Position numbers and translations under genes: made by a program. Below the pieces are notes generated by a model. The model was not told where the DNA came from. It saw only the letters and a list, made by a program, of their open reading frames with translations, and made no database searches. Below, one piece after another: positions 1 through 64,000 of a stretch of 64,000 nt of DNA; within the stretch, counting starts at the first letter, position 1, and each line of letters opens with the position of its first letter. The stretch comes from Nitrospirota bacterium (GTDB lineage: Bacteria; Nitrospirota; Nitrospiria; Nitrospirales; Nitrospiraceae): assembly GCA_030684575.1 (NCBI GenBank), contig JAUXVD010000008.1, forward strand, positions 682,001 to 746,000, written 5' to 3'.

Positions 1-212
1 TGAATGTGTGGCAGGGAAGAGGCCGCGGTCTCAACCAGAGTGGCGGTGGTATCGGTGCTACCGTCATCGACCACGAGGACTTCATAGGGCCGTCCTCGGT
101 CTTGCATGTACGAGGTGATGCTTCGAAGATAGGGAAGGATGCGAGCCGCTTCGTTATGGGCTGGAATGATGATCGACCACTCGATGGAGCCGGAGTTGTT
201 TCGCAATGACAC
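1..212 (-). CDS. Family 2 glycosyltransferase, N-terminal part (cut by window edge)
   Basis: Read on the minus strand, this stretch gives a typical GT-A glycosyltransferase N-terminus: a beta strand ending in WSIIIPAHNEA, then a helix, then EVLVVDDGSTDTTATLVE. The PAHNE and DDGSTD motifs bind the nucleotide of the sugar donor. The family resembles dolichyl-phosphate mannose or undecaprenyl-phosphate sugar synthases and probably acts at the inner face of the cytoplasmic membrane. The rest of the gene lies left of position 1. The start is uncertain: a GTG at 212 is used here, but the frame stays open further upstream (to about 300), so the true start may be earlier. Confidence 0.78.
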   Translation of the reverse strand, partial: MSLRNNSGSIEWSIIIPAHNEAARILPYLRSITSYMQDRGRPYEVLVVDDGSTDTTATLVETAASSLPHI

Positions 213-403
213 AGGAACCAGCCTTGTTGGGATGAGCTGCGGCGTCCCCGGACGAGAGGCAGAGGCGTGAGAAAATACGGTAGCCGAGCCATGGGCAGGA
301 TTGCAAGTGGATGGCTCGGGCTTGACAGATCTATTGCGGGGGAGCGAACGTATATATGTCGTGTGAATCGACAGGCGAGCCTCTCACAGCCAGGAGGTGG
401 GCG

Positions 404-1183
404 ATGCGCAATTTGTTTGCACAGTTGAGTCTGATCGTGAGTGCCGTATTCGTCGTGTCTTGTGCCTCCGCCATTCCGCCGGCACGGATCGGGGATTATG
501 TGTCGGTAGAGCGCCAGGCCGGCGCCGACGCTCTCGCCAAGATCGATCGGCGGCCGTTGCAAGCGGGGCTGGTCGTCGTGTCGGATACCGCAGATCCTGG
601 TGCGGCGCCGAATCTGCCGGAGGAAGCGCTGACTCGTCTGACTGAGAGCCTCCAGCAAGATCTCGGTCATGCCATTCCTGTGGTCATTAAAGAGATTATC
701 CCCGGTCACCATATCAAGCCGCAATCTCATGGCGATTGGGCCCAGTTCGCAGAGCTGGGCCGGCAACGTGGACTCGACTATCTGGCCGTCGTGGTGGTTT
801 CGAGTACCGAGCAGGAATATCCCGTCACATTGTTCCTTGGATGGACGACCCATGCACAGCCTGGGTTTCGTCGAGATAACTGGTCGTTATTGGAGTTTGT
901 CCTGCTGGACTTGAAGCACAGCCAGACGTTGATACAGGCCGAAGGCCGGGGTTGGGCCACGCTGGACCGTCCGAGCGCACCGGGGATCGACCAATGGTAT
1001 CCGGCCATCTATCTGCGCCCTCAGGATCAGCGTCGTATCTGGCCCCCGACATACGAGGGCGCTCCCAATACCCTTCGTGTCGTGTCCTTCGAGCAGGCAG
1101 CGAAGCGGCTGGTGGTAAGGCTCCAGAACTCGTGGCTTGGGGTATTGGAAGCCGAGTCGGTGGCTCGGAGAGCCAGTTCGTAG
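404..1183 (+). CDS. Predicted lipoprotein of unknown function
   Basis: A protein of 259 residues starting at ATG 404, which has an AGGAGGTG ribosome site at 392-399; an earlier ATG at 356 lacks one. The N-terminus is a lipoprotein signal: a hydrophobic run ending in VFVVSCASA, where the cysteine would be lipidated. The mature part has no motif I recognise. It contains repeated hydrophobic beta-strand-like stretches (YLAVVVVSS, LLEFVLLDL) and a segment about inherited or promised values, so an envelope-anchored alpha/beta protein is plausible. It lies on the same strand as htrA, 164 bases upstream of it, with a possible separate promoter in between. Function unknown. Confidence 0.75.
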   Translation: MRNLFAQLSLIVSAVFVVSCASAIPPARIGDYVSVERQAGADALAKIDRRPLQAGLVVVSDTADPGAAPNLPEEALTRLTESLQQDLGHAIPVVIKEIIPGHHIKPQSHGDWAQFAELGRQRGLDYLAVVVVSSTEQEYPVTLFLGWTTHAQPGFRRDNWSLLEFVLLDLKHSQTLIQAEGRGWATLDRPSAPGIDQWYPAIYLRPQDQRRIWPPTYEGAPNTLRVVSFEQAAKRLVVRLQNSWLGVLEAESVARRASS

Positions 1184-1264
1184 AGCTGTTCGATCGTCTT
1201 GCGGGTAGTCCTCTTGTCCCCTTTGGGCTCTGTTTCTGGAGAGTCCGAAGGGGACTATTAGTCT

Positions 1265-1294
1265 TTGAAGCCCTCGGAACGGATAGTGTACAAT
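1265..1294 (+). promoter_or_regulatory. Possible sigma-70-type promoter for htrA
   Basis: TTGAAG at 1265-1270 and TACAAT at 1289-1294 are separated by 18 bases, with four and five matches to the consensus hexamers. The putative start of transcription would fall about 45 bases before the htrA start codon. This is a visual match only. Confidence 0.35.
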
Positions 1295-1347
1295 GCACCG
1301 TTCAGTTGATGCGGTCGCGTCGGTTAACCCTCTGGAGGAACGCTGTT

Positions 1348-2865
1348 ATGGTCATGCGGAGTAAGGGAAGGGATGTTCTGGGTCTTGTCGCAGGTCTTGG
1401 TTTAATTACAAGCACCTTCGCGTTTACTGTCCTACCGAATGAACCGACAGCCTTTGCCGCCGGGGTTCCAGCCGGGCTGACACAGGGTTTTGCAGAGATC
1501 GTCAAGAAGGTGACTCCAGCCGTGGTGAACATTGCGGTGACTGGGGGCGGAGAAGGCAAGGGGCGAGGTCGGAAATCGCCGTTGCCGCCAGGTCCATTTG
1601 GCGGACCTCCCGGTGAAGAAGGGCCAGAGGGCGAACTTCCAACTCCTCCGCCGATGCCTCCTGGTGGAGGGCATGGCCGTCCCGATCAAAGCGCAGGATC
1701 CGGTGTCATTTTTGACTCGAACGGATTTATCGTCACCAACAATCACGTTGTCGAAGGCGCCACGCAGATTACTGTCACGCTCAGCGATCGACGTGAATTC
1801 ACCGCCAAGGTGGTGGGGACCGACCCGAAGACGGACTTGGCTGTGGTCAAAATCGATGCGAAGGATCTTCCATCGTTAAAGTGGGCGGACTATGACAAGT
1901 TGCAGGTCGGCGATATTGTGTTAGCCGTAGGCAGTCCGTTTGGGCTGAGTTCCACCGTGACCCTGGGTATCATTAGTGCGTTAGGCCGCGGCAATGTCGG
2001 TATTGCCGATTACGAAGACTTCATCCAGACCGACGCCGCGATTAATCCTGGCAACTCCGGCGGGGCCTTGGTCAATATGAACGGCGAACTCATGGGGATT
2101 AATACGGCTATTTTTTCAAGGACCGGCGGATCGGAGGGGATTGGATTTGCCATTCCCAGCAGTATTGCCCTGGACATCGTCGAGAGCCTGCAGAAGACCG
2201 GAAAAGTTGTGCGCGGCTGGATGGGCGTCGCCATTCAAGAAATCACGCCGGCCTTGGCCAAGTCGTTCAAGTTGCCTGAGCAGCGCAAAGGGGTCCTGAT
2301 CAGCGATGTGAATGAGAACGGCCCGTCCCATACTGCGGGTATGAAACGTGGCGATGTGGTGATCGCGTTCAACGGGAAAGAAGTGCAAAACGTGAGTCAG
2401 TTGCGAAACCTCGTCGCCCGGACGATGGTCGGCAAGGATGCGCAGGTCACGGTATTGCGAAATGGCAAGGAGCAGACCATATCCGTGAAGGTGGCGGAGC
2501 GGCCGACGGATGAAATGTTGGCGAAGAAGGAGCCCTCGGCTCCCAAGGAGCCGGTCGAGACGGCCAAGCTGCCGGATAATGTCCTGGCCTCTATTCGGGT
2601 TCAGGCATTGGATGCCGCTACGATGAGTCAATTGAATATCCCGGCGAAGATGACCGGTGTGGTCGTGACGTCGGTCGACGCTGGCGGCTCTGCGGAAGCG
2701 GCGGGTCTGCAGCGCGGCGACGTGATTCAGGAAGTGAACCACGAAGTCGTGAAGACCCTTGATGACTACCAGAAAGCTTCGAGCAAATTGAAGAAAGACG
2801 AGTTAGCGGTCCTGTTGTTGAGTCGGCAGGGCAATAGCTTGTTTGTTGCAGTCAATCCCAAGTAA
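1348..2865 (+). CDS. htrA: HtrA/DegP-type periplasmic serine protease
   Basis: A 505-residue protease-chaperone of the periplasm that degrades or refolds damaged envelope proteins. ATG 1348 is chosen because GGAGGA lies at 1334-1339; the reading frame is open far upstream. Order of parts: signal peptide/anchor (about residues 1-37), a Gly/Pro-rich linker (about 72-115), a trypsin-like domain with the triad His133 (NNHVV), Asp163 (KTDLAVV) and Ser237 (GNSGGAL), then two PDZ domains (about 285-375 and 415-500). Length and two-PDZ layout fit DegP/DegQ. The Gly/Pro-rich insert before the protease domain resembles the Q-linker of the family. A 10-bp hairpin follows the stop codon and separates it from tatC. 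Confidence 0.93.
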   Translation: MVMRSKGRDVLGLVAGLGLITSTFAFTVLPNEPTAFAAGVPAGLTQGFAEIVKKVTPAVVNIAVTGGGEGKGRGRKSPLPPGPFGGPPGEEGPEGELPTPPPMPPGGGHGRPDQSAGSGVIFDSNGFIVTNNHVVEGATQITVTLSDRREFTAKVVGTDPKTDLAVVKIDAKDLPSLKWADYDKLQVGDIVLAVGSPFGLSSTVTLGIISALGRGNVGIADYEDFIQTDAAINPGNSGGALVNMNGELMGINTAIFSRTGGSEGIGFAIPSSIALDIVESLQKTGKVVRGWMGVAIQEITPALAKSFKLPEQRKGVLISDVNENGPSHTAGMKRGDVVIAFNGKEVQNVSQLRNLVARTMVGKDAQVTVLRNGKEQTISVKVAERPTDEMLAKKEPSAPKEPVETAKLPDNVLASIRVQALDAATMSQLNIPAKMTGVVVTSVDAGGSAEAAGLQRGDVIQEVNHEVVKTLDDYQKASSKLKKDELAVLLLSRQGNSLFVAVNPK

Positions 2866-2882
2866 CAGGCCTGAGGCTGGCG

Positions 2883-2909
2883 GTACCCGCTCGATATTTG
2901 AGCGGGTAC
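2883..2909. terminator. Hairpin between htrA and tatC
   Basis: GTACCCGCTC at 2883-2892 and GAGCGGGTAC at 2900-2909 form a perfect 10-bp stem with a 7-base loop. There is no T-run behind it, so it may be a factor-dependent terminator or an RNA-processing hairpin. Confidence 0.45.
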
Positions 2910-2935
2910 GGCCAGCCATCGGATGAACGGCTCGT

Positions 2936-3868
2936 ATGTCCGACGGTTTGAATTCGCTCAACCAGTGGCTGCAAGACACGATCTTTAAGCCGCTGGAAGA
3001 TAAGAAGATGCCGGTGATGGAGCACCTTGTGGAGCTCCAGGTCCGGCTGACACGCGCGGTGATCATCACGGCGTTGGTGTTTGTCGGCACATTTTTTTAT
3101 GCCGATACGTTGGTGCAGTGGCTTCGCATCCCCCTCCAGAACATGTTTGTGCTCGGGTCCCTCTCGTGGGTGCCGACCGATCTGCCGACCGTTCCATTCG
3201 TCTTTCTCGCGCCGGCTGAAGCCCTGTGGCAAAACGTGAAGGTGGCCGGGCTCTTTGCGCTTGTTGCGGCGACCCCGTATATTCTCTTGGAAGTGTGGCA
3301 ATTCGTCGTGCCGGGCCTCCATGCCCAGGAGCGGCGATTTGTTGCGCCATTTGTGCTGCTGAGCGCCCTGGCGTTTTACGTGGGGGTCGGTTTTTCATTT
3401 TTCTTCGTCTTGCCGTTCGCACTGAACTTTTTGCTGTCCTATGGCGTCAACGCCGGTTTTATTCCCCAAATTTCTATTGCGCAGTACGTCGGATTTGCCT
3501 TGTGGTTCCTGATGGTATTCGGGCTGATTTTCGAGGTGCCGCTCGTCATTACCCTCATGGCAAAACTCGGGTGGGTCGATGCGCCGTTTCTCAAGCGATA
3601 TCGGAAGTGGGCGTTTCTGGGGTCATTCATTTTCGCTGCCATCCTCACCCCGACACCCGATCCGTTCAATCAATGTCTGATGGCCCTGCCACTGTATGTG
3701 TTCTACGAAGTCGGTATTGTGAGCGCGGGATTCTTCAACAAAAAGAAGCCGGAAGAGTCGGCGGTGCCGGTTGTGGTGACTGCAACGGCGGAAAACGCGA
3801 AAGCGACTGGACTCTCCAGCGTGGGAGAGGGCGACTATGTCGGTGTGCCGACAGGGCGCCAGCGATAA
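2936..3868 (+). CDS. tatC: Twin-arginine translocase subunit TatC
   Basis: Integral membrane core of the Tat system, which exports folded proteins carrying RR signal peptides, including molybdenum and Fe-S enzymes. The family signature is clear: MEHLVELQVRL before the first membrane helix, the FLAPAEA/LFALVAATPYILLEVWQFVVPGL region, and FGLIFEVPLVITLMAKLG with ILTPTPDPFNQ. Six hydrophobic helices can be seen. At 310 residues it is longer than common TatC (about 250), with about 25 extra residues before the HLVEL motif and a polar C-terminal tail. No tatA/tatB gene lies next to it. Its neighbours mrp, moeA and mobB suggest that a cofactor-bearing export cargo is served. Confidence 0.95.
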   Translation: MSDGLNSLNQWLQDTIFKPLEDKKMPVMEHLVELQVRLTRAVIITALVFVGTFFYADTLVQWLRIPLQNMFVLGSLSWVPTDLPTVPFVFLAPAEALWQNVKVAGLFALVAATPYILLEVWQFVVPGLHAQERRFVAPFVLLSALAFYVGVGFSFFFVLPFALNFLLSYGVNAGFIPQISIAQYVGFALWFLMVFGLIFEVPLVITLMAKLGWVDAPFLKRYRKWAFLGSFIFAAILTPTPDPFNQCLMALPLYVFYEVGIVSAGFFNKKKPEESAVPVVVTATAENAKATGLSSVGEGDYVGVPTGRQR

Positions 3869-3912
3869 CGGGACACGCAGATCGGGCGTAACGTTTTACA
3901 GAAGGAACATAC

Positions 3913-4866
3913 ATGGCTCGTGAATTGAACGTCATTCAACCTCCTAGTTCCGGCGACAGCGACGCCTGCATCTATATGTGGGCCTGTGCGATCTGCGACG
4001 AAAATGAAACCTGCCAGAAGGACAAGGAAGGGCACAGTCGCTGGCTGGTGGCCAAGCGGATGGAGCGCATCGAATACAAAGTGCTCGTCATGAGCAACAA
4101 GGGTGGCGTCGGGAAGAGCACCTGCACGACCAACCTCGCCGTGAGTCTTGCGCTCAAGGGATGGCATGTCGGGATCTGCGATATGGACATCCATGGACCG
4201 AACATCCCGAAGATGGTGGGGGCCGAAGGACAGAAGCTCAAGATCAGCAGTTCTGGCGGGATCATTCCCTTTCAGGCCTATAACCTGAAAATCGCTTCGA
4301 TGTCGTTCTTGCTGCAGAATTCGGACGATCCGATCATCTGGCGCGATGCGTACAAATACGAGTTCATCAACCAGCTCTTAGGCGGCGTCGAGTGGCAGGA
4401 TCTGAATTTTTTGTTTGTCGACCTGCCCCCAGGGACGGGCAATGAATCGGTGACGACGATCGATTTGCTCGGCAATGTCAGCGGGGCCGTGATCATTACG
4501 ACACCGCAGGAAGTGGCCTTACTGGACTCCCGCAAGTCGGTGACCTTCTGCAAAGACAGCGAAGTGCCGATCATCGGGATTGTCGAGAACATGAGCGGGT
4601 TGGAATGCCCCCATTGTCACAACCACATCGATGTCTTCCGTAAAGGCGGCGGGGAAGCTGCCGCAGCGGATATGGGCGTGCCGTTTCTCGGGCGCATTCC
4701 ACTCGATCCCGATGTCGTGATCCAATCCGACGCCGGTGAACCGTTTGCGATGTTCAATTCAGACTCCGCGACAGCCGAGTGTTATCACGACATTGCCAAC
4801 AAGGTCGAAGCGTTCTGCAAGAAGAGCGGGTCGTTGATGAAGATCGCTCCTCGGCAGGCGCATTGA
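3913..4866 (+). CDS. mrp: Mrp/ApbC-type Fe-S cluster carrier ATPase
   Basis: Cytoplasmic P-loop ATPase of the Mrp/NBP35 family that binds and transfers Fe-S clusters to apoproteins. The deviant Walker A motif SNKGGVGKST is near residues 59-68, the switch motif DMDIHGPN near 93-100, and FVDLPPGTGNE follows. The paired cysteines ECPHCH near the C-terminal third match the cluster-bridging CxxC of the family. In addition there is an N-terminal cysteine-rich segment (CIYMWACAICDENETC, about residues 17-32) that could hold another cluster, as in NBP35-like members. It starts at ATG 3913 and precedes moeA by 13 bases. This fits a maturation role for Fe-S and molybdenum enzymes. Confidence 0.9.
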   Translation: MARELNVIQPPSSGDSDACIYMWACAICDENETCQKDKEGHSRWLVAKRMERIEYKVLVMSNKGGVGKSTCTTNLAVSLALKGWHVGICDMDIHGPNIPKMVGAEGQKLKISSSGGIIPFQAYNLKIASMSFLLQNSDDPIIWRDAYKYEFINQLLGGVEWQDLNFLFVDLPPGTGNESVTTIDLLGNVSGAVIITTPQEVALLDSRKSVTFCKDSEVPIIGIVENMSGLECPHCHNHIDVFRKGGGEAAAADMGVPFLGRIPLDPDVVIQSDAGEPFAMFNSDSATAECYHDIANKVEAFCKKSGSLMKIAPRQAH

Positions 4867-4879
4867 TGAAGGAGAGACC

Positions 4880-6178
4880 GTGAAGGCTACAGACGCGACA
4901 GAGGGGCTTACGCAGCTGCAAGAGGCGCAACGGATCGTGCTGGCATCCACGCCGACGCTGGGCCTGGAGAAGATTTCGATCCTGGATGCCCTCGGTCGTG
5001 TCCTTGGCGAGGACATCGTCGCGGAGCGGGATAATCCACCCTGGAACAATAGCGCGATGGACGGGTTCGCGGTGCGGTGGGAGGATATCAAGCAGGAACA
5101 TGCGATCCAGAAGACAGTCACGCTTACGGTGATCGAGGACGTGCCGGCCGGCAAGATGCCGTCAAAAACTGTCGGTGCGGGGCAGGCAATTCGCATCATG
5201 ACTGGAGCTCCAATCCCGAAGGGAGCGGATACTGTCTTGAAGGTTGAAGATACGGAGCATACACCGGATTCCGTTCGCGTCTTCAAACCGGAAGCACAAG
5301 GCGCGAACATTCGCCCGCAAGGCGAAGACGTGAAGAAGGGTGAATGCATCATTGCCAAGGGGACCCAGATCAGGCCCGGTGAAGCAGGGATGTTGGCGAT
5401 CCTCGCCAAGTCGTTCGTCTTCGTCTACCAACGACCCCGGGTGGCGATTTTGTCGACCGGCGATGAGTTGGCGGATTTGGATGAGCGGTTCAGTGAAGAA
5501 AAAATCATCAACTCGAATAGTTATGGGATTGCGGCTGCGGTCCAAGAGGCGGGCGGTATTCCCTTCCTGCTGGGGATCGCGAGAGACACGCCTGACGCCC
5601 TCAAAGAAAAAATTTCACATGGATTGACGGCGGATATCCTGGTGCTGTCCGGTGGCGTATCGATGGGCGATTATGATTTCACGAAGACGGTTTTCCACGA
5701 ACTGGGCGCGGAAATGAACTTCTGGAAGCTGGCGATCAGGCCTGGGCAGCCTCTTGCGTTCGGCAAGATTCAGGGCAAGTTGGCGTTCGGCTTGCCGGGG
5801 AACCCCGTGTCCTCCATGGTGACGTTCGAGCAACTGGTGCGACCGGCGATGCTCAAAATGACCGGGCACCTGACCTACGGTCGGCCTGTTCTGCAGGCGG
5901 TCTTCCAGGAGAAATTTTCCAAGCGGACGGATCGCCGTCATTTTCTGCGTGGAGTGCTCACGCAAGAAGAGGGCGTCTTTAAGGTCCGAACGACCGGCGC
6001 TCAGGGGTCCGGAATTTTAACCTCGATGGTGAAGGCCAATTGTTTGATCGATATCCCAGTCGAGGTAGAGCGAGTCAGTCCTGGCGATCTGGTGTCGGTT
6101 CAACTGTTGGGCGGAGAAGCCTGGCCCAGCCATGCAGGGCATGCCCAGACCGGCTCTCACAAGCTGTCCTGTTGCTAA
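4880..6178 (+). CDS. moeA: Molybdopterin molybdenumtransferase MoeA
   Basis: Inserts molybdenum into adenylylated molybdopterin, a late step of Mo-cofactor synthesis in the cytoplasm. It starts at GTG 4880 with GGAGAG at 4871-4876. The MoeA hallmarks are present: DNPPWNNSAMDGFAVR, RIMTGAPIPKGAD, STGDEL, and in the MogA-like domain LSGGVSMGDYDF and FGLPGNPVSSM. At 432 residues the length is normal. The C-terminus ends with a short tail closing in two cysteines (LSCC), which is unusual. It belongs to the tatC-mrp-moeA-mobB run on the plus strand. Confidence 0.95.
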   Translation: MKATDATEGLTQLQEAQRIVLASTPTLGLEKISILDALGRVLGEDIVAERDNPPWNNSAMDGFAVRWEDIKQEHAIQKTVTLTVIEDVPAGKMPSKTVGAGQAIRIMTGAPIPKGADTVLKVEDTEHTPDSVRVFKPEAQGANIRPQGEDVKKGECIIAKGTQIRPGEAGMLAILAKSFVFVYQRPRVAILSTGDELADLDERFSEEKIINSNSYGIAAAVQEAGGIPFLLGIARDTPDALKEKISHGLTADILVLSGGVSMGDYDFTKTVFHELGAEMNFWKLAIRPGQPLAFGKIQGKLAFGLPGNPVSSMVTFEQLVRPAMLKMTGHLTYGRPVLQAVFQEKFSKRTDRRHFLRGVLTQEEGVFKVRTTGAQGSGILTSMVKANCLIDIPVEVERVSPGDLVSVQLLGGEAWPSHAGHAQTGSHKLSCC

Positions 6179-6189
6179 GAAAGAAAGGA

Positions 6190-6268
6190 GGTCAATCGTC
6201 ACCACTCGCGAGCCGATGGCGAGATGTCTGTTAGCGCGCCGTTGACCCATGATTATTGACGATTGACC
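6190..6268. repeat. Inverted repeat between moeA and mobB
   Basis: GGTCAATCGTCA at 6190-6201 and its exact complement TGACGATTGACC at 6257-6268 bracket 55 bases between the moeA stop and the mobB start. Transcribed RNA could fold into a 12-bp stem that ends just before the mobB start codon. Confidence 0.6.
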
Positions 6269-6282
6269 CGCACGATATATCC

Positions 6283-6807
6283 ATGGCCGTACCTATTGTC
6301 TCATTTGTCGGTCGGTCGAACAGCGGAAAGACCACGCTGATCGAGCGCGTGATTCCTGAATTGGTTCGGGCCGGTTACAAAGTCGCGACGGTGAAACATG
6401 CCGGACATGGCTTCGATCTCGATACCGAAGGCAAAGACAGCTGGCGCCATAAGCGCGCCGGTGCCAGCAGCGTGATGGTGCTCTCCAAGGGCAGCATGGC
6501 GATGTTTGCGGATGTGTCCGATCAGATGACGGTGGAGGAAGTGCGGGATCGGTTTCTTGACTGTACCTATGACCTGATTATCGCTGAAGGGTGGAAACAC
6601 GAAGGGTATCCGAAGATCGTCATCGTCCGTGAGCAAGTCGGTGAAATTCCTGTGTCTACGGACGGGCTCTTGGCAGTGGTCTCAGATCGCCAGATCGATC
6701 TTTCCGTACCGTTATTCGGCCTGGACGATGTCGTCGGCGTGGCCGCGTTGATCATGAAACAATTTCCTAAATCGCAATCTCCTCTGGAGCATGAGCTGGA
6801 AGCCTAA
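6283..6807 (+). CDS. mobB: Molybdopterin-guanine dinucleotide biosynthesis protein MobB
   Basis: GTP-binding adaptor of bis-MGD cofactor synthesis, which assists MobA. The P-loop GRSNSGKTTL is close to the N-terminus, followed by VATVKHAGHGFDLDTEGKDSWRHKRAGA, the typical MobB switch region, and later IIAEGWKHEGYPKI. About 174 residues from ATG 6283; an upstream TTG at 6256 would add nine residues inside the inverted repeat and is less likely. The stop codon overlaps the next gene by 17 bases, implying translational coupling with the hexaheme cytochrome. Confidence 0.93.
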   Translation: MAVPIVSFVGRSNSGKTTLIERVIPELVRAGYKVATVKHAGHGFDLDTEGKDSWRHKRAGASSVMVLSKGSMAMFADVSDQMTVEEVRDRFLDCTYDLIIAEGWKHEGYPKIVIVREQVGEIPVSTDGLLAVVSDRQIDLSVPLFGLDDVVGVAALIMKQFPKSQSPLEHELEA

Positions 6808-7501
6808 AGCATCCATCCTGCTGGTACTTGTCGTCGGCGCCATCGCGCTCGGCACTGTAGCCATTCCTGTCACAAACCAACCGACTTTCTGTGCCAGTTG
6901 CCATACCATCGCGCCATCCTATGAGAGCTGGGCGAAATCCTCGCATCGAGAGGTGACCTGTGTCGCCTGCCACGTGCGACCTGGCATCGAAGGCTGGCTT
7001 CGCGATAAGGCCTGGGCCGGGACGAAGGATGTCGCGATCTATTTGTTCGGCAGTCCGACCGATCCGCACAATTTGCAGGCGAAAGTCGAGTCTTCGGTGT
7101 GTTTGGGTTGTCATCGAAGCATTCTGCGGGTATCTGAGGTGGCCCCGCGCGATTTGCCGCCGCCGGTCAACGAGGTCGGTCTGATCATGAACCACCGCAA
7201 ACATCTCGCCGCTTTTGCCACGCGCGGGCAGGGGGAGGGCTGCACGACGTGCCATTCTTCTGTGGTGCATGAAAAGCCGATCAAGGGGTATCCGATTGTC
7301 ATGCCGCGCGGGCATTTCTCGTCCGATGCCAAACCCTGGCTTCCGGACCATCCGGAAGGTTCGTATTTGCGAACCAGGGCCCTCTCGGACTGTTTCCGAT
7401 GTCACGATGGAAAGACGGAGCATGAGGGGAAGGTCGTGAGCCGGAAATGTGAAACCTGCCATCTTCCCGAGAAGATCGCCAACGCATTGCTCTTCAACTG
7501 A
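6791..7501 (+). CDS. Membrane-anchored hexaheme cytochrome c (NapC/NirT-like)
   Basis: A 236-residue protein with one N-terminal membrane helix (SILLVLVVGAIALGTVAI) and six CxxCH heme motifs: CASCH, CVACH, CLGCH, CTTCH, CFRCH and CETCH. The first part, TNQPTFCASCHTIAPSYESWAKSSHREVTCVACH, resembles the NapC/NirT/NrfH family that takes electrons from quinol and passes them to periplasmic partners. The later hemes are more like multiheme c7-type cytochromes. The gene overlaps mobB by 17 bases. Partner unknown; a periplasmic redox enzyme is the natural guess. A short palindromic repeat follows two bases after the stop. Confidence 0.88.
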   Translation: MSWKPKASILLVLVVGAIALGTVAIPVTNQPTFCASCHTIAPSYESWAKSSHREVTCVACHVRPGIEGWLRDKAWAGTKDVAIYLFGSPTDPHNLQAKVESSVCLGCHRSILRVSEVAPRDLPPPVNEVGLIMNHRKHLAAFATRGQGEGCTTCHSSVVHEKPIKGYPIVMPRGHFSSDAKPWLPDHPEGSYLRTRALSDCFRCHDGKTEHEGKVVSRKCETCHLPEKIANALLFN

Positions 7502-7502
7502 T

Positions 7503-7577
7503 AGGATGCTGAAAAAGTGAGCGAGGTGGCTGGTGGATTGCTGCGGCCTTTCTGGACGAACTGTTTGAACATCCTGC
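7503..7577 (+). repeat. Palindromic dispersed repeat A, shortened copy
   Basis: Begins AGGATGCTGAAAAAG (7503-7517) and ends CTGTTTGAACATCCT (7561-7575), whose complement AGGATGTTCAAACAG matches the start. It contains the shared inner block CTGCGGCCTTTCTGGACG. It is a shorter relative of the copies at 15163-15289 and 27251-27376, and like them sits directly behind a plus-strand stop codon. Confidence 0.7.
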
Positions 7578-7594
7578 TAATTCGTTGATTATGT

Positions 7595-8323
7595 ATGTCT
7601 AAACCCGTCTTGCACGTCGAACATCTGGTGAAACAGTTCGACCAGTTCGTTGCCGTCAACGATATCTCCTTCGACATCAAGCCGGGAGAGATCCTCGGGT
7701 TGTTAGGCCCGAATGGGGCGGGGAAAACCACCACGATTCAGATGCTGCTGGGGTTGGTGACGCCGACGGCCGGTTCCATTCAGGTGTTCGGCCTCGACCT
7801 GTCGACCGACCGGGAGGCTATTCTGCAGCAGGTGAATTTTTCTTCGACCTATGTCTCCATGCCGCAGGCGCTGACGGTCGAGGAAAACCTCTGGGTGATC
7901 GCGCGGCTGTACGGTCTGTCTCAGATCCAACAGCGGGTCGATGGCATCGTGAAGCGGTTTGAGATGGAAGATGTTCGCCATAAAGTCACGCGCAAGCTGT
8001 CCTCCGGTCAAAGCACTCGTCTTGGACTCGCCAAGGCTTTTTTGACAGAGCCGAAGATTCTGTTCCTCGATGAACCGACTGCCAGTCTCGACCCCGATAT
8101 CGCACAAAAGATTCGAAGCTTTCTCAAGGAAGAGCGGCGATCGTCCGGGCTGAGTGTGCTCTATACCTCGCACAACATGCATGAGATGGAAGAGATGACG
8201 GATCGGATCATCTTTCTCCAGAAGGGGAAAATTGTGGCGGAGGGGACGGCGCAGGAGATTGTGGCGCGGTTTGGACAGGCGGATCTGGAAGAAGTGTTTG
8301 TGAAGTTGGCGCGGGAAGAGTAG
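7595..8323 (+). CDS. ABC transporter ATP-binding protein (ABC-2 type exporter)
   Basis: Cytoplasmic ATPase subunit of 242 residues. Walker A is GPNGAGKTT (about residues 39-47), the signature is LSSGQ, Walker B is ILFLDEPT, and the switch histidine lies in YTSHNMHEME. The sequence class (GLLGPNGAGKTTTIQMLLGL) is the DrrA/CcmA-like group that works with ABC-2 permeases. The permease gene follows after a palindromic repeat, so the two form one transporter. Substrate cannot be read from the sequence; lipids, polysaccharide or drugs are typical for the group. Confidence 0.92.
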   Translation: MSKPVLHVEHLVKQFDQFVAVNDISFDIKPGEILGLLGPNGAGKTTTIQMLLGLVTPTAGSIQVFGLDLSTDREAILQQVNFSSTYVSMPQALTVEENLWVIARLYGLSQIQQRVDGIVKRFEMEDVRHKVTRKLSSGQSTRLGLAKAFLTEPKILFLDEPTASLDPDIAQKIRSFLKEERRSSGLSVLYTSHNMHEMEEMTDRIIFLQKGKIVAEGTAQEIVARFGQADLEEVFVKLAREE

Positions 8324-8326
8324 GAG

Positions 8327-8425
8327 CGCGGGCAGGCGGAGACGTTCCCTGTGCTCGCAGAACGCGCACGATAAGAAAGTGCATCGTTCGATGCGCGCAG
8401 TGGGGAACGCTTCCGCCCGCCCGCG
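8327..8425 (+). repeat. Palindromic dispersed repeat B, single unit
   Basis: Outer arms at 8327-8349 and 8403-8425 are near-perfect inverted repeats (GCGGGCAGGCGGAGACGTTC and its partner, two mismatches). The inner block 8353-8401 (GAACGCGCACGATAAGAAAG, ATCGTTCGATGCGCGCAGT) matches the reverse complement of 18007-18055 almost base for base. The repeat starts three bases after the stop codon of the ATPase gene and ends before the permease. Confidence 0.75.
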
Positions 8426-8469
8426 AGATGCGCCAAACTATTTGGAGTGGAGATGGGGAAGAGGATGAA

Positions 8470-9261
8470 ATGAAGATCCATCGAATTCATGCGTTGGTGG
8501 CGAGGTATTTGTACCTGTATCGGCGCAGCTTGCCGCGCATGATGGAAATTTTCTATTGGCCGTTTCTTGACCTGGTCATCTGGGGGTTCATTACGGTCTA
8601 TCTCATGAAGTTCCAAGGAGAGATTCCTGGGGCGGTCACGTTCTTTTTGGGAGCCTTGATCCTCTGGGATGTGCTGTTTCGCGCGCAGCAGGGGATTACG
8701 ATTTCGTTTCTGGAAGAGATTTGGTCGAGAAATCTCATGAACTTGTTTGCCAGTCCGCTCAAGCCGAGCGAGTTCCTGGCCGCGACGATGGTGATGAGTA
8801 TCTTAAAGGTGGTCGCGGTGTCTGTGGTCATGGTCGTCTGTGCGGGTTTGTTCTACTCCTACAATATCTTTGTGATCGGGATGTGGCTCGTTCCGTTCGT
8901 GTTGAACCTCGTGATGACAGGATGGATTATCGGGGTGCTGACCACGGCCCTCATTATGCGGTTCGGCCAGGAAGCGGAAGTCTTAGCATGGAGCATGGTC
9001 TTCCTGTTCCAGCCCATCTCCTGCGTGTTCTATCCGATGGAGGTGCTTCCAGGTTGGCTGCAGGCCATTGCCTGGATGAACCCGGCTGCCCATGTCTTTG
9101 AAGGCATGCGCGCGGTGCTGAATGCCTCCGTCTCACCGATCGCCCATCTCGCATGGGCAACCGGCTTGAATCTGGTGCTTCTCGGTCTGGTCATTGCGGG
9201 GTTCCATTGGATGTTCGAGCTGTGCCGGGAACGGGGCCTGCTGGTACGTATTGGAGAGTGA
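8470..9261 (+). CDS. ABC-2 type transporter permease
   Basis: A 263-residue inner-membrane protein with about six hydrophobic helices and the ABC-2 layout: an N-terminal amphipathic stretch (RYLYLYRRSLPRMMEIFYWPFLDLVIWGF), a middle region ending EIWSRNLMNLFASPLKPSEF, and the C-terminal QPISCVFYPMEVLPGWLQ..AWMNPAAHVFEGMR, which is a strong ABC-2 signature. ATG 8470 is preferred over the in-frame ATG at 8428 because GGAAGAGG lies just upstream and the earlier start would add 14 polar residues reaching towards repeat B. Works with the ATPase at 7595-8323. Confidence 0.9.
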   Translation: MKIHRIHALVARYLYLYRRSLPRMMEIFYWPFLDLVIWGFITVYLMKFQGEIPGAVTFFLGALILWDVLFRAQQGITISFLEEIWSRNLMNLFASPLKPSEFLAATMVMSILKVVAVSVVMVVCAGLFYSYNIFVIGMWLVPFVLNLVMTGWIIGVLTTALIMRFGQEAEVLAWSMVFLFQPISCVFYPMEVLPGWLQAIAWMNPAAHVFEGMRAVLNASVSPIAHLAWATGLNLVLLGLVIAGFHWMFELCRERGLLVRIGE

Positions 9262-9519
9262 GAAGGCCATGGGGTTGCATCCTGCAAGGGAGCGGATTGC
9301 CATTTTTATGAGGGCTGTGCTAGCCTAGACCACCTTTTCGCAGGGGCCTGGCGGTGAGGTGGCGCGAAAGAAACAGGCCTGCAGCATCGATGTTGCCTTG
9401 CCCGAGAATCTCGTCGGAAGTCAGACCTAAGTCGCCACGTCCTTTGCGTCTTTGGCCCGCTCCTTCCCCCGTCCCTCGAGCCTAAGACAATATCATCATA
9501 CTCAAAGGAGGAACCCCAG

Positions 9520-9855
9520 ATGGGTTCAAAGATCTACGTCGGTGGGTTGCCCTATTCAGCGACCGAGCAGGAGTTGAGTGACCTGTTCGGGCGGCATGGT
9601 TCCGTCGCGTCAGCGCGGATCATTACGGATAAGTTTACGGGACAGTCACGAGGCTTCGGCTTCGTCGAGATGTCTTCTGATGGGGAAGCCCAGGCAGCCG
9701 TTGCCGCACTGAACGGTGCGGAAATGGGTGGCCGGACCTTAACCGTCAATGAAGCGCGTCCCCAGGAGCCCCGTACGGGCGGTGGCGGCGGATTTGGTGG
9801 CGGCGGTGGTGGTGGCCGAGGCGGTGCCGGCGGCGGCAAGCGCGATCGCTACTAA
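9520..9855 (+). CDS. RRM-domain RNA-binding protein with glycine-rich tail
   Basis: A small cytoplasmic RNA-binding protein (111 residues). The RNA-recognition motif covers residues 1-80 with RNP2 (KIYVGGLPYS) and RNP1 (SRGFGFVEM). The tail from about residue 85 is almost only glycine with a few arginines and ends KRDRY, like cold-induced RNA-binding proteins of cyanobacteria and plants. A strong ribosome site AAAGGAGG is at 9504-9511 and an intrinsic terminator follows. Monocistronic; such proteins are often cold or stress regulated, but nothing here proves that. Confidence 0.92.
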   Translation: MGSKIYVGGLPYSATEQELSDLFGRHGSVASARIITDKFTGQSRGFGFVEMSSDGEAQAAVAALNGAEMGGRTLTVNEARPQEPRTGGGGGFGGGGGGGRGGAGGGKRDRY

Positions 9856-9875
9856 TCTATCTCGCGAATCGCATT

Positions 9876-9913
9876 GGGGGCTGTTATCGTTGAGATAGCA
9901 GCCCCTTTTTTTT
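9876..9913 (+). terminator. Intrinsic terminator after the RRM gene
   Basis: GGGGGCTGTTATC (9876-9888) pairs with GATAGCAGCCCC (9893-9904), followed by nine T residues. Confidence 0.9.
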
Positions 9914-10002
9914 CAGCCTGGCTGACGAGTCAATCGAATGACAATGTGCGATATGATGGCGACTCTGGACGCTGTCCGATCATGTTGTTCAGGAGGAATG
10001 TG

Positions 10003-10677
10003 GTGTCTTTTCAGGGAGCAACAATACCAAGGTCCACATCGTTAGCTGATTTATCGTCATTTTCATTTCACAAGAATCCCGTTCTCGTCGTGGAAAACTT
10101 TTGGTCGTCGGACGAACGGAAGTTCTTCCGTGAGGGCATGCATGAGGCGGCCTGGAAGAGTTTGGCGGATCTGCCGAAGGTCAGAGAAGATTTCCCGAAT
10201 TCGGGAAACTGGGCGAAGGCGGAAATCGCCAGGGCCCAGGGTCAGCGTTTGCTTTCGCGATTACAGTTGCCCTGCATTCAGGACTACATGGAGTCCTTCC
10301 AGAATATCACCGGCCGGCATGTGGGATTTAGCTATTACTCCTACGCGGCTGGCGATTGCCTGCTGACGCATGACGATACCGATCAAGGGTATGAGATGCA
10401 GGGCGGGACGGCACCCAAGCGCCGTATCGCCCTGGTGAGCTATTTTCATGACGAGTGGAAGTCGGATTGGGGCGGGGAACTCATTATCTATGCGAATCGG
10501 AAGGCGCATGATTCCGATCAGCCGGAGCTTGAGGTGGCTCATTGTATCGAGCCTCGTCCAGGTTCGCTTGTGATGTTTACGGTTCCCCGTTTCCACCGAG
10601 TATGCCGGGTGGATCAAGTCGCGGGCGATCAGCGGCGGCTTTCAATCGCCGGATGGTTCATGACGGAACATCCGTAG
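10003..10677 (+). CDS. 2-oxoglutarate/Fe(II)-dependent oxygenase (prolyl 4-hydroxylase-like)
   Basis: A 224-residue enzyme of the double-stranded beta-helix fold. The iron ligands are likely His123 and Asp125 (LTHDDTD) and His198 (PRFHRVCRV); the 2-oxoglutarate-binding arginine would be in QRRLSIAGWF about ten residues later. GGELIIY is the usual strand between them. GTG 10003 is chosen because AGGAGG lies at 9991-9996; the open frame extends upstream through the previous gene's terminator, which cannot be coding. The family hydroxylates prolyl or other side chains in proteins, or small substrates. It stands alone between two terminators. Confidence 0.85.
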   Translation: MSFQGATIPRSTSLADLSSFSFHKNPVLVVENFWSSDERKFFREGMHEAAWKSLADLPKVREDFPNSGNWAKAEIARAQGQRLLSRLQLPCIQDYMESFQNITGRHVGFSYYSYAAGDCLLTHDDTDQGYEMQGGTAPKRRIALVSYFHDEWKSDWGGELIIYANRKAHDSDQPELEVAHCIEPRPGSLVMFTVPRFHRVCRVDQVAGDQRRLSIAGWFMTEHP

Positions 10678-10700
10678 GTTTCGCCACATATGAAAATTAA

Positions 10701-10736
10701 TGGGGGCTGCCATATTCCAATGGCAGCCCCCATTTT
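10701..10736. terminator. Bidirectional intrinsic terminator
   Basis: TGGGGGCTGCCAT (10701-10713) pairs with ATGGCAGCCCCCA (10720-10732). A T-rich tail follows on the plus strand and an A-rich stretch (GAAAATTAA) precedes it, so it can serve both the oxygenase gene and the converging receiver gene. Confidence 0.88.
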
Positions 10737-10771
10737 CATGCATGAGGTGAGAGAGGATCTGTCTAGTACGG

Positions 10772-11287
10772 TTAGCCGACCCACTCGTCAGAGGGCCGCG
10801 CAAGTCCGGGAGGTTTTTCCGTCAGACTTTCGATCAAAGGCGCCGGTGCGTGAAGCGTTTGATTCACAAGTGAGACCAGGGTTTGGGGCTCAAACGGCTT
10901 GGGAATAAACGGGAGGGTTTCCCGGCGTATTCCATAGCCTGCCAGTTCCTGTTCGACATTGCCGGACATGAGGATGACTCGCAGACCTTTTCGTATGCGG
11001 ATTGCGCGGACGGCCAGTTCGTGGCCATGTACGTGGGGGAATTGATTGGTGCTTGAAGCCAATTGAAAGCCCGGAGGAGGCAGGACCAGGTCTGTGAGCA
11101 ACAGATCGATCGGCCCTTCGTGCTGCGTGCAGAGTTTGAGCGCGTCCGAACTGCCGTCGGCATGGAGGACCGTGAAGCCGGCCTCTTCCAGAATCCTCTT
11201 GCAGAGTTTCGTGAGAGCCAAGTCGTCATCGACCACCAGGATGGTCGGGGATGCGGATAGCGTCTCGATGGGTGGCTGCTCTGACAT
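10772..11287 (-). CDS. Stand-alone response-regulator receiver protein
   Basis: A 171-residue receiver-domain protein with no output domain. The acidic pocket is VVDDD (residues about 18-22), the phosphorylation site is Asp66 (LLLTDLVLP), the conserved Ser is in VILMSGN, and the lysine is in FIPKPF. Between beta-3 and helix-3 there is an extra segment of about 15 residues (PPGFQLASSTNQFPHVHG) where normal receivers have only a short loop. A poorly ordered tail follows the domain. No partner histidine kinase is adjacent. It converges on the oxygenase gene. Confidence 0.88.
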   Translation of the reverse strand: MSEQPPIETLSASPTILVVDDDLALTKLCKRILEEAGFTVLHADGSSDALKLCTQHEGPIDLLLTDLVLPPPGFQLASSTNQFPHVHGHELAVRAIRIRKGLRVILMSGNVEQELAGYGIRRETLPFIPKPFEPQTLVSLVNQTLHAPAPLIESLTEKPPGLARPSDEWVG

Positions 11288-11398
11288 AGTGGGTTGCCCT
11301 TATCTACAGCATAGTGCTGGTCCGAACCCATGGCGAGAGAATATTCGGTTTGTACAACGCTAGCGTAGAAGGGGCCGCCAGGGTTTCTCGCGGTGCGG

Positions 11399-12847
11399 CT
11401 ACTCTCGAGCAGATCGGGCCTTGAGCGCATCGAGCCGCTTCTTCTCCAGGCTCACATGCAGGGATTTCTCCTGCGTGACGATCACGGCGCCCGGCGCCTG
11501 GCCCTTCGCTTTCTTGACCCACTTGCGCCTGGTATAGATCACATCGCCTTTGCCGCTTTTCTTGAGATCGCTATAGAGCAGGGCCAGCGTGGCTGCGTCG
11601 CGTATCGTCTCGGGCGGTGGATCGCTTCCTTTTTCCAGCCGCACCACGACGTGAGAACCGGGGGTGCCGCGAGCATGGAACCAGAGGTCGTCGCTCTTGG
11701 CGAGGCCGAACGTCAGCTCGTCGTTCTCTCTGGCGTTTTTCCCGACATAGATCGCCAATCCGTCTGACGAGGTGAAGCGCCGGAACGGACCCTGCCGCGG
11801 TTCCTGCTTGCCTTTGGCCCCTCCAGTCCGCGAAGGAGTCCTGGTTCGCATAGTTGGGCGCGCGGTCTCGGGTGGCTGCCAGATTCCCTGTTCGATGGCG
11901 GTTAATTCTCCTTGTAGCGCCTCCAGCTCTTGTTCTCCCACCGTGATCCGCGGGTGGAGCTCTCGCTGTGCAGCCAGGTGCTTTCGATGTTTGCGGAAGT
12001 AGTCGTCCATATTGCCCTGGGGAGTTTTGGTCTGGTCCAGCGGGATCGTCAGGTTGGGGAGGGCCTCATCGAAATAATCCACCACGCTCACGTCGGTCTG
12101 GCCCCTGCGGATCGTACCCAGGTTCGCTTTGAGGAGTTCGCCGTAGCGGTCGTACGTCTTGTACTTCTCGGCTTTTGCGAGGTCTTCGTGCCAGGCCTCA
12201 ATGCGGCGGCGGAGTTTCTTGATGGATTTTTTAAGTATCCCTGCCCGGGCCTGTCGCACGGTCCCGACGGCGGAGGTTGCTTCGGCTTTGCGGTAATGGG
12301 CGTCGATGGCAGCCGAGAGGGGGAATGGCGATTTTTGGGTGCCCTGGCTGAATCGGTCGAGATCGGCTGCCTGCCGATCCCCTTGAGGGAGAGCAGGTAG
12401 AGCATAGGCCTGTCCCACAAGGTTCTTCACCCCGTTCAGGTCTCGACGGATGAGGCCTGCGTCATCGAGTACGAGGAGATTCGCCGTCTTTCCTGTCAGT
12501 TCGGCGACCAGGGTGCAGGGACCTTCCTTAGCGCTCCATGCCAGTTGAACGATCCGGTCACCGGGGATCTGCTCGATTCCGTCGATGCGTGCGCCTTGGA
12601 GATGGGCACGGAGAAATTGACAGAAGGGGGGAGGCGTCGGTGGATTCTGAAAGGCTTCAGTGGAGAAGTGGAGACGGGCGCTGTCAGGGTGGCAAGAGAT
12701 GAGGAGTCGATGCGTCCGTCCAGGCGCACGAATTTCCAGCACCAGCGTCCGATCGGTCGGCTGGTAAATCTTTTGAATCCACCCTCCAGCTAAGGCTGGA
12801 GCCAGCTCACTCACCACCTTGGCAATTTCTGTCGACGTCAAGGCCAC
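11399..12847 (-). CDS. rqcH: NFACT-family ribosome quality control protein RqcH
   Basis: Homologue of bacterial RqcH (formerly called fibronectin-binding protein A) and eukaryotic NEMF/Rqc2, which tag stalled nascent chains on the 50S subunit. Seen in order: the NFACT-N domain from residue 1 (TSTEIAKVVSELAPALAGGWIQKIYQP), a long charged coiled-coil middle (about residues 195-330), and the C-terminal NFACT-R domain (FTSSDGLAIYVGKNARENDELTF, DDLWFHARGTPGSHVVVR, and a basic end VIYTRRKWVKKAKGQAPGAV). It starts at GTG 12847. At 482 residues it is slightly shorter than Bacillus RqcH (about 570). It is transcribed towards the receiver gene 112 bases away. Confidence 0.9.
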   Translation of the reverse strand: MALTSTEIAKVVSELAPALAGGWIQKIYQPTDRTLVLEIRAPGRTHRLLISCHPDSARLHFSTEAFQNPPTPPPFCQFLRAHLQGARIDGIEQIPGDRIVQLAWSAKEGPCTLVAELTGKTANLLVLDDAGLIRRDLNGVKNLVGQAYALPALPQGDRQAADLDRFSQGTQKSPFPLSAAIDAHYRKAEATSAVGTVRQARAGILKKSIKKLRRRIEAWHEDLAKAEKYKTYDRYGELLKANLGTIRRGQTDVSVVDYFDEALPNLTIPLDQTKTPQGNMDDYFRKHRKHLAAQRELHPRITVGEQELEALQGELTAIEQGIWQPPETARPTMRTRTPSRTGGAKGKQEPRQGPFRRFTSSDGLAIYVGKNARENDELTFGLAKSDDLWFHARGTPGSHVVVRLEKGSDPPPETIRDAATLALLYSDLKKSGKGDVIYTRRKWVKKAKGQAPGAVIVTQEKSLHVSLEKKRLDALKARSARE

Positions 12848-13172
12848 GGTTCGTTTCCTGTCGCCGACCTATTCCAAGAGGGCGGCATAGAATTACATAT
12901 AGGAGAGAACGTTTTCAGTCGGAGCATCGTTGGGGCCTAGGTCATTCTTGCCACAGGGGACTAAATTGTCACATGTCAGAGCGGTTAAGACCGGATGCTG
13001 TTCGTCCGCACTCTACGATTCAGCGCGAAAACTCGCAAGCCGCAGGCGCGGCAGCCGTGGCATTGCGATTGCCTCTGTAGAATGCAAGCGGGTGGGTGCA
13101 GGCCTGCTACGCTTGAATGGGGAGTACGAGGGGCATTGTGGCGGTGAGCGTGAGTTGGCCAAGGAGGGTCTC
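12848..13172. other. Intergenic stretch without a recognised feature
   Basis: Divergent spacer between rqcH and the zinc-ribbon gene. One plus-strand frame is open from 12930, but the predicted peptide is rich in Arg, Ser and Cys and shows no protein-like pattern before ATG 13173. I saw no RNA gene or strong promoter. Confidence 0.4.
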
Positions 13173-13400
13173 ATGCAGTGCACCAGATGTGACGGTCTCA
13201 TGGTGGTCGATAGCCTGATCGACATGCAGGAAAGCAGTATGCCGATGTGGATGAAAGGATGGCGCTGTGTGTCCTGCGGGAACATCGTCGATCCGCTCAT
13301 TCTTCGGCATCGGATGATTCAGCAGGCGGGCGCCTCACGTTTGCTCGGAGCGGAAGTGGTCATGCCGCGGCTCCGTCACGCGCTGAAAGCGACGGGCTAA
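13173..13400 (+). CDS. Small zinc-ribbon protein
   Basis: A 75-residue protein with two CxxC knuckles, CTRC near the N-terminus and CVSC about 35 residues later, which together would bind one zinc ion. ATG 13173 is chosen for the AAGGAGGG site at 13161-13168; the longer open frame upstream looks non-coding. The middle (MPMWMKGWRCVSCGNIVDPLIL) resembles small zinc ribbons common in delta-proteobacteria and Nitrospira. Role unknown; nucleic-acid binding or regulation is a guess. Confidence 0.75.
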   Translation: MQCTRCDGLMVVDSLIDMQESSMPMWMKGWRCVSCGNIVDPLILRHRMIQQAGASRLLGAEVVMPRLRHALKATG

Positions 13401-13597
13401 CGGCGGATTCATCTCGCAGCCAGGCGCAATTAGCGCGACCATTGTTTCGTCATGTCGGTGTGTCCGCTCTGGCTCCGCCGGTATTTCATCGAGTCTGTTG
13501 TTTCCTCCCTATCTGCCGAACAAAATTCCGCCCATTCTTGCAGCGCGCTCGTTCCTCCGGTACAGTCTGGCTCCTTTACCCCGGAGCCTGTGCCCCC

Positions 13598-15163
13598 ATG
13601 CCGTTACTTGATGTGTCCCTGCTGGTTCGCCTGCAAGCAGAATTTCGCCTGTCGATGAAGCGCCTCCTGAACGATCTGTGCCTGGATTTGGAAAATCAAT
13701 ATGCAGACGTGGCGAAATCGTTGGCCTTGCCGGTGGCCTACTTTCGGTTTCTTGGTCGAGCGCTTGAGCGGGATGCCTATGCGCAAGGGAAAGTCGTCGG
13801 CTGGATTGAAGCGTTGAACGATCTGGTGTATTTCATCGATTTGCTGCAACAAATTCGAGAGGAGTCCCACCCGCGTGAGTTTGCGGCGCAATTATTTACC
13901 GAGTGCCAAGAGAAGTTTTTCGAGAACAGTTATTTGGACGAGCTCTTTCCCCGTGGGCTCTCTCAGTCCTCAGGGCTTGAGCGGCGACTCGCCAAATTGT
14001 GCGCCCGCCTCACGCAGGAGCTGACACAGGAATCGCTCGGTCTCGTGCCGGGTCTTCCGATGTTGTGGTGCGCCTCTCAGAAGATTCCGTCCTGGGCCGT
14101 AGAGGTTCAGCTCGGCGACAACGTCGAACGGGCGGAACGGTTGGGCACGATGGCCATGGGGATGGATGGTACGACCTATGAAGCGCCCCCTTCGGTGAAG
14201 CGAGCCCTCAAGAAAACATCTGGCCAGGCCATGCTGTTGATTCGAGCCCAGGAGCTGTTCATCAAGATCGACCGAATGGTGACACCTCTCTGCACGATGA
14301 AAGGCCATCGTTTGGAATGGAGTTGGACGCACCGCCCTCCGGTCGTGGCCATGGAGACCCCAGCCGGGTCCATCACCGTCGGGCCGACGCTCGTCTATGG
14401 GAAAGACCGCCAGCCGAAGACGGTGGCGGCGACCTCAGCGGCTCAAGTGAAACGCATCAACCAGGCCTGGACCGTCATTCAAGCCGCCTGGCCGGAAGGG
14501 CATGAAGTCCTTGCGCTGTTAACTGATCGAATCGTGCCGCTCAAGGCCAAAGGCGTTGTGAGTTTCAGCTATCGGCATAGGCCTGGCCTGTCGTTTATCA
14601 ACTGCTTCGACCGGGACAACCTCGACTTGATCGACGATGTGATCCATGAAAACAGCCATCATCACCTGAATCTCTTGTTGCGTAAATACGTCATGTTTCA
14701 TGGCGATCGCAATCAACAAGTATTTTATTCCCCTTGGCGCTGCAGCCTGCGTCCGCTCAGGGGTATTCTCCATGCAACCTTCACGTTTACGATGGGCGCG
14801 ATGCTCTTCGAGCGGCTCTCAACCTGGGCATCGGGGGTGGGTGGATCGACAAGATGGAAGCGGGCAGGCCTCACGCCGAAGGATCTGCTGCGAGCCAGGT
14901 TTCGCTGTCTCGAAGAAGTGGAATCGGTCCGCTACTCGATCCATGATTTGGAATATGCCAGCTGGCATCTCAAGTGGCTCACCGGCTCAGGCAAGAAGCT
15001 GGTCAAGCAGTTGGCCGAAACCATCGAGCAGGTCGAGCAGAACATCGAGCCACACAGAAAAGCCGTCCTCACCTCCAAGTTCGGCCCAGCCCTCCGCAAG
15101 CATGTAAAGGAGCTTCAACAAGCCAGGGAAACTTACGGGCCAGTGCGACTGGGGGAGGTCTAG
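13598..15163 (+). CDS. HEXXH-domain protein (possible peptide hydroxylase-type metalloenzyme)
   Basis: A 521-residue cytoplasmic protein. The C-terminal half holds IDDVIHENSHHHLNLLL with HEXXH at 350-354, followed by YSPWRCSLRPLRGILHATFTFTMGAMLFE. The pattern HExxH...PWR..xRPLrGxLH is, to my knowledge, that of the HEXXH motif domain (TIGR04267-type) found in peptide-modifying gene clusters and recently regarded as iron/2-oxoglutarate enzymes. ATG 13598 starts the homologous part; the frame is open from 13247 but the upstream peptide overlaps the zinc-ribbon gene in another frame and looks random. No obvious precursor peptide or radical-SAM gene is nearby. Fragments like its 3' end occur twice downstream. 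Confidence 0.7.
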   Translation: MPLLDVSLLVRLQAEFRLSMKRLLNDLCLDLENQYADVAKSLALPVAYFRFLGRALERDAYAQGKVVGWIEALNDLVYFIDLLQQIREESHPREFAAQLFTECQEKFFENSYLDELFPRGLSQSSGLERRLAKLCARLTQELTQESLGLVPGLPMLWCASQKIPSWAVEVQLGDNVERAERLGTMAMGMDGTTYEAPPSVKRALKKTSGQAMLLIRAQELFIKIDRMVTPLCTMKGHRLEWSWTHRPPVVAMETPAGSITVGPTLVYGKDRQPKTVAATSAAQVKRINQAWTVIQAAWPEGHEVLALLTDRIVPLKAKGVVSFSYRHRPGLSFINCFDRDNLDLIDDVIHENSHHHLNLLLRKYVMFHGDRNQQVFYSPWRCSLRPLRGILHATFTFTMGAMLFERLSTWASGVGGSTRWKRAGLTPKDLLRARFRCLEEVESVRYSIHDLEYASWHLKWLTGSGKKLVKQLAETIEQVEQNIEPHRKAVLTSKFGPALRKHVKELQQARETYGPVRLGEV

Positions 15164-15289
15164 CGGGATGCTGAAAAAGTCCGCCAGCGGCGTTCTCAGT
15201 CCTGCGTCTCCTTGCGACGTACCCTCCGGGTACGCCTCAGTCGCCCCACTCCCTGCGGCCTTGCTGGACGGCCTTTTTGAGCATCCCGC
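15163..15289 (+). repeat. Palindromic dispersed repeat A, full copy
   Basis: About 127 bp with inverted ends: GCGGGATGCTGAAAAAGTCC at the left and GGCCTTTTTGAGCATCCCGC at the right (complement differs at a few bases). The middle holds a second palindrome around 15219-15245 (GCGACGTACCC TCC GGGTACGCC). It starts on the last base of the HEXXH gene stop codon. Related copies: 7503-7577 and 27251-27376. Confidence 0.8.
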
Positions 15290-15433
15290 GAAAACAGTTC
15301 TCTACTATGCCACCCGTGTGGGCTAGTGAGGTTTTCGTACATCGCAATAGATTTCCTGTGCTATGGAAGCCGCGCAGGTTGTGTCTGACAGGAAACTCGG
15401 CTATTCTTAAAGGCATGCTCGGAGGCAGTAATC

Positions 15434-15691
15434 TTGAGTAAGCTGCGGCAGACCAAAGAAGGATTATTGATTCCCTCTTCCCTGTTGAGGGGGTTGACCG
15501 GACTCGTTTCTGTCCAGCGGCAGGGGAATGTGCTGCTCATCGAGTCTGAACGGCGACGGACGGCTCGACGCCGTGCGGCTCGCATGGTTCAGCGCCTGAG
15601 ACAGGCTGCAAAAGAATCAGGGGCGCTCACACCAGCAAAGATAGCCCGCGAAGTAGCGGCGGTACGACGGAAACGTGCGGGTCATCGTTGA
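15434..15691 (+). CDS. Antitoxin-like protein paired with PIN toxin
   Basis: An 85-residue protein starting at TTG 15434 with GGAGG at 15424-15428 region upstream. The first 40 residues (KLRQTKEGLLIPSSLLRGLTGLVSVQRQGNVLLIES) resemble the AbrB/SpoVT swapped-hairpin DNA-binding fold of many antitoxins, and the rest is an Arg/Ala-rich helix that could wrap the toxin. The stop overlaps the start of the PIN gene by 17 bases, the usual layout of toxin-antitoxin operons in which the antitoxin is first and autoregulates. Fold assignment is by pattern only. Confidence 0.75.
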   Translation: MSKLRQTKEGLLIPSSLLRGLTGLVSVQRQGNVLLIESERRRTARRRAARMVQRLRQAAKESGALTPAKIAREVAAVRRKRAGHR

Positions 15692-16091
15692 TACCAACAT
15701 CATTGTCTCCGGCCTCATTTCACCTACGGGTCCACCCGGAAAAATTGTAGACGCCTTGCTGCAAGGCTTCTTAGTACCAGTGATGAGTCCAGCCACGCTG
15801 GCTGAACTCGAAGCGGTGCTGATGCGGCCTCGTCTTCGAACGTTGTTCGAGCGTGCCGGAGTCGAGGCGACGGAGTTCTTAACTGAATTCCGAGAGCTTG
15901 CCGAAATCATTGAGCCAGACCCTACCGACATTCCTGTTCGTGATGAAAACGACCGGATCTTTCTGGCGTTGGCTGCGACGCGTCCTCCCGTGGAGTTTCT
16001 CATCACTGGCGATCGAGACTTTGAACGGAGGCACTACGCCGACGTGCCAGTGATCTCGCCAGCCCTGTTCGTCAAGACGAGCTTGCCCTAA
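15675..16091 (+). CDS. PIN-domain ribonuclease toxin
   Basis: A 138-residue PIN nuclease, probably the toxin of a VapBC-like pair, cutting RNA in the cytoplasm when the antitoxin is lost. The acidic active-site positions are visible: VIVDTNI (Asp near residue 6), a Glu in LAELEAVL, and PVRDENDRIFLALA (Asp pair), with LITGDRDF near the end. This matches the PIN_3/COG1569 group. It starts at GTG 15675 inside the antitoxin gene. Eight bases after its stop lies a short sequence like the 3' end of the HEXXH gene. Confidence 0.87.
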   Translation: MRVIVDTNIIVSGLISPTGPPGKIVDALLQGFLVPVMSPATLAELEAVLMRPRLRTLFERAGVEATEFLTEFRELAEIIEPDPTDIPVRDENDRIFLALAATRPPVEFLITGDRDFERRHYADVPVISPALFVKTSLP

Positions 16092-16098
16092 CGCGCTA

Positions 16099-16122
16099 GA
16101 CCTATGGGCCAGTGCGGCTGGG
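16099..16122 (+). repeat. Fragment matching the 3' end of the HEXXH gene (copy B)
   Basis: GACCTATGGGCCAGTGCGGC and the next four bases match 15130-15153 (ACTTACGGGCCAGTGCGACT...) with only three or four differences. It lies just after the PIN toxin stop codon. Confidence 0.6.
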
Positions 16123-16141
16123 CAATAGTAATGAGAGAGGT

Positions 16142-16339
16142 TCACGAGAGGCGGCGATAGAGCTCGGCGTTCTTTTCTAGTGCCCGCTTGGCCGCGGCAT
16201 GGAAGACGTCATTTGGCTGGCCGATAAAGTCGCAGACGCTAAGCCTCACAATCTGCTCCACGGTCAGGCCCTCGCGTTTGCTCAACTCTTCCAGCCGCCG
16301 CATTTCTTCATCTGAGAGGGAGATCGTGAGCGTTGCCAT
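16142..16339 (-). CDS. Orphan ribbon-helix-helix antitoxin-like protein
   Basis: A 65-residue protein starting at ATG 16339 (ATLTISLSDEEMRRLEELSKREGLTVEQIVRLSVCDFI). This is the beta-strand plus two-helix pattern of Arc/MetJ-type DNA-binding antitoxins. The C-terminal part (VFHAAAKRALEKNAELYRRLS) would be the toxin-binding tail. A longer frame to 16453 exists but its extra N-terminus has no support. No toxin gene follows on the minus strand: after the stop come the converging PIN toxin gene and copy B of the repeated gene end. It may be a remnant of a lost toxin-antitoxin pair. Confidence 0.7.
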   Translation of the reverse strand: MATLTISLSDEEMRRLEELSKREGLTVEQIVRLSVCDFIGQPNDVFHAAAKRALEKNAELYRRLS

Positions 16340-16432
16340 GATCGGCACCTTTGAGTAGGATGCTGCGTCTCGTAATGCGGTCAGTATAAGTGAAAGAACT
16401 TGTGAGGGCAAACCCTTGAACCCGCCCGCCTC

Positions 16433-16492
16433 TATGTGAAGGAACTCCAGCAAGCTTGCCAGACTTACAGGCCGGTACGACTCAAGAAAGCC
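16433..16492 (+). pseudogene. Fragment of the HEXXH gene 3' end (copy C)
   Basis: In frame this reads YVKELQQACQTYRPVRLKKA, against HVKELQQARETYGPVRLGEV at the end of the HEXXH protein (15101-15160). It has no start codon or body. It lies between the orphan antitoxin and the next minus-strand gene. Confidence 0.65.
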
Positions 16493-16520
16493 GAGTTGGT
16501 ACGATAGAACGTTTCGTCGG

Positions 16521-17792
16521 CTAGCCTCGTTTCTTATTTCCCATTTTTTCTTCTTCTGTCAGAGATGATAGAGGCGAAGTGCACTTAAGATATGCTTTGG
16601 TCTGATCGAGACTCTCCTGTTCAGTCTTGGTCAATGGCTTGGTTTCGTCAAGAAGCAGGCATTTGGCGTGATCCGGAAATTCGCCTCGGTTGCCTTTTTC
16701 AAGCAGCCCATTGAGTGTGCGGTAATATCTGACAGCGGACTCTTTGTCGAGAATATTCATGGTTTGCTTGAACCTATAATAATATATATCTCCTAGGTCT
16801 AAGTATGTTTGTGTTTCGGTAGGACTCAGTTCTATGATCCGCTGAAGAACGGGTATGGCGTAATTGTCCCGATTCAATATGAGTAAGGTGCTCGCGTAAG
16901 TGCGAAGAATCTCAATGTGCCGGTAGATAGGCAAGTCAATACTGGAAGGACTTTGTGTTAGTAGTTTCTGTACCTGAGCGGCCTCCAATAAATTAATTGC
17001 TTCGCCATATTTAGATTCTGAGAGTGCATCCTCTGCTGCGCGATATGCCTTGGCCAATGGAGCCACTGTGTGTTTTGCAATCTTCGTAGTCGAAGAAAAC
17101 CCTTTCCTGGTCGCGGTAAGTGTTTTCGTGATGGCGCTCAAAAGTAGTGTCTGGCAATCCTCTTCTTGGGCTGTGAGGATAATATCTCTATGGCCGTCCG
17201 CGTTGACGTCGGCGACTTGAATCTTATGTTGGAGTGAAGCCTTTTTTAGATTGAGAAATTTGTGTCTGTGGCATCCTCCTGATTCTCCATCCTCCTCACC
17301 TTCGTAAATAATTTTCGAGTTGAGGGTCTTTAGATTCAATAGGTGATACTCGTGCCACAAGGTTCCGTGTGTTATGGCTGAGGCACGTGTGAGCAAGTAT
17401 GAGGTCCCAGATTTGTCTTTAACCATATCGATTTGACTGTGACTGCCCCTTGTCAGCTTATTTGGCTTCGTCTTGCCAGAAAGATCAACGAGATAAATCC
17501 CATTCTCGGCGCTTCGGCCTTCTGAAAAAGAGAGTAGGAGCTTGGAGGGCTTAAGTTGGCAGTTAAAAGTGATCATTGTATCAGATGGTAGACTGCCGCT
17601 CTCCGATTGTAAGGTGAGTTGTTTTACAATTTCACTAGGAAGTCCTTCAAGCTTATTGGCGCACTCTTCAGCTTGCGCTAGAAATGTCTGGCTAAGGATG
17701 AGTATCACGAGGATAGTGAACCTGCTGAAATGCCTTAATGATGTTGTTCTGGGGCAATCGTTAAGTGGGGCCTGTGAAGAAAATGGTGGCAT
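16521..17792 (-). CDS. Secreted protein with TPR-like repeats, unknown function
   Basis: A 423-residue protein with a signal peptide (ILVILILSQTFLAQA then EECANK). The middle contains an FG-GAP-like calcium-site motif, VADVNADGHRDIILTA, and the C-terminal half has helix pairs typical of tetratricopeptide repeats (AEDALSESKYGEAINLLEAAQ; YAIPVLQRIIELSPTETQTYLDLGDIYYYRF). Codon use is clearly more AT-rich than that of its neighbours, with AAA, ATT and TTA common, which suggests recent acquisition. The start may be downstream of 17792 (a second possible start precedes the hydrophobic segment). No function can be given. Confidence 0.75.
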   Translation of the reverse strand: MPPFSSQAPLNDCPRTTSLRHFSRFTILVILILSQTFLAQAEECANKLEGLPSEIVKQLTLQSESGSLPSDTMITFNCQLKPSKLLLSFSEGRSAENGIYLVDLSGKTKPNKLTRGSHSQIDMVKDKSGTSYLLTRASAITHGTLWHEYHLLNLKTLNSKIIYEGEEDGESGGCHRHKFLNLKKASLQHKIQVADVNADGHRDIILTAQEEDCQTLLLSAITKTLTATRKGFSSTTKIAKHTVAPLAKAYRAAEDALSESKYGEAINLLEAAQVQKLLTQSPSSIDLPIYRHIEILRTYASTLLILNRDNYAIPVLQRIIELSPTETQTYLDLGDIYYYRFKQTMNILDKESAVRYYRTLNGLLEKGNRGEFPDHAKCLLLDETKPLTKTEQESLDQTKAYLKCTSPLSSLTEEEKMGNKKRG

Positions 17793-17912
17793 GGTTTTTT
17801 CTCTTTCAGGATGTCCGGGAAGGTTGGATCAGAGTTATCTCCGCTTTACCACGTTTGATAAGTATGCCGCCGCATGATTGATCGGGTTGAGCTAGCGAGC
17901 TATAAGTAGGGG

Positions 17913-18133
17913 GGAGCGGCTGGGATGCTCTCAATTGCGCGCGTCCAACGAGGCTTCCCAGATTTCTTATTTCTCTTTATAAAGGGAGTGGCCGAGGCTG
18001 CCCTTTACTGCGCGCATCGAACGAGCACATTCTTATCGTGCGCGTTCGATGAGCAAGAAGGACACCTGGCCGCTCCCTCTCACCCTTCCTAGGCCGCGCG
18101 TTGCGCGAGCACGGAGAGCATCCCAGCCGCTCC
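17913..18133 (-). repeat. Compound palindromic repeat B
   Basis: Perfect 20-bp outer arms GGAGCGGCTGGGATGCTCTC at 17913-17932 and the complement at 18114-18133. Inside are AGGGAGTGGCC (about 17992) and CTGGCCGCTCCCT (about 18066) as a second pair of arms, and the core 18007-18055 that matches repeat B at 8353-8401 in reverse. A weaker third core-like stretch is near 17936-17952 (TGCGCGCGTCCAACGAGG). The element starts seven bases behind the stop of the minus-strand gene at 18140. Confidence 0.75.
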
Positions 18134-18139
18134 TGCGCC

Positions 18140-19207
18140 TCACGGCTCGACTGTAATATCGACGAACGCCGGCACACTATCCGCCCCCTTCTTATCCGTC
18201 ACCCTCAGCTTGAATCGATAAGTTCGTTTCTCCGAGACGGTTGGCGCGAGGAAGGAGGCTTCGGCGTTATCCACGTCCAGCAACGCGATCTTACTGCCGC
18301 GGATTTGGCTCCATGAATAGTAGAGGGCTTCGCCTTCCGCATCCCGGCTTTTCAACCCGCTCAGCTTCACTTTCGTTCCGGCTTTGACCGATTGGTTGGG
18401 GCCGGCATCCGCGACCGGTGGTTCATTCGGTTCCTCATTCACGGCGACGCTGACGTCGAGCGTGGCCTGCTTGCCGCGGTTCGTGACCGTGAGGGTAGCT
18501 TTTCCGTTGCCGACAATCTGCAGTAAGCCGCTTGGCAGGACCTTGATAATTGCGGAGTCGGAGGACCGGATACGCGTGCCGCTGGACAGGGTGCTGATCC
18601 GGCGGGTCACGCCGTCGGCGAAATCGGCCACCACCGGCAACTCAAATACTTTGCCCATGGAATCGACGTGACCGAAGGCGGAGGATTGCCCCGTTCGCCC
18701 GAGTTGCAAGGGTTTATCAGTTTCGAAGCCGATCGCGGTGATGTCGGCATTCGGTTCTGCCTGCAGGATAATTTCGTCGAAGACGGATCTGGTCCCTAAT
18801 CGTCCGCGCGAAATTTCAGCCACGGCCAGTAAGCGCATGGGACCGATACTCTCTTTGGGGAGGAGCAGTTTCCCGCCGAAGGGGGGATCTTGATCGGCCA
18901 GTCCGACGAGCGCCACCGGCGCGATGATCGACCCCGTCGCCGTCGCGTCTTCCTGTCCTACCAGCGTGTCATCCTGTTCGCCGTACCAATAGTAGCGAAC
19001 TCGAACGATGCCGGAATCTTTGCCGAGGTCTACGCGGGCAGTGACGGTGCTGCCCGATGTCAGCTTGGCTCCTTCGGCTGGCTCGAGGATCTTGAAGGCC
19101 TGGGCCGGCTGGGCTGTGAGGAGGAGGCAAGTGGTTAACAGGAGCAGAGCGAGGTTCCGATACCTCGTCTCACATTTCACGTCTAATATTTTACGCTTCA
19201 CGGTCAC
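18140..19207 (-). CDS. Periplasmic or surface protein with Ig-like and PKD domains
   Basis: A 355-residue exported protein. A signal peptide is clear (ALLLLTTCLLLTAQPAQA then FKILEP). Residues about 35-130 form an Ig-like beta domain, about 145-240 a Big_2-like domain (DGVTRRISTLSSGTRIRSSDSAIIKVLPSGLLQIVGNGKATLTV), and about 255-355 a PKD domain (PPVADAGPNQSVKAGTKVKLSG...YSWSQI...TYRFKLRVTD). Such domains mediate adhesion or scaffold surface proteins. GTG 19207 overlaps the stop of the upstream APC permease gene by four bases; a second GTG at 19201 is an alternative. Substrate or partner unknown. Confidence 0.82.
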   Translation of the reverse strand: MTVKRKILDVKCETRYRNLALLLLTTCLLLTAQPAQAFKILEPAEGAKLTSGSTVTARVDLGKDSGIVRVRYYWYGEQDDTLVGQEDATATGSIIAPVALVGLADQDPPFGGKLLLPKESIGPMRLLAVAEISRGRLGTRSVFDEIILQAEPNADITAIGFETDKPLQLGRTGQSSAFGHVDSMGKVFELPVVADFADGVTRRISTLSSGTRIRSSDSAIIKVLPSGLLQIVGNGKATLTVTNRGKQATLDVSVAVNEEPNEPPVADAGPNQSVKAGTKVKLSGLKSRDAEGEALYYSWSQIRGSKIALLDVDNAEASFLAPTVSEKRTYRFKLRVTDKKGADSVPAFVDITVEP

Positions 19208-21015
19208 CTCTTGAGGTGGAAGGGGACGTCGGTCAGGATGACGCGATCTTTAAAGAGCAGTGACGCTTTTAAGAGAAGGGCGCGCTGGTTGTGCAGGATG
19301 TTCTGCCACCAGCGAGCCGGGAGAATCTCCGGAATCACGACGGTGACCCAATAGTCCTGGTTTTTCTGCAGCAGCTCCTCGATATGGTCCAGTAGAGAGC
19401 GTAGGACAGAGCGATAGGGGCAGGGCAGGACCATCAGTTGCACGCCACAGCCCCATTGGGCCCATTGGATTTGTAGGCGAGCCGTGGACTCCGGGTCCAC
19501 ATCCACCAGCACGGCTCGAATCTCGCCGCCCCGGCTGCGTGCATAATCGACGGCTCGAATGACCGCCTGATTGACGCCACTGATGGGAATGATGACGATA
19601 TTGCGCCGTGGAAGCGGTGGGCGGTGGTCACGCGTGAGCGCGATCTGTTCAGAGACGGCTTTGTAATGCGAGTGAATCGAGCGGAACATCCAGACCAGGA
19701 GGATGATGAGGAGAAAGACGATCCAGGCGCCATGTGTAAACTTGGTACTGGCAATGATGATAGTGGCAATACCGGTCGTGATGGCGCCGACCCCGTTCAC
19801 GATCAGTTTCTTCCGCCAGTGAGGTCCCTTTTTGGTCAACCATCTTCGCACCATGCCGGCTTGGGAGAAGGTGAAGGAGATGAACACGCCGACAGCATAG
19901 AGCGGAATCAAGGCGTGGGTGTCGCCGTGAAAGAGGATCAGGAGGAAGCAGGCGAAGAATCCGAGGATGAAGATGCCGTTCGAGAACACCAGGCGGTCGC
20001 CGAATGTCGCCATTTGACGGGGCATGTAGCTGTCGCGTGCCAGGATCGAGGAGAGATGGGGGAAGCCTGCATAGGCGCTGTTGGCGGCAAGGATTAACAG
20101 CAGCATCGTGCCGATTTGGAGCGTGTAATAGACCGCTCCGGTCCCGAAGGTGAGGCGTGCCAGTTGAGAGATGATGGTCTCATCCGCTTTGGGCAGCACC
20201 CCATAATGGTCGGCCATGAAGCTGATGCCCAGAAAGAGGACGGCCAGAATCACGGACATATGAATCATCGTGGTGGCCGCATTTTTGGATTCCGGCCGGC
20301 GAAACGCTTTGACCCCGTTCGAAATCACTTCCATACCGGTGACGGCTGAACAGCCGGCGGCAAATGCGCGAAGGATCAAGAACAAGGTCATTTCTTCGAG
20401 TGCAACCTGGTTGTCTGGCGGGATCGACGTGCCTGGGCCGAACAGGGTCTTGGCGCTTCCGATTACCACCATCACTCCGAGGGCGCCGATGGCAAAGTAG
20501 GTGGGGACGGCGAAGAACTTTCCCGACTCCCGCACGCCGCGAAGGTTCATGACGACAATGAAGAGACTCGCGACGAGTCCCAAGGCTTCACGATGCTCGA
20601 ACAGGCTCGGTAGGGCCGACGTCAGGGCCGCGACTCCCGCTGCCACGCTGACGGCCACGGTGAGGACATAGTCGATCATCAGCGCCGCTGCGGCAATCAA
20701 TGCCGGGAGTTCTCCTAAGTTGTCGCGGGCGACTATGTAGGCCCCGCCGCCCTCCGGGTATTCGTAGATGATCTGGCGATAGGAAATGGTCAGGACGACG
20801 ACCAAAAACAGAATCGCGAAGCTGACGGGGATAGACCAGGCGATGGCGGCGGTCCCTGCAAGGACCAGGACGAGCAATATTTCTTCCGTGGCATAGGCGA
20901 CGGATGAAATGGCGTTCGAGGAAAAAATCGCCAGTGCGAGGGTTTTCGAGAGCCGTTCGTCTGCAGCCTGCGCGGTTTTGAGTGGATCGCCAACCAGCCA
21001 ACGTTTCAGAAGCAT
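19204..21015 (-). CDS. APC-superfamily amino acid/cation permease
   Basis: A membrane transporter of about 603 residues with about 12 helices. The N-terminus ERLSKTLALAIFSSNAISSVAYATEEILLVL and the region YPEGGGAYIVARDNLGELPALIAAAALMIDYVLTVAVSVAAG are typical of the APC family, group COG0531, including the KUP-like/amino acid permease branch. A soluble C-terminal domain of about 150 residues (RRNIVIIPISGVNQAVIRAVDYARSRGGEIRAVLVD) resembles a USP/regulatory domain. Start ATG 21015 is preferred; a GTG at 21021 is possible and no strong ribosome site is visible. It shares a four-base overlap with the downstream PKD gene. Confidence 0.88.
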   Translation of the reverse strand: MLLKRWLVGDPLKTAQAADERLSKTLALAIFSSNAISSVAYATEEILLVLVLAGTAAIAWSIPVSFAILFLVVVLTISYRQIIYEYPEGGGAYIVARDNLGELPALIAAAALMIDYVLTVAVSVAAGVAALTSALPSLFEHREALGLVASLFIVVMNLRGVRESGKFFAVPTYFAIGALGVMVVIGSAKTLFGPGTSIPPDNQVALEEMTLFLILRAFAAGCSAVTGMEVISNGVKAFRRPESKNAATTMIHMSVILAVLFLGISFMADHYGVLPKADETIISQLARLTFGTGAVYYTLQIGTMLLLILAANSAYAGFPHLSSILARDSYMPRQMATFGDRLVFSNGIFILGFFACFLLILFHGDTHALIPLYAVGVFISFTFSQAGMVRRWLTKKGPHWRKKLIVNGVGAITTGIATIIIASTKFTHGAWIVFLLIILLVWMFRSIHSHYKAVSEQIALTRDHRPPLPRRNIVIIPISGVNQAVIRAVDYARSRGGEIRAVLVDVDPESTARLQIQWAQWGCGVQLMVLPCPYRSVLRSLLDHIEELLQKNQDYWVTVVIPEILPARWWQNILHNQRALLLKASLLFKDRVILTDVPFHLKR

Positions 21016-21021
21016 AGACAC

Positions 21022-21351
21022 AATTATCGCACAGAAGGAGCGGCCGGTGCATCGGAGAAGAAGCCCTAGTTGTCAGGCGCGAAACACCCACCAGGCATTG
21101 ACGATGTTGACATGGTGCGGTGCATGCTTCCGCATGAGATGCGGCGTGTGGTCGTTTGCCTGGTGTGGTTGGGGCCACAGGGGTTGACATGCTATCTAGA
21201 TTTTCAGTATCGTTCGCCCCTCACTATGAAGATGGCCAGTCCCTTGTGACGCATGGGGTGGTTGTTGTTGTTTATGAATCATTTCATTCGGGGATCAGAT
21301 TATCGGTTCTAGTTTGTAGTTGTTTCACTCACCATTCAAGGAGGCCGGTCA
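21022..21351. other. Divergent intergenic region upstream of the multicopper oxidase gene
   Basis: 330 bases without a gene. An imperfect inverted repeat is seen around CACCAGGCA (about 21088) and TGCCTGGTG (about 21149), with an inner hairpin GCATGC/GCATGA. TTGACA occurs at 21184-21189, but the sequence 15-17 bases on (CAGTAT/GTATCG) is only a weak -10. AAGGAGG at 21340-21346 is the ribosome site of the next gene. Confidence 0.4.
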
Positions 21352-24300
21352 ATGTTTTTTCACAAGCTACGGGTTTCAGTACCTACCCGCATGCTCGGCG
21401 CGATGGCAGCTGTGGCCCTGCTCGGGGTCCCGCTCGCATCCGCTGAGAGTTCGCCGCAGCACGTTGCGATGAACCACCAGTTGCCCGGTTGGGCGGAAAA
21501 ACTCAAAGGTCAGACGATCGTCGAAGACACCATGGAGGGAAGGAGCGCTCGTGCTCCGATGGTTGAGCAGCAGCATCAGCGGATCATGGACCATATGGCC
21601 AGCGATCCTCAGATGCAGGGCGTGAACACCGGCATGTACAACACCTCCTCCATGATGCACCAATATGGAGCGGGTGGGCAGGACATGCTCCTCGTGTCCG
21701 ATCCTCGGGTGGAGCCGGTCGCGCTGACGGGCGGCGGAAAGTGCCCGGCTACGGCCCCGGTCAAGCAATACAATATCTCCACGATCAACGTCGAAATCAC
21801 CCTCAACCAGTGGCTCGACTTCTATCCAGGCTACATGTACGTCTTGGACGAGAATATCGACAAGGTGCGCGCGGAAGAAGCCACGAATCGGGCAGCCCGC
21901 GACAAGGAAGGGTTCGATCCAGGCGCTGTGATTCCAGGTGTGCAGGCGCAGTGGATCCAGCCTCTCGTGTTCCGTGCCAACCAGGGTGATTGCGTCAAGA
22001 TCAAGCTCTCGAACAAGCTGGAAGAGGGTGGCGGACCGGTCAGTCTGCATATCCATGGATCGAGCATGGTCGTGAGCTCCACCGGCGCGGTGGCGACGAC
22101 GACCAACTCTGATTCCGTCGTCGAGGAAAAGAAGAGCGGCGAGTACGAGTGGTATATCCACCCGAACCTTCAGGAAGGTGTCCGCCAGTTCCATACCTAT
22201 GCCCAGGACCGTGAGCTGACAGTGATGGGATTGTTTGGCGCGTTCGTCGTCGAACCGCGCGGATCAAGCTACCTGGAGCCGCTCGGCGCCGGGGATCTTA
22301 CTCCGGCCTCCAGTGGCTGGCAGACGATCATTAAGAACGGCACCGGTCCTGACTTTCGGGAGTTTGTACTGATTTATCACGAAGTCGGCGACGAGGCCTT
22401 CCGTCCGCTCAATAAGAAGGGCGACTTCCTGCCGCAGCGGGATCCCTTGACCGATGCCTACCGTCCTGGTGGCCGTGCGATCAACTATCGCAGCGAGCCA
22501 TTCGGCATCAACAACATGCATGTGCAGCATGAGTATTTCGGATTCGAAGACGAGTCGATGGGGTACAGTTCCTATACGTTCGGCGATCCCTCCCCGACGA
22601 TTCCCCGTTCGTACATCGGTGATCCTGCCAAGTTCCGGCTCGTGCACGGTGGATCGGAAGTGTTCCACTCGCACCATCCCCATGGCGGCACCATTCGCTG
22701 GCCGCGCAGCCCACGGGCGATCGACGACATGAACCTCTGGGCGACCGCGATGAACGGCCCGGTGAAGTATCCAGTGATTCGTGCGAAGACGGATCGGGTC
22801 GATGTCGAAGTCATCGGGCCTTCAGAAGCCCTCGACCTCGAGACGGAGTGTGGATCGGGTCTTTGCCAACAGTTGGCCGGTGACTTCCTCTTCCATTGCC
22901 ACGTCGCGCACCATTATGTGGCGGGTATGTGGGGTTATTGGCGCGTGTATAACACGATCCAGCAGGGGGATCTCCGGAACGATGTGATGCCGGATCTCCG
23001 TGAGTTGCCGGATCGTAAGGGCCGGATCAAGACTCCGATTTCGTCGGACAAGTTGGTCGGTCAGACGGTCGATTGGTTCGGAAAGCAGTTCAGGATCACC
23101 GACACGGGGAAGAGCAACTGGACCACCAACCCTGCCACCATCACGGTGAAGGATTGGGTCTCGATGCAGATGCCCACCATGGGCAAGCCTGGCCACAAGG
23201 ACGATGAAAAGGGCCAGACGGTTTCCTACGATGCGACGGTGTTGGATTGGGCCTGGGACGGCAATCGTGCGATGAGCGAACGCGAGAACACGATCGATAA
23301 TCCCAAGTACAAGTCCACGCATCCTGGTAAGCGGCATCCGATTATGTTCGAATCGATGACGGGCAAAGTGGCCTGGCCACACCTGACGCCGCATTTCGGT
23401 CGTCGGGTCATGTTCTCCCCGAACCATTCCGGCGCGCCCTGGTTGGAAATGATCCGCCGTGATGCGAACGGCGAGGAGAGCACCGATCAGGCAAAGCCGG
23501 GAGAGAACGGCATCTGGAGCCTCTGTCCTGAGAATGCCGGACGGAAGGATTTCAACGTTCACTTCATTAAGTTGCCGATCAAGATCGCCAAGGCCCAGGG
23601 CAAGGAGCCGGCAGTGGTCGATCCGAACGGATTGATCTATGTCCTCCATGAAGAAGAGGCCGCAGTCCGGGCCAACGACGATTTGAAGTATCCGTTGGTC
23701 GTTCGTGGCAACATCTACGATTGCGTGGATTGGACGCTGACCAGCGAGTGGGACGACGATGACTACACGAATTTCCAGTCATCGAAGATCAATACCCATT
23801 GGCATTTCCTCCAGTTTGACAACCAAGCGTCTGACGGTGTGATCACCGGCTTCTCCTATGAGCAGTCGGTCCGCCCGTTCACGATGTTGAAGAAGGACAA
23901 TAAGAAGGGGTTGCCTGCTCCGATGAACACGGTGCTGACTGCGCCGGCGAAGAAGGGAGCCGCCTCGCTCTCGGTGAAGAATGCAGGTCAATACCATGTC
24001 GGCACGCTGATTCTTGTCGGTGCCGATAACGTGAAGGGGAACGAAATCTCCCGTATCAAGGCGATCAACGGTAAGACGATCACCTTGGCGAAGGGATTGA
24101 AGAACGATCACCCGGCGAACGACATCATCACGGTGGAGTTCGTCCGTCAGCGGTTCTGGGTCGATGCGGATGTGGGAACCGTGTTCTGGCACGACCATGC
24201 ATTCGGTGCGACCACATGGCCGCACGGTGGATTCGGCACCTTCATCGCTGAACCGGTTGGATCGACCTATCATGATGCGAAGACCGGGAAGATGATCCGG

Positions 24301-26196
24301 AGCGGTCCGATCGCGGACATTCGCACCGTCGAGCCAGTGGGTCACGGGGTGAACAACAGCTTCCGTGAGTTGATGGTGCAAGTGCACGATACCGTGCCGC
24401 ATACCGTCAACATCGTCACAGCGGGCAATCCGCCAGGGCAGCCGATCGAAGTGGCGCTCGAAGCGGGGAAGACGATTTCCTTCATGATGCCTGAGAAGAT
24501 CTATATGACGCCGATGCCCTTCTTGAACGGTGGAACGCACACCACGGGAAGCGGCTTGAACTTCCGGGCGGCGCCGATCGCTCAGCGCTTGGCCACCAAC
24601 CCGGATGTTTCGCAGGCGTTCAACAGCCAGGTCCATGGCGATCCGTACACGCCGCTCCTCAGGGCGTACGTCGGAGATACGATGGTATTCCGGCTGTTGC
24701 ATACGTTGATGAATGAGACGATGACCTGGACCATTTCCGGTCATACCTTCTTGAGTGAACGGTATGCCGGCGATGCGAACCGAAAGAATTCGATGCACAT
24801 CGGAATTGCGGAACGCTACGATCTCGTAGTGCCGCAGGCCGGTGGACCACGGTTGCAAGCGGGTGACTACATCCACTTCAACGGACGGTCGTCGAAGTTC
24901 TCCGAAGGCGGTTGGGGCATTATCCGTGTCTACGACAAAGAGCAGGCCGACTTGAAGAAGTTGCCGTCAGGGTTCTCCACCAAGGGAGAGATTCCCAAGG
25001 CCATGCCGGTCTGTCCGGCTGATGCGCCGGTGAAGAGTTTCAACGTCGTGGCCATGGACTATCCGGCGATGAAGTTCAATGCGAAGGCGCCTGAATCCAT
25101 CGAAGTGGACTTCGAGCGGAAGATCCAGATTAGCAACCCCGAGGCGAAGATTTTCGCGCTCGAGGAAGATATCGCCAAGGTGGCGAGCGGTATGCAGCCT
25201 ATGCCGCTCACGCTTCGTGTGAACGTCGGCGATTGTGTGAAAGTCAATCTGAAGAACAAGATGAAGGACAGCAAGGCCTCCTTCTCGGCGATCGGATTGG
25301 CCTTCGATCCGAAGGATTCCATGGGCGCCAACATCGGCAACAACGCGGGCGATCAGACGATCGCTCCTGGCGCCGAGCGGACCTATACCTACTACGCGGA
25401 TCCGTTTACCGGTGAAACCACATCGTTGGTGTGGGATTGGGGTAACGTGATGGTCAACCCGCGCAACGGGTTGTTCGGAGCGGTGGTCGTTGGACCGAAG
25501 GGATCCAAGTATCGGGATCCGAGGACCGGCGCCGATCTTAGCACCAAGAACTCCTGGGCTGCCGACGTGATCATCGATCGCTCGGTGCCGGGGAATGAAA
25601 TGCGTCCGAACTATCGTGACGTGGCGTTGTTCTTCCAAGACGAAGATAACATTATCGGCACCAGCTTCATGCCGTATGTGCAGAACGTCGCTGGTCTGAC
25701 CGGCGTCAACTACCGGTCCGAGCCGTATAAGTATCGTGAGGAGCAGGGTTGCTCGCTGGGTAAGATGTTCCAGCCTTGCAAGGCCGACAAGCCTGAAGAT
25801 CCAGCCACGCCGCTCATTGAAGCGCATGCGGGAGATCCCGTGCGCATCCATGTGATCGGGGCGAACAATGAGCAGAACGGCATGTTCAGCGTCGAGAAGC
25901 ACGAGTGGCCGATTGAGCCATTTATGCGCGGCGCGGATGTGATCAGCGTAGTCGAGTTCTCCGGTTCGGAGATCCTCGATGCGTTCCTGCCATCTGCCGG
26001 TGGTCCGTACCGCCTGCCGGGTGACTATGTGTACAGCAACCAGCGGTTGCCGTACTCCCAGTCCGGCCAATGGGGCTATGTGCGTGTGTTGCCGTCCGGC
26101 GATACTCGCTTGCTGCCCTTGCACGGAGCTGGCGCAGGAATGAAGAGCGCATCGGTTGAGAAACCGGTGCAGGTCATTCCGGTCGCAGCGAAGTAA
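21352..26196 (+). CDS. Giant multicopper oxidase-like periplasmic protein
   Basis: A 1614-residue protein with a signal peptide (MLGAMAAVALLGVPLASA), far longer than ordinary three-domain multicopper oxidases (about 500). It looks like three consecutive two-domain blocks. Block 1 has copper motifs: HIHGSS (His233/235), HSHHPHGG (about 439-444) and FLFHCHVAHHYVAGMWGYW (His515-Cys516-His517 with Met about 525), a type 1 site and part of a trinuclear site. Block 2 has THWHF (816/818), VFWHDHAFGATTWPHGG (947/949/957) and ISGHTF. Block 3 (about residue 1215 to the end) keeps the cupredoxin-like pattern (NVGDCVKVNLKNKM, GLFGAVVVGPKGS) but has lost the histidines (ASFSAIG, LVWDWGN, no HCH). Strong ribosome site AAGGAGG and a terminator frame it. 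Confidence 0.85.
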   Translation: MFFHKLRVSVPTRMLGAMAAVALLGVPLASAESSPQHVAMNHQLPGWAEKLKGQTIVEDTMEGRSARAPMVEQQHQRIMDHMASDPQMQGVNTGMYNTSSMMHQYGAGGQDMLLVSDPRVEPVALTGGGKCPATAPVKQYNISTINVEITLNQWLDFYPGYMYVLDENIDKVRAEEATNRAARDKEGFDPGAVIPGVQAQWIQPLVFRANQGDCVKIKLSNKLEEGGGPVSLHIHGSSMVVSSTGAVATTTNSDSVVEEKKSGEYEWYIHPNLQEGVRQFHTYAQDRELTVMGLFGAFVVEPRGSSYLEPLGAGDLTPASSGWQTIIKNGTGPDFREFVLIYHEVGDEAFRPLNKKGDFLPQRDPLTDAYRPGGRAINYRSEPFGINNMHVQHEYFGFEDESMGYSSYTFGDPSPTIPRSYIGDPAKFRLVHGGSEVFHSHHPHGGTIRWPRSPRAIDDMNLWATAMNGPVKYPVIRAKTDRVDVEVIGPSEALDLETECGSGLCQQLAGDFLFHCHVAHHYVAGMWGYWRVYNTIQQGDLRNDVMPDLRELPDRKGRIKTPISSDKLVGQTVDWFGKQFRITDTGKSNWTTNPATITVKDWVSMQMPTMGKPGHKDDEKGQTVSYDATVLDWAWDGNRAMSERENTIDNPKYKSTHPGKRHPIMFESMTGKVAWPHLTPHFGRRVMFSPNHSGAPWLEMIRRDANGEESTDQAKPGENGIWSLCPENAGRKDFNVHFIKLPIKIAKAQGKEPAVVDPNGLIYVLHEEEAAVRANDDLKYPLVVRGNIYDCVDWTLTSEWDDDDYTNFQSSKINTHWHFLQFDNQASDGVITGFSYEQSVRPFTMLKKDNKKGLPAPMNTVLTAPAKKGAASLSVKNAGQYHVGTLILVGADNVKGNEISRIKAINGKTITLAKGLKNDHPANDIITVEFVRQRFWVDADVGTVFWHDHAFGATTWPHGGFGTFIAEPVGSTYHDAKTGKMIRSGPIADIRTVEPVGHGVNNSFRELMVQVHDTVPHTVNIVTAGNPPGQPIEVALEAGKTISFMMPEKIYMTPMPFLNGGTHTTGSGLNFRAAPIAQRLATNPDVSQAFNSQVHGDPYTPLLRAYVGDTMVFRLLHTLMNETMTWTISGHTFLSERYAGDANRKNSMHIGIAERYDLVVPQAGGPRLQAGDYIHFNGRSSKFSEGGWGIIRVYDKEQADLKKLPSGFSTKGEIPKAMPVCPADAPVKSFNVVAMDYPAMKFNAKAPESIEVDFERKIQISNPEAKIFALEEDIAKVASGMQPMPLTLRVNVGDCVKVNLKNKMKDSKASFSAIGLAFDPKDSMGANIGNNAGDQTIAPGAERTYTYYADPFTGETTSLVWDWGNVMVNPRNGLFGAVVVGPKGSKYRDPRTGADLSTKNSWAADVIIDRSVPGNEMRPNYRDVALFFQDEDNIIGTSFMPYVQNVAGLTGVNYRSEPYKYREEQGCSLGKMFQPCKADKPEDPATPLIEAHAGDPVRIHVIGANNEQNGMFSVEKHEWPIEPFMRGADVISVVEFSGSEILDAFLPSAGGPYRLPGDYVYSNQRLPYSQSGQWGYVRVLPSGDTRLLPLHGAGAGMKSASVEKPVQVIPVAAK

Positions 26197-26240
26197 GACC
26201 GTTCCTCCTGCTGATCGCAGGATGTGACGACTCATAGAGA

Positions 26241-26276
26241 GGGGGGAGGCCTAAGGCCTCCCCCCTTTTGCTTTAG
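26241..26276 (+). terminator. Intrinsic terminator after the multicopper oxidase gene
   Basis: GGGGGGAGGCCT (26241-26252) pairs with AGGCCTCCCCCC (26254-26265) around a one-base centre (in practice a shorter stem with a small loop), followed by TTTTGCTTT. Confidence 0.85.
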
Positions 26277-26293
26277 AGCATCCCTTTGGTACG

Positions 26294-27250
26294 ATGCCGG
26301 CCACTATGACGTTAACTGAACTTCTTCGAGAGACAACCGTGACGTTCGTACTCATGACCCTCATGCTCGTCGCAAGTGTGCCCATGCTGAGGCCTGCAGC
26401 GGCGTACGATGTGGTTGATGTCCAGCATGGAGGGACGATTCACGGCACGATCGGGCTCGATGGCCCATTGCCGGAGCCGAAAGGCTTTAACCTGATCACG
26501 TTTCCAGATCCTGTCTATTGTGGCCGTATCTCGAACGGCTCAGGGTGGAGGCTGCTCCACGACTTTGTCGTGAGCCCTCAAGGGGGACTGCAAGACGCCA
26601 TCGTCTTGCTCGAAGGGGTTCAAGCCGGGAAGCCGTTTGAAACCTCCGTGCCCTTGATCGAAGCGCGTGATTGCAAGTTCCAACCCTTCATGACGATTGT
26701 GCGAAACGGGCATGCCGTCGAAGTGATCAACATGGATCCCGTGATGCACGACATTCAAGGTTATGAAACGTCGATCGAGTCAGGCGCGCGTACGTTGTTC
26801 AATACGCCGCTAGTGATGAATCAGCAGCATCACCGTGGCGACATCCATGCGACCCACAATCATGCACCGGGAAAGTCTCTGGTTGGTCCGGTGTATCTGA
26901 ATAAAGGGCGTCGGACGTTCTACATGCAGTGCGGCTTCCATGCCTACATGGAAAGTTGGGCGATGGCGGTCAATAACCCCTACTATGCGTTGACCGACTC
27001 GTCCGGAAAGTTTTCGATTGAGCATATTCCTCCGGGCACCTATCAGTTGGTCGTATGGCATCCGCAGACCGGCCCTGGTGTCACCAAGACGGTCACGATC
27101 CACACTGACGGTGTATTGGTCGAACGTCTTTCTCTCCTCGCTCCAAAGGGGAATCGCTCCGCGTTCAAAGTGATAGACAATCCCCGTTTCGGCCCAGACA
27201 CGCTGGGGTATTCCGTCGACATCCAGCCACTCGTCGAGCATCAGCACTAA
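26294..27250 (+). CDS. Cupredoxin-like periplasmic protein with carboxypeptidase-regulatory-like end (paralogue 1)
   Basis: A 318-residue exported protein; the hydrophobic leader ends PMLRPAAA before YDVVDV. Likely type 1 copper ligands: a His in DPVMHDIQGYE and the triad Cys213, His216, Met219 in MQCGFHAYMESW (C-x2-H-x2-M). Many extra His residues (MNQQHHRGDIHATHNHAPG) may bind metal. The C-terminus (SGKFSIEHIPPGTYQLVVWHPQTG) is a beta-sandwich like carboxypeptidase regulatory domains. The same order occurs in the gene at 29625-30419. The start is uncertain: ATG 26294, ATG 26306 or GTG 26339, the last giving the most compact signal peptide. It follows the giant copper oxidase, so a copper redox partner is a reasonable inference. 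Confidence 0.75.
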   Translation: MPATMTLTELLRETTVTFVLMTLMLVASVPMLRPAAAYDVVDVQHGGTIHGTIGLDGPLPEPKGFNLITFPDPVYCGRISNGSGWRLLHDFVVSPQGGLQDAIVLLEGVQAGKPFETSVPLIEARDCKFQPFMTIVRNGHAVEVINMDPVMHDIQGYETSIESGARTLFNTPLVMNQQHHRGDIHATHNHAPGKSLVGPVYLNKGRRTFYMQCGFHAYMESWAMAVNNPYYALTDSSGKFSIEHIPPGTYQLVVWHPQTGPGVTKTVTIHTDGVLVERLSLLAPKGNRSAFKVIDNPRFGPDTLGYSVDIQPLVEHQH

Positions 27251-27376
27251 CAAGATGCTGAAACAGTCCGCCAGCATCGTTCTCGACTCGGCGGTCTCCT
27301 CAACAGAGACCCGATGGTACACCTCCGGTTTCGATTCGCCTGCGGCCTTGCTGGACAGACCTTTTAAGCATCCTGT
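27251..27376 (+). repeat. Palindromic dispersed repeat A, diverged copy
   Basis: Left end AAGATGCTGAAACAGTCCGC, right end GCGGCCTTGCTGGACAGACC and TTTTAAGCATCCTGTG. It begins directly behind the stop codon at 27250 and keeps the inner TGCGGCCTTGCTGGAC block of the 15163 copy. An open frame runs through it into the next gene, but this is repeat sequence rather than protein. Confidence 0.78.
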
Positions 27377-28016
27377 GAGAGTTAGGCTAAGGGATAAGCC
27401 TTGGAGGTGGGGACTGTGCCTCTTGCTGGCTTTCTGTCTGGGGCAGGCGAGCTTGCCTTGTCATGTCTTGGCAGATGATGCGGCTACTCCATTGGTGGAG
27501 TTCTCCGGTTTATTGGTCAAGAAGATCAAGGGGAAGCAATTTCAGGCGCAAGTGTTTGCGAAGGGCGACCGGTTGCGGCTGGAGTACAAGTATGCGATTC
27601 GAACCGAACGTGGGTATGCGGCGATCGAAATCATCCGGCTGGATAAATCTGAGACCTGGTATCTGCTGGCCCAACAGAAGGAATTTCTGGTGACAGGGCT
27701 GGACCCTGAAGATCTGCTTCCGGTCAGTCAGGCTTTACCGGGGGAGCAGGAGCGAATGCTGGTCGGTGACGCGACGGCCGCCGGGCGCACCGCGAAGCTG
27801 TTCGAAGTTCAAACCGACCATCATGGCCGAGTTGAGCGGTTCTACGAATGGGTCGATGTAGAAACAGGCGTGGTCTTGAAGCTCGTCAGTCGGGATCGGG
27901 AATGGTCGTTTGAGTATGAACGGTTTAGACTGTCCCCTCAACCGGCCTATTATTTTGACGAGCCACAGGGATATAAAAAGCGCATGGCGGCTACTGCGCC
28001 GCAAGGACGGGGGTAA
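27375..28016 (+). CDS. Exported protein of unknown function (outer-membrane lipoprotein-sorting-like)
   Basis: A 213-residue exported protein. GTG 27375 is chosen because the open frame before it is repeat A; with this start the N-terminus RVRLRDKPWRWGLCLLLAFCLGQASLPCHVLA is a good signal peptide. TTG 27423 behind GGAGGTGG (27403-27410) is an alternative. The mature part is mostly beta strands (LVEFSGLLVKKIKGKQFQAQVFAKGDRLRLEYKY, ETWYLLAQQKEFLVTG, GVVLKLVSRDREWSFEYERF), in the style of LolA/LolB-like lipid-binding half-barrels. It is eight bases from the HEAT-repeat gene and probably in one operon with it. Confidence 0.65.
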   Translation: MRVRLRDKPWRWGLCLLLAFCLGQASLPCHVLADDAATPLVEFSGLLVKKIKGKQFQAQVFAKGDRLRLEYKYAIRTERGYAAIEIIRLDKSETWYLLAQQKEFLVTGLDPEDLLPVSQALPGEQERMLVGDATAAGRTAKLFEVQTDHHGRVERFYEWVDVETGVVLKLVSRDREWSFEYERFRLSPQPAYYFDEPQGYKKRMAATAPQGRG

Positions 28017-28023
28017 CGAGACG

Positions 28024-29409
28024 ATGGGGGAATGGAATGGGAGCAGGCGGTCGGGTCATTGGTATCTGTTCACCGCGGCGATGGTTGCCTGGTTGACGCT
28101 GTGGAGTGGCGTCGAGCAATCGATGTCGGCGGCCGGAACGTCATCGGTGCCCAAGGAAGCGCAAGAGGCCTACGACAAGAAACAGTATGGACAGGTGATT
28201 GATCTGTTGGCCAAGTTGGAGAAGGAGCAGGCGCTCAGTTCGGACGTCCGCCGGCTGAGGATTCACTCCTTTCTTAAACTGGCGAATCCCAAGGACGCGC
28301 TCGGTGAGTACGACAAGTTGGAGCTCGCGCTCAAGCACGATGAGATCCCTCTTCTCCGAGAGGTGGCGCTGGGGTTCATCGTGGTGATGGTCAAAGACAT
28401 GCGCGATCAGATGCGCGGGGCTGCATATACCGCACTGAAAGAGGTGGATTCTGACGAGGTCGTCCCGTATTTTGAAGATGGGCTCAGCGACGGTTCTGGA
28501 CCGGTCAGGGTTCTTGCCGTCGAGGGGCTTGGGCGATCCGAGGCCGGCAGGAAATCGACGAAATTGCGCGCGGCGATCGAGGATCAAGCAGGATTGGTGA
28601 AGGCGCGCGTGGTGAAAATACTCGGTCGAACGGGAGATCCAGGCGTCATGCCGCTCGTCGAATCGGCGACCAAGGATGAGCTCAGCACGGTTCGTATTGC
28701 AGCCTATGCGGCCTTGATCAGGCTCGGCAAGAAAGAAGCCTGGACTCAATTGCATCAGGCCGCAGAGTCGCTGAATCCTGAGGATCGAGCTGACGCGATT
28801 CGCACGATCGCCGACTTGAACGACCAGCGCGGCGTCCCGATCATGATCGAGTCGTTGACGTATAAACAGCCCTCCGTTCGCGGTGCGGCGGCCAGGGGGC
28901 TTGGGCATCTCGGACGAAAAGAGGTGCGGGGGAAGATTGAACTGCTTCTGAAGGACCCTATCCCGGGCGTGCGCGAATCGGCGGTGGGGGGATTGGCGGA
29001 TCTGGGAGGGACTGAATCAGTGCCGGCACTCACGCAGGCGCTCGGTGACGGCAGCTTTACCGTTCGTGCCTCAGCGATTGCCGGGTTGCTCCAACTCGGC
29101 CAGCCCTATTCGACCGTGGCACCTACCGTACTATCGATGGCCCAACAGAACGATACGGCTATGCGCGCTTCTGCGGCCTATGCCCTTGGGAAAGCGACCA
29201 AGGCCAATGCTCCAGGGGCGATCGCGCTGTTAACCAGTTTGACGGCTGATCCGCTTCCCGGTCCGAAGATTGTGGCGCTTCGATCGCTCGGGCATGTGGG
29301 GGACCGAGAGCTGGTTCCCCTCATGAAAGAATTACTGCATGACACAAACGATGCCGTGCGAGCCACTGCGGCGGGAGCACTGCTACACCTCCTGCAACAA
29401 AAGAAATAG
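28024..29409 (+). CDS. Exported HEAT-repeat protein
   Basis: A 461-residue protein with an N-terminal hydrophobic leader (WYLFTAAMVAWLTLWSG, then SAAGTSS). After a helical TPR-like start (AQEAYDKKQYGQVIDLLAKLEKE) comes a series of about nine HEAT/PBS-lyase-type repeats with the recurrent pattern VR..A..GLG.LG....VP.L...L.D (for example SVRGAAARGLGHLGRKEVRGKIELLLKD and DAVRATAAGALLHLLQQ). Such solenoids act as protein-binding scaffolds. It follows the preceding gene by eight bases. Partner unknown; the genomic setting points to the periplasmic copper-protein block. Confidence 0.85.
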   Translation: MGEWNGSRRSGHWYLFTAAMVAWLTLWSGVEQSMSAAGTSSVPKEAQEAYDKKQYGQVIDLLAKLEKEQALSSDVRRLRIHSFLKLANPKDALGEYDKLELALKHDEIPLLREVALGFIVVMVKDMRDQMRGAAYTALKEVDSDEVVPYFEDGLSDGSGPVRVLAVEGLGRSEAGRKSTKLRAAIEDQAGLVKARVVKILGRTGDPGVMPLVESATKDELSTVRIAAYAALIRLGKKEAWTQLHQAAESLNPEDRADAIRTIADLNDQRGVPIMIESLTYKQPSVRGAAARGLGHLGRKEVRGKIELLLKDPIPGVRESAVGGLADLGGTESVPALTQALGDGSFTVRASAIAGLLQLGQPYSTVAPTVLSMAQQNDTAMRASAAYALGKATKANAPGAIALLTSLTADPLPGPKIVALRSLGHVGDRELVPLMKELLHDTNDAVRATAAGALLHLLQQKK

Positions 29410-29436
29410 GCATCTGTCTTGCCCTCTTGCTTAAGA

Positions 29437-29466
29437 TTGACAGGGTGGGGTAGAGTTTTGTATACA
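29437..29466 (+). promoter_or_regulatory. Sigma-70-type promoter for the second cupredoxin-like gene
   Basis: A perfect TTGACA at 29437-29442, an 18-base spacer and TATACA at 29461-29466. The leader to the start codon would be about 150 bases and contains GTTCCC/GGGAAC arms near 29535 and 29571. Confidence 0.55.
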
Positions 29467-29624
29467 GACTCGATCAGCGACTAGCCCCGCCAACGCGAAT
29501 CAAAATTGCGATCGAGTCACCAGAGCGGAATGCGTTCCCGTTTCCCCTCATGGCCGGTGGTAGGAGTTAAGGGAACGAGAGCATCAACGAAGCAGTTATT
29601 TGTCCATCACAAGGAGGCAGTCAG

Positions 29625-30419
29625 ATGAAGAATGCGTTATCAGTTGTATTAGGTGTGGCAGCCGTCGCGCTTGTCGCGTCGCCTCTCACCTCGTTTGCGG
29701 GCGGAACCATTGCCGGCAAAGTGACCTTTGCGGGCAAGTCTGAACAAAGCGAATTTTCCTTCGCGAAGTTTCCCAACCCCAAGTTTTGCGTGAAGAATCC
29801 CAACAAGTCGTTGATGGATGGGGACAAGCGTTTCCTCAAGAAGATTGAAGTGGGTAAGGATGGCGGTCTCAAGGGCGCCGTCGTTGCCGTTGTCGATATC
29901 GAAGACAAAGCCTTCATCGATGCCTATGCCGGCACTGAAGTCGTGGCGGAGTTCTGCGAGTTCCTCCCGTTCACCGGTGTGGTGGTGAACAATAAGTCTT
30001 TCAAGGTTGAGAACCATGACGCCGATGCCGATGACCCAAAGTCGGTTGCAGGCGTGTTGCACAATCCGCATAGCTTTGTCGTGAAGGGTACGAGCTCGGC
30101 CACCGGATTCAACATTGCGTTGGCCAAAAAGGGCGACAAGCTCGATAAGCCAGTGGTGTTCCGCGGTGGTGCAGAGAAGGACGGTTACTATCGTTTACAG
30201 TGCGACCAGCATGAGTTCATGCAGGGCTTCTTCCTCCCGGTGTCGAACGCGCATTTTACCGTGGTGAAGGAAGACGGTTCATTCGAGCTGAAGGATGTGC
30301 CGGCCGGGAAGCACAAGATTGTCGCCTGGCATCCGTTTGCCGCCAAGGGCAAGAAGATTGAATTTGACGTGGACGTGACCGAGGGCGGAACTGCCACAGT
30401 CAAGGCTGAAATCAAGTAA
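29625..30419 (+). CDS. Cupredoxin-like periplasmic protein (paralogue 2)
   Basis: A 264-residue exported protein with a clean signal peptide (VLGVAAVALVASPLTSFA then GGTIAG). Likely copper ligands are His146 (GVLHNPHSF) and the group Cys193, His196, Met199 in LQCDQHEFMQGFF, the same C-x2-H-x2-M spacing as the protein at 26294. The end (DGSFELKDVPAGKHKIVAWHPFAAKGKKIEFDVDV) is the same carboxypeptidase-regulatory-like beta domain. Ribosome site AAGGAGG is at 29611-29617; its own promoter and terminator make it a separate unit. An abundant electron carrier or copper-binding protein would fit, but no function is proven. Confidence 0.8.
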   Translation: MKNALSVVLGVAAVALVASPLTSFAGGTIAGKVTFAGKSEQSEFSFAKFPNPKFCVKNPNKSLMDGDKRFLKKIEVGKDGGLKGAVVAVVDIEDKAFIDAYAGTEVVAEFCEFLPFTGVVVNNKSFKVENHDADADDPKSVAGVLHNPHSFVVKGTSSATGFNIALAKKGDKLDKPVVFRGGAEKDGYYRLQCDQHEFMQGFFLPVSNAHFTVVKEDGSFELKDVPAGKHKIVAWHPFAAKGKKIEFDVDVTEGGTATVKAEIK

Positions 30420-30454
30420 GCCAGCGTTGTGTCTTCGCGGGGTCACCCGCAATC

Positions 30455-30490
30455 AAAGGGCAGCGGAGCAATCCGCTGCCCTTTGTGTTT
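30455..30490 (+). terminator. Intrinsic terminator
   Basis: AAAGGGCAGCGGA (30455-30467), loop GCAA, TCCGCTGCCCTTT (30472-30484), then GTGTTT. It ends the cupredoxin-like gene just before the transposon. Confidence 0.85.
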
Positions 30491-30503
30491 GTGCAGCGTA
30501 CTG

Positions 30504-30512
30504 CGTCCGGTC
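30504..30512. repeat. Target-site duplication, left copy
   Basis: CGTCCGGTC, identical to 34113-34121 on the other side of the transposon. Confidence 0.85.
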
Positions 30513-30531
30513 GGTAGTGGGTCAGTTTGAA
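30513..30531 (+). repeat. Terminal inverted repeat, left
   Basis: GGTAGTGGGTCAGTTTGAA; exact complement of 34094-34112. The flanking inner bases are unrelated, so the repeat is 19 bp long. Confidence 0.9.
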
Positions 30532-30612
30532 TGAGGTACTGGTAAAGTTTTTAGATGATGCGCGGGACGGAATTAGCCTGCGACAAGGGAAAGACAGAAG
30601 CTCTGGCAAACG

Positions 30613-31107
30613 TTATTCTACTACCACGTCTTTGAGCGCATGCTTGTTAACTATATACCTTGCCAGCCTGACCACTACAGGCAAGAGTATTACCAGGAAA
30701 GACAGAAGCGAGAAAATGAAGTAAACTCGTTCAGATAAAATTGCGGCCGGCAAATAGTCAGAAAATGAATTGAGGATCGAGATGCCGAGTAATGCAAAAA
30801 TCCCGAAGCCTATACAGAAATAGGGAGACCACTGCAGCAACCACTTTAGAACCTTAATGCACAATGTGTAGAACCAAGAGCGAGCGGCTATCAATACGCA
30901 AATCCACCGCCCCATAGCTCTATCAAAACCCAATTTTGCCTTGGCGCGATCGTCATCTCTGGTGATGCGAAGGTTTTTTTCTGCAATAAGGAGTGCAGAC
31001 TTAAGACTTGATCTGATTTTTACAAGATCAGTCAGCCAAAGCAGCCCGGTTGCAATGCCTAACTCACTAAATGTAGCAATTGCATGAGCGATGTGAGATT
31101 CGCTCAT
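30613..31107 (-). CDS. Membrane protein, passenger gene of the transposon
   Basis: A 164-residue protein with two strong C-terminal membrane helices (YFCIGFGIFALLGISILNSF and VYFIFSLLSFLVILLPVVVRLA), possibly one or two weaker ones earlier (ATFSELGIATGLLWL; ICVLIAARSWFYTLCI), and a basic middle segment (KNLRITRDDDRAKAKLGFDRAMGR). I do not recognise a family. Its start overlaps the stop of the upstream gene by four bases, so the two are translated together. A soluble-protein plus membrane-protein pair on a mobile element could be a defence or addiction module; this is inference. Confidence 0.7.
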   Translation of the reverse strand: MSESHIAHAIATFSELGIATGLLWLTDLVKIRSSLKSALLIAEKNLRITRDDDRAKAKLGFDRAMGRWICVLIAARSWFYTLCIKVLKWLLQWSPYFCIGFGIFALLGISILNSFSDYLPAAILSERVYFIFSLLSFLVILLPVVVRLARYIVNKHALKDVVVE

Positions 31108-31601
31108 TGAGCTGCACTGGCCCAGAGATGCTCGAATCTGGAGCGTAGTTTTTGGACGGCTTCCGGTTCGTTGAAATTAGCCACTGCCTTGGCCTTTTCA
31201 TGATCCATTTCAAGCCTGAAGGAATCTTTGGCAGTAAAGAAATGAGCGCCATCTGCAATATCCAAAATGCGAATTTTCATTCGACTTGAGAGATCTTCTG
31301 GCAGTTCTGCCCGTCCGCTCGCATCATCCAATATGACACGGATATTTTGACTCTTGCAGTTCCTTAATGCGTCGGCATAACAGAACATAGGAAGAGATTT
31401 GCTGTAAATGCTGACTTCGTCGGCCTCTTCGGCACGCCCAATCATCAAATCCGCAAGCAACTTTGCGTGCTCCGGAGAGTCATTCAAGAACCTCTCATTC
31501 CTGTGCTCGTCGGCCATCTTGATTACAGCTTCTCGATACTCAGGTGTCACCTTGGATTCAGGCGTGACCTTGGGTGGCGATTGAGTGGCTAGTTGGCTCA
31601 T
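31104..31601 (-). CDS. Soluble protein with PLD-like fold pattern, passenger gene
   Basis: About 165 residues from ATG 31601, chosen because GGGAG lies just upstream (the frame begins at ATG 31619). After a proline-rich start with a small internal duplication (PKVTPESKVTPE) comes a alpha/beta domain: AEEADEVSIYSKSLPMFCYADALRNCKSQNIRVILDD, then MKIRILDIADGAHFFTAKDSFRLEMDHEKAKAVANFNEPEAVQKLRSRFEHLW. The order resembles phospholipase-D-like HKD domains, but a full HxKxxxxD motif is not present, so it may be catalytically dead or a distinct family. It overlaps the membrane-protein gene by four bases. Confidence 0.7.
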   Translation of the reverse strand: MSQLATQSPPKVTPESKVTPEYREAVIKMADEHRNERFLNDSPEHAKLLADLMIGRAEEADEVSIYSKSLPMFCYADALRNCKSQNIRVILDDASGRAELPEDLSSRMKIRILDIADGAHFFTAKDSFRLEMDHEKAKAVANFNEPEAVQKLRSRFEHLWASAAQ

Positions 31602-31825
31602 ATGCATCTCCCGTTGCATTTATTTATAGAACGCAGAGTTACGACCACCTTGGGCCTTGGGGCGCACATTATAACTACCGATACTTTCCTATATCAATAG
31701 GGTCTAAGCCAATCCTATTCCTATGATTATATCTGTCAAGGAACACCGATAAATAGATAACACCCATTCGTGCAATACCAACCTGGGATGCCCCCTAGGG
31801 CAAGGTATCTTAGGTGAGGTGATTC

Positions 31826-32653
31826 CTAATCTATCAATCCCGCAATCTCCCCTAAGTCCCACACATGATCGGCCACTCCTGCCTCCATGGCTGGCGTCAC
31901 CCGTAGCGACTGATGAATCCTGGCGAAGTTGTAGTGCATGAAGTGTAGGGCCACGGCATGGGCCTGATTCTCGATCTTCTTGCTGAACGCATTGGTTAGC
32001 CGCGTCATCCGACGCATGCTCATCCTCATCGTAAGGTTCTGCCGTTCCACGAAGCTCGTTGAGGCCTGCCTCAGATCTGGGTTGCCCGTTACCTTGATCT
32101 TCCGCGTTCCACAGCACTCAGCAGGGCTGTACCGTGTCGTTCCCTTGTTCGGTGGAGCATTGTAAATCTTATCGAGCATGGCGTAATCCACTTCCCCGCC
32201 AAAGGCCCGTTCTACGGCAGTCAGATAGGCCCTGTGACCATCAGTTGTAAGCTGCACTCGATTGGCGAGTCGGCTGGCGAGATCGTCAATGAACTTCCTG
32301 GCATATGCCGCGCTCCGATCTCCAACCAGGAACGACACTATGAGCTTGCTGTCTGCGTCGATAGCCGTCCAGGTCCAGACATCGCCAAATCCAAGTTTTC
32401 CCTTCATTTCTTCAGGAACGTTCTTCTCTTTCGCATAGCAGAAGCTCCAAATCTCATCGCATTGAATCTGCTTGCAGGGGAGATTCCGAAGTGTCCGATC
32501 CTGATAGGAAGCACAGGCCTTGCCGAGATCAGCCAATAGCTTCAGCACAGTGCCTTTCGCTGCGCCAGTCATGCGACACGTAGCGCGGATGCTGTTGCCC
32601 TCAACCAGTGCGGCGATGATCTGAACTCGTTTGGCCTGCGTCAGCTTGTTCAT
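31826..32653 (-). CDS. IS1-family DDE transposase
   Basis: A 275-residue single-frame transposase. The N-terminus (KRVQIIAALVEGNSIRATCRMTGAAKGTVLKLLADLG) is a helix-turn-helix, followed by an IS1-type RNase-H fold: CDEIWSFCYAKEKN with the first Asp, LTTDGHRAYL with the second, and STSFVERQNLTMRM with the Glu. Many such single-ORF IS1 relatives are known in Nitrospira and cyanobacteria. The frame is intact. It lies in the middle of the 3600-bp element and is divergent from the P63C gene. I looked for separate short terminal repeats directly around it and saw none convincing. Confidence 0.9.
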   Translation of the reverse strand: MNKLTQAKRVQIIAALVEGNSIRATCRMTGAAKGTVLKLLADLGKACASYQDRTLRNLPCKQIQCDEIWSFCYAKEKNVPEEMKGKLGFGDVWTWTAIDADSKLIVSFLVGDRSAAYARKFIDDLASRLANRVQLTTDGHRAYLTAVERAFGGEVDYAMLDKIYNAPPNKGTTRYSPAECCGTRKIKVTGNPDLRQASTSFVERQNLTMRMSMRRMTRLTNAFSKKIENQAHAVALHFMHYNFARIHQSLRVTPAMEAGVADHVWDLGEIAGLID

Positions 32654-32705
32654 GGCTTCCTCCGTGGTGACAGAGGGATTATGCTTGAGCGGTCAAGATA
32701 AGTCA

Positions 32706-32794
32706 ATATGCAAGGAGAAATAATAAATATGCTTGCATATCTATTACGGTTTGCGTATTCTAAATGCAAGCTGAAAATAAGGAGGTGCTTGCAT
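32706..32794. promoter_or_regulatory. Promoter with repeated ATGCAAGC half-sites before the P63C gene
   Basis: Half-sites ATGCAAG/CTTGCAT occur at 32706-32714, 32727-32740 (ATATGCTTGCATAT), 32763-32771 and 32786-32794, the last overlapping the start codon. TTGCAT at 32733-32738 and TATTCT at 32756-32761 are 17 bases apart and could be the -35 and -10 boxes. The layout suggests an autoregulatory operator. Confidence 0.45.
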
Positions 32795-33809
32795 GGAAAA
32801 TGAGATGTCTAGCAGTAAGGCCAAGGGCGGGTTTGCGCGGGCAAATAAGCTTTCATCGGAAAGGCGCAAGGAAATAGCTACCAATGCGGCGTTTGCTCGA
32901 TATAGCAAGCCTTTAATGAAAGCCACTCATACCGGCGCAATAAAAATATCTGGGATAGAAATCCCTTGTTATGTTCTTGAAGATGGGACGCGGGTTATAT
33001 CCTATCGTGGGATGAACAAGGCATTTGGCATGACCGAGGGCGGCGCGCAGAAATTGCCACGATTTTTAAGCCACAAGGTCCTAGAGCCGTATATTTCCAA
33101 GGACTTAGCGGCGCGCATAACTGAGCCTATAAGGGTTAACCCGCCGCACGGAGGAAACCCCGCAAGCGGACTCCCGGCAACGGTATTGGCTGATGTCTGT
33201 GATGTCTGGTTGCGCGCTCGTGAATCTGGCGCACTCTCTTCTATGAAGCACATCCAAACAGCACAAATAGCAGAAATCCTAACCAGAGGATTTGCTCATA
33301 TCGGTATTATCGCATTAGTTGACGAGGTTACTGGTTACCAGGGTGTGCGTCCAAAAGACGCTTTGCAAGAATATCTGCAACTTCTAATTCGGAAAGAATT
33401 AGCTGCTTGGGCAAAAAAATTCCCAGATGAGTTTTACGAGAATATTTACAAGCTAAAAGGGTGGATTTGGCCTGGGATGGGTAAAAACCGATTCAGCGTT
33501 GTTGCACACTATACGAATGATTTGGTTTACCGGAGAATTGGCCCAGGATTGCTTCAAGAGCTACAAGAAAAGAGTCCAAGGAACGCCAAGGGCCAAAGAA
33601 CGAATAAGCTGCATCAATGGCTTACGGAGGATGTTGGAAATCCAATGCTTGCCCAGCACATTCACTCATTGATCATGTTTCAGCGCCTTGCAATATCCAA
33701 CGGACATGGATGGAATAAATTTGTAAAAATGGTTGATAAGGTCTTGCCAAAAAAGGGTGATACCATGGAATTGCCACTTAATTATTCTAGCGATCCCACC
33801 GCGCCTTAG
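32793..33809 (+). CDS. P63C-domain protein (phage/mobile-element family)
   Basis: A 338-residue protein with AAGGAGG at 32780-32786. From about residue 50 it matches the P63C domain family known from phages and mobile elements: ISGIEIPCYVLEDGTRVISYRGMNKAFG, VLADVCDVWLRARESG, IALVDEVTGYQ, LRKELAAWAKKFPDEFYENIYKL and KGWIWPGMGKNR. The N-terminal 30 residues (KGGFARANKLSSERRKEIATNAAFARY) are not part of that domain and share a pattern with the small protein encoded at 33787-34062. Role unknown; DNA-related regulation is often assumed for the family. Its 3' end overlaps the converging gene by 23 bases. Confidence 0.85.
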   Translation: MENEMSSSKAKGGFARANKLSSERRKEIATNAAFARYSKPLMKATHTGAIKISGIEIPCYVLEDGTRVISYRGMNKAFGMTEGGAQKLPRFLSHKVLEPYISKDLAARITEPIRVNPPHGGNPASGLPATVLADVCDVWLRARESGALSSMKHIQTAQIAEILTRGFAHIGIIALVDEVTGYQGVRPKDALQEYLQLLIRKELAAWAKKFPDEFYENIYKLKGWIWPGMGKNRFSVVAHYTNDLVYRRIGPGLLQELQEKSPRNAKGQRTNKLHQWLTEDVGNPMLAQHIHSLIMFQRLAISNGHGWNKFVKMVDKVLPKKGDTMELPLNYSSDPTAP

Positions 33810-34062
33810 CAGCCTTCTGAGCGATTTGGGCTCGTCGCATGACGGACAGCTTGGCGGCCCTAGCCTTCCCACCCTTCAGCCCTCCTAGGCGGCCTAGAGC
33901 GACAGCAGCAGGGTTCTTCTCTGGCTGGATAGGCTTCTTCTTGGCGGGTTTCTCATTATGAGAAATATCGGCTGGCTGACCGGTTAACGCTTGCAGGATT
34001 TCAAAAGCATTGACGTTCACATCTTTGGGAGGCGTCTTCTTTTTCATGCCTCCATCATACAT
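33787..34062 (-). CDS. Small basic protein with KGG-ARA-KLS motif
   Basis: A 91-residue Lys/Ala-rich protein. The C-terminal half (LGGLKGGKARAAKLSVMRRAQIAQKAAKARW) matches the N-terminal segment of the P63C protein position by position: KGG-ARA-KLS--RR--IA--AA-AR plus an aromatic residue. Such segments are seen in histone-like or KGG-type short proteins and may bind nucleic acid. ATG 34062 is used; ATG 34047 is an alternative but its GGAGG is only one base away. It sits beside the right transposon end and converges on the P63C gene. Confidence 0.7.
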   Translation of the reverse strand: MYDGGMKKKTPPKDVNVNAFEILQALTGQPADISHNEKPAKKKPIQPEKNPAAVALGRLGGLKGGKARAAKLSVMRRAQIAQKAAKARWDR

Positions 34063-34093
34063 GACCGCTTAAGCACAGGCAAGATTAGGTTAT

Positions 34094-34112
34094 TTCAAAC
34101 TGACCCACTACC
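34094..34112 (-). repeat. Terminal inverted repeat, right
   Basis: TTCAAACTGACCCACTACC, exact complement of 30513-30531; directly followed by the right target-site copy. Confidence 0.9.
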
Positions 34113-34121
34113 CGTCCGGTC
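34113..34121. repeat. Target-site duplication, right copy
   Basis: CGTCCGGTC, identical to 30504-30512. Confidence 0.85.
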
Positions 34122-34194
34122 AGCTGCCTTGCCTTTCAGTTTCCGATCTAGGTAAGATGCCGACTTTCAAGGAAATTTTCCTGATAGGAGTGGC

Positions 34195-35184
34195 GTGTCA
34201 CGCGAACTCTCGCTCGCAGAAATTTTCCAGCTTGGGTACTACTGGGAGACGAAGATTTTATTGACGGCCATTAGGCTGGACGTGTTTTCCGCCTTGGATG
34301 GGACAAGGAAAACCCTTCATGCCGTGGCCGGTCGTCTTGACGCCCATGAGCCGACATTGGGACTCTTGCTGAATGCCCTTGTTGCGATGCGGCTGTTGGA
34401 AAAGGACGGGGATTCCTACGGAAATTCGACGGCTGCGGCCACGCATCTGGTCCGCAATTCTGCCCAATATATCGGGCACCTTCTCCTGCTTCACGATGCG
34501 GAATGGGACAACTGGGGCAAGCTGGAGCAGACGATTCGCACGGGACAGCGGTCTGTCGATCGGCACGTCTTTGAGACCGATCCTGAGTTAGGACTCAATG
34601 TGCTGGCGGTACTTCATCGGATCGGGCAGCAGAGCGGGCCTGATTTCGCCAAGCGGCTGCAATTGAACGGGCCGGTTCGGCTGCTGGATTTGGGAGGCGG
34701 AGCCGGGACGAATGCGATTGCCTTCTGCCAGGTCTATCCGGAGTTGACGGCGACGGTGTTCGATTTACCTGCGACGCTCCGGCTCACGGAGCGAACGGTG
34801 AAAGAGGCCGGCTTGGAATCGAGGATTTCGTTGCGTCCTGGCGATTTTAACAAGGATGGACTTGGCGGACCCTATGATGTCGCATTGATGTCCGATATCC
34901 TGCATTATCAGGATTTTTCGACGAACGCGTTATTGGTCAAGAGGGTCTGGACCCATATGGCGCCAGGCGGCCGTTTAATCATCAAGGATCGATTCCTCAA
35001 TGAGGCAGGCACCGGTCCGGCCTGGACCACCGCCTTCGCGGTGCATATTCTGGTCAATACGCAGCGTGGCGGTTGTTATAAGACGGCAGATGCGATGCAG
35101 TGGATGAGCGAAGCCGGATTTTCAACCGTGACAGAGCTGGAACCGACAGCGGTTGTGCTGGGCACGAAGTCCAGTCAGGCCTGA
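34195..35184 (+). CDS. SAM-dependent O-methyltransferase-like protein
   Basis: A 329-residue protein of the plant-type O-methyltransferase/hydroxyneurosporene methyltransferase group. The N-terminal helical domain (LAEIFQLGYYWETKILLTAIRLDVFSAL) is a dimerisation/winged-helix region; the Rossmann domain has VRLLDLGGGAGTNAIAFCQVYPELTATVFDLP (SAM-binding GGG motif near residue 165), DVALMSDILHYQD and GGRLIIKDRFL. It starts at GTG 34195 with TAGGAG upstream. In this setting, 26 bases before a membrane gene of the respiratory block, it could modify a quinone, carotenoid or heme-related substrate; the substrate cannot be read from the sequence. Confidence 0.85.
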   Translation: MSRELSLAEIFQLGYYWETKILLTAIRLDVFSALDGTRKTLHAVAGRLDAHEPTLGLLLNALVAMRLLEKDGDSYGNSTAAATHLVRNSAQYIGHLLLLHDAEWDNWGKLEQTIRTGQRSVDRHVFETDPELGLNVLAVLHRIGQQSGPDFAKRLQLNGPVRLLDLGGGAGTNAIAFCQVYPELTATVFDLPATLRLTERTVKEAGLESRISLRPGDFNKDGLGGPYDVALMSDILHYQDFSTNALLVKRVWTHMAPGGRLIIKDRFLNEAGTGPAWTTAFAVHILVNTQRGGCYKTADAMQWMSEAGFSTVTELEPTAVVLGTKSSQA

Positions 35185-35210
35185 GAGCCGAGCGTGCGAC
35201 AAGGAACATT

Positions 35211-35927
35211 ATGCTTGAATGGCTAAAACAGCCTGGTTTTTTTGGCACCCATGCCACGGTCGGGGCGGACATGAGCCAGCTCATGGCGACGTTCTTCACG
35301 GGGCTCTTCGTCATCGGCTGGATTCAGGCAAGGCGGCGGCGGGCCGATGCCCATCATTGGATGATGCTCGGCGGGATGATTGCCATGGTGGCATTTTTCA
35401 TGAGCTACTATTTGTTCCGCCAATTAGGCGTGTTGGCCTTTGAAGGAAAAGAAGGCTTTGGCGGATCGCAAGCGCTCTACGATTATGTCTTCATCCCCGT
35501 TTTGACCGTGCATATCATTCTGGTCATTCTCGGATTGATTATGGCGATCTACATGATCGTGCTGGGTTTCCGCTCCCAGCAAGTGATTGACGGAGCCCGA
35601 TCGCTTAAAGAGACGCTGCTCCTGACGACCTGGAGGAAGGTCGGGGTGATCTTTGGGAGCGTCACGGCCCTGGTGATGTTCTTGTTCTTCTCGCGCGTGG
35701 CCACCGCCGGGTTCTCCATGCGGAAATTCGAAGTCTATCTCAGTTTGCTGTTGCTGATCGCCATCGTATTTTCGGTGGAGATGACGATTCAGCGGATCTG
35801 GCCGAACGGCGCGCGGCGGCATCGGGCACTCGGGTTGTTTACGATGATCGTGTATTGCGTCCTCTTTGTGACCGGCACCACCACCTACACCATGCTCTAT
35901 CTCTTGTATCCTGGGAAAATCGGATAA
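35211..35927 (+). CDS. DUF420-type membrane protein
   Basis: A 238-residue membrane protein with about six to seven helices. The central part (WIQARRRRADAHHWMMLGGMIAMVAFFMSYYLFR ... YVFIPVLTVHIILVILGLIMAIYMIVLGFR) resembles the DUF420/YozB family, which is often encoded with terminal oxidases and carries conserved histidines in the membrane (AHHW, VHII). ATG 35211 follows AAGGAAC; the frame is open 37 codons further up inside the methyltransferase gene. Probably an accessory or assembly factor of the nearby oxidases, by context. Confidence 0.8.
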   Translation: MLEWLKQPGFFGTHATVGADMSQLMATFFTGLFVIGWIQARRRRADAHHWMMLGGMIAMVAFFMSYYLFRQLGVLAFEGKEGFGGSQALYDYVFIPVLTVHIILVILGLIMAIYMIVLGFRSQQVIDGARSLKETLLLTTWRKVGVIFGSVTALVMFLFFSRVATAGFSMRKFEVYLSLLLLIAIVFSVEMTIQRIWPNGARRHRALGLFTMIVYCVLFVTGTTTYTMLYLLYPGKIG

Positions 35928-35936
35928 GTGGGATCT

Positions 35937-36013
35937 GTGATGCGTGATGAGTGCACCATATGGGGATCTCGAACGGATACTGGCTCCGATGCTCATCACC
36001 CATCACGCATCAC
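35937..36013. repeat. Intergenic inverted repeat (GTGATGCGTGATG type)
   Basis: GTGATGCGTGATG at 35937-35949 and its exact complement CATCACGCATCAC at 36001-36013; the right arm has an extra CATCACC unit before it. It lies between the DUF420 and PCP_red genes. Confidence 0.65.
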
Positions 36014-36031
36014 TGATCACGAGGTTCCGCC

Positions 36032-36532
36032 ATGCTAACTTGTGGCTGTGGTCGCTGGATGCATACCGAGGGAGTGGAAGAACGTTCCTACGATGATGGG
36101 ACGCCCCAATGGTTCATTCGGTCGGAATGTCTCGGCTGTGGACTGAAGGTCGGAGTCGATGTTCCTGCCGGCCAACCGGGCGGGCTTGTCGACCGGACGA
36201 TGTGGACAGACGATGCGCTCCACCGGCTGGATCGCATGCCGCCCTACCTTGCTCCGCTCGTGCGCGGTGAGGTGGAACAGGATGTGAGGGTCAGAGGAGA
36301 ACGGGTCGTCACGTACGACACGTTGCTTCGACCCCGGACCGGCAAACGGATCGAGTGGGAGCCTGAGGCGGAACGTCGATTGGATAGAGTGCCGGCGCCG
36401 GTCCGCGCGATGGCCCGCATTGAATTGGAGCGGACCGTGGCCGACCGCGGCGAGACACGTATTACTGTCGCGTTGATGGAAGAAGTGAAGGCACGCTATT
36501 TTGGGATGGCTGCCCAGAAGAGTGAGGGGTGA
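36032..36532 (+). CDS. PCP_red-domain protein with N-terminal cysteine motif
   Basis: A 166-residue soluble protein. The start MLTCGCGRW..HTEGVEERSYDDGTPQWFIRSECLGCG has a CxC and a CxxC, a probable zinc or Fe-S ribbon. Two tandem copies follow of the small helical domain named PCP_red: WTDDALHRLDRMPPYLAPLVRGEVEQDVRVRG (about residues 62-95) and WEPEAERRLDRVPAPVRAMARIELERTVADRGETRITVALMEEVKARYFG (about 110-160). The domain was first seen at the C-terminus of the light-independent protochlorophyllide reductase B subunit. This organism shows no photosynthesis genes here, so a redox-related role near the oxidases is more likely. Confidence 0.78.
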   Translation: MLTCGCGRWMHTEGVEERSYDDGTPQWFIRSECLGCGLKVGVDVPAGQPGGLVDRTMWTDDALHRLDRMPPYLAPLVRGEVEQDVRVRGERVVTYDTLLRPRTGKRIEWEPEAERRLDRVPAPVRAMARIELERTVADRGETRITVALMEEVKARYFGMAAQKSEG

Positions 36533-36599
36533 TCGGTGATGTGTGATAACCAAAGAGGGCTGCACATTCCTCGGTACTGTTCATGCGTCACCCATCACC
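36528..36599. repeat. Intergenic inverted repeat
   Basis: GGTGATCGGTGATGTGTGA (36528-36546) and TCATGCGTCACCCATCACC (36581-36599) are complementary with four mismatches over 19 positions. The same TGATG-type words as at 35937-36013 are used. Confidence 0.5.
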
Positions 36600-36615
36600 T
36601 GTCACTGGAGCTGTA

Positions 36616-37665
36616 ATGTTGCATCGAATGGCATTGCGAGTATTGCCAAGCCTCAGTTTAGCCGTCACGGAAGAGTCTGTGCGCAAGCAAAAGCGAATCG
36701 TCATGTTTGTGCCTGGTTTGGTGGCGTTTGTAGTCTATCGCTTGGCCAAGCTGTTGCTACCACTATCAGAGCCGATCATGTTGTTGATGGTCAGCGGTGT
36801 TATTGCGGTGGTGACGGCGTTGTCTGCCTATCGCGTCGGTCGGGCTACGGGATGGGCGAAGATTCTCCAAGAGGATGGGCGTCGCCTGTTGCTCTGGCTC
36901 GGCGGCTGGATCGGGTTTGTCTACGGAGTCCAGTTGTCCCTGTTGGTCTTGGCGCTATTGTGGCTGGTGGGATATGACTATCTCCAACATCCCGATGGGC
37001 CGGCCATGATGGCCATCATCATTTCCTGCACCGCCGTCGCGCGCGACGCGTTTGAGATTGGCCATGTACGGAAAGTCGCGCTCATGGGCCGTCCGTTCCC
37101 CACGTTTCCAGACGGAGCGGCCCTTCGCATGCTGGTGCAGAGTCATGCGATGGAACTGGCTCCCTGGGTCGCAGTTGGTCTCATCGTCGGTGCGGTAGGC
37201 GCGTCATTAGGACAGTTCGTCGAGGGAAGTCAGGGAGCGGCGTTGGTCCAGTTGTCTGCTGTGGCGGCGTTGGGAGGCGGCGTCGCGCTCTGTGCCTATT
37301 TCGGCGGGCTTCGTCCGGGCGCGTCATGGACTCAAGGATTGTTCCAGACGAAGGCCAGTGAATTGCTGAAGTACTGGTGGTGGCCTGGACTGGCCTTTGC
37401 CGCGACGTACTATCTCGTGGCGGCAGGATCGGTCATTTTTCTCTTGCGACAGCCTGGCATTCCCACTGCCTACGCCATGGTCGGTGGCGGATGTGTGACG
37501 GGCATGATGGCGTTGTATTGTTATTATCTTGGGTTTCGCCGGCAGGTCGAGGAACAACAGGGGCAGACGATATCGAGTGCCTTGCTCCGCTGCCCCTTTG
37601 TGATGGGAATTCTTGGCAAGTCAACCGGTGCAGGCGTCTCCATGACGGCTGGTTCAAAGGGTTAA
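36616..37665 (+). CDS. Polytopic membrane protein of unknown function
   Basis: A 349-residue membrane protein with about eight hydrophobic segments (for example IVMFVPGLVAFVVYRLAKLLLPL, LWLGGWIGFVYGVQLSLLVLALLWLVGY, AMMAIIISCTAVARDAFEIGH, WPGLAFAATYYLVAAGSVIFLL). A soluble loop near the middle (GRPFPTFPDGAALRMLVQSHAMELAPW) contains conserved-looking His residues. ATG 36616 has GGAG upstream; the in-frame start at 36583 lies in the inverted repeat. The stop is four bases before the bd-like oxidase gene, so the two are likely co-translated and the protein may be a partner subunit. I do not recognise a family. Confidence 0.75.
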   Translation: MLHRMALRVLPSLSLAVTEESVRKQKRIVMFVPGLVAFVVYRLAKLLLPLSEPIMLLMVSGVIAVVTALSAYRVGRATGWAKILQEDGRRLLLWLGGWIGFVYGVQLSLLVLALLWLVGYDYLQHPDGPAMMAIIISCTAVARDAFEIGHVRKVALMGRPFPTFPDGAALRMLVQSHAMELAPWVAVGLIVGAVGASLGQFVEGSQGAALVQLSAVAALGGGVALCAYFGGLRPGASWTQGLFQTKASELLKYWWWPGLAFAATYYLVAAGSVIFLLRQPGIPTAYAMVGGGCVTGMMALYCYYLGFRRQVEEQQGQTISSALLRCPFVMGILGKSTGAGVSMTAGSKG

Positions 37666-37669
37666 GCCT

Positions 37670-39541
37670 ATGGCCATGAAAAAAAGAACTCACGGGGCGG
37701 TCTGGTCTATTGCCCTGATCGCGATGGTGCTGGCTGTTTCCTGGATTGGCTGGGGCATTCAGAGCCCATCATTTGCCGAGGATGCGACCGATCTGTATTT
37801 CAAGACCCCTGGCGTTCCCCAGGGGCCGCAGGCCCCTTCTCCTCAAGAGACGGTCTATTCGCGTATTGGTTCGTTCGACAGCCGATTGCTTGTGTGGTTT
37901 GTCACGCAACAGCACACGTACTTCGGAGGGTTTGTCCTCGCATTGCCGATCTTTTGTGTCTTGCTGGAGTTCCTGGGGCTCAGCAGTAAAAAGCCTGCGC
38001 TGGCCCTTCGTTATGACGGCCTCGCGCGAGATTTGGCAAAAGTCTCTCTCCTGGCTCTGTCGGTGACGGCGGTGGTCGGGAGCCTCATGCTCGGGATGTT
38101 CATCTTCTTCTATCCCAGTTTCATGAAGTATATGGGTGGAACGTTCAAGGCCTTCATGCCGTACTATGCGATCGTGTTCGTCGGGGAATCGCTGCTGCTC
38201 ATCCTCTACTACTACAGTTGGAGCCGGATGGCCGCGCCGGCGCTGAAGTGGGGGCATGCCTCGATTGGTGTCTTGACGAACCTGTTCGGTGCCGCGCTGC
38301 TGTTTTTGGCGAACTCCTGGTCGGCCTTTATGATGGCGCCGGCCGGCGTCGATGCCAAGGGGCGGTTTCTCGGCAACGGATGGCATTTGCTCCATTCGGC
38401 TCTGTGGAATCCATTAAACGTCCATCGTTTTCTGGCAGATATTATGTCCGGTGGTGCGGTGGTGTTGGCCTATGCCTGCTATCGCTTCTTTACCAGCAAG
38501 ACCGACGAAGAGCGCGCCTATTTCGATTGGGTGGGCTACGTATTTCTGTTCGTCACGGTCTGTGCGTTGTTACCCATGCCCTTTGCCGGGTATTGGTTGA
38601 TGAAATCGGTCTATGCGTTTAGTCAGAGCATGGGCGTCACGATGATGGGCGGCTTACTCACCTGGCTCTTCGTGGTGCAGGCACTCTTGATCGGCGCGCT
38701 GTTTCTTGGCGTGAATTATTACCTATGGCAGAGCATGGCGCGTCTTCGTGGCGGTGAACGGTATCAGCCGTACTATCAGTCGTTGCTCGGGGTCTTGATC
38801 TTGGCCCTGTTTATTTGGCTGACGCCGCATACCGTCATGATGTCGGGTAGTGAAGTGAAGGCGATGGGCGGTTCGTCGCATCCCGTGGTCGGCAACTATG
38901 GCGTGATGTCGGCGAAGAACGGCGCAGTCAATATCTTGATTCTCGTGACTACGCTGAGCTTCATCTACTATCGGCGCGCAAACCGAACGATGGTTGTCTC
39001 CTGGGTGAAAAAAGGAAACTTTCTGATCGGCGCGCTGTTTCTGGTGGGTGCGCTCAATATTATCTGTCTCTCGGTCTATGGCTTCTATCTGCCGGCGAAG
39101 CTTCGCGTCGGGTTGTCGTCGCCACAGGCGATGACGACGTTCACGGTTCTGGTGGGTGCGCTGGTGATCAATCGCATGATGCTCAAGGGGGCACTCGTTC
39201 AGGGGCCGGTCCAATGGGGGAAGATCTCAGTCAGAGGCATGGTGGGCCTATTCGGACTGGCGGCGGCCTTTTCATGGGTTATGGGTCTCATGGGTTATAT
39301 TCGTTCGTCCGGGCGGTTGGCCTGGCATGTGAGTGAGGTGATGGCTGATGTTTCTCCCTGGGCCTTTACGCCGGATTTGGCGTTTGCGGCGAAGATGGTG
39401 ACGCTCAACATGGTGGTATTCTGGGGGGCGGTGTTCGCGCTCTTCTGGATGTGTCAGCGTGATCAGTTGCCGGTGATGGGTGAAGACTTGGCCGAAGGAG
39501 ATGCGACGGTTTTGGCGCAGTCGTCGTCGCAAGAGGCATGA
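37670..39541 (+). CDS. Cytochrome bd-like oxidase subunit I, paralogue 1
   Basis: A 623-residue membrane protein with a dozen or more helices, starting with a signal-anchor (WSIALIAMVLAVSWIGWGI) and a periplasmic loop. It is distantly CydA-like: SRLLVWFVTQQHTYFGGFVLALPIFCVLLEF corresponds to the first heme-binding helix of CydA with QQH, and HLLHSALWNPLNVHRFLADIMSGGAVV to the second. Later motifs shared with the second paralogue are TPHTVMMSGSEVKAMGGSSHPVVGNYGVMSAKNG and SGRLAWHVSEVM. The usual bd motif GRQPW and Q-loop signature are absent. Such proteins in Nitrospira have been proposed as unusual terminal oxidases. Starts at ATG 37670; overlaps the next gene by four bases. Confidence 0.8.
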   Translation: MAMKKRTHGAVWSIALIAMVLAVSWIGWGIQSPSFAEDATDLYFKTPGVPQGPQAPSPQETVYSRIGSFDSRLLVWFVTQQHTYFGGFVLALPIFCVLLEFLGLSSKKPALALRYDGLARDLAKVSLLALSVTAVVGSLMLGMFIFFYPSFMKYMGGTFKAFMPYYAIVFVGESLLLILYYYSWSRMAAPALKWGHASIGVLTNLFGAALLFLANSWSAFMMAPAGVDAKGRFLGNGWHLLHSALWNPLNVHRFLADIMSGGAVVLAYACYRFFTSKTDEERAYFDWVGYVFLFVTVCALLPMPFAGYWLMKSVYAFSQSMGVTMMGGLLTWLFVVQALLIGALFLGVNYYLWQSMARLRGGERYQPYYQSLLGVLILALFIWLTPHTVMMSGSEVKAMGGSSHPVVGNYGVMSAKNGAVNILILVTTLSFIYYRRANRTMVVSWVKKGNFLIGALFLVGALNIICLSVYGFYLPAKLRVGLSSPQAMTTFTVLVGALVINRMMLKGALVQGPVQWGKISVRGMVGLFGLAAAFSWVMGLMGYIRSSGRLAWHVSEVMADVSPWAFTPDLAFAAKMVTLNMVVFWGAVFALFWMCQRDQLPVMGEDLAEGDATVLAQSSSQEA

Positions 39542-40221
39542 ACAGCGAAAGGGTTGAGCGTATGAAGCGAGCGGGACTTATCCGGAGGTATCTCGTCGTC
39601 GGGTTGGTAGTGTGTGGAAGCTTCGTGATGCAGGGTGCAGTCTCGGCCCAAAACCCATCTTTGGTTCTCGAAGATTTTCAGGCAAAAGACGCGGATGGGT
39701 TTCCCTTGAATTGGGATCATGAAAACCAACGAAGCCAGTCCAAGGGCCGGGATGCCTATAAAATTCAGACCGAGAACGGTGTGAGCTTTCTGGCGGCGAA
39801 GGATGCAGGACAGAGGATCAAGAAGAAGAAGATTGATTGGGACCCGAAGGCGTTTCCGGTCCTGACCTGGCGCTGGCGCCTGCACAAATCCGCGACAGCG
39901 GGAACTGAACCGATTGCGGCGATCTACGCCTCCCTGGATACGGATCTCCTATTCATTCCTGTGTTCACGAAGTATATCTGGAGTGCCTCGAAGCCTGAGG
40001 GGACGGTGACTGAAGGGGGCATGTTCAGTGGTTCGGAGATCGTGGTGCAAAGCGGCACCAAGGACGTCGGTCAGTGGTTTGAGGAGCGCGTGAACGTCTA
40101 TGAAGACTTCAAGCGGATTCACCAGCATGAGCCGGCGGCGAAAGCCTGGGGTATTTCGATCATTGCCGGGCCTGGGGTGGAAATCGACTTTGGATCGATG
40201 GTTGCGAGCGCTGGCCGCTAA
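39538..40221 (+). CDS. DUF3047-family exported protein
   Basis: A 227-residue exported protein (leader YLVVGLVVCGSFVMQGAVSAQ). The mature part, LVLEDFQAKDADGFPLNWDHEN, VLTWRWRLHKSATAG, PIAAIYASLDTDLLFIPVFTKYIWSASKPEG and GPGVEIDFGSMV, is typical of DUF3047, a beta-sandwich family of unknown function. The longer MNSERVERMKRAG start overlaps the oxidase stop by four bases, which argues for co-expression with it. Confidence 0.8.
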   Translation: MNSERVERMKRAGLIRRYLVVGLVVCGSFVMQGAVSAQNPSLVLEDFQAKDADGFPLNWDHENQRSQSKGRDAYKIQTENGVSFLAAKDAGQRIKKKKIDWDPKAFPVLTWRWRLHKSATAGTEPIAAIYASLDTDLLFIPVFTKYIWSASKPEGTVTEGGMFSGSEIVVQSGTKDVGQWFEERVNVYEDFKRIHQHEPAAKAWGISIIAGPGVEIDFGSMVASAGR

Positions 40222-40241
40222 AGAAATGAGCTGTCATTAGC

Positions 40242-40640
40242 ATGACCGAGTCTGGTCCGGAACAAGTCGCCCCCCGCGCGATGCTCGATATCCTGTTTGG
40301 CGTGGCCGTCATGGGAACAGTCGGAACGCTCATCGGGGTCATTATGGGCGGCAGTATATTGCCGCTTGCGAGTGGGGCGGGGCTGGTACTCGGCGGTGTC
40401 ATTGGGTTTATGGGGGGGCGGCGCTTCCTGGTGAGTATCTTGGTGGGAACAGTACTGGGCGGGGCGTTGGCCTGGTTTATTGCCGGTCCTGAGAGAATAT
40501 CGGTCGGTGCCGGGGCCGGTGCTGCGATGGGTGGATTTTTGGGTGTGCAGATCTCGATGCTCTTAGATATGTACGCGGCCAGGAAGGCCGCATCTGAGCC
40601 GGCTGATTCCTCCGTGTCACGCACAATTGAAGGAGCCTGA
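40242..40640 (+). CDS. Small glycine-rich membrane protein
   Basis: A 132-residue protein made of about four short Gly-rich hydrophobic segments (ILFGVAVMGTVGTLIGVIMGGSILPLASGAGLVLGGVIGFMGG; VSILVGTVLGGALAWFIAG; GAGAGAAMGGFLGVQISMLL). The GxxxG pattern suggests tightly packed membrane helices. No family recognised. It lies 20 bases after the DUF3047 gene and six bases before the first SUMF1 gene, so it belongs to the same operon. Confidence 0.7.
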   Translation: MTESGPEQVAPRAMLDILFGVAVMGTVGTLIGVIMGGSILPLASGAGLVLGGVIGFMGGRRFLVSILVGTVLGGALAWFIAGPERISVGAGAGAAMGGFLGVQISMLLDMYAARKAASEPADSSVSRTIEGA

Positions 40641-40646
40641 GCCGTC

Positions 40647-41570
40647 ATGGAAGATAGGAAAGTGCTGATCGGCTCGATCGTGTTTGTCTTTGGATCGTTT
40701 ATCCTGATGGTTGGCCTGTTGGTCTACGAGTCTTACAAGGCGAAGCAGATGAAAGCGCTGGCCTTGTCGATCACGGCGGAGACTCGTCTTGTGCCGAGCA
40801 ATGTCGCCTCGCTGGATTACTCGATGTATAAAACAAAGATGGGCGATGAGGGCCGCGAGATGGTGCAGGTCCCCGAAGGTCCGTTCATCATGGGCAGTAA
40901 AGATGGCGATCCCGACGAAGTGCCGGAGCGGCAAGTGTTTCTCAAGGCGTTTTTTCTGGATAAGAGAGAAGTGTCGCAAGAGGAATATGCCCGATTCGCC
41001 AAAATGACGAAGCGACCGTTACCGAAAATCGAAGTGTTTGAAGACGATCAATCCAAGCTGCTGAAGCCGGAGTTTGCCGCGATGAGTATGTCGTGGGACG
41101 AGGCGGGGGCCTATTGTAAATGGGCAGGGAAGCGCCTGCCTACGGAAGCGGAATGGGAAAAGGCCGGTCGTGGCGAGGGAAAACGGAAGTACGCGTGGGG
41201 CGATATCTTCGTCACGGGGCATGCGAATGCCAATGTGGATGGGAGTGAAGATGGTTATCGGTATCTCGCACCTCCCGGGTCGTTCGAATCGGGGAGAAGC
41301 CCCTATGGAATCTATGACATGACGGGGAACGTCGCGGAGTGGGTTGCAGATTCGTACGATGAGCATTACTACCAGAAAGCGCCCTACCGTGATCCGAAGG
41401 GGCCGGACGATGTCGATTTGAAGGTGGTGCGTGGAGGGTCGTGGCGAGAGACTGAGCATAACGCCCGGCTCTCCAAGCGATTTGCGGCGAAGCATTGGCG
41501 GACGGATATTACGATCGGGTTTCGCTGTGCCAGCGATATGGAGGTTGGCGATAGCCCTGCGGCGTCATAA
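40647..41570 (+). CDS. Membrane-anchored SUMF1-domain protein 1
   Basis: A 307-residue protein with an N-terminal membrane anchor (VLIGSIVFVFGSFILMVGLLVYES) and a periplasmic SUMF1/formylglycine-generating-enzyme-fold domain: MVQVPEGPFIMGSKDGDPDEVPERQVFLKAFFLDKREVSQEEYARF, WAGKRLPTEAEWEKAGRG, GIYDMTGNVAEWVADSYDEHYY, VVRGGSW and ITIGFRCASD. The copper-binding cysteine pair of true FGE enzymes is missing (the region reads RETEHNARLSKRF), so it is unlikely to make formylglycine. The fold also serves in EgtB, PvdO and carbohydrate or protein recognition. It follows the oxidase operon and is six bases before its paralogue. Confidence 0.85.
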   Translation: MEDRKVLIGSIVFVFGSFILMVGLLVYESYKAKQMKALALSITAETRLVPSNVASLDYSMYKTKMGDEGREMVQVPEGPFIMGSKDGDPDEVPERQVFLKAFFLDKREVSQEEYARFAKMTKRPLPKIEVFEDDQSKLLKPEFAAMSMSWDEAGAYCKWAGKRLPTEAEWEKAGRGEGKRKYAWGDIFVTGHANANVDGSEDGYRYLAPPGSFESGRSPYGIYDMTGNVAEWVADSYDEHYYQKAPYRDPKGPDDVDLKVVRGGSWRETEHNARLSKRFAAKHWRTDITIGFRCASDMEVGDSPAAS

Positions 41571-41575
41571 CAGAC

Positions 41576-42454
41576 ATGCTCGAAACCAAATTTAAGATTG
41601 TGTTCTTGCTTGCCGTTCTCGCGTTTGCGGCACTTCCCATTATGGGAATTATTCGTGGCACGACGCTCACCCCGTTCGAATCAGCTTCCCCTGATTCCAC
41701 CGATTCGTCCTCACCGGAGCCACTGGATCCCTCCCAGGTTTCTCGTGAAGAGCCGATTCGAGAAGAGATGGTCTTGATTCCGGCAGGGCCCTTCATTCGG
41801 GGGACCGATCACGGCGGCTTCGATGAACGGCCGCAGCGTACGTTGGTGCTCGATGCGTTTTCGATCGATCGATACGAAGTCACGAACTTTCAATACCAGC
41901 AATTCGTCGATGCCACCGGCCACCGTAAGTCTGGTCCTCCTTCCCGCTACGCCAAGAACATGAGCCGGATGCGCGGTATTAATCAGCCCGTGGTGTACGT
42001 GTCATGGGACGATGCGGAGACATTTTGCCATTGGAAGGGAAAGCGACTTCCCACTGAGGCGGAGTGGGAGAAGGCGATGAGAGGAACGGATGGCCGTCTC
42101 TGGCCCTGGGGCGATGTGGAGCAGCCCAATGGAGCGAATTGGGCCAGGGTGCAGGATGGTTACGATGTCGCCGCGCCGGTCGGTGCTGTCCTGACCGACA
42201 AGAGTCCGTATGGCGTCATGGATGGGGCGGGAAACGTTATGGAGTGGGTGGGCGACTGGTATGCGGAGGCCTACTTCAGGGAAGCGCCTGAACAAAACCC
42301 TCAGAGCCCTGAATATGGCACCTTTCGGGCGCTCCGAGGGGGAGGATACGCGACTACAGGGGGTGATATTCGTATCACCAGCCGGAGCAAAATGGTTCAG
42401 GACTTTCGGGATGAAACTATTGGATTTCGCTGTGCGGTTTCAGGTGCGAAATGA
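41576..42454 (+). CDS. Membrane-anchored SUMF1-domain protein 2
   Basis: A 292-residue paralogue of the preceding protein, five bases downstream. N-terminal anchor (FKIVFLLAVLAFAALPIMGII), a Ser/Pro/Asp-rich linker of about 30 residues, then the SUMF1 domain: MVLIPAGPFIRGTDHGGFDERPQRTLVLDAFSIDRYEVTNFQYQQF, WKGKRLPTEAEWEKAMRGTDGRLWPWGD, GVMDGAGNVMEWVGDWY, ALRGGGYATTGGDIRITSRSK and ETIGFRCAVSG. It too lacks the FGE cysteines. Two such proteins beside two bd-like oxidase genes point to a role in their assembly or in the periplasmic part of that complex; this is inference. Confidence 0.85.
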   Translation: MLETKFKIVFLLAVLAFAALPIMGIIRGTTLTPFESASPDSTDSSSPEPLDPSQVSREEPIREEMVLIPAGPFIRGTDHGGFDERPQRTLVLDAFSIDRYEVTNFQYQQFVDATGHRKSGPPSRYAKNMSRMRGINQPVVYVSWDDAETFCHWKGKRLPTEAEWEKAMRGTDGRLWPWGDVEQPNGANWARVQDGYDVAAPVGAVLTDKSPYGVMDGAGNVMEWVGDWYAEAYFREAPEQNPQSPEYGTFRALRGGGYATTGGDIRITSRSKMVQDFRDETIGFRCAVSGAK

Positions 42455-42486
42455 GAGTGGAACCGGAGCCTGAAACCAAGAGAAAT

Positions 42487-42591
42487 CTACAACAAATCAA
42501 AGTGGTAGAGAATGAGGAACACGGCCAAAATTATATTGACAACCATGCCGGCCAAAACTATAATGTCGAACACTTTTGAGTTTGCAATCAT
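42487..42591 (-). CDS. 34-residue single-helix membrane protein (minus strand)
   Basis: Reads MIANSKVFDIIVLAGMVVN then IILAVFLILYHFDLL: one 23-residue hydrophobic helix with a short polar N-terminus. ATG 42591 has GGGG upstream on the minus strand. It is divergent from the two small plus-strand genes. Too short for family assignment; it could be a small subunit like CydX of the bd-type oxidases, or a chance frame. Confidence 0.45.
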   Translation of the reverse strand: MIANSKVFDIIVLAGMVVNIILAVFLILYHFDLL

Positions 42592-42714
42592 CGATTTTCC
42601 CCTGATATTTCGTGTGCGGCAAAGAATTTTGAATAACATATGAATATCTGTGTGTCAAGAAATTCGCTGAACTGATCTAGGCGCGTATTATTTCCATCAG
42701 GAGAAGGAGACACG

Positions 42715-42837
42715 ATGGCAACAGTAGTAGCAGATAGCGAGTTTAAGGTTAAGGTCGGTCGGATGATTTTCTACATTACCTGCGCGGCAGGTTTGTGGTT
42801 TTTTTATTGGTTCGCAGGAATTCAGTGCCCCTGCTAA
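42715..42837 (+). CDS. 40-residue membrane protein ending in CPC
   Basis: A strong ribosome site (GGAGAAGGAGA, 42700-42710) stands before ATG 42715. The protein MATVVADSEFKVKVGRMIFY... has a polar N-terminus, one helix (MIFYITCAAGLWFFYWFAGI) and the C-terminus IQCPC. It lies upstream of the second small gene and bd-like oxidase 2. Tiny single-helix subunits are typical of bd and heme-copper oxidases, so a small oxidase subunit is the favoured guess. Confidence 0.6.
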   Translation: MATVVADSEFKVKVGRMIFYITCAAGLWFFYWFAGIQCPC

Positions 42838-42900
42838 GAAAAGGGCCGCTGTATTTCTGGGATTTTTTCAATGGCTGCAAGTTGTGAGGGAGGGAGTTTT

Positions 42901-43023
42901 ATGGGTCAGACAATCGTTTATACGGTGGTGTCACTCGTTATTTGTGTTGCCTTCTTCACGGCAGTGGATCATTTTTTGATGGATTCGCAAGGGCTGGATT
43001 TCTGGTATTTGTTCCGGAACTAG
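42901..43023 (+). CDS. 40-residue membrane protein
   Basis: ATG 42901 with GGAGGGAG upstream. One helix (VYTVVSLVICVAFFTAVDHFLM) followed by a short polar C-terminus (DSQGLDFWYLFRN). The C-terminal aromatic cluster recalls small oxidase subunits. It is 80 bases from the bd-like oxidase 2 start, on the same strand. Confidence 0.6.
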   Translation: MGQTIVYTVVSLVICVAFFTAVDHFLMDSQGLDFWYLFRN

Positions 43024-43103
43024 GTCCTGGTCTATTCAGTGATGAGTTGAGTTTGTAGGGAATTGTGATGAGTCTTTTCCGGAATGCATTAAGGAGGTAT
43101 CCC

Positions 43104-45017
43104 ATGGGTTTAGTGGCTGGGAAGAAGCTGTTCTCAATCATGGCGCTTTGCGCGATGATTGGCCTTCTCCTGCTCCCCATCGCCGTATCGCTTCCAACAC
43201 TGGCTATGGGCGCTGATGCGCCTGAAGAAGTGAAGAAGGATGGTGAGGCGAAGGTTGAGAAGGGGAGAGACGTCTATTATAAGACCGAGGGTATCGTTGT
43301 CGGCGCTCCTGCTCCGAAGACGGTCGATGGTCCTCGGGATTATCCGCGATACAACTTCGAGAGTCGGGTGTTGCTCTGGTTCGCAAATCAGCAGCACCTC
43401 TATTACGGAAGTTTTGTGCTCGCGGTTCCGATTTTCTGCATGGTCATCGAGTTCATGGGAGTGGTGACGAAGGATAAGGCGATGGCCAAGCGGTATGACC
43501 AGCTCGCCTATGACTTCATTAAGATCAGCCTGACGGCCTATTCGCTGACCGCCATTCTCGGCGGTATCCTGATCTTCACCTTCCTGACTCTCTATCCAGC
43601 ATTCTTCGGTTACTTATCCAGTATCTTCCGTCCGGTCATGCATATTTATGCATTGATGTTCGTGGCGGAGAGCGGAACCCTCTACATCTATTATTACGGT
43701 TGGGACAAGATGCGGGAAGGGTTCCTTAAGTGGATTCACTTGAGCATGTCCGTCATTTTGAACGTGATCGGAACGTTGCTCATGTTCCTGGCGAATTCAT
43801 GGATTGCGTTCATGATGTCGCCTGCCGGTGTCGATGAGCAGGGGCGCTACCTGGGGAACATCTGGCACGTCATTCATACCGCGCTCTGGAATCCGCTCAA
43901 TGTGCATCGTATTTTGGGTAACATGGCGTTCGGTGGCGGTGTCGTAGCGGCTTACGCCGCGTACAAGTTCTTGGCCTCCAAGACCGATGAAGATCGTGCG
44001 CATTATGATTGGATGGGTTATATCGCCATGGCGCTCGGCGTGGCGTTCTTGATCCCCTTGCCGTTTGCCGGGTATTGGCTGATGCGCGAAGTGTATGCCT
44101 ATCGCCAGCAGATGGGCATTACCCTCATGGGCGGGCTTCTGGCTTGGCTCTTCATCATTCAGGCTACGATGATCGGTATTCTCTTCCTCAGCACCAACTA
44201 CTATCTCTGGCAGGCTCTCGGTCGGATGCGTGGTGCTGAGAAGTATCAACGTTACATCAAGTATCTCGTGTTCGTTCTTTGTTGCGGCTACCTGGTGTTC
44301 ATTACTCCTCATACGATTGTCATGACTCCCGCCGAGCTCAAGGCGATGGGTGGTCAGCAGCACCCGGTGTTGGGAAACTATGGCGTCATGTCGGCTAAGA
44401 ACGGTGGAATCAATGTCATTATCACGACCACCATTCTGAGCTTCGTGTGGTACATGCGAGGCAACAAGGTCTCGACGGTATCCTGGTCGAAGTTTGGCAA
44501 TATCTTCATGGGCTGCTTTTTCGGTTGCGCCTACGTGAATATCATCGGACTCGCGGTCCTGGGATATTATATTCCGGCGAACGTGCGCGTCGGTCTGTCG
44601 GTTCCTCAGGTGGCGACGACCCTATCCTGCCTCTTCTTCATGTTTGCGCTCAATAGCTTCATGATGAAGGGTGCGAAGCAGATGGGGCCCATCGAGTGGG
44701 GGAAGATCTCGGCTCGTTCGCAATATGCGTTGATCATGCTCGCGACGGCCTTTACCTGGATGATGGGGTTGATGGGGTATATTCGCTCATCAGTCCGATT
44801 GTTCTGGCACGTGAATGAAATCATGCGAGATAACTCACCCTGGGCCTATACCCATACGGTGGGGTTCGCCGCAAACATGATTTCATTCAATGTGTTGTTC
44901 TTCTGGATCAGCATTCTCTTTGTCTTCTGGCTTGGTAGCCTGGGGGTGAAGAAGGCGCCAGTTGAAGCAAAGGCAGGGGTTCCTGGTGGCGCCGCACAGC
45001 CAGCTGGGAGTCACTGA
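43104..45017 (+). CDS. Cytochrome bd-like oxidase subunit I, paralogue 2
   Basis: A 637-residue membrane protein, clearly a paralogue of the protein at 37670. ATG 43104 is chosen for AAGGAGG at 43091-43097; the frame is open from 43065. After a leader (FSIMALCAMIGLLLLPIAVSLPTLA) and a charged periplasmic segment come ESRVLLWFANQQHLYYGSFVLAVPIFCMVIEF, WHVIHTALWNPLNVHRILGNMAFGGG, FAGYWLMREVYAYRQQMGITLMGG, TPHTIVMTPAELKAMGGQQHPVLGNYGVMSAKNG and RLFWHVNEIMRDNSPWAY. Against CydA, NPxxVxF(V)H of the second heme site is replaced by NPLNVHRILGN, and the GRQPW loop is lacking. The C-terminus is Ala/Pro-rich. Downstream come membrane cytochromes, its likely electron donors. Confidence 0.82.
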   Translation: MGLVAGKKLFSIMALCAMIGLLLLPIAVSLPTLAMGADAPEEVKKDGEAKVEKGRDVYYKTEGIVVGAPAPKTVDGPRDYPRYNFESRVLLWFANQQHLYYGSFVLAVPIFCMVIEFMGVVTKDKAMAKRYDQLAYDFIKISLTAYSLTAILGGILIFTFLTLYPAFFGYLSSIFRPVMHIYALMFVAESGTLYIYYYGWDKMREGFLKWIHLSMSVILNVIGTLLMFLANSWIAFMMSPAGVDEQGRYLGNIWHVIHTALWNPLNVHRILGNMAFGGGVVAAYAAYKFLASKTDEDRAHYDWMGYIAMALGVAFLIPLPFAGYWLMREVYAYRQQMGITLMGGLLAWLFIIQATMIGILFLSTNYYLWQALGRMRGAEKYQRYIKYLVFVLCCGYLVFITPHTIVMTPAELKAMGGQQHPVLGNYGVMSAKNGGINVIITTTILSFVWYMRGNKVSTVSWSKFGNIFMGCFFGCAYVNIIGLAVLGYYIPANVRVGLSVPQVATTLSCLFFMFALNSFMMKGAKQMGPIEWGKISARSQYALIMLATAFTWMMGLMGYIRSSVRLFWHVNEIMRDNSPWAYTHTVGFAANMISFNVLFFWISILFVFWLGSLGVKKAPVEAKAGVPGGAAQPAGSH

Positions 45018-45041
45018 TCATCTTTAGGATCTTGCTTGGGG

Positions 45042-45072
45042 GAGTGGAGGCACGTGGTACGTGCCTCCACTC
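45042..45072. terminator. Hairpin between bd-like oxidase 2 and the cytochrome gene
   Basis: GAGTGGAGGCACG (45042-45054), loop TGGTA, CGTGCCTCCACTC (45060-45072). A 13-bp perfect stem with no T-run; it may stabilise the upstream mRNA or attenuate the operon rather than end transcription. Confidence 0.5.
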
Positions 45073-45099
45073 TTACCAAAACCTCAGGAGGTTACAATC

Positions 45100-46413
45100 G
45101 TGGGCGATCTGATAAACGAAGCAATTTCAATAGGGTGGCCGCTGCTCGCGCTTCTCGCGGGGCTTCTCGTGTATTCCCTGGTATCGATTAGCGATCCAGT
45201 GGCAAAGAAACGCGCAATATTCAAGCTCTTTATTGGCATCATCGCAGCGTTCATGCTGTTGGTCGCAATTGCGCATTACAAGACCAGCTTCTATGAAGCG
45301 AATCGGATGCTGCCGGTCTCTTTAGTGCTTATCACCGCGATGTGCTTCATGATGGGAATCTACTTCCCCAATCAAGCCGCATTACTGAAGATCGGCGGCT
45401 TTATGTTTTTTGTCGCGGCCGGTCTCTCCGGATATGGGAATTGGCTGCCGCAGGTTGAAGGAGGATTCCCACCAAAAGAAGAGAAGATCCAGTTTGAGTC
45501 GATGACTGCACAGCAATTGGCCGATGAAGGCGAAAAGATCATTTTCGGTGGTATCGGGCAAAATAAGGTTCAGGGCGCGATTGGAAAAGGGCAATGTCCT
45601 CTTTGTCACGCATTCCACAAAGGAATGTTGGGAGAGCGTGCGCCAAACCTTGATGGTATTCCTGAGCGCGCAGGCAAAGAGCGGCTGGAAGATCCTAAGT
45701 ATAGCAAGGGAAAGCCTGCGGGTAGAGACTATGCTCAGAAGGAAGCTTTTCCTGGAGCGGGTACCGCAGAGAATGGCCAGGAGTATATCGCTGAATCCCA
45801 CGCCTGCCCGAGCTGTTATGTTGTTGCCGGCTTTGGCGTGAAGGGTACGAACGATAAAGAAAGCCCAATGCCTGCCATCCACAAGCCACCGATCTCGCTG
45901 AGTCTCCCAGAGTTGGCGGCTGTGGATACGTGGCTTTATATCCGCGAAGGGCGCGATGCTCCGACATACGAGGAAATCATCAAGTCGTATGAAAAGTTTG
46001 TTCCTGAGGCGGATAGGCCGAAACAGCAAGACGATAAGGCCGCCGGTCCACCCAGCGCCTTGATGGCGGATGGAACTGAGCCGGTCGATCAGATTTTTGC
46101 AAAGGCTCAGTGCGTGGCTTGCCATACGATCCCTGGCATTCCTGGGGCGGTCGGCACGATCGGTCCTAAACTGGAAGAGGGGACAAATGCCCCGCTTCGC
46201 ATAAAGAGTGCGGATTATAAAGGTACAGCAAAGACCACTCCTGATTATATCATGGAGTCGATCATTTCACCGAGCGCCTATGTCGTGAAGCCATTTCCAG
46301 ACAATACGATGCCCAAGGTGTTCGGGCAGAAGCTCAGTGCCGGGGCTCTGAAGAAGATCGTCGATTATTTGTCACAGGTAAAGGCGGGATCGCCGCCGCC
46401 GAAGATTTCATAA
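45100..46413 (+). CDS. Membrane cytochrome c with two intact heme motifs and one altered one
   Basis: A 437-residue protein. GTG 45100 follows AGGAGG at 45086-45091. About four helices at the N-terminus (WPLLALLAGLLVYSLVSI; AIFKLFIGIIAAFMLLVAIAHY; LPVSLVLITAMCFMMGIYF; GGFMFFVAAGLSGYGNW) carry a periplasmic part with CPLCHAF and CVACHTI. A third site that should be a heme motif reads CPSCY, so it lacks the distal His. The region TMPKVFGQKLSAGALKKIVDYLSQV closes a cytochrome c domain with Met as probable sixth ligand. It likely passes electrons to the bd-like oxidase upstream. Confidence 0.82.
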   Translation: MGDLINEAISIGWPLLALLAGLLVYSLVSISDPVAKKRAIFKLFIGIIAAFMLLVAIAHYKTSFYEANRMLPVSLVLITAMCFMMGIYFPNQAALLKIGGFMFFVAAGLSGYGNWLPQVEGGFPPKEEKIQFESMTAQQLADEGEKIIFGGIGQNKVQGAIGKGQCPLCHAFHKGMLGERAPNLDGIPERAGKERLEDPKYSKGKPAGRDYAQKEAFPGAGTAENGQEYIAESHACPSCYVVAGFGVKGTNDKESPMPAIHKPPISLSLPELAAVDTWLYIREGRDAPTYEEIIKSYEKFVPEADRPKQQDDKAAGPPSALMADGTEPVDQIFAKAQCVACHTIPGIPGAVGTIGPKLEEGTNAPLRIKSADYKGTAKTTPDYIMESIISPSAYVVKPFPDNTMPKVFGQKLSAGALKKIVDYLSQVKAGSPPPKIS

Positions 46414-46456
46414 TCGTGCCTGTCTACCTCTTTTGTTCAGCAAAGGGAGTTTGCCG

Positions 46457-47494
46457 ATGAAAGCATTAATGTCAGTCGCGGCACTCATAGGAGCAGTTGG
46501 GATACTCCTGCTTGCCGGAATGATTGTCGATATCATTCCGTCAAATACAGTGCGCCTGGTCGAAGGTTACATGCCCATGCAAGTGCTTTTTGAGCTCACG
46601 CTATTTGTTGCGGGCTTTACAGGGTTGAGCTACATGTTGAGTTCCATGGGAATGGCGGTCCCTCGCTTTTGGCAGGGGATTTCGTTTTGGGCGTTCATTC
46701 TCCTGTACTTGAAGTATCGCGTGTATCCGCCAATCCCGTTCAGTGTTCGTGCGATGTACGGGACTGTCTCGCTCGTATCCGTCTTCATGTGGGTCTCTGC
46801 GAGTGAAGAAGATTGGAAGAAGTTCAAGCAGCCGATCATGAATATCCTGGATGCTCAATCCGGGGTGAACAAGCTGTTGCGGTACGCCTACTTGGTGGTG
46901 TTGCCCATTCTGATCGGTGGATTTTCCTATAACGCGATGGTGCCGAAGTCGGAGGAGCCCATCGAGTTGCGCACGGTGCATCCGGCGCCACCCGCCAGCA
47001 CCAAGGTGCATGGCAAGACGTACACGCTCCAAACGTCGCAGAATCCCTATCGTGTCAACCTCGAAGGGAAGTTCGATCAGGAATATAGCAACGCGAATAT
47101 TGTGGAACAGGGCATGGGTCGGTTGATGAAGCCGAACGCCAATCCCTGGGATAAAGATGCTCAGGGCTATCTGAAGTATGTGCGTGAGGGAGGAGAGATC
47201 TTCTTCCAAAACTGCCACTTCTGCCACGGCGATAACCTGAACGGTCGCGGCCTCCATGCTTTCGCGTTCAATCCAATTCCTGCGAACTTTACTGATCCGG
47301 GAACGATTGCACAATTACAGGAAACGTTTATTTTCTGGCGCGTCTCCAAGGGTGGAATCGGGTTGCCGAACGAAGGCTTCCCCTGGGCCTCAGTGATGCC
47401 ACCGTGGGAGCAGCATCTGACTGTAGACGAAATCTGGAAAGTGATCTTGTTCGAGTATTGGCATACGGGGTATTACCCCCGAACCTGGGACTAA
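46457..47494 (+). CDS. Membrane cytochrome c, monoheme
   Basis: A 345-residue protein with about five helices at the N-terminus (LMSVAALIGAVGILLLAGMIVDII; MQVLFELTLFVAGFTGLSYML; FWQGISFWAFILLYLKY; GTVSLVSVFMWVSA; LLRYAYLVVLPILIGG) and a periplasmic cytochrome c domain with CHFCH and a probable Met ligand in WASVMPPWE. ATG 46457 has AAAGGGAG at 46442-46449. It is 43 bases behind the preceding cytochrome gene and belongs to the same operon. Confidence 0.8.
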   Translation: MKALMSVAALIGAVGILLLAGMIVDIIPSNTVRLVEGYMPMQVLFELTLFVAGFTGLSYMLSSMGMAVPRFWQGISFWAFILLYLKYRVYPPIPFSVRAMYGTVSLVSVFMWVSASEEDWKKFKQPIMNILDAQSGVNKLLRYAYLVVLPILIGGFSYNAMVPKSEEPIELRTVHPAPPASTKVHGKTYTLQTSQNPYRVNLEGKFDQEYSNANIVEQGMGRLMKPNANPWDKDAQGYLKYVREGGEIFFQNCHFCHGDNLNGRGLHAFAFNPIPANFTDPGTIAQLQETFIFWRVSKGGIGLPNEGFPWASVMPPWEQHLTVDEIWKVILFEYWHTGYYPRTWD

Positions 47495-47544
47495 TCGTTC
47501 ACGGGAATTTCTAGCCAACCTGGATTTACGACATGAGGGAAACC

Positions 47545-49320
47545 ATGAAGAATTCGTTTAGTCTGAAGGCGGGGGCGCTCCTCGCGACTGCCTTTGGAAT
47601 TATCCTGGTCTCCGGGAGCACCGGGGGCGTAGCGTTTGCCGTAGAAGCCCTTCCTGAGGGTTTCAAGAAGGCTGAATTGTCGCCTGAACCTGCTGCCGAC
47701 ATGATTGAGGCAGGCAAGCGTGTGTACTTTACCAAGTGTGTTTGGTGTCACGGCGTCGATGGTGCGGGCGATGGGCCTGGCGCAGACCGTCTCTGGCCTC
47801 GTCCCCGTAACTTCAACCAGGGGACGTTCAAGATTCGGCGCACGGCGAGCGGTGAGTTGCCGTTGTTCGATGCCAAGAAACCTATTCCTGGTCAGAACGA
47901 TCTGTTTGAGACCGTCACGCATGGTCTGCCAGGTTCAGCCATGCCATCCTGGGAAGGCATTCTGACGGAGGAGCAACGACTCCAAGTGTTGTCTTTCGTG
48001 ACCACCCAGCTGGTGAAGGACCGGAAGTTTACGGATAAGCAGTCCGAGAGCCAGACCGTGTTGCAGTTGGACGAACTGAAGCCGATTCCCGTCTCAGAGG
48101 AGAGTTTAAAGAAGGGCGCAGAGCTTATCGTCGAAAAGAAGTGCGTGGAATGTCACGGCGCTGAAGGCCGTGGCGACGGCAATGCGTTCAATCTGAAGGA
48201 CGATTGGGGCTTTTCGATTCAGCCGGCCGACTGGCACAAGTGCTGGAACTTCAGGGGCAGCCGCCAAGATCCCTATAACGTCAAAAACATTTTCCGGACA
48301 TTCTCAACTGGAGTCAACGGTACTCCGATGCCTTCGTTTGCTGACAACAGCACGGTCGAAGAACGGTGGCACATTGCTAACTTTGTGAACTCGCTGTGTG
48401 AGCGGGAAGCCGACGGGAAACCCCTTTCAATCGATCCATTGGCAGACAAGCCGAAGATCAACTTCGTGGTCTCGTCAGGTGTGGTTGAAGGAGAGATTCC
48501 TGCAGATCCAGAGCATGAATTGTGGAAGAATCGGGCCAGGCGGTATGTGGCAATGGGTGGTCAGATCACTCACAAGCCAAGAAACTTCGTGAATCGGATC
48601 GACGATATTTGGGTGAAGTCCCTCTACAACGACAAACATGTCGTATTCATGTTCCAGTGGGACGACCGGACGAAGAGCGTAGCCGAAGGGAAGTTGCCTT
48701 GGGCGCCAACGTCCGTGAATGTCGATGTCAAAGAACAAGATCCGAAGACCGGCGAAGAGGGTTCGATTGCCGCGCATCAGAATAACTACACGGTGTATAA
48801 CGATGCGATCGCGATGCAAACGGCCGTGAAGTGGAAGGAGCTTCCGGCGCCGATTAAACCACGGTATCTGTTCGGCAGCAACGAGCAGTTCCCTGTTGAT
48901 ATTGTGAAGTGGGAAGCTGATGGCTCACTCCGTGCCTTTGAAGGTACCGGTTGGGACAAGGACTTCACCCAACGCGATACCTACGAAGAGAACATCAAGA
49001 TTCTTCACTCAGAGTGGAAGAATGGACGGTGGACGGTCATCATTCAACGTCCTTTGGGAAACAAGAAGGATCAGGATTACGACGAAGATACGTTCTTCGA
49101 AATGGGACAGTATATTCCCACGGTATTCTTTGCTTGGGACGGCCACAATGGCGACGCAGGGCGGAAGATGGCCGTGTCGGCCTTCTACTACACCTTCCTG
49201 GAGCCACCAACGCCTCGCGAAGCCTACATCTATCCGGTTGTGATTGCCTTTGGTGTGGTCCTCCTGGAAGGGTGGGTTCTCACGAGACGATCCAACAAGC
49301 GGAAGGGAAAGACGCTCTAA
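47545..49320 (+). CDS. Diheme cytochrome c fused to an ethylbenzene-dehydrogenase-type heme-binding domain (NxrC-like)
   Basis: A 591-residue exported protein; ATG 47545 is preferred because GAGGGAA lies just upstream (a second ATG at 47533 is possible). Leader, then two cytochrome c domains with CVWCH and CVECH (each with a Met in AMPSWEG and PMPSFAD). From about residue 325 there is an EB_dh/NarI-gamma-like beta domain (DDIWVKSLYNDKHVVFMFQWDDRTKS, WTVIIQRPLG, MAVSAFYYTFLEPP), which binds heme b in chlorate reductase, ethylbenzene dehydrogenase and proposed NxrC proteins. A C-terminal helix (AYIYPVVIAFGVVLLEGWVL) anchors it. It may link a molybdo-enzyme or quinone pool to the oxidases. Confidence 0.83.
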   Translation: MKNSFSLKAGALLATAFGIILVSGSTGGVAFAVEALPEGFKKAELSPEPAADMIEAGKRVYFTKCVWCHGVDGAGDGPGADRLWPRPRNFNQGTFKIRRTASGELPLFDAKKPIPGQNDLFETVTHGLPGSAMPSWEGILTEEQRLQVLSFVTTQLVKDRKFTDKQSESQTVLQLDELKPIPVSEESLKKGAELIVEKKCVECHGAEGRGDGNAFNLKDDWGFSIQPADWHKCWNFRGSRQDPYNVKNIFRTFSTGVNGTPMPSFADNSTVEERWHIANFVNSLCEREADGKPLSIDPLADKPKINFVVSSGVVEGEIPADPEHELWKNRARRYVAMGGQITHKPRNFVNRIDDIWVKSLYNDKHVVFMFQWDDRTKSVAEGKLPWAPTSVNVDVKEQDPKTGEEGSIAAHQNNYTVYNDAIAMQTAVKWKELPAPIKPRYLFGSNEQFPVDIVKWEADGSLRAFEGTGWDKDFTQRDTYEENIKILHSEWKNGRWTVIIQRPLGNKKDQDYDEDTFFEMGQYIPTVFFAWDGHNGDAGRKMAVSAFYYTFLEPPTPREAYIYPVVIAFGVVLLEGWVLTRRSNKRKGKTL

Positions 49321-49353
49321 CGTTCATCTGAGCGAGAGAGTCTGGAGAAGCAT

Positions 49354-49386
49354 GAGGGGGTGGGGTAACCCACCCCCTCTTTCTTT
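49354..49386 (+). terminator. Intrinsic terminator at the end of the cytochrome operon
   Basis: GAGGGGGTGGG (49354-49364), loop GTAA, CCCACCCCCTC (49369-49379), then TTTCTTTT. Confidence 0.88.
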
Positions 49387-49407
49387 TGGGCCGTCGGCTA
49401 TGAGGGC

Positions 49408-50028
49408 ATGATGGAGCGTGACATAACCGGCGTCCTGCTTGCCGGAGGGAAAAGCCGGAGAATGGGCGAAGATAAACGGCATCTCGTTGTGGGGGAGCAA
49501 ACACTCCTTGAGCGAGGACTCGCCGTGCTTCGCTCAATCTTTCAAGAGGTGTTGGTCGTCATTGCGCAGGACAGTCCTGTACTCGATGTCGATGCGAGAG
49601 TTGTTCGAGACCTGGTACCGGATTGCGGTAGTCTTGGAGGGTTGTATACGGGGCTTACAGAGGCCACGGCACCCTATATATTCGTGGTCGCCTGCGATAT
49701 GCCGTTTCTGGATCAGGCGGTCATTTCCCAGTTCACTAGTCGAAGAACGTCTACAGATATTGTCATGGCGAAACTTGCGGGCCGGTTACATCCAATGCAT
49801 GCCTTGTATAGCAAACGGTGCCTGCCCGTCATTGAGCAGATGGTGTTGGCGCGACAGCTCAAGATCCAAGAGATCATGTCGTGCGAGTTCCTCCGGGCCC
49901 AATATGTAACTGAGGCGGATCTGCTTGGTATCGATCCCTCCGGACGTTCTTTTCAAAATGTGAATACACCTGCAGATCTTGAAGTCGCGCGATCCCTGCT
50001 GGCACAGTCACCTCCATCTGGACAGTAA
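49408..50028 (+). CDS. mobA: Molybdenum cofactor guanylyltransferase MobA
   Basis: Attaches GMP to molybdopterin to give the MGD/bis-MGD cofactor used by periplasmic oxidoreductases such as Nxr. Signature at the N-terminus: GVLLAGGKSRRMGEDKRHL (nucleotide-binding GGxSxRMGxxK), followed by PDCGSLGGLYTGL, YIFVVACDMPFLD and HPMHALYSKRC. 206 residues, normal length. Starts at ATG 49408 or the next ATG at 49411. Completes the moeA/mobB set at 4.9-6.8 kb. Confidence 0.93.
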   Translation: MMERDITGVLLAGGKSRRMGEDKRHLVVGEQTLLERGLAVLRSIFQEVLVVIAQDSPVLDVDARVVRDLVPDCGSLGGLYTGLTEATAPYIFVVACDMPFLDQAVISQFTSRRTSTDIVMAKLAGRLHPMHALYSKRCLPVIEQMVLARQLKIQEIMSCEFLRAQYVTEADLLGIDPSGRSFQNVNTPADLEVARSLLAQSPPSGQ

Positions 50029-50036
50029 GGTACAGC

Positions 50037-51026
50037 GTGGCAAGAACGATCGTCATGATCCACCCAGGCGGCCTTGGCGATGTGTGCTTGGCTGTGCCTG
50101 CCATGATTCGATTGCGCAACCGTTTCCCCAGCCATCGGCTCCTGCTCTGTGCAGGAAGCCAAGTCTCAACGCTGCTGCTTGCATGCAGGATTATTGATGA
50201 CTGGACCTCTGTGCAGAGACGTGCTTGTGCGGACCTGTTCGCCGGTTCGGTTACGGATCAGCTACAGACATGGTTGGAGGATTGCGATCTTGCCATTGGC
50301 TGGATGGAGGATGTCGATGGCAGGCTGAGTGGGGTACTCAAGGCAGCTGGCATCCGCGAGGTGATCATGAGGTCTCCCTTCTCACTCATGATCTATGCGA
50401 CACATCAACGCGATCGGTTTCTTGAGGCGATCAATGAGGCGCCGTATGACGGCGAGGGGCACGCAGGGCTGATGGTATCGGAACCGCTCCTTTCTCTCGG
50501 ACAGGCCTGTCTTGAAACGGCGGGTCTTTTGAGCGGCCAACCTTTTGTTATCATTCATCCGGGGAGTGGGAGCGTCCATAAGTGTGTGGCCCCAGAGATA
50601 CTCGCGTCCGTCGTTTCCGCGCTTCAGCATTCTGGAATGATTCCAGTGATTCTCGAGGGGCCGGCAGACCGGGAGCCAGTCGAGCGGCTTTTTCAGGCAT
50701 GTAGACAACCGCCGGTTGTCTTGAAGGGCCTGGATATTCGCACCGTTGCCGGGGTGCTGGCTCACGCTCGGTTCTTTCTTGGGCAAGATTCTGGCGTGAC
50801 ACATATGGCGGGGTTGCTAGGGGTGCGTACGGTGGCTCTCTTTGGTCCAACTGATCCTAATCGTTGGGCTCCCAGCGGCACACATGTCACTATCGTGCAG
50901 GGGCTTCCTTGTCTCTGTCGTTCTTGGGGCGACGTTCGTCGCTGCGAGGATCAGCCCTGTCTCAAGATATCGCAGCAGGATCTTGTGTCACTCTGTCTGG
51001 CACAGCTCAGAGAGGCTGTGGTTTGA
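50037..51026 (+). CDS. Heptosyltransferase-like family 9 glycosyltransferase
   Basis: A 329-residue GT-B enzyme of the ADP-heptose:LPS heptosyltransferase family. N-terminus IVMIHPGGLGDVCLAVPAMIRLRNRFP; C-terminal domain FVIIHPGSGSVHKCVAPEILA, VILEGPADREP and FLGQDSGVTHMAGLLGVRTVALFGPTDPNRWAP. Begins at GTG 50037, nine bases after mobA. Likely acts on lipopolysaccharide core or another cell-surface glycan. Cysteines near the end (CLCRSWGDVRRCEDQPCL) are unusual. Confidence 0.9.
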   Translation: MARTIVMIHPGGLGDVCLAVPAMIRLRNRFPSHRLLLCAGSQVSTLLLACRIIDDWTSVQRRACADLFAGSVTDQLQTWLEDCDLAIGWMEDVDGRLSGVLKAAGIREVIMRSPFSLMIYATHQRDRFLEAINEAPYDGEGHAGLMVSEPLLSLGQACLETAGLLSGQPFVIIHPGSGSVHKCVAPEILASVVSALQHSGMIPVILEGPADREPVERLFQACRQPPVVLKGLDIRTVAGVLAHARFFLGQDSGVTHMAGLLGVRTVALFGPTDPNRWAPSGTHVTIVQGLPCLCRSWGDVRRCEDQPCLKISQQDLVSLCLAQLREAVV

Positions 51027-51125
51027 CAGAGAATCCCCTTCGTCTGCCTTGTCACTAACTATCCCGTATGCTACAGTGGCCAGTTCGTTTTTCCTTTCAT
51101 TGCTAATGACTTAGGAGTTTTTATC

Positions 51126-52880
51126 TTGTCCAGCGGGGTCGTTCAGGAAAAGGTCACCAGTGCACTTCTCGTAGCGCTGAATGGAGCTAAACAGAAGGGC
51201 CAGCTGAAGACGGAAGCCTGGCCTGAACTGAGTCTGGATGCTCCCAAACGGCCAGAGTGGGGAGATTTAGCTTCAACGGTTGCGATGTCGCTCGCGGCCT
51301 CCGAGCAACGAGCCCCCCACGACATCGCTCAGATCATCATCGACAACCTCGCTCAGCGCGAACAACTCTTCGACCGGGTCGAAATTGCCAGACCCGGGTT
51401 CCTGAATCTCACGCTCAAGCCTTCCATCTGGCAGGAAGTGCTCAGAGAAATCGAGACGAAAGGATCAACTTACGGGCGAGCTGAATTGGGTGAGAGTCGG
51501 CGCGTCTTGGTGGAATATGTGAGTGCTAATCCAACTGGCCCGTTGCATGTGGGCCATGGGCGTGGCGCGGCAGTCGGGCAGGCGGTTGCGAATATGCTCA
51601 AGGCGGTCGGGTATGACGTCGTGAGTGAGTACTACATTAACGACGCCGGCCGGCAGATGAAATTGCTGGGAGCCTCCGTCTACGCCAGGTACGAAGCATT
51701 ATCGAACCGTCCCGTTGAGTTTCCGGCAGAAGGATATCACGGGGCCTACATTACCGCTGTGGCCGAGCATGTGAAGCAACAGCTCGCGTCTGAGCTGACC
51801 GGACGTACGGCTGCAGAGGTGGAGGAGCGCTGTCGTACGTTTGCCTATCAGGAGTTGCTGGGGCTGATTCGCGAGGATCTGAAGTATTTCGGGATTGAGT
51901 TCGAGTCCTGGTTCAGCGAGGCCTCCCTGGTAGATTCTGGTGCGGTGCAGCGGGTGCTGGATGAATTGAAAGCGCAGCAGTTCCTCTTCGAAGAGGAAGG
52001 GGCCTGGTGGTTTCGATCCTCCGCATTCGGTGATGAGAAAGACCGTGTTGTCCGGAAGCAGGACGGCGAGTACACCTACCTGGCGTCCGATATCGCCTAC
52101 CATCAGGATAAGTTGCGGCGCGGATACGATCTCTTAATCGACGTCTGGGGTGCGGATCACCATGGCTACATTCCCCGCATGCAAGCGGTCGTGCAGGCCT
52201 ATGGGCATCCAAAAGATCGTCTTCAGGTCGTGCTGGTTCAGATGGTGAATCTGTTGCGTGGCGGGAAAAAAGTGGAGATGTCGAAGCGGGCCGGCGAGTT
52301 CATTACGATGCGGGAGGTCATCGATGAAGTCGGGGCCGACGCGGCCAAGTTCTTTTTTTTGATGCGCGATTCCAATTCACACCTCGACTTCGATTTGGAG
52401 TTGGCGAAGCAACGGTCATCCGATAATCCCGTCTATTATGTGCAGTATGCCCATGCCAGGATCTCCAGCCTCTGGCGCGTCGCGGCTGCGCGAGGCATCG
52501 CCTGTCCTCTGCCGAGCGAGACGGATCTATCGGTATTGACGGATCCGGATGAATTGGGGTTGATTCGCAAGCTCTCGGCGTATCCGTCAGTCCTCCAGGG
52601 CAGTGCCCTGGCCTATGAGCCTCACCGGATGACCTATTATCTTCAGCAGCTAGCCGGGTTGCTCCATACGTTTTACAACAAGCACCGGATTCTGCCTCCC
52701 GCTGCGGATCGAGATCTTCTGGCGGTGACGCCGGAGGGATTGGCTCCTGTCGAGGGTGTGCCGAAAGAAGTGCTGGTCCCTGAGCGGACTGCGGCGAGAT
52801 TGGCGCTGATGCGTGGCATCCAGCAAGTCTTGAAGAATGGGCTCGGCGTACTCGGGGTTTCCGCACCGGATCAGATGTAG
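51126..52880 (+). CDS. argS: Arginyl-tRNA synthetase
   Basis: Class I aminoacyl-tRNA synthetase that charges tRNA-Arg in the cytoplasm. TTG 51126 with AGGAG at 51113-51117. The N-terminal Add-1 domain (about 1-100) precedes VEYVSANPTGPLHVGHGRGAAVGQAVANML with the HIGH-type motif HVGH; the KMSKS-type motif is VEMSKRAG; the C-terminal helical anticodon domain includes VYYVQYAHARISS. 584 residues is normal length. Followed by tgt after 15 bases. Confidence 0.96.
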   Translation: MSSGVVQEKVTSALLVALNGAKQKGQLKTEAWPELSLDAPKRPEWGDLASTVAMSLAASEQRAPHDIAQIIIDNLAQREQLFDRVEIARPGFLNLTLKPSIWQEVLREIETKGSTYGRAELGESRRVLVEYVSANPTGPLHVGHGRGAAVGQAVANMLKAVGYDVVSEYYINDAGRQMKLLGASVYARYEALSNRPVEFPAEGYHGAYITAVAEHVKQQLASELTGRTAAEVEERCRTFAYQELLGLIREDLKYFGIEFESWFSEASLVDSGAVQRVLDELKAQQFLFEEEGAWWFRSSAFGDEKDRVVRKQDGEYTYLASDIAYHQDKLRRGYDLLIDVWGADHHGYIPRMQAVVQAYGHPKDRLQVVLVQMVNLLRGGKKVEMSKRAGEFITMREVIDEVGADAAKFFFLMRDSNSHLDFDLELAKQRSSDNPVYYVQYAHARISSLWRVAAARGIACPLPSETDLSVLTDPDELGLIRKLSAYPSVLQGSALAYEPHRMTYYLQQLAGLLHTFYNKHRILPPAADRDLLAVTPEGLAPVEGVPKEVLVPERTAARLALMRGIQQVLKNGLGVLGVSAPDQM

Positions 52881-52895
52881 CGTGCAAAAGGGACT

Positions 52896-54059
52896 ATGAA
52901 TTTTTCAGTGCTGCAGGAAGATCGTGCGACGAGTGCGCGGTTGGGGAGACTCAGTACTGCGCATGGTGCGATCGATACGCCGGCTTTTATGCCGGTTGGC
53001 ACGTTGGGGCCGGTGAAAGGGATCGACCCCGCCGATCTCGAGCAACTCGGCTTTGGTCTGATGCTGAATAACGCCTACCACCTCTATCTGCGGCCTGGGC
53101 ATAAGGTCGTGGCGGAGATGGGTGGATTACATCGTTTTACCGGATGGCCCGGATCGATCTTGACGGATAGCGGTGGATTCCAGATTTTCAGTCTAGCTAA
53201 ATTGTGCAAGGTCACGGACGAAGGTGTGAGTTTTCAGTCGCATCTCGATGGGTCCACGCATTTCATTACACCCGAAACGGCCATTGAGATCGAGGAAGCG
53301 CTGGGGGCCGATATCATGATGGCGTTCGACCATTGCGTGGCCTTGCCGGCTGAAAAAGAGGTGGTGCGGGATGCGGTGCGACGGACCACCCTCTGGGCGA
53401 AACGCTGTCAGGACAGCCGGCGTCGCACGGATCAAGCCCTCTTCGGCATTGTACAAGGCGGTTTGGATGCAGAGCTCCGCGTGACTTCCGCACGCGACCT
53501 CGTCGGGCTTGGGTTCGAGGGGTATGCGGTCGGGGGGCTTTCGGTGGGAGAATCGAAAGCCGAGATGCATGCCATGTTGGATGTGACGGTGCCGGAGCTG
53601 CCGGTTGCAAAGCCGCGGTATTTGATGGGTGTCGGCATGCCGGAGGACTTGATCGAGGGTGTCGCTCGAGGGATCGATCTCTTCGATTGTGTCGTGCCGT
53701 CGCGCCATGGGCGGACCGGCTCGCTGTTTACCAGTTTTGGGCGAGTGGTGATCAAACAAGCGCGGTATATCCGTGATGAACAGCCGATCGATCCGGCTTG
53801 TGGCTGTCCGGTCTGCGCCCGCTATTCCCGGGCCTATCTGCATCACCTCTTCCAGGTGAAAGAAATGTTGTCGTCGAGACTGAATACGATCCACAATCTC
53901 TGGTATTTTGCCGATTTGATGGGCCAGATACGGTCAGCGATCGCACAGGGGATGTTGCAGTCGTTCCGGGACGAGTTTTACCGGTCCCGGGCGGCATCGG
54001 ACGTTTCCGCGGTCGACGTGGCTGAGGCTGATATTCACCGGCATGCCAGGTTGGACTAA
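52896..54059 (+). CDS. tgt: tRNA-guanine transglycosylase (queuosine pathway)
   Basis: Exchanges guanine-34 for preQ1 in tRNAs with GUN anticodons. Marked by FMPVGTLGPVKGIDP, ILTDSGGFQIFSL (nucleophile region), DIMMAFDHCVALP, LFGIVQGGLD and GGLSVGESKAEM, and by the zinc site CGCPVCARYSRAYLHHL near the C-terminus. 387 residues. It starts the conserved tgt-yajC-secD-secF operon order. Confidence 0.96.
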   Translation: MNFSVLQEDRATSARLGRLSTAHGAIDTPAFMPVGTLGPVKGIDPADLEQLGFGLMLNNAYHLYLRPGHKVVAEMGGLHRFTGWPGSILTDSGGFQIFSLAKLCKVTDEGVSFQSHLDGSTHFITPETAIEIEEALGADIMMAFDHCVALPAEKEVVRDAVRRTTLWAKRCQDSRRRTDQALFGIVQGGLDAELRVTSARDLVGLGFEGYAVGGLSVGESKAEMHAMLDVTVPELPVAKPRYLMGVGMPEDLIEGVARGIDLFDCVVPSRHGRTGSLFTSFGRVVIKQARYIRDEQPIDPACGCPVCARYSRAYLHHLFQVKEMLSSRLNTIHNLWYFADLMGQIRSAIAQGMLQSFRDEFYRSRAASDVSAVDVAEADIHRHARLD

Positions 54060-54084
54060 CCCTGTCGAGGAGGACTCTGTTCGC

Positions 54085-54429
54085 ATGGTAATGCAATCGG
54101 TCGCATGGGCTCAAGGCATCGGTGGTGGAGGGGCGAGTTCGAGTTCCGGGACGCTCTTGTCTCTCATTCCGTTCGCGCTGATCTTCGTGATTTTTTACTT
54201 TCTGCTCATTTTGCCGCAGCAAAAACGCGCGAAACAGCAGAAGGCATTGCTGGAGGCTCTGAAGAAGGGCGACAAGGTGATCACGGGGTCTGGCATCTGG
54301 GGGACCGTGACGAATCTCGGGAAAGAGACGGTGACGCTGCAGATCGCCGATAGTGCCAAGATCCGGATACAACGGGAGCACATCGCTCGATTGCGCGCCG
54401 ACGATGAAGACAAGGATAAGGACTCGTAG
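54085..54429 (+). CDS. yajC: Sec translocon accessory protein YajC
   Basis: A 114-residue protein with one helix (LIPFALIFVIFYFLLILPQQKRAKQQKALLEALKKGDKVITGSGIWGTVTNL), the standard YajC pattern. ATG 54085 has GGAGGA at 54068-54073. It associates with SecDF at the inner membrane. Confidence 0.94.
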   Translation: MVMQSVAWAQGIGGGGASSSSGTLLSLIPFALIFVIFYFLLILPQQKRAKQQKALLEALKKGDKVITGSGIWGTVTNLGKETVTLQIADSAKIRIQREHIARLRADDEDKDKDS

Positions 54430-54459
54430 ACCGCAAGCGACAAAGGGGTTACAGATCAT

Positions 54460-56103
54460 ATGAAAAAAGTGAGTGGGCGGTTAACATTGCTGGCGTTGGT
54501 GGTCGTCGTATCGGTGATCTTTTTCATCCCGTCCTATCAGCCGTTCTATCAGGCCCTGCCTGGCTGGCTGAAGAATGTGATGCCGAACAAAGGGATTACC
54601 CTGGGGCTGGATCTTCAAGGCGGGATTCATCTCGTCATGGAAGTGGATGAAGATCGCGCGGTCGAAATCGCCGTCGATCGATCGGTCGTGTCGCTACAAG
54701 ACATGTTGGTCGATAAGAAAATTCCCGTCGAGTCGGTGGCCAGGACGGGACCGACTCAGGTTACGATCCAATTCCAAAATGCCGAACTCAAGGCGCAGAT
54801 TCAGAAGATGCTCGATGAATATCCGACGTTTACCGAGACGGAGTCTGCGGGGTCGGCGAATAAACTGGTGTGGGAGTTGCGTGACATAGAGGTCAAGCGG
54901 ATCAAGGATTCTACAATCAACCAGGCGCTGGAAACGATCCGGAACCGTATCGACCAGTTCGGGGTGGCTGAACCGATGGTGCAGCGGCAGGGGCTGAAGC
55001 AAATCGTCGTGCAGTTGCCCGGCGTGAAAGAGCCCAAGCGCGCCAAGGATTTGATCAAAGAGACAGCCTTGCTCGAGTTTAAAATGCTCGATGAGGACAA
55101 TCAGCTGAAGCTCGATCTGCCGGCCCGTATTCCAAAAGAAAAAGAGGCGGATGTTCTCAGGGAGGCCGAAGCGAAGTTGCCTGTCGGTGATCAGATTCTT
55201 TTCGAACGGGCGGTCGACAAAGACACCGGCCGCGAATACCGGATTCCCTATCTCGTGAAAAAGCGGGTCATGTTGACCGGCGATGTGTTGAGCGATGCGC
55301 GGGTGTCGATCGGTCAATTCAACGATCCCTACGTCTCGATCAGCTTTGACGCCAAGGGCGGTCGGGAGTTCGAGCGGATCACGGGCGACAACGTCAAGAA
55401 GCGCATGGCCGTGGTGCTCGACAACACGATCTACTCGGCTCCGGTGATTCAGGAGCGTATTACCGGGGGGCGCGCGCAAATTACCGGGACGTTCTCGATG
55501 CAAGAGGCGAGCGACCTGGCCATTGTTCTCCGGGCCGGCGCCCTGCCGGCCCCGCTCAAGATCATTCAAGATCTCACCGTCGGACCGTCGCTTGGGAAGG
55601 ACTCGATCGACAAAGGCATACAGGCCACGTTGTTTGCCGGTGCCCTGGTGGTCCTGTTCATGATGGTCTATTACCGGACGTCCGGGGTGATTGCGGACTT
55701 TGCACTGGCGCTGAATTTACTCTGTCTCATGGGGGCCCTGTCTGCGCTGAACGCCACCTTGACCCTGCCGGGAATTGCCGGAATTGTGCTCACGATCGGG
55801 ATGGGCGTCGATTCGAACGTCCTGATTTTCGAGCGTATTCGCGAAGAGCTGCGACTCGGGAAGGCGGTCAGGCTTGCGGTGGATGGTGGATACGATAAGG
55901 CGATGTTGACGATTGTCGACTCCCACGTGACCACGCTGATCACAGGAGTCGCGCTGTTTCTCTTCGGCACGGGGCCGATCAAAGGATTCGCCGTGACCTT
56001 GTGTCTCGGCATCGGGATCAATCTGTTTACCGCCCTGGTGGGCACGAAGGTCATTTTCGACCTTATGAATCAACGACACAAAGTCGAACAGTTAAGCATT
56101 TAG
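54460..56103 (+). CDS. secD: Protein translocase subunit SecD
   Basis: A 547-residue proton-driven Sec accessory protein. First helix near residues 7-24, then GLDLQGGIHLVMEV, the P1 beta domain, and five C-terminal helices with ALNLLCLMGALSALNATLTLPGIAGIVLTIGMGVDSNVLIFERIREEL, the conserved RND-type motif. Length and layout are normal. SecF follows 15 bases later. Confidence 0.96.
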   Translation: MKKVSGRLTLLALVVVVSVIFFIPSYQPFYQALPGWLKNVMPNKGITLGLDLQGGIHLVMEVDEDRAVEIAVDRSVVSLQDMLVDKKIPVESVARTGPTQVTIQFQNAELKAQIQKMLDEYPTFTETESAGSANKLVWELRDIEVKRIKDSTINQALETIRNRIDQFGVAEPMVQRQGLKQIVVQLPGVKEPKRAKDLIKETALLEFKMLDEDNQLKLDLPARIPKEKEADVLREAEAKLPVGDQILFERAVDKDTGREYRIPYLVKKRVMLTGDVLSDARVSIGQFNDPYVSISFDAKGGREFERITGDNVKKRMAVVLDNTIYSAPVIQERITGGRAQITGTFSMQEASDLAIVLRAGALPAPLKIIQDLTVGPSLGKDSIDKGIQATLFAGALVVLFMMVYYRTSGVIADFALALNLLCLMGALSALNATLTLPGIAGIVLTIGMGVDSNVLIFERIREELRLGKAVRLAVDGGYDKAMLTIVDSHVTTLITGVALFLFGTGPIKGFAVTLCLGIGINLFTALVGTKVIFDLMNQRHKVEQLSI

Positions 56104-56118
56104 TTCGAAGGAGCCGGC

Positions 56119-57036
56119 ATGTTAGAGATTCTTGGAGAAACCAATTCCGATTTCATGGGGAAGCGTCGTTACGCATTTCTGTTCTCCGGCATCATGGTGG
56201 TGCTGGGGATTGTGGCGGTTATTCAGATTGGCCGAGGGGCGGCCAATCTCGGCATCGATTTCGTGGGCGGGACTGCGGTCCAGCTCAAGTTCGAGCAAGC
56301 GATTCGAATCGACGAGGCTCGAGCAGTGTTGGAAGCCAACGGCTTGGGCAACGCCGAGCTGCAAGAATTCGGTCAGGATAACAAACTCCTGATTCGTCTG
56401 AAGGCCTCGACGACCATCGAGGAAAAGGTCGCCGAGCGGGTCGTGGCGGTCTTCACAAAGGAATTTCCCTCGAACCATTTCGTGGTGGATTCCAGCACGG
56501 AAATTGGACCGGCCATCGGACATAAATTACAAGAGGATGCTCTCATTGCGATCCTCGTTTCCTTTGCCGGGATCATTCTCTACGTGGCGGGGCGATTCGA
56601 GCTTCGCTTCGGCATCGCGGCAGCGTTGGCCACATTCCATGATGTCTTGGCGGTCCTGGGTGCATTTTACATTATGGATAAGGAAATCACCCTGTTGGTG
56701 GTGACGGCGTTGCTGACGTTGGCCGGCTATTCCATGACCGATACCGTCGTCGTCTTCGATCGGATCAGAGAAAACCTCAAGATGCGGCGGCGGGACAGCG
56801 AGGAGACGATTATCAACAATGCGGTCAATCAAGTGTTGAGCCGCACGATCGTGACCAGTTTGACCGTCGTATTGGTCCTGATTCCTCTGACGTTGGCCGG
56901 CGGAGAGGTCTTGCACGACTTCTCGCTCGCTCTGCTCTGTGGCGTGATATTCGGGACCTATTCGTCGATCTTCGTCGCCAGCCCGTTGCTGTTGCTCTGG
57001 CCGGGAGCCTCCGGGCGGCTGTTGAAACGGAGTTAG
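56119..57036 (+). CDS. secF: Protein translocase subunit SecF
   Basis: A 305-residue partner of SecD. Seen: the first helix (YAFLFSGIMVVLGIVAVIQI), NLGIDFVGGTAVQLKFE, FHDVLAVLGAFYIMDKEITLLVVTALLTLAGYSMTDTVVVFDRIREN, and RTIVTSLTVVLVLIPLTLAGGEVLHDFSLALLCGVIFGTYSSIFVASPLLL. Completes the operon; a large palindrome follows. Confidence 0.96.
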   Translation: MLEILGETNSDFMGKRRYAFLFSGIMVVLGIVAVIQIGRGAANLGIDFVGGTAVQLKFEQAIRIDEARAVLEANGLGNAELQEFGQDNKLLIRLKASTTIEEKVAERVVAVFTKEFPSNHFVVDSSTEIGPAIGHKLQEDALIAILVSFAGIILYVAGRFELRFGIAAALATFHDVLAVLGAFYIMDKEITLLVVTALLTLAGYSMTDTVVVFDRIRENLKMRRRDSEETIINNAVNQVLSRTIVTSLTVVLVLIPLTLAGGEVLHDFSLALLCGVIFGTYSSIFVASPLLLLWPGASGRLLKRS

Positions 57037-57067
57037 CAGGACGGTGACATAATCGTTCGTCGATCGC

Positions 57068-57179
57068 AGTCCGAAGGCCGAGGAGAAGGCCGAAGGCTAA
57101 AGTGTTCAAAATTTTGAACCTCAACCTTCGGCCTTCCCAGCTTCAGCCTTCAGTCTGCCTCGCGAGCCTCGCGCGGACT
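57068..57179. repeat. Nested palindrome after secF
   Basis: Three nested inverted repeats: AGTCCG/CGGACT (57068-57073 and 57174-57179), GAAGGCCGAAGG/CCTTCGGCCTTC (57085-57096 and 57125-57136) and the perfect 16-bp palindrome GTTCAAAATTTTGAAC at 57104-57119. It may end the secDF transcript. Confidence 0.65.
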
Positions 57180-57204
57180 GTCGCATCCTCCTCTGGGCAC
57201 ACCC

Positions 57205-60200
57205 ATGACGTTCTGGAGTCGCTCTCATAGTCTCCAGCATAAGATCATCACGGCCATCGTGATGGTCGGGCTCCTGCCACTGACTCTTTTGCTGGCGCTC
57301 ACCTACATTGAGGAGCGTCGCGCACTTCGAGAAATGACCGGCGCCAACTTCAAAGAAGTCGCCGTGGAAGCCGCTCGCCGCATCGAAATGCAGGTCAGCC
57401 GCGGGATGAACGAGGCTCAGCAGCTTGCAGCCACCCCCTTTCTCCGCACCGCCGTCACCGAAGCCAATCGTACGTATGAGGGGAAGGATGCCCAAAACAT
57501 CCAGGGCATGATCAAGGATTGGCAGCAACGCTGGCGTCAGCGGGATAAGCGTAGCGAGTTTCCTCTCTTCATCAATCGCATCGTTACCAACTACCTCATC
57601 CGGTGGCACGACATCCGTAAATCGGACTATGTCGGAATCTTGGTGACCGACCAGCAGGGGGCATTGGTGGTCAGTTCGATCCCGCAAGTGGAATACTTTT
57701 ACGGGAAGACGCCCTGGTGGCAAGCGGTGATGAAAAGCCCAGGCCCCAGTGGGTATGTGGGTGAGATCGCGTTTGACCCAAGTTTCGGGACGCATGTTGT
57801 CGTGGTTGCGGTCCCCATTCTCGACGATACGAAGGGGGCTGTGCTCGGGACCGTCACGATACTGTTGCGTCGCGACACCATTTTCCGTGCGGTTGCCGAA
57901 GTCACCATCGGGACGACCGGTCACGCAATGTTGTTCAGCTCAGATGGTATTCCATTGATCTGTCCGGTCCTGGCTCCGGAAGAACATTCGATAAAGCCCG
58001 AGTTCATCGGTGCTCTTCGAGGGCTGAAAGCCGGCTGGTCCGTGGTGGTGGACGATTCGCATGGAAATCTGAACGCCTTAATCGGGTTCGCGCCGGTCCG
58101 ATTCGGTGCGAGCCTCGTCCCTGGGAGCCTCGGCGGAAAACAATGGATCACCGTGGTGCGGCAGGATCCCCGGGAGACCTATGCGCCGCTTGCCGACCTC
58201 GTGGCGAAAGTACTGCTCTACGGGTTGCTTGTCCTGGCTGTGCTCTGGGGGACGGGTGTGCTGGTTGCCAGGCGGATTGCCCGCCCCATTCAGTTGTTGC
58301 ACGACGGAGTACGTGAAATTGGAAGTGGACGATTGGACCGGCGGCTTGAGCTGAAGACCGGAGATGAAATTGAAGGGCTCGCCGATGCGTTCAATCAGAT
58401 GGCGACGAATCTCCAACGGTCGTTTGCGCAGATCGAGCAGCGGGTGGTGGATGTCCATCGCCTGGAGGAGAAGTACCGCGATTTGATCGAGCATTCTCCG
58501 GAGATGATCTGTCAATTGAACCGGAGCGGCAGCTTCGTCCATGTGAACAAGACGGGGCTCGAGAAACTGAAATATACCCTCGAGGAAATGCTGTCGATGC
58601 GGCTGTGGGATTTGGTGCCGCGAGGGCAGGAGCCACTCGTCCTGCAATATCTGGAACGATTGGTCGCGCAGGGGCGTAGTTCGATTGAGACGGTATTTGT
58701 GGCAAAAGGCGGTCACCCGATCGATGTGGAAATTCATGCCACGGCGCTGATCGATCAAGAACGAGGTGGGCTGGTGCACTCACGCGCTTTTGTGCGTGAC
58801 GTGACCGAACGGCGCAGGCTCGAGCAGCAACTGCAAGAATATACGACGAAGCTGGAAGCGGCGGTATCGGAGCGGACACAGCAGCTCGTGGCCTCGCAGG
58901 CGCGTTACAAGGCGCTGTTCGACTTGGTGGCCGACTCAGTATTTATGGTGGACCCGAGCGGGATGATCGTGGCCGTCAATAAACGTGAGGAGCAAGCGCT
59001 GGGGTATGCAGAGGTGAACGTGGTCGGCCGCAGTCTGCTCGAAGTGGTGCTATCCGGTTATCATGATTCGTTGCGCGGATGGCTGAGCGATATCATTACG
59101 GGGCAGCGGAAAGTGCCGACCCAGGAGATCATGGTGCGCCATGCCGACGGGTTGGAAACTCCGGCTGAAATGGATTTGATCCGAGTCGGAGTGGCGGATA
59201 AGCTCTTGGTGATGGTGCAGTTACGGGACATCACCGATCGGAAGGCGCTCGAACGGCAGTTGGAGACGTACCGGGAGGAGTTGGAAGATAAGGTTCGAGA
59301 ACGCACGCGGGAAATTGAAGAGACCAAACAGTATCTTGAGAATCTGCTCGAGAACGCGAACGATGTCATCTATACCCTCGATACCGAGCAACGGTTTACA
59401 TATGTGAATAGCAAGGTCGAAGCCTGGGGTTATCGGAAAGACGATCTGCTCGGGCGTCCGTACCTCGCGCTGCTCTCCAAACGCCACCGGGGGAAACGTC
59501 TCAAGAGTACCCTGGATATCGGGGCGAAGCAGGTGTATGAAGTGGAAGTGGTGACGCGCACGGGGGAGATGAGGGCGGTCATGGTGAGTGTCTCCCCCCT
59601 GCACGATGTCGAGGGGGCGATACTTGGTGTATTGGGCATTGCGCGAGATATGACCGAGACCAAGAAGCTGGAGCAGCAGATTAGGAATTCCGAGAAACTG
59701 GCCTCGGTCGGAAGGCTCGCAGCAGGGGTGGCCCACGAAATCAACAATCCCCTCGGCGGCATTCTCAACTGTCTCTACAACCTGCGTAAAGGGACGCTGT
59801 CGCCTGGCCGGCAAGAAGAATATCGGGTGTCGATGGAGGATGGTGTGCGGCGTGTGCAGAAGATTGTCCGGCAGCTCCTCGATTTTTCCCAGCAACACGA
59901 GCCGGAGTTTGCGCTGACGGATATCAATCACGTCGTCGATCGGGTGTTGGTCTTGACGACGCACCTCTTTGCCCCGAATCAAATCCGGTTGGATACTATA
60001 CTCGGGCAGGGGCTGCCGAATGTGATGATCGATCAGCACATGATCGAGCAGGTGCTGATGAACTTGGTCTTGAATGCGGTGCATGCGATGAAGGACGGTG
60101 GCGCGCTGACGATTCGAACCTCTGTGGTCGAAGGAATCTGCCTGGTCGAAGTGCGTGATACGGGATCGGGCATTCCGTCGGCGGTCCTGCCGAGGATTTT

Positions 60201-60381
60201 CGATCCCTTCTTTACGACCAAGAGAGAAGGAGAAGGGACCGGTCTCGGCCTGTCGGTCAGTCTCGGCATCGTCGAGCGCCACGGAGGAAAGATCGTGGTG
60301 GATAGTGAGGTCGGGAAGGGGACGACCTTTACCCTCTACCTTCCTGTCTCGAGAGAACGTTCGTTGTTGGAGAGGGTGTAA
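57205..60381 (+). CDS. Membrane sensor histidine kinase with Cache, HAMP and PAS domains
   Basis: A 1058-residue inner-membrane sensor kinase. Order: N-terminal helix (HKIITAIVMVGLLPLTLLLALTYI), periplasmic Cache-type domain (about 35-335), second helix (VLLYGLLVLAVLWGTGVLVA), HAMP, three PAS domains (starting near 425, 565 and 710) separated by coiled coils, then the HisKA domain with phospho-His844 (GVAHEINNPLGG) and a HATPase_c with DTGSGIPSAVLPRIFDPFFTTK and GTGLGLSVSLGIV. Its stop codon overlaps the ATG of the NtrC-type regulator gene by one base, which makes them a certain pair. The ligand is unknown. Confidence 0.94.
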   Translation: MTFWSRSHSLQHKIITAIVMVGLLPLTLLLALTYIEERRALREMTGANFKEVAVEAARRIEMQVSRGMNEAQQLAATPFLRTAVTEANRTYEGKDAQNIQGMIKDWQQRWRQRDKRSEFPLFINRIVTNYLIRWHDIRKSDYVGILVTDQQGALVVSSIPQVEYFYGKTPWWQAVMKSPGPSGYVGEIAFDPSFGTHVVVVAVPILDDTKGAVLGTVTILLRRDTIFRAVAEVTIGTTGHAMLFSSDGIPLICPVLAPEEHSIKPEFIGALRGLKAGWSVVVDDSHGNLNALIGFAPVRFGASLVPGSLGGKQWITVVRQDPRETYAPLADLVAKVLLYGLLVLAVLWGTGVLVARRIARPIQLLHDGVREIGSGRLDRRLELKTGDEIEGLADAFNQMATNLQRSFAQIEQRVVDVHRLEEKYRDLIEHSPEMICQLNRSGSFVHVNKTGLEKLKYTLEEMLSMRLWDLVPRGQEPLVLQYLERLVAQGRSSIETVFVAKGGHPIDVEIHATALIDQERGGLVHSRAFVRDVTERRRLEQQLQEYTTKLEAAVSERTQQLVASQARYKALFDLVADSVFMVDPSGMIVAVNKREEQALGYAEVNVVGRSLLEVVLSGYHDSLRGWLSDIITGQRKVPTQEIMVRHADGLETPAEMDLIRVGVADKLLVMVQLRDITDRKALERQLETYREELEDKVRERTREIEETKQYLENLLENANDVIYTLDTEQRFTYVNSKVEAWGYRKDDLLGRPYLALLSKRHRGKRLKSTLDIGAKQVYEVEVVTRTGEMRAVMVSVSPLHDVEGAILGVLGIARDMTETKKLEQQIRNSEKLASVGRLAAGVAHEINNPLGGILNCLYNLRKGTLSPGRQEEYRVSMEDGVRRVQKIVRQLLDFSQQHEPEFALTDINHVVDRVLVLTTHLFAPNQIRLDTILGQGLPNVMIDQHMIEQVLMNLVLNAVHAMKDGGALTIRTSVVEGICLVEVRDTGSGIPSAVLPRIFDPFFTTKREGEGTGLGLSVSLGIVERHGGKIVVDSEVGKGTTFTLYLPVSRERSLLERV

Positions 60382-61835
60382 TGAAGGGGCTGAGGATTCT
60401 GCTCGTGGATGATGAGCCGTTGATGCGGCTCTCGATGGTCGATGCGTTGGAAGCGATTGGCCATGATGTCTTAGCGGCGGCATCCGGGACGGAGGGGATT
60501 GACGCCGTTCGGCAGCGGCCCTTCGACCTGGTGATCACCGATCTCCGGCTGCCCGGCGCAGACGGACTGACGGTGCTCGCTGCGACGAAAGAGCAATCGG
60601 CCCAGACGGAGGTCGTCGTGATCACCGCCCACGGATCGGTGGAGACGGCGGTCGGTGCCATGAAGCTCGGTGCGTTCGATTATATTACCAAACCGTTTCA
60701 GATGGACGAATTGCTGCTGATCGTCGAGCGTGCAGGCCGTGTGGTGGCGTTGCGGCGAGAGAATCAGGATCTCAAGGAAGCATTGGAAGACAAGTTCAGC
60801 TTCGGGGGTATCCTCGGCACGAACAACCAAATGCGAGCGGTGCTTGAGAAAATCAAACTGGTGGCCGGGACGGATTCGACCACGTTGATTCTGGGAGAGA
60901 GCGGCACCGGCAAGGAGTTGGTCGCCAATGCCATTCACCAAAACAGCGCCAGAAGCCAGTATCCTTTGATCAAGGTCAGTTGTGCGGCGTTGCCGGAAAC
61001 TCTGTTGGAAGCGGAACTCTTCGGCCATGAGAAGGGGGCCTTCACCGGGGCAATGCGGCAGCGGCGTGGGCGATTTGAACTGGCGCATCGAGGCACGTTG
61101 TTTCTCGACGAAATCGGTGAGATCTCGCCGGTCATCCAAGTGAAATTGCTGCGGGTGTTACAAGAAAGGCAGTTCGAGCGTGTGGGAGGGAACGACACGA
61201 TCGACGTCGACGTGCGTCTGGTCTGTGCGACCCAGAGGGATCTTCGCAAAGAAGTCTCACAGGGGCGGTTCCGAGAAGATTTGTTTTACCGGCTCAATGT
61301 CGTGCCTATCGTGATTCCGCCGTTACGCCAACGCCAGGAAGATATCATGGTCATCGGCGAGCATGTGCTGAAGGTCTGCTCTACCAAGATGAATAAGATG
61401 GTGAAGGGGTTTTCTTCCGTTGCACGGGAGCTCTTCTTGCGATACTCATTTCCCGGGAACGTGCGGGAATTGGAGAACATGGTCGAACGTGCGGTGGCGT
61501 TGGGGCGGGATCGCGAAGCGATTCAACCGTCGGATCTATGCGGATTTCAGTCCTGTCCTTATACGGGCGGAGTGCCGCAAGAGTCCTGTGGATTTTGCAG
61601 CGAAGGGCTGACGGGGCAAAAGCGCGAGGAGCGTCCGCTGACCTCGCTGGCGACGGCGCGTGAACAGTTTGAGAAAGAATATATTGTGTCGGTGTTGGCG
61701 CGGGTGGAGGGGAGCCGCACGACCGGTGCGAAGATTCTCGGCCTTTCGCGGAAAGCGCTCTGGGAAAAGTGCAAGCGCTACGGCATACCGTCGGCCAAAG
61801 ACGAACCGGAGGAGGTAGAGCAACGTGCTGAATAG
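60381..61835 (+). CDS. NtrC-type sigma-54-dependent response regulator
   Basis: A 484-residue transcription activator. The receiver domain has Asp54 (VITDLRLPG) and KPF near 104; the AAA+ domain has GESGTGKE, GHEKGAFTGAMRQRRGRFE with the GAFTGA loop that touches sigma-54, and FLDEIGEIS; a Fis-type helix-turn-helix closes it (TTGAKILGLSRKALWEKCKRYGI). Between AAA+ and the DNA-binding domain there is a cysteine group CGFQSC...CGFC (Cys387, Cys392, Cys403, Cys406), which could bind a metal. Phosphorylated by the kinase encoded just before. Confidence 0.94.
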   Translation: MKGLRILLVDDEPLMRLSMVDALEAIGHDVLAAASGTEGIDAVRQRPFDLVITDLRLPGADGLTVLAATKEQSAQTEVVVITAHGSVETAVGAMKLGAFDYITKPFQMDELLLIVERAGRVVALRRENQDLKEALEDKFSFGGILGTNNQMRAVLEKIKLVAGTDSTTLILGESGTGKELVANAIHQNSARSQYPLIKVSCAALPETLLEAELFGHEKGAFTGAMRQRRGRFELAHRGTLFLDEIGEISPVIQVKLLRVLQERQFERVGGNDTIDVDVRLVCATQRDLRKEVSQGRFREDLFYRLNVVPIVIPPLRQRQEDIMVIGEHVLKVCSTKMNKMVKGFSSVARELFLRYSFPGNVRELENMVERAVALGRDREAIQPSDLCGFQSCPYTGGVPQESCGFCSEGLTGQKREERPLTSLATAREQFEKEYIVSVLARVEGSRTTGAKILGLSRKALWEKCKRYGIPSAKDEPEEVEQRAE

Positions 61836-61867
61836 GTTGCTGGCTTCTTAAGAGTGTAGTGCATAGT

Positions 61868-61908
61868 CAGGGCTGAGGAGGCAGGTGTTCGATCTCCGCT
61901 CAGCCCTG
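61868..61908. terminator. Inverted repeat between convergent genes
   Basis: CAGGGCTGAG (61868-61877) and CTCAGCCCTG (61899-61908), 10-bp perfect stem with a 21-base loop. It lies between the NtrC gene and the converging WD40 gene and could terminate both. Confidence 0.5.
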
Positions 61909-61921
61909 CTCGTGACCTGCG

Positions 61922-63022
61922 CTACTCCGCCGGTTCCGTTCCCCCCACCCAGATTTTCACCGTGCGATCCCATGATGCACTGGCTAATGTCATGCCATCT
62001 GGAGAGAGGGTAATCCCGCGAATGCCTGCGGTATGGGCTTTGAGCGTTCTGAAACAGCGGCCGTTCGAGAGGTCCCAGAAGCGAATCGTAGCGTCATCGC
62101 CGGCGCTGATGAGTACTTTACTATCCGGGGTTACAGCGAGCGTGCGCACCCAGCCGGTATGGCCTTTCAAGGTCCGTTGTTCCGTCACGTTGGGCATGTC
62201 GAACAATTTGATCGTCTGGTCACGGCTCCCGGTAATCAGGAGTTTGGCATCGGGGGTAAAGGTCATGGCGCCGATCCAATAGTCCATCGGTTTCTGAAAT
62301 CCACCGTCGTCTTCGACGAAGTATCCACGCGTTTCGCTGGTGTCGTCGTCGTCCTGTTTCCAGTGCCCGTTATGGAGGATTTTCTCTTCTCCGCTCGGCA
62401 GCACTTCCCACAGTTTGATCTTGCCGATGTCCGTTCCACTGGCGAGGTGCATCCCATCCGGTGAAAAGGCGACGCAGACTGACCAATGGTGGTCGTACTG
62501 GTCCTTGCCGAGGAGCGTCATGAGCTCGGTGCCGGTGGTCACTTCCCAGATCTTGATGTCTTTATTGTGGCTGCCGCGCGCGAGCATGAGGCCGTCCGGG
62601 GAGAGAGACAGGCTGACGACATTATGGTCATAGCGAGTAAAGAGCAGCTTCTTGGACTCACCGGAGTGCGGGTTCCAGAGGCGAATGGTCCGGTCCTCGC
62701 TGGCAGTGGCCAACGTCTGGCCATCTGGCGTAAACACGACGGACCGGATGTCCGCTGTATGTCCTCTGAGGGAGCGCAGGAGGCGTCCGGTTTCAATATC
62801 CCAAATGCGGACGAGCCGGTCGACCCCTCCGCTGGCAAGGGTCAATCCGTCCGGCGAGAAGGCGACCGACCACACGCCATGCGAATGGCCGCGATACGTC
62901 GTGAGCTCCCGTGTCCCTGCTTTCCAGTACTCAAGGAAATCGACTGGTGCAGCGCCTGCTCGTGACAATGGTGTGAGCGGGGATGGCGAAGGGGCAAGTG
63001 GGGGCGCAATCTGATCAGCCAT
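61922..63022 (-). CDS. WD40-repeat protein
   Basis: A 366-residue protein with about seven WD40 blades, each like GHSHGVWSVAFSPDGLTLASGGVDRLVRIWDIETG (for example from about residues 41, 85, 127, 180, 245, 287 and 330). No signal peptide is visible, so it is probably cytoplasmic. One blade carries a charged insert (SGEEKILHNGHWKQDDDDTSETRGYFVEDDGG). WD40 propellers are protein-interaction platforms; the partner is unknown. It converges on the NtrC gene and diverges from the gene at 63238. Confidence 0.88.
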   Translation of the reverse strand: MADQIAPPLAPSPSPLTPLSRAGAAPVDFLEYWKAGTRELTTYRGHSHGVWSVAFSPDGLTLASGGVDRLVRIWDIETGRLLRSLRGHTADIRSVVFTPDGQTLATASEDRTIRLWNPHSGESKKLLFTRYDHNVVSLSLSPDGLMLARGSHNKDIKIWEVTTGTELMTLLGKDQYDHHWSVCVAFSPDGMHLASGTDIGKIKLWEVLPSGEEKILHNGHWKQDDDDTSETRGYFVEDDGGFQKPMDYWIGAMTFTPDAKLLITGSRDQTIKLFDMPNVTEQRTLKGHTGWVRTLAVTPDSKVLISAGDDATIRFWDLSNGRCFRTLKAHTAGIRGITLSPDGMTLASASWDRTVKIWVGGTEPAE

Positions 63023-63237
63023 GTTTCATAATCCTTACGGTCAGAACAAGATGAAGCGGCCCACGACGACCGGCTTGATTGCAAATCGGCGATTCGGGCC
63101 CGTATAATTCGCGTCGGCTTGAGGTGATCGTAAGAGAAGCTCCGCTATCAAGTCAAGCCGTGATGAAAGCCGATTCGCATCCCTCAACGGGGTGTGCCGT
63201 CGAACCCAGTCCGGATGTGGACGACCAAGGACTATCT

Positions 63238-64000
63238 ATGGAACTTCGTTTTCAGCCTGCATTGTTGCAAGAGGTGATCGACTCATTCGTCGAAAAGACG
63301 GAACGGGAAGGCGACCCCACCTACTATAAGGAGTTCCACGAACTCGCCGATCCGATCTATGAGAAGTTTACGCTCGATGATCGTGAAAGTGAATTCAAGA
63401 AGCTCTATCAGTATATGTTCGGCACCTGGGGATTCTCCGACATCATCCGCGATGCCTTCAACGAGTACCCTCTTCTGAAAGAGCGCGTCGGTATCGTGCT
63501 CGTCAAAGGGGTGCTCAAGGAAGATCAGGAAGGTGTCGACATTCTTCGGAAGTGGGGATCCGTCGAACATGAGATGGCTCGGGAGTTCGAAGAGAAAGGA
63601 TTGAAAGGCGTTGGGATTAAGCTGATTCCGCGCCGATTCTACGATCCTGCACTCACGCGGTATTGCCGCCATGAATTGTTGCATATCTCGGACATGCTGG
63701 ATCCGGTCTTTGGGTACGATCCTGATACCAAGGTCGGGCAAAATCCCGGTGAAGAAACCCTCATCCTCCATCGCTATCGCATTTTGTGGAGTCTGACTGT
63801 GGACAGCCGGCTGACGGTCGCCGGCAAAGAGCCGATGCTCAGGAAGGAAGATCGGTTCAAAGAGTTTCGGTCCTGGTATCGTAAAATTCCCGCGCCACAA
63901 TTGAAGTCGGTATTCGAGGGGTTGTGGCAGACCAGTTTCTTCACCCACTCGGAACTGATCGAAATGGCCTCGGACACCTTGCGGGTGATGGACCGTGCCG
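63238..64000 (+). CDS. HEXXH-containing hypothetical protein (cut at the right edge)
   Basis: The first 254 residues of a soluble protein that runs out of the window. Starts MELRFQPALLQEVIDSFVEK. At residues 145-149 there is HEXXH (YCRHELLHISDMLDP), a zinc-metallopeptidase-like motif in a helix, followed by VFGYDPDTKVGQNPGEETLILHRYRILWSLTVDSRL. ATG 63238 has AAGGA upstream; ATG 63163 in the same frame would add 25 residues. Family not recognised. A long frame on the opposite strand is a shadow. Confidence 0.72.
   Translation, partial: MELRFQPALLQEVIDSFVEKTEREGDPTYYKEFHELADPIYEKFTLDDRESEFKKLYQYMFGTWGFSDIIRDAFNEYPLLKERVGIVLVKGVLKEDQEGVDILRKWGSVEHEMAREFEEKGLKGVGIKLIPRRFYDPALTRYCRHELLHISDMLDPVFGYDPDTKVGQNPGEETLILHRYRILWSLTVDSRLTVAGKEPMLRKEDRFKEFRSWYRKIPAPQLKSVFEGLWQTSFFTHSELIEMASDTLRVMDRA

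Follow-up and report, generated by a model that had tools for sequence, protein, structure and literature searches.

Three very small genes located upstream of the bd-like_2 oxidase gene in a Nitrospira-type genome (here called A, B and C) are, judging from how their sequences vary among relatives, real genes under selection. They very probably encode small subunits, or dedicated assembly or stability factors, of the OR-N2 oxidase complex, the three being unrelated to one another. A broader reading, in which the OR-N-type oxidases of several bacterial groups have in common three hitherto unrecognised single-helix subunits, unrelated to CydX and CydH, and so form a distinct multi-subunit type of cytochrome c oxidase, with the sigma70-type operon promoter running antisense within gene A in Nitrospirales, is considered probable. 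The genes lie in a window of 64,000 nt (the whole stretch of DNA analysed), with A placed divergently on the minus strand and followed by B and C on the plus strand (Table 1). A first-pass annotation of this DNA had proposed three frames of 34, 40 and 40 amino acids, each with a single hydrophobic helix; their coordinates and lengths were exactly as claimed. It had credited strong ribosome sites to the plus-strand pair only. Those of B and C are indeed strong, but A has a good site too. Ahead of the cluster, two consecutive SUMF1/FGE-like proteins are encoded (40647-42454), the second of which matched an FGE-sulfatase profile; both were seen near the cluster in most of the class Nitrospiria loci read.

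Table 1. Features of the bd-like_2 region (positions in the window; gene A and its candidate promoter are given in their own reading direction).
Feature	Position	Strand	Remarks
Gene A, 34 aa, MIANSKVFDIIVLAGMVVNIILAVFLILYHFDLL	42591..42487	minus	single-TM; motif [D/N]-x5-G-x3-N; divergent to the oxidase operon
Gene B, 40 aa, MATVVADSEFKVKVGRMIFYITCAAGLWFFYWFAGIQCPC	42715..42837	plus	single-TM; motif G-x3-F-x~10-F-x-W; Nitrospirales C-terminus GIQCPC
Gene C, 40 aa, MGQTIVYTVVSLVICVAFFTAVDHFLMDSQGLDFWYLFRN	42901..43023	plus	single-TM; motif F-x3-D-x3-M-x2-Q-G-L
Shine-Dalgarno AGGGG, gene A	42599..42603	minus	
Shine-Dalgarno AAGGAG, gene B	42704..42709	plus	
Shine-Dalgarno GAGGGAG, gene C	42890..42896	plus	
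-35 TTGACA, probable B-C-oxidase operon promoter	42536..42541	plus	antisense within gene A
-10 TATAAT, probable B-C-oxidase operon promoter, spacer 17	42559..42564	plus	antisense within gene A
Candidate gene A promoter, TTGACA and TGTTATTCA	42658..42653 and 42638..42630	minus	conserved alignment blocks; putative assignment
bd-like_2 / OR-N2-type CydA-like oxidase, 637 aa	43104..45017	plus	PF01654; AF2 model; naming after PMC6606698 and PMC12342949
Membrane cytochrome c, two CxxCH	45061..46413	plus	conserved cluster
Membrane cytochrome c, one CxxCH	46433..47494	plus	conserved cluster
alt_NxrC_1, diheme c + DMSOR type II gamma-like domain	47533..49320	plus	naming after PMC6606698
bd-like_1 (OR-N1-type), proposed CydA' partner	37670..39541	plus	no adjacent A/B/C homologue; PMC12342949

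Small frames are common in this DNA: 172 ATG ORFs of 30-50 amino acids were counted across the window, and 22 ORFs of at least 20 amino acids overlap the ∼0.9 kb searched here. Conservation was therefore used as the test of whether A, B and C are real. A single hydrophobic segment is present in each protein; the highest KD mean over 19 residues was 3.1 for A, 1.6 for B and 2.4 for C, the hydrophobicity of B being unremarkable on its own. Among the 32 genomes of the genus, A was found in 31, B in 30 and C in 29, and the complete trio was present in all 19 good-quality genomes, bearing out the expectation that the frames are conserved in other Nitrospira. Across the family, A (on the opposite strand), B and C occupied the equivalent position in 44 of 44 orthologous bd-like_2 loci. 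A Shine-Dalgarno-like site preceded A in 42, B in 44 and C in 41 of these 44 loci, as compared with 18% of random 14-mers. Within the genus, substitutions in the three genes fell mainly at third codon positions, with dN/dS values of 0.21 (A), 0.10 (B) and 0.07 (C). Interrupted frames, or a lack of purifying selection in relatives, had been set beforehand as the outcome that would speak against the genes; instead, the frames were uninterrupted in the 44 loci and purifying selection was evident in all three. It is their conservation, rather than their size, that exceeds chance. The suggestion that A, B and C arose by chance as open frames within conserved intergenic DNA draws on the frequency of small ORFs. 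It is refuted by this conservation, by the selection seen at the codon level and by the occurrence of the three genes in other bacterial groups (see below), and retains next to no probability.

Some departures from the usual forms were observed. At one locus (L021, G025:C99:2006-2155) gene A carries an in-frame tandem duplication of VFDIIVLAGMVVNIIL in which the promoter region is duplicated too; this may be an assembly error. In three divergent members of the family (L135, L137 and L144) the C frame starts further upstream and there encodes another hydrophobic helix and a loop rich in lysine, which suggests a two-helix form of C. The tail of B ends in CPC in Nitrospirales (positions 42820-42834 of the window) and contains histidines in Gammaproteobacteria (e.g. 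GVTVHHG). These tails could possibly act as periplasmic metal ligands, although such a role would not be universal.

The OR-N classification is said to come from Murali et al. 2021, reportedly the original OR-N paper. The neighbouring bd-like_2 protein has the two attributes of an OR-N2 bd-like oxidase, a Cyt_bd_oxida_I N-terminal domain (PF01654, E-value 5.5e-20) and the CydA fold, the latter found in an AF2 model with a mean pLDDT of 79. This model aligned to CydA/AppC structures with Z scores of about 30-34 (33.8 to 7ose_A, from E. coli bd-II, and 31.9 to 9r2g_A), and to alternative complex III (6f0k, chain F) with a Z score of 22.7. The gene order from the oxidase (OxN2) through two cytochromes c to alt_NxrC (43104-49320) agrees with that reported for N. 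moscoviensis bd-like_2 in PMC6606698; according to the same source, the corresponding region is highly transcribed in that organism, and bd-like_2 corresponds to its putative complex IV. It also corresponds to the NIDE0901-like OR-N2 CydA as described in PMC12342949. The subunit composition of OR-N enzymes is experimentally unconfirmed, as stated in PMC10839748. The Nitrospina genome paper (PMC3578206) ascribes 14 helices to the related bd-like oxidases, which according to it lack the quinol-binding residues and carry three helices where the Q-loop would be.

Profile searches recovered A, B and C in the remaining order and class of Nitrospirota. An OR-N2 alignment was then scanned against 84,980 species genomes, yielding 80 loci with titles naming Nitrospirota, Nitrospinota, Deltaproteobacteria and Alpha-, Beta-, Gamma- and Zetaproteobacteria. 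Homologues of the small genes immediately precede OR-N-type oxidases in each of these groups, although in Nitrospinota only in some. Seventy loci had sufficient upstream DNA to be counted. The zone preceding the oxidase, which makes up about 10% of the bases, contained C at 65 of the 70 loci, B at 52 and A at 41, using profiles partly trained on those same loci; profiles trained on Nitrospirota only already gave 65, 51 and 39, respectively. Outside this zone there were two matches to C, none to B and 17 to A; 16 of the 17 outlying A matches were at most 5.5 kb upstream of their own oxidase, and 15 of these 16 lay on the strand opposite to it. The conserved order is [A]-B-C-OxN2-cyt c-cyt c-altNxrC, and in most loci with enough DNA the two cytochromes c and altNxrC, sometimes fused, were present downstream of the oxidase. 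In two loci from deeper Nitrospirota (L164 and L184) and in L242 all three small genes and the oxidase are co-directional (A-B-C-oxidase); in the former two the order continues with both cytochromes c and altNxrC. A few residues are nearly invariant across groups: D (95%), G (99%) and N (100%) in A; G (100%), F (97%) and W (97%) in B; and D (96%), Q (93%), G (99%) and L (98%) in C. By these residues A, B and C are three separate families. Outside Nitrospirota, 50 of the 51 cross-group A candidates had D-x5-G-x3-N, these candidates having been chosen by a profile that contains the motif.

The association with the oxidase put forward in the first-pass annotation was thus upheld and widened, with the trio accompanying OR-N2-like oxidases in strict co-location in several bacterial groups. 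In the genome of the window, no homologues of A, B or C were found beside bd-like_1, bd-like_3 or bd-like_4. Confident matches in 295 Nitrospirota genomes were confined to those with an OR-N oxidase, and two good-quality genomes without an OxN2 orthologue (G088 and G319) were missing all three. Co-location and co-occurrence with OxN2 were constant across genomes, with some exceptions. The trio was not found beside extra OxN2 (bd-like_2) paralogues, 79-81% identical, at five loci (L139-L143, in G068, G062, G093, G073 and G042). Partners may therefore be shared in trans or be dispensable at these loci. A different small hydrophobic ORF lies near two of these paralogues. Further, B went undetected in 18 of the 70 cross-group loci, none of the three was found in L187 and L188 (labelled Nitrospinae), and A is sometimes several kb away from the oxidase.

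A diheme cytochrome c subunit was present in 42 of 44 loci with B vs 8 of 17 loci without it (Fisher p 5.7e-5, uncorrected for phylogeny), a co-occurrence that hints that B may contact this subunit. Orphan second copies of B, with a CPC end, a longer N-terminus and no adjacent oxidase, were noticed in four genomes (L179-L182, in G035, G041, G042 and G267); a one-to-one pairing of these copies with the extra OxN2 paralogues was looked for and not found. At nine loci (L196, L208, L218, L228, L240, L255, L257, L260 and L261) the oxidase is followed by a shorter, monoheme cytochrome c. All nine were without a detectable B, which was present in 42 of the 50 loci where this subunit is longer and diheme.

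Gene A contains on its opposite (plus) strand a perfect sigma70-type consensus, TTGACA-N17-TATAAT (42536-42564), one of nine in the 3.79 Mb genome. This feature was previously unreported and absent from the first-pass annotation. The idea that the other perfect-consensus promoters drive stable RNAs was discarded, a tRNA being present at only one of the nine loci. The sequence lies 150 bp before B and is therefore probably the promoter of the B-C-oxidase operon. Its hexamers were conserved at 12 of 12 positions throughout the Nitrospirales loci, a comparison of 51 distinct sequences from which L021 was set aside, including the four degenerate third bases that they contain (codons 10, 11, 17 and 18 of A), which were invariant, while the amino acids encoded there use several codons elsewhere in A. 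Within the genus, the synonymous difference in A was 0.00 for the promoter codons vs 0.32 for the others; this antisense element helps to account for the slow silent-site change in A. When the promoter codons were left out, dN/dS for A was 0.18 in the genus and 0.135 in the family, and A therefore seems to serve both as a coding sequence and as a promoter. It might be argued that A is a by-product of the conserved operon promoter inside it, with B and C as the only genes, since the perfect conservation of the hexamers in Nitrospirales lowers its synonymous divergence. This is very improbable: A is conserved as coding sequence outside the promoter codons, it keeps its Shine-Dalgarno site, its motif recurs outside Nitrospirota (with the selection of candidates mentioned above), and class-level relatives retain protein A while the match to the promoter at that register falls to 6-9 of 12 positions. 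On the minus strand, a conserved TTGACA and TGTTATTCA (42658-42630) form a candidate promoter for A, although its spacing to the -10 is ambiguous (14 or 17). If both assignments hold, the transcripts of A and of B-C-oxidase would overlap at their 5′ ends.

B and C occupy the 5′ portion of the operon mRNA and contain two terminator-like matches, which could point to leader peptides regulating how the oxidase mRNA is translated, and not to membrane subunits. Two such matches are nevertheless close to chance (0.8 were expected), and B and C are conserved at the protein level, with membrane-helix motifs, in several bacterial groups, which makes a leader role most unlikely.

The co-location of A, B and C with OR-N2 oxidases in several bacterial groups makes it probable that they are hitherto missing components of the enzyme. 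The OR-N2 complex would consist of the CydA-like OxN2, two cytochromes c and alt-NxrC, and perhaps also include OxN1. The oxidase mRNA would yield B and C immediately ahead of the catalytic subunit, and A would be made from its own divergent promoter. The positive-inside rule predicts an N-in/C-out topology for the three proteins. Following the roles of CydX and CydH in quinol bd oxidases (PMC8951039), they would probably pack against the CydA-like subunit of this presumed cytochrome c oxidase at its outer helices, the place of CydX and CydH in canonical bd oxidases, and there hold together the heme-bearing helices and shape the access to these, or else anchor the cytochromes c.

The main rival to this proposal is that A, B and C are transient assembly or maturation factors for OxN2 or the cytochromes c, absent from the finished enzyme. 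The cbb3 oxidase has assembly factors of its own, CcoS and CcoH. The divergent and at times distant position of A is as expected of an accessory gene, and the extra OxN2 paralogues come without a trio of their own. Against this, B and C directly precede the catalytic subunit in most cross-group loci, as many structural small subunits do, and the nearly invariant residues in or near the helices suggest a fixed packing interface. The genomic association as such would fit a subunit and an assembly factor alike; a purely transient role is nonetheless rated as unlikely.

In Nitrospira, which are key nitrite oxidisers, OR-N enzymes have been proposed as the main terminal oxidase (complex IV), and three conserved small components would provide a testable parts list for OR-N2. 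Heterologous expression of OR-N2 should include A, B and C, as a failure without them would be open to misreading, and their motifs offer a cheap genomic marker by which OR-N2 and its paralogues can be told apart. The promoter-like sequence in gene A represents a clear and strongly conserved overlap of coding and promoter sequence: if the reading is true, a ∼100-bp stretch is constrained both as protein and as promoter in Nitrospirales.

The first-pass annotation had also regarded small subunits as essential in related oxidases. This holds for CydX, which is needed for assembly, but not as a general statement, since E. coli bd-II lacks CydH (PMC8951039). A, B and C matched no family in Pfam, NCBIfam or the PDB. 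The CydX motif YxxWxxGx15[E/D], present in 97% of CydX homologues (PMC4325964), was found in none of 108 A, 116 B and 126 C sequences (0/350). The Pfam CydX profile matched none of 79 diverse members of the three families, nor did the window's three proteins match any CydX family in NCBIfam. Searches for CydH and CcoQ in Pfam gave no match to A, B or C at E≤0.01, and no oxidase small-subunit chain was found in the PDB at E≤10 (profiles A1-A3 and A5-A7). With neither motif nor Pfam or PDB sequence match, membership in CydX, CydH or CcoQ was ruled out. Single matches below the cut-off to Syndecan, SoxE_N, TUNAR, Adeno_E3B, catalase-peroxidase and SecE were dismissed as typical of hydrophobic helices.

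The open-licence papers on OR-N enzymes, a set without Murali et al. 2021, describe no small subunits in their accessible parts. Among known systems, CydX, AppX and CydS (Pfam YbgT/YccB) resemble A, B and C in their length (30-50 amino acids), their single TM helix and the position of their genes next to that of a CydA-type subunit. However, the gene for CydX accompanies the cydA-cydB pair of quinol oxidases, whereas A, B and C are found with OxN2 and cytochromes c in a cluster with no CydB, and there are three small proteins at OR-N2 as opposed to one or two in CydX systems. CydH/CydY (YnhF) of E. coli bd-I is likewise an accessory subunit with one TM helix, and its gene lies outside the cyd operon, much as A sometimes lies apart, but it has no sequence match to the three proteins; its homologues have been reported from proteobacteria whose bd oxidases are of the L type (PMC8951039). 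CcoQ/FixQ and the other small subunits of cbb3 are, like A, B and C, small single-TM partners of a cytochrome c oxidase with c-type cytochromes, although the enzyme that they serve is a heme-copper oxidase unrelated to that of OR-N2. The neighbours here are instead OR-N-type CydAA' oxygen reductases (bd-like_1/bd-like_2, NIDE0901 type), as presented in PMC12342949, PMC10839748 and PMC6606698. On these comparisons, A, B and C are most likely analogous, and not homologous, to CydX and CydH.
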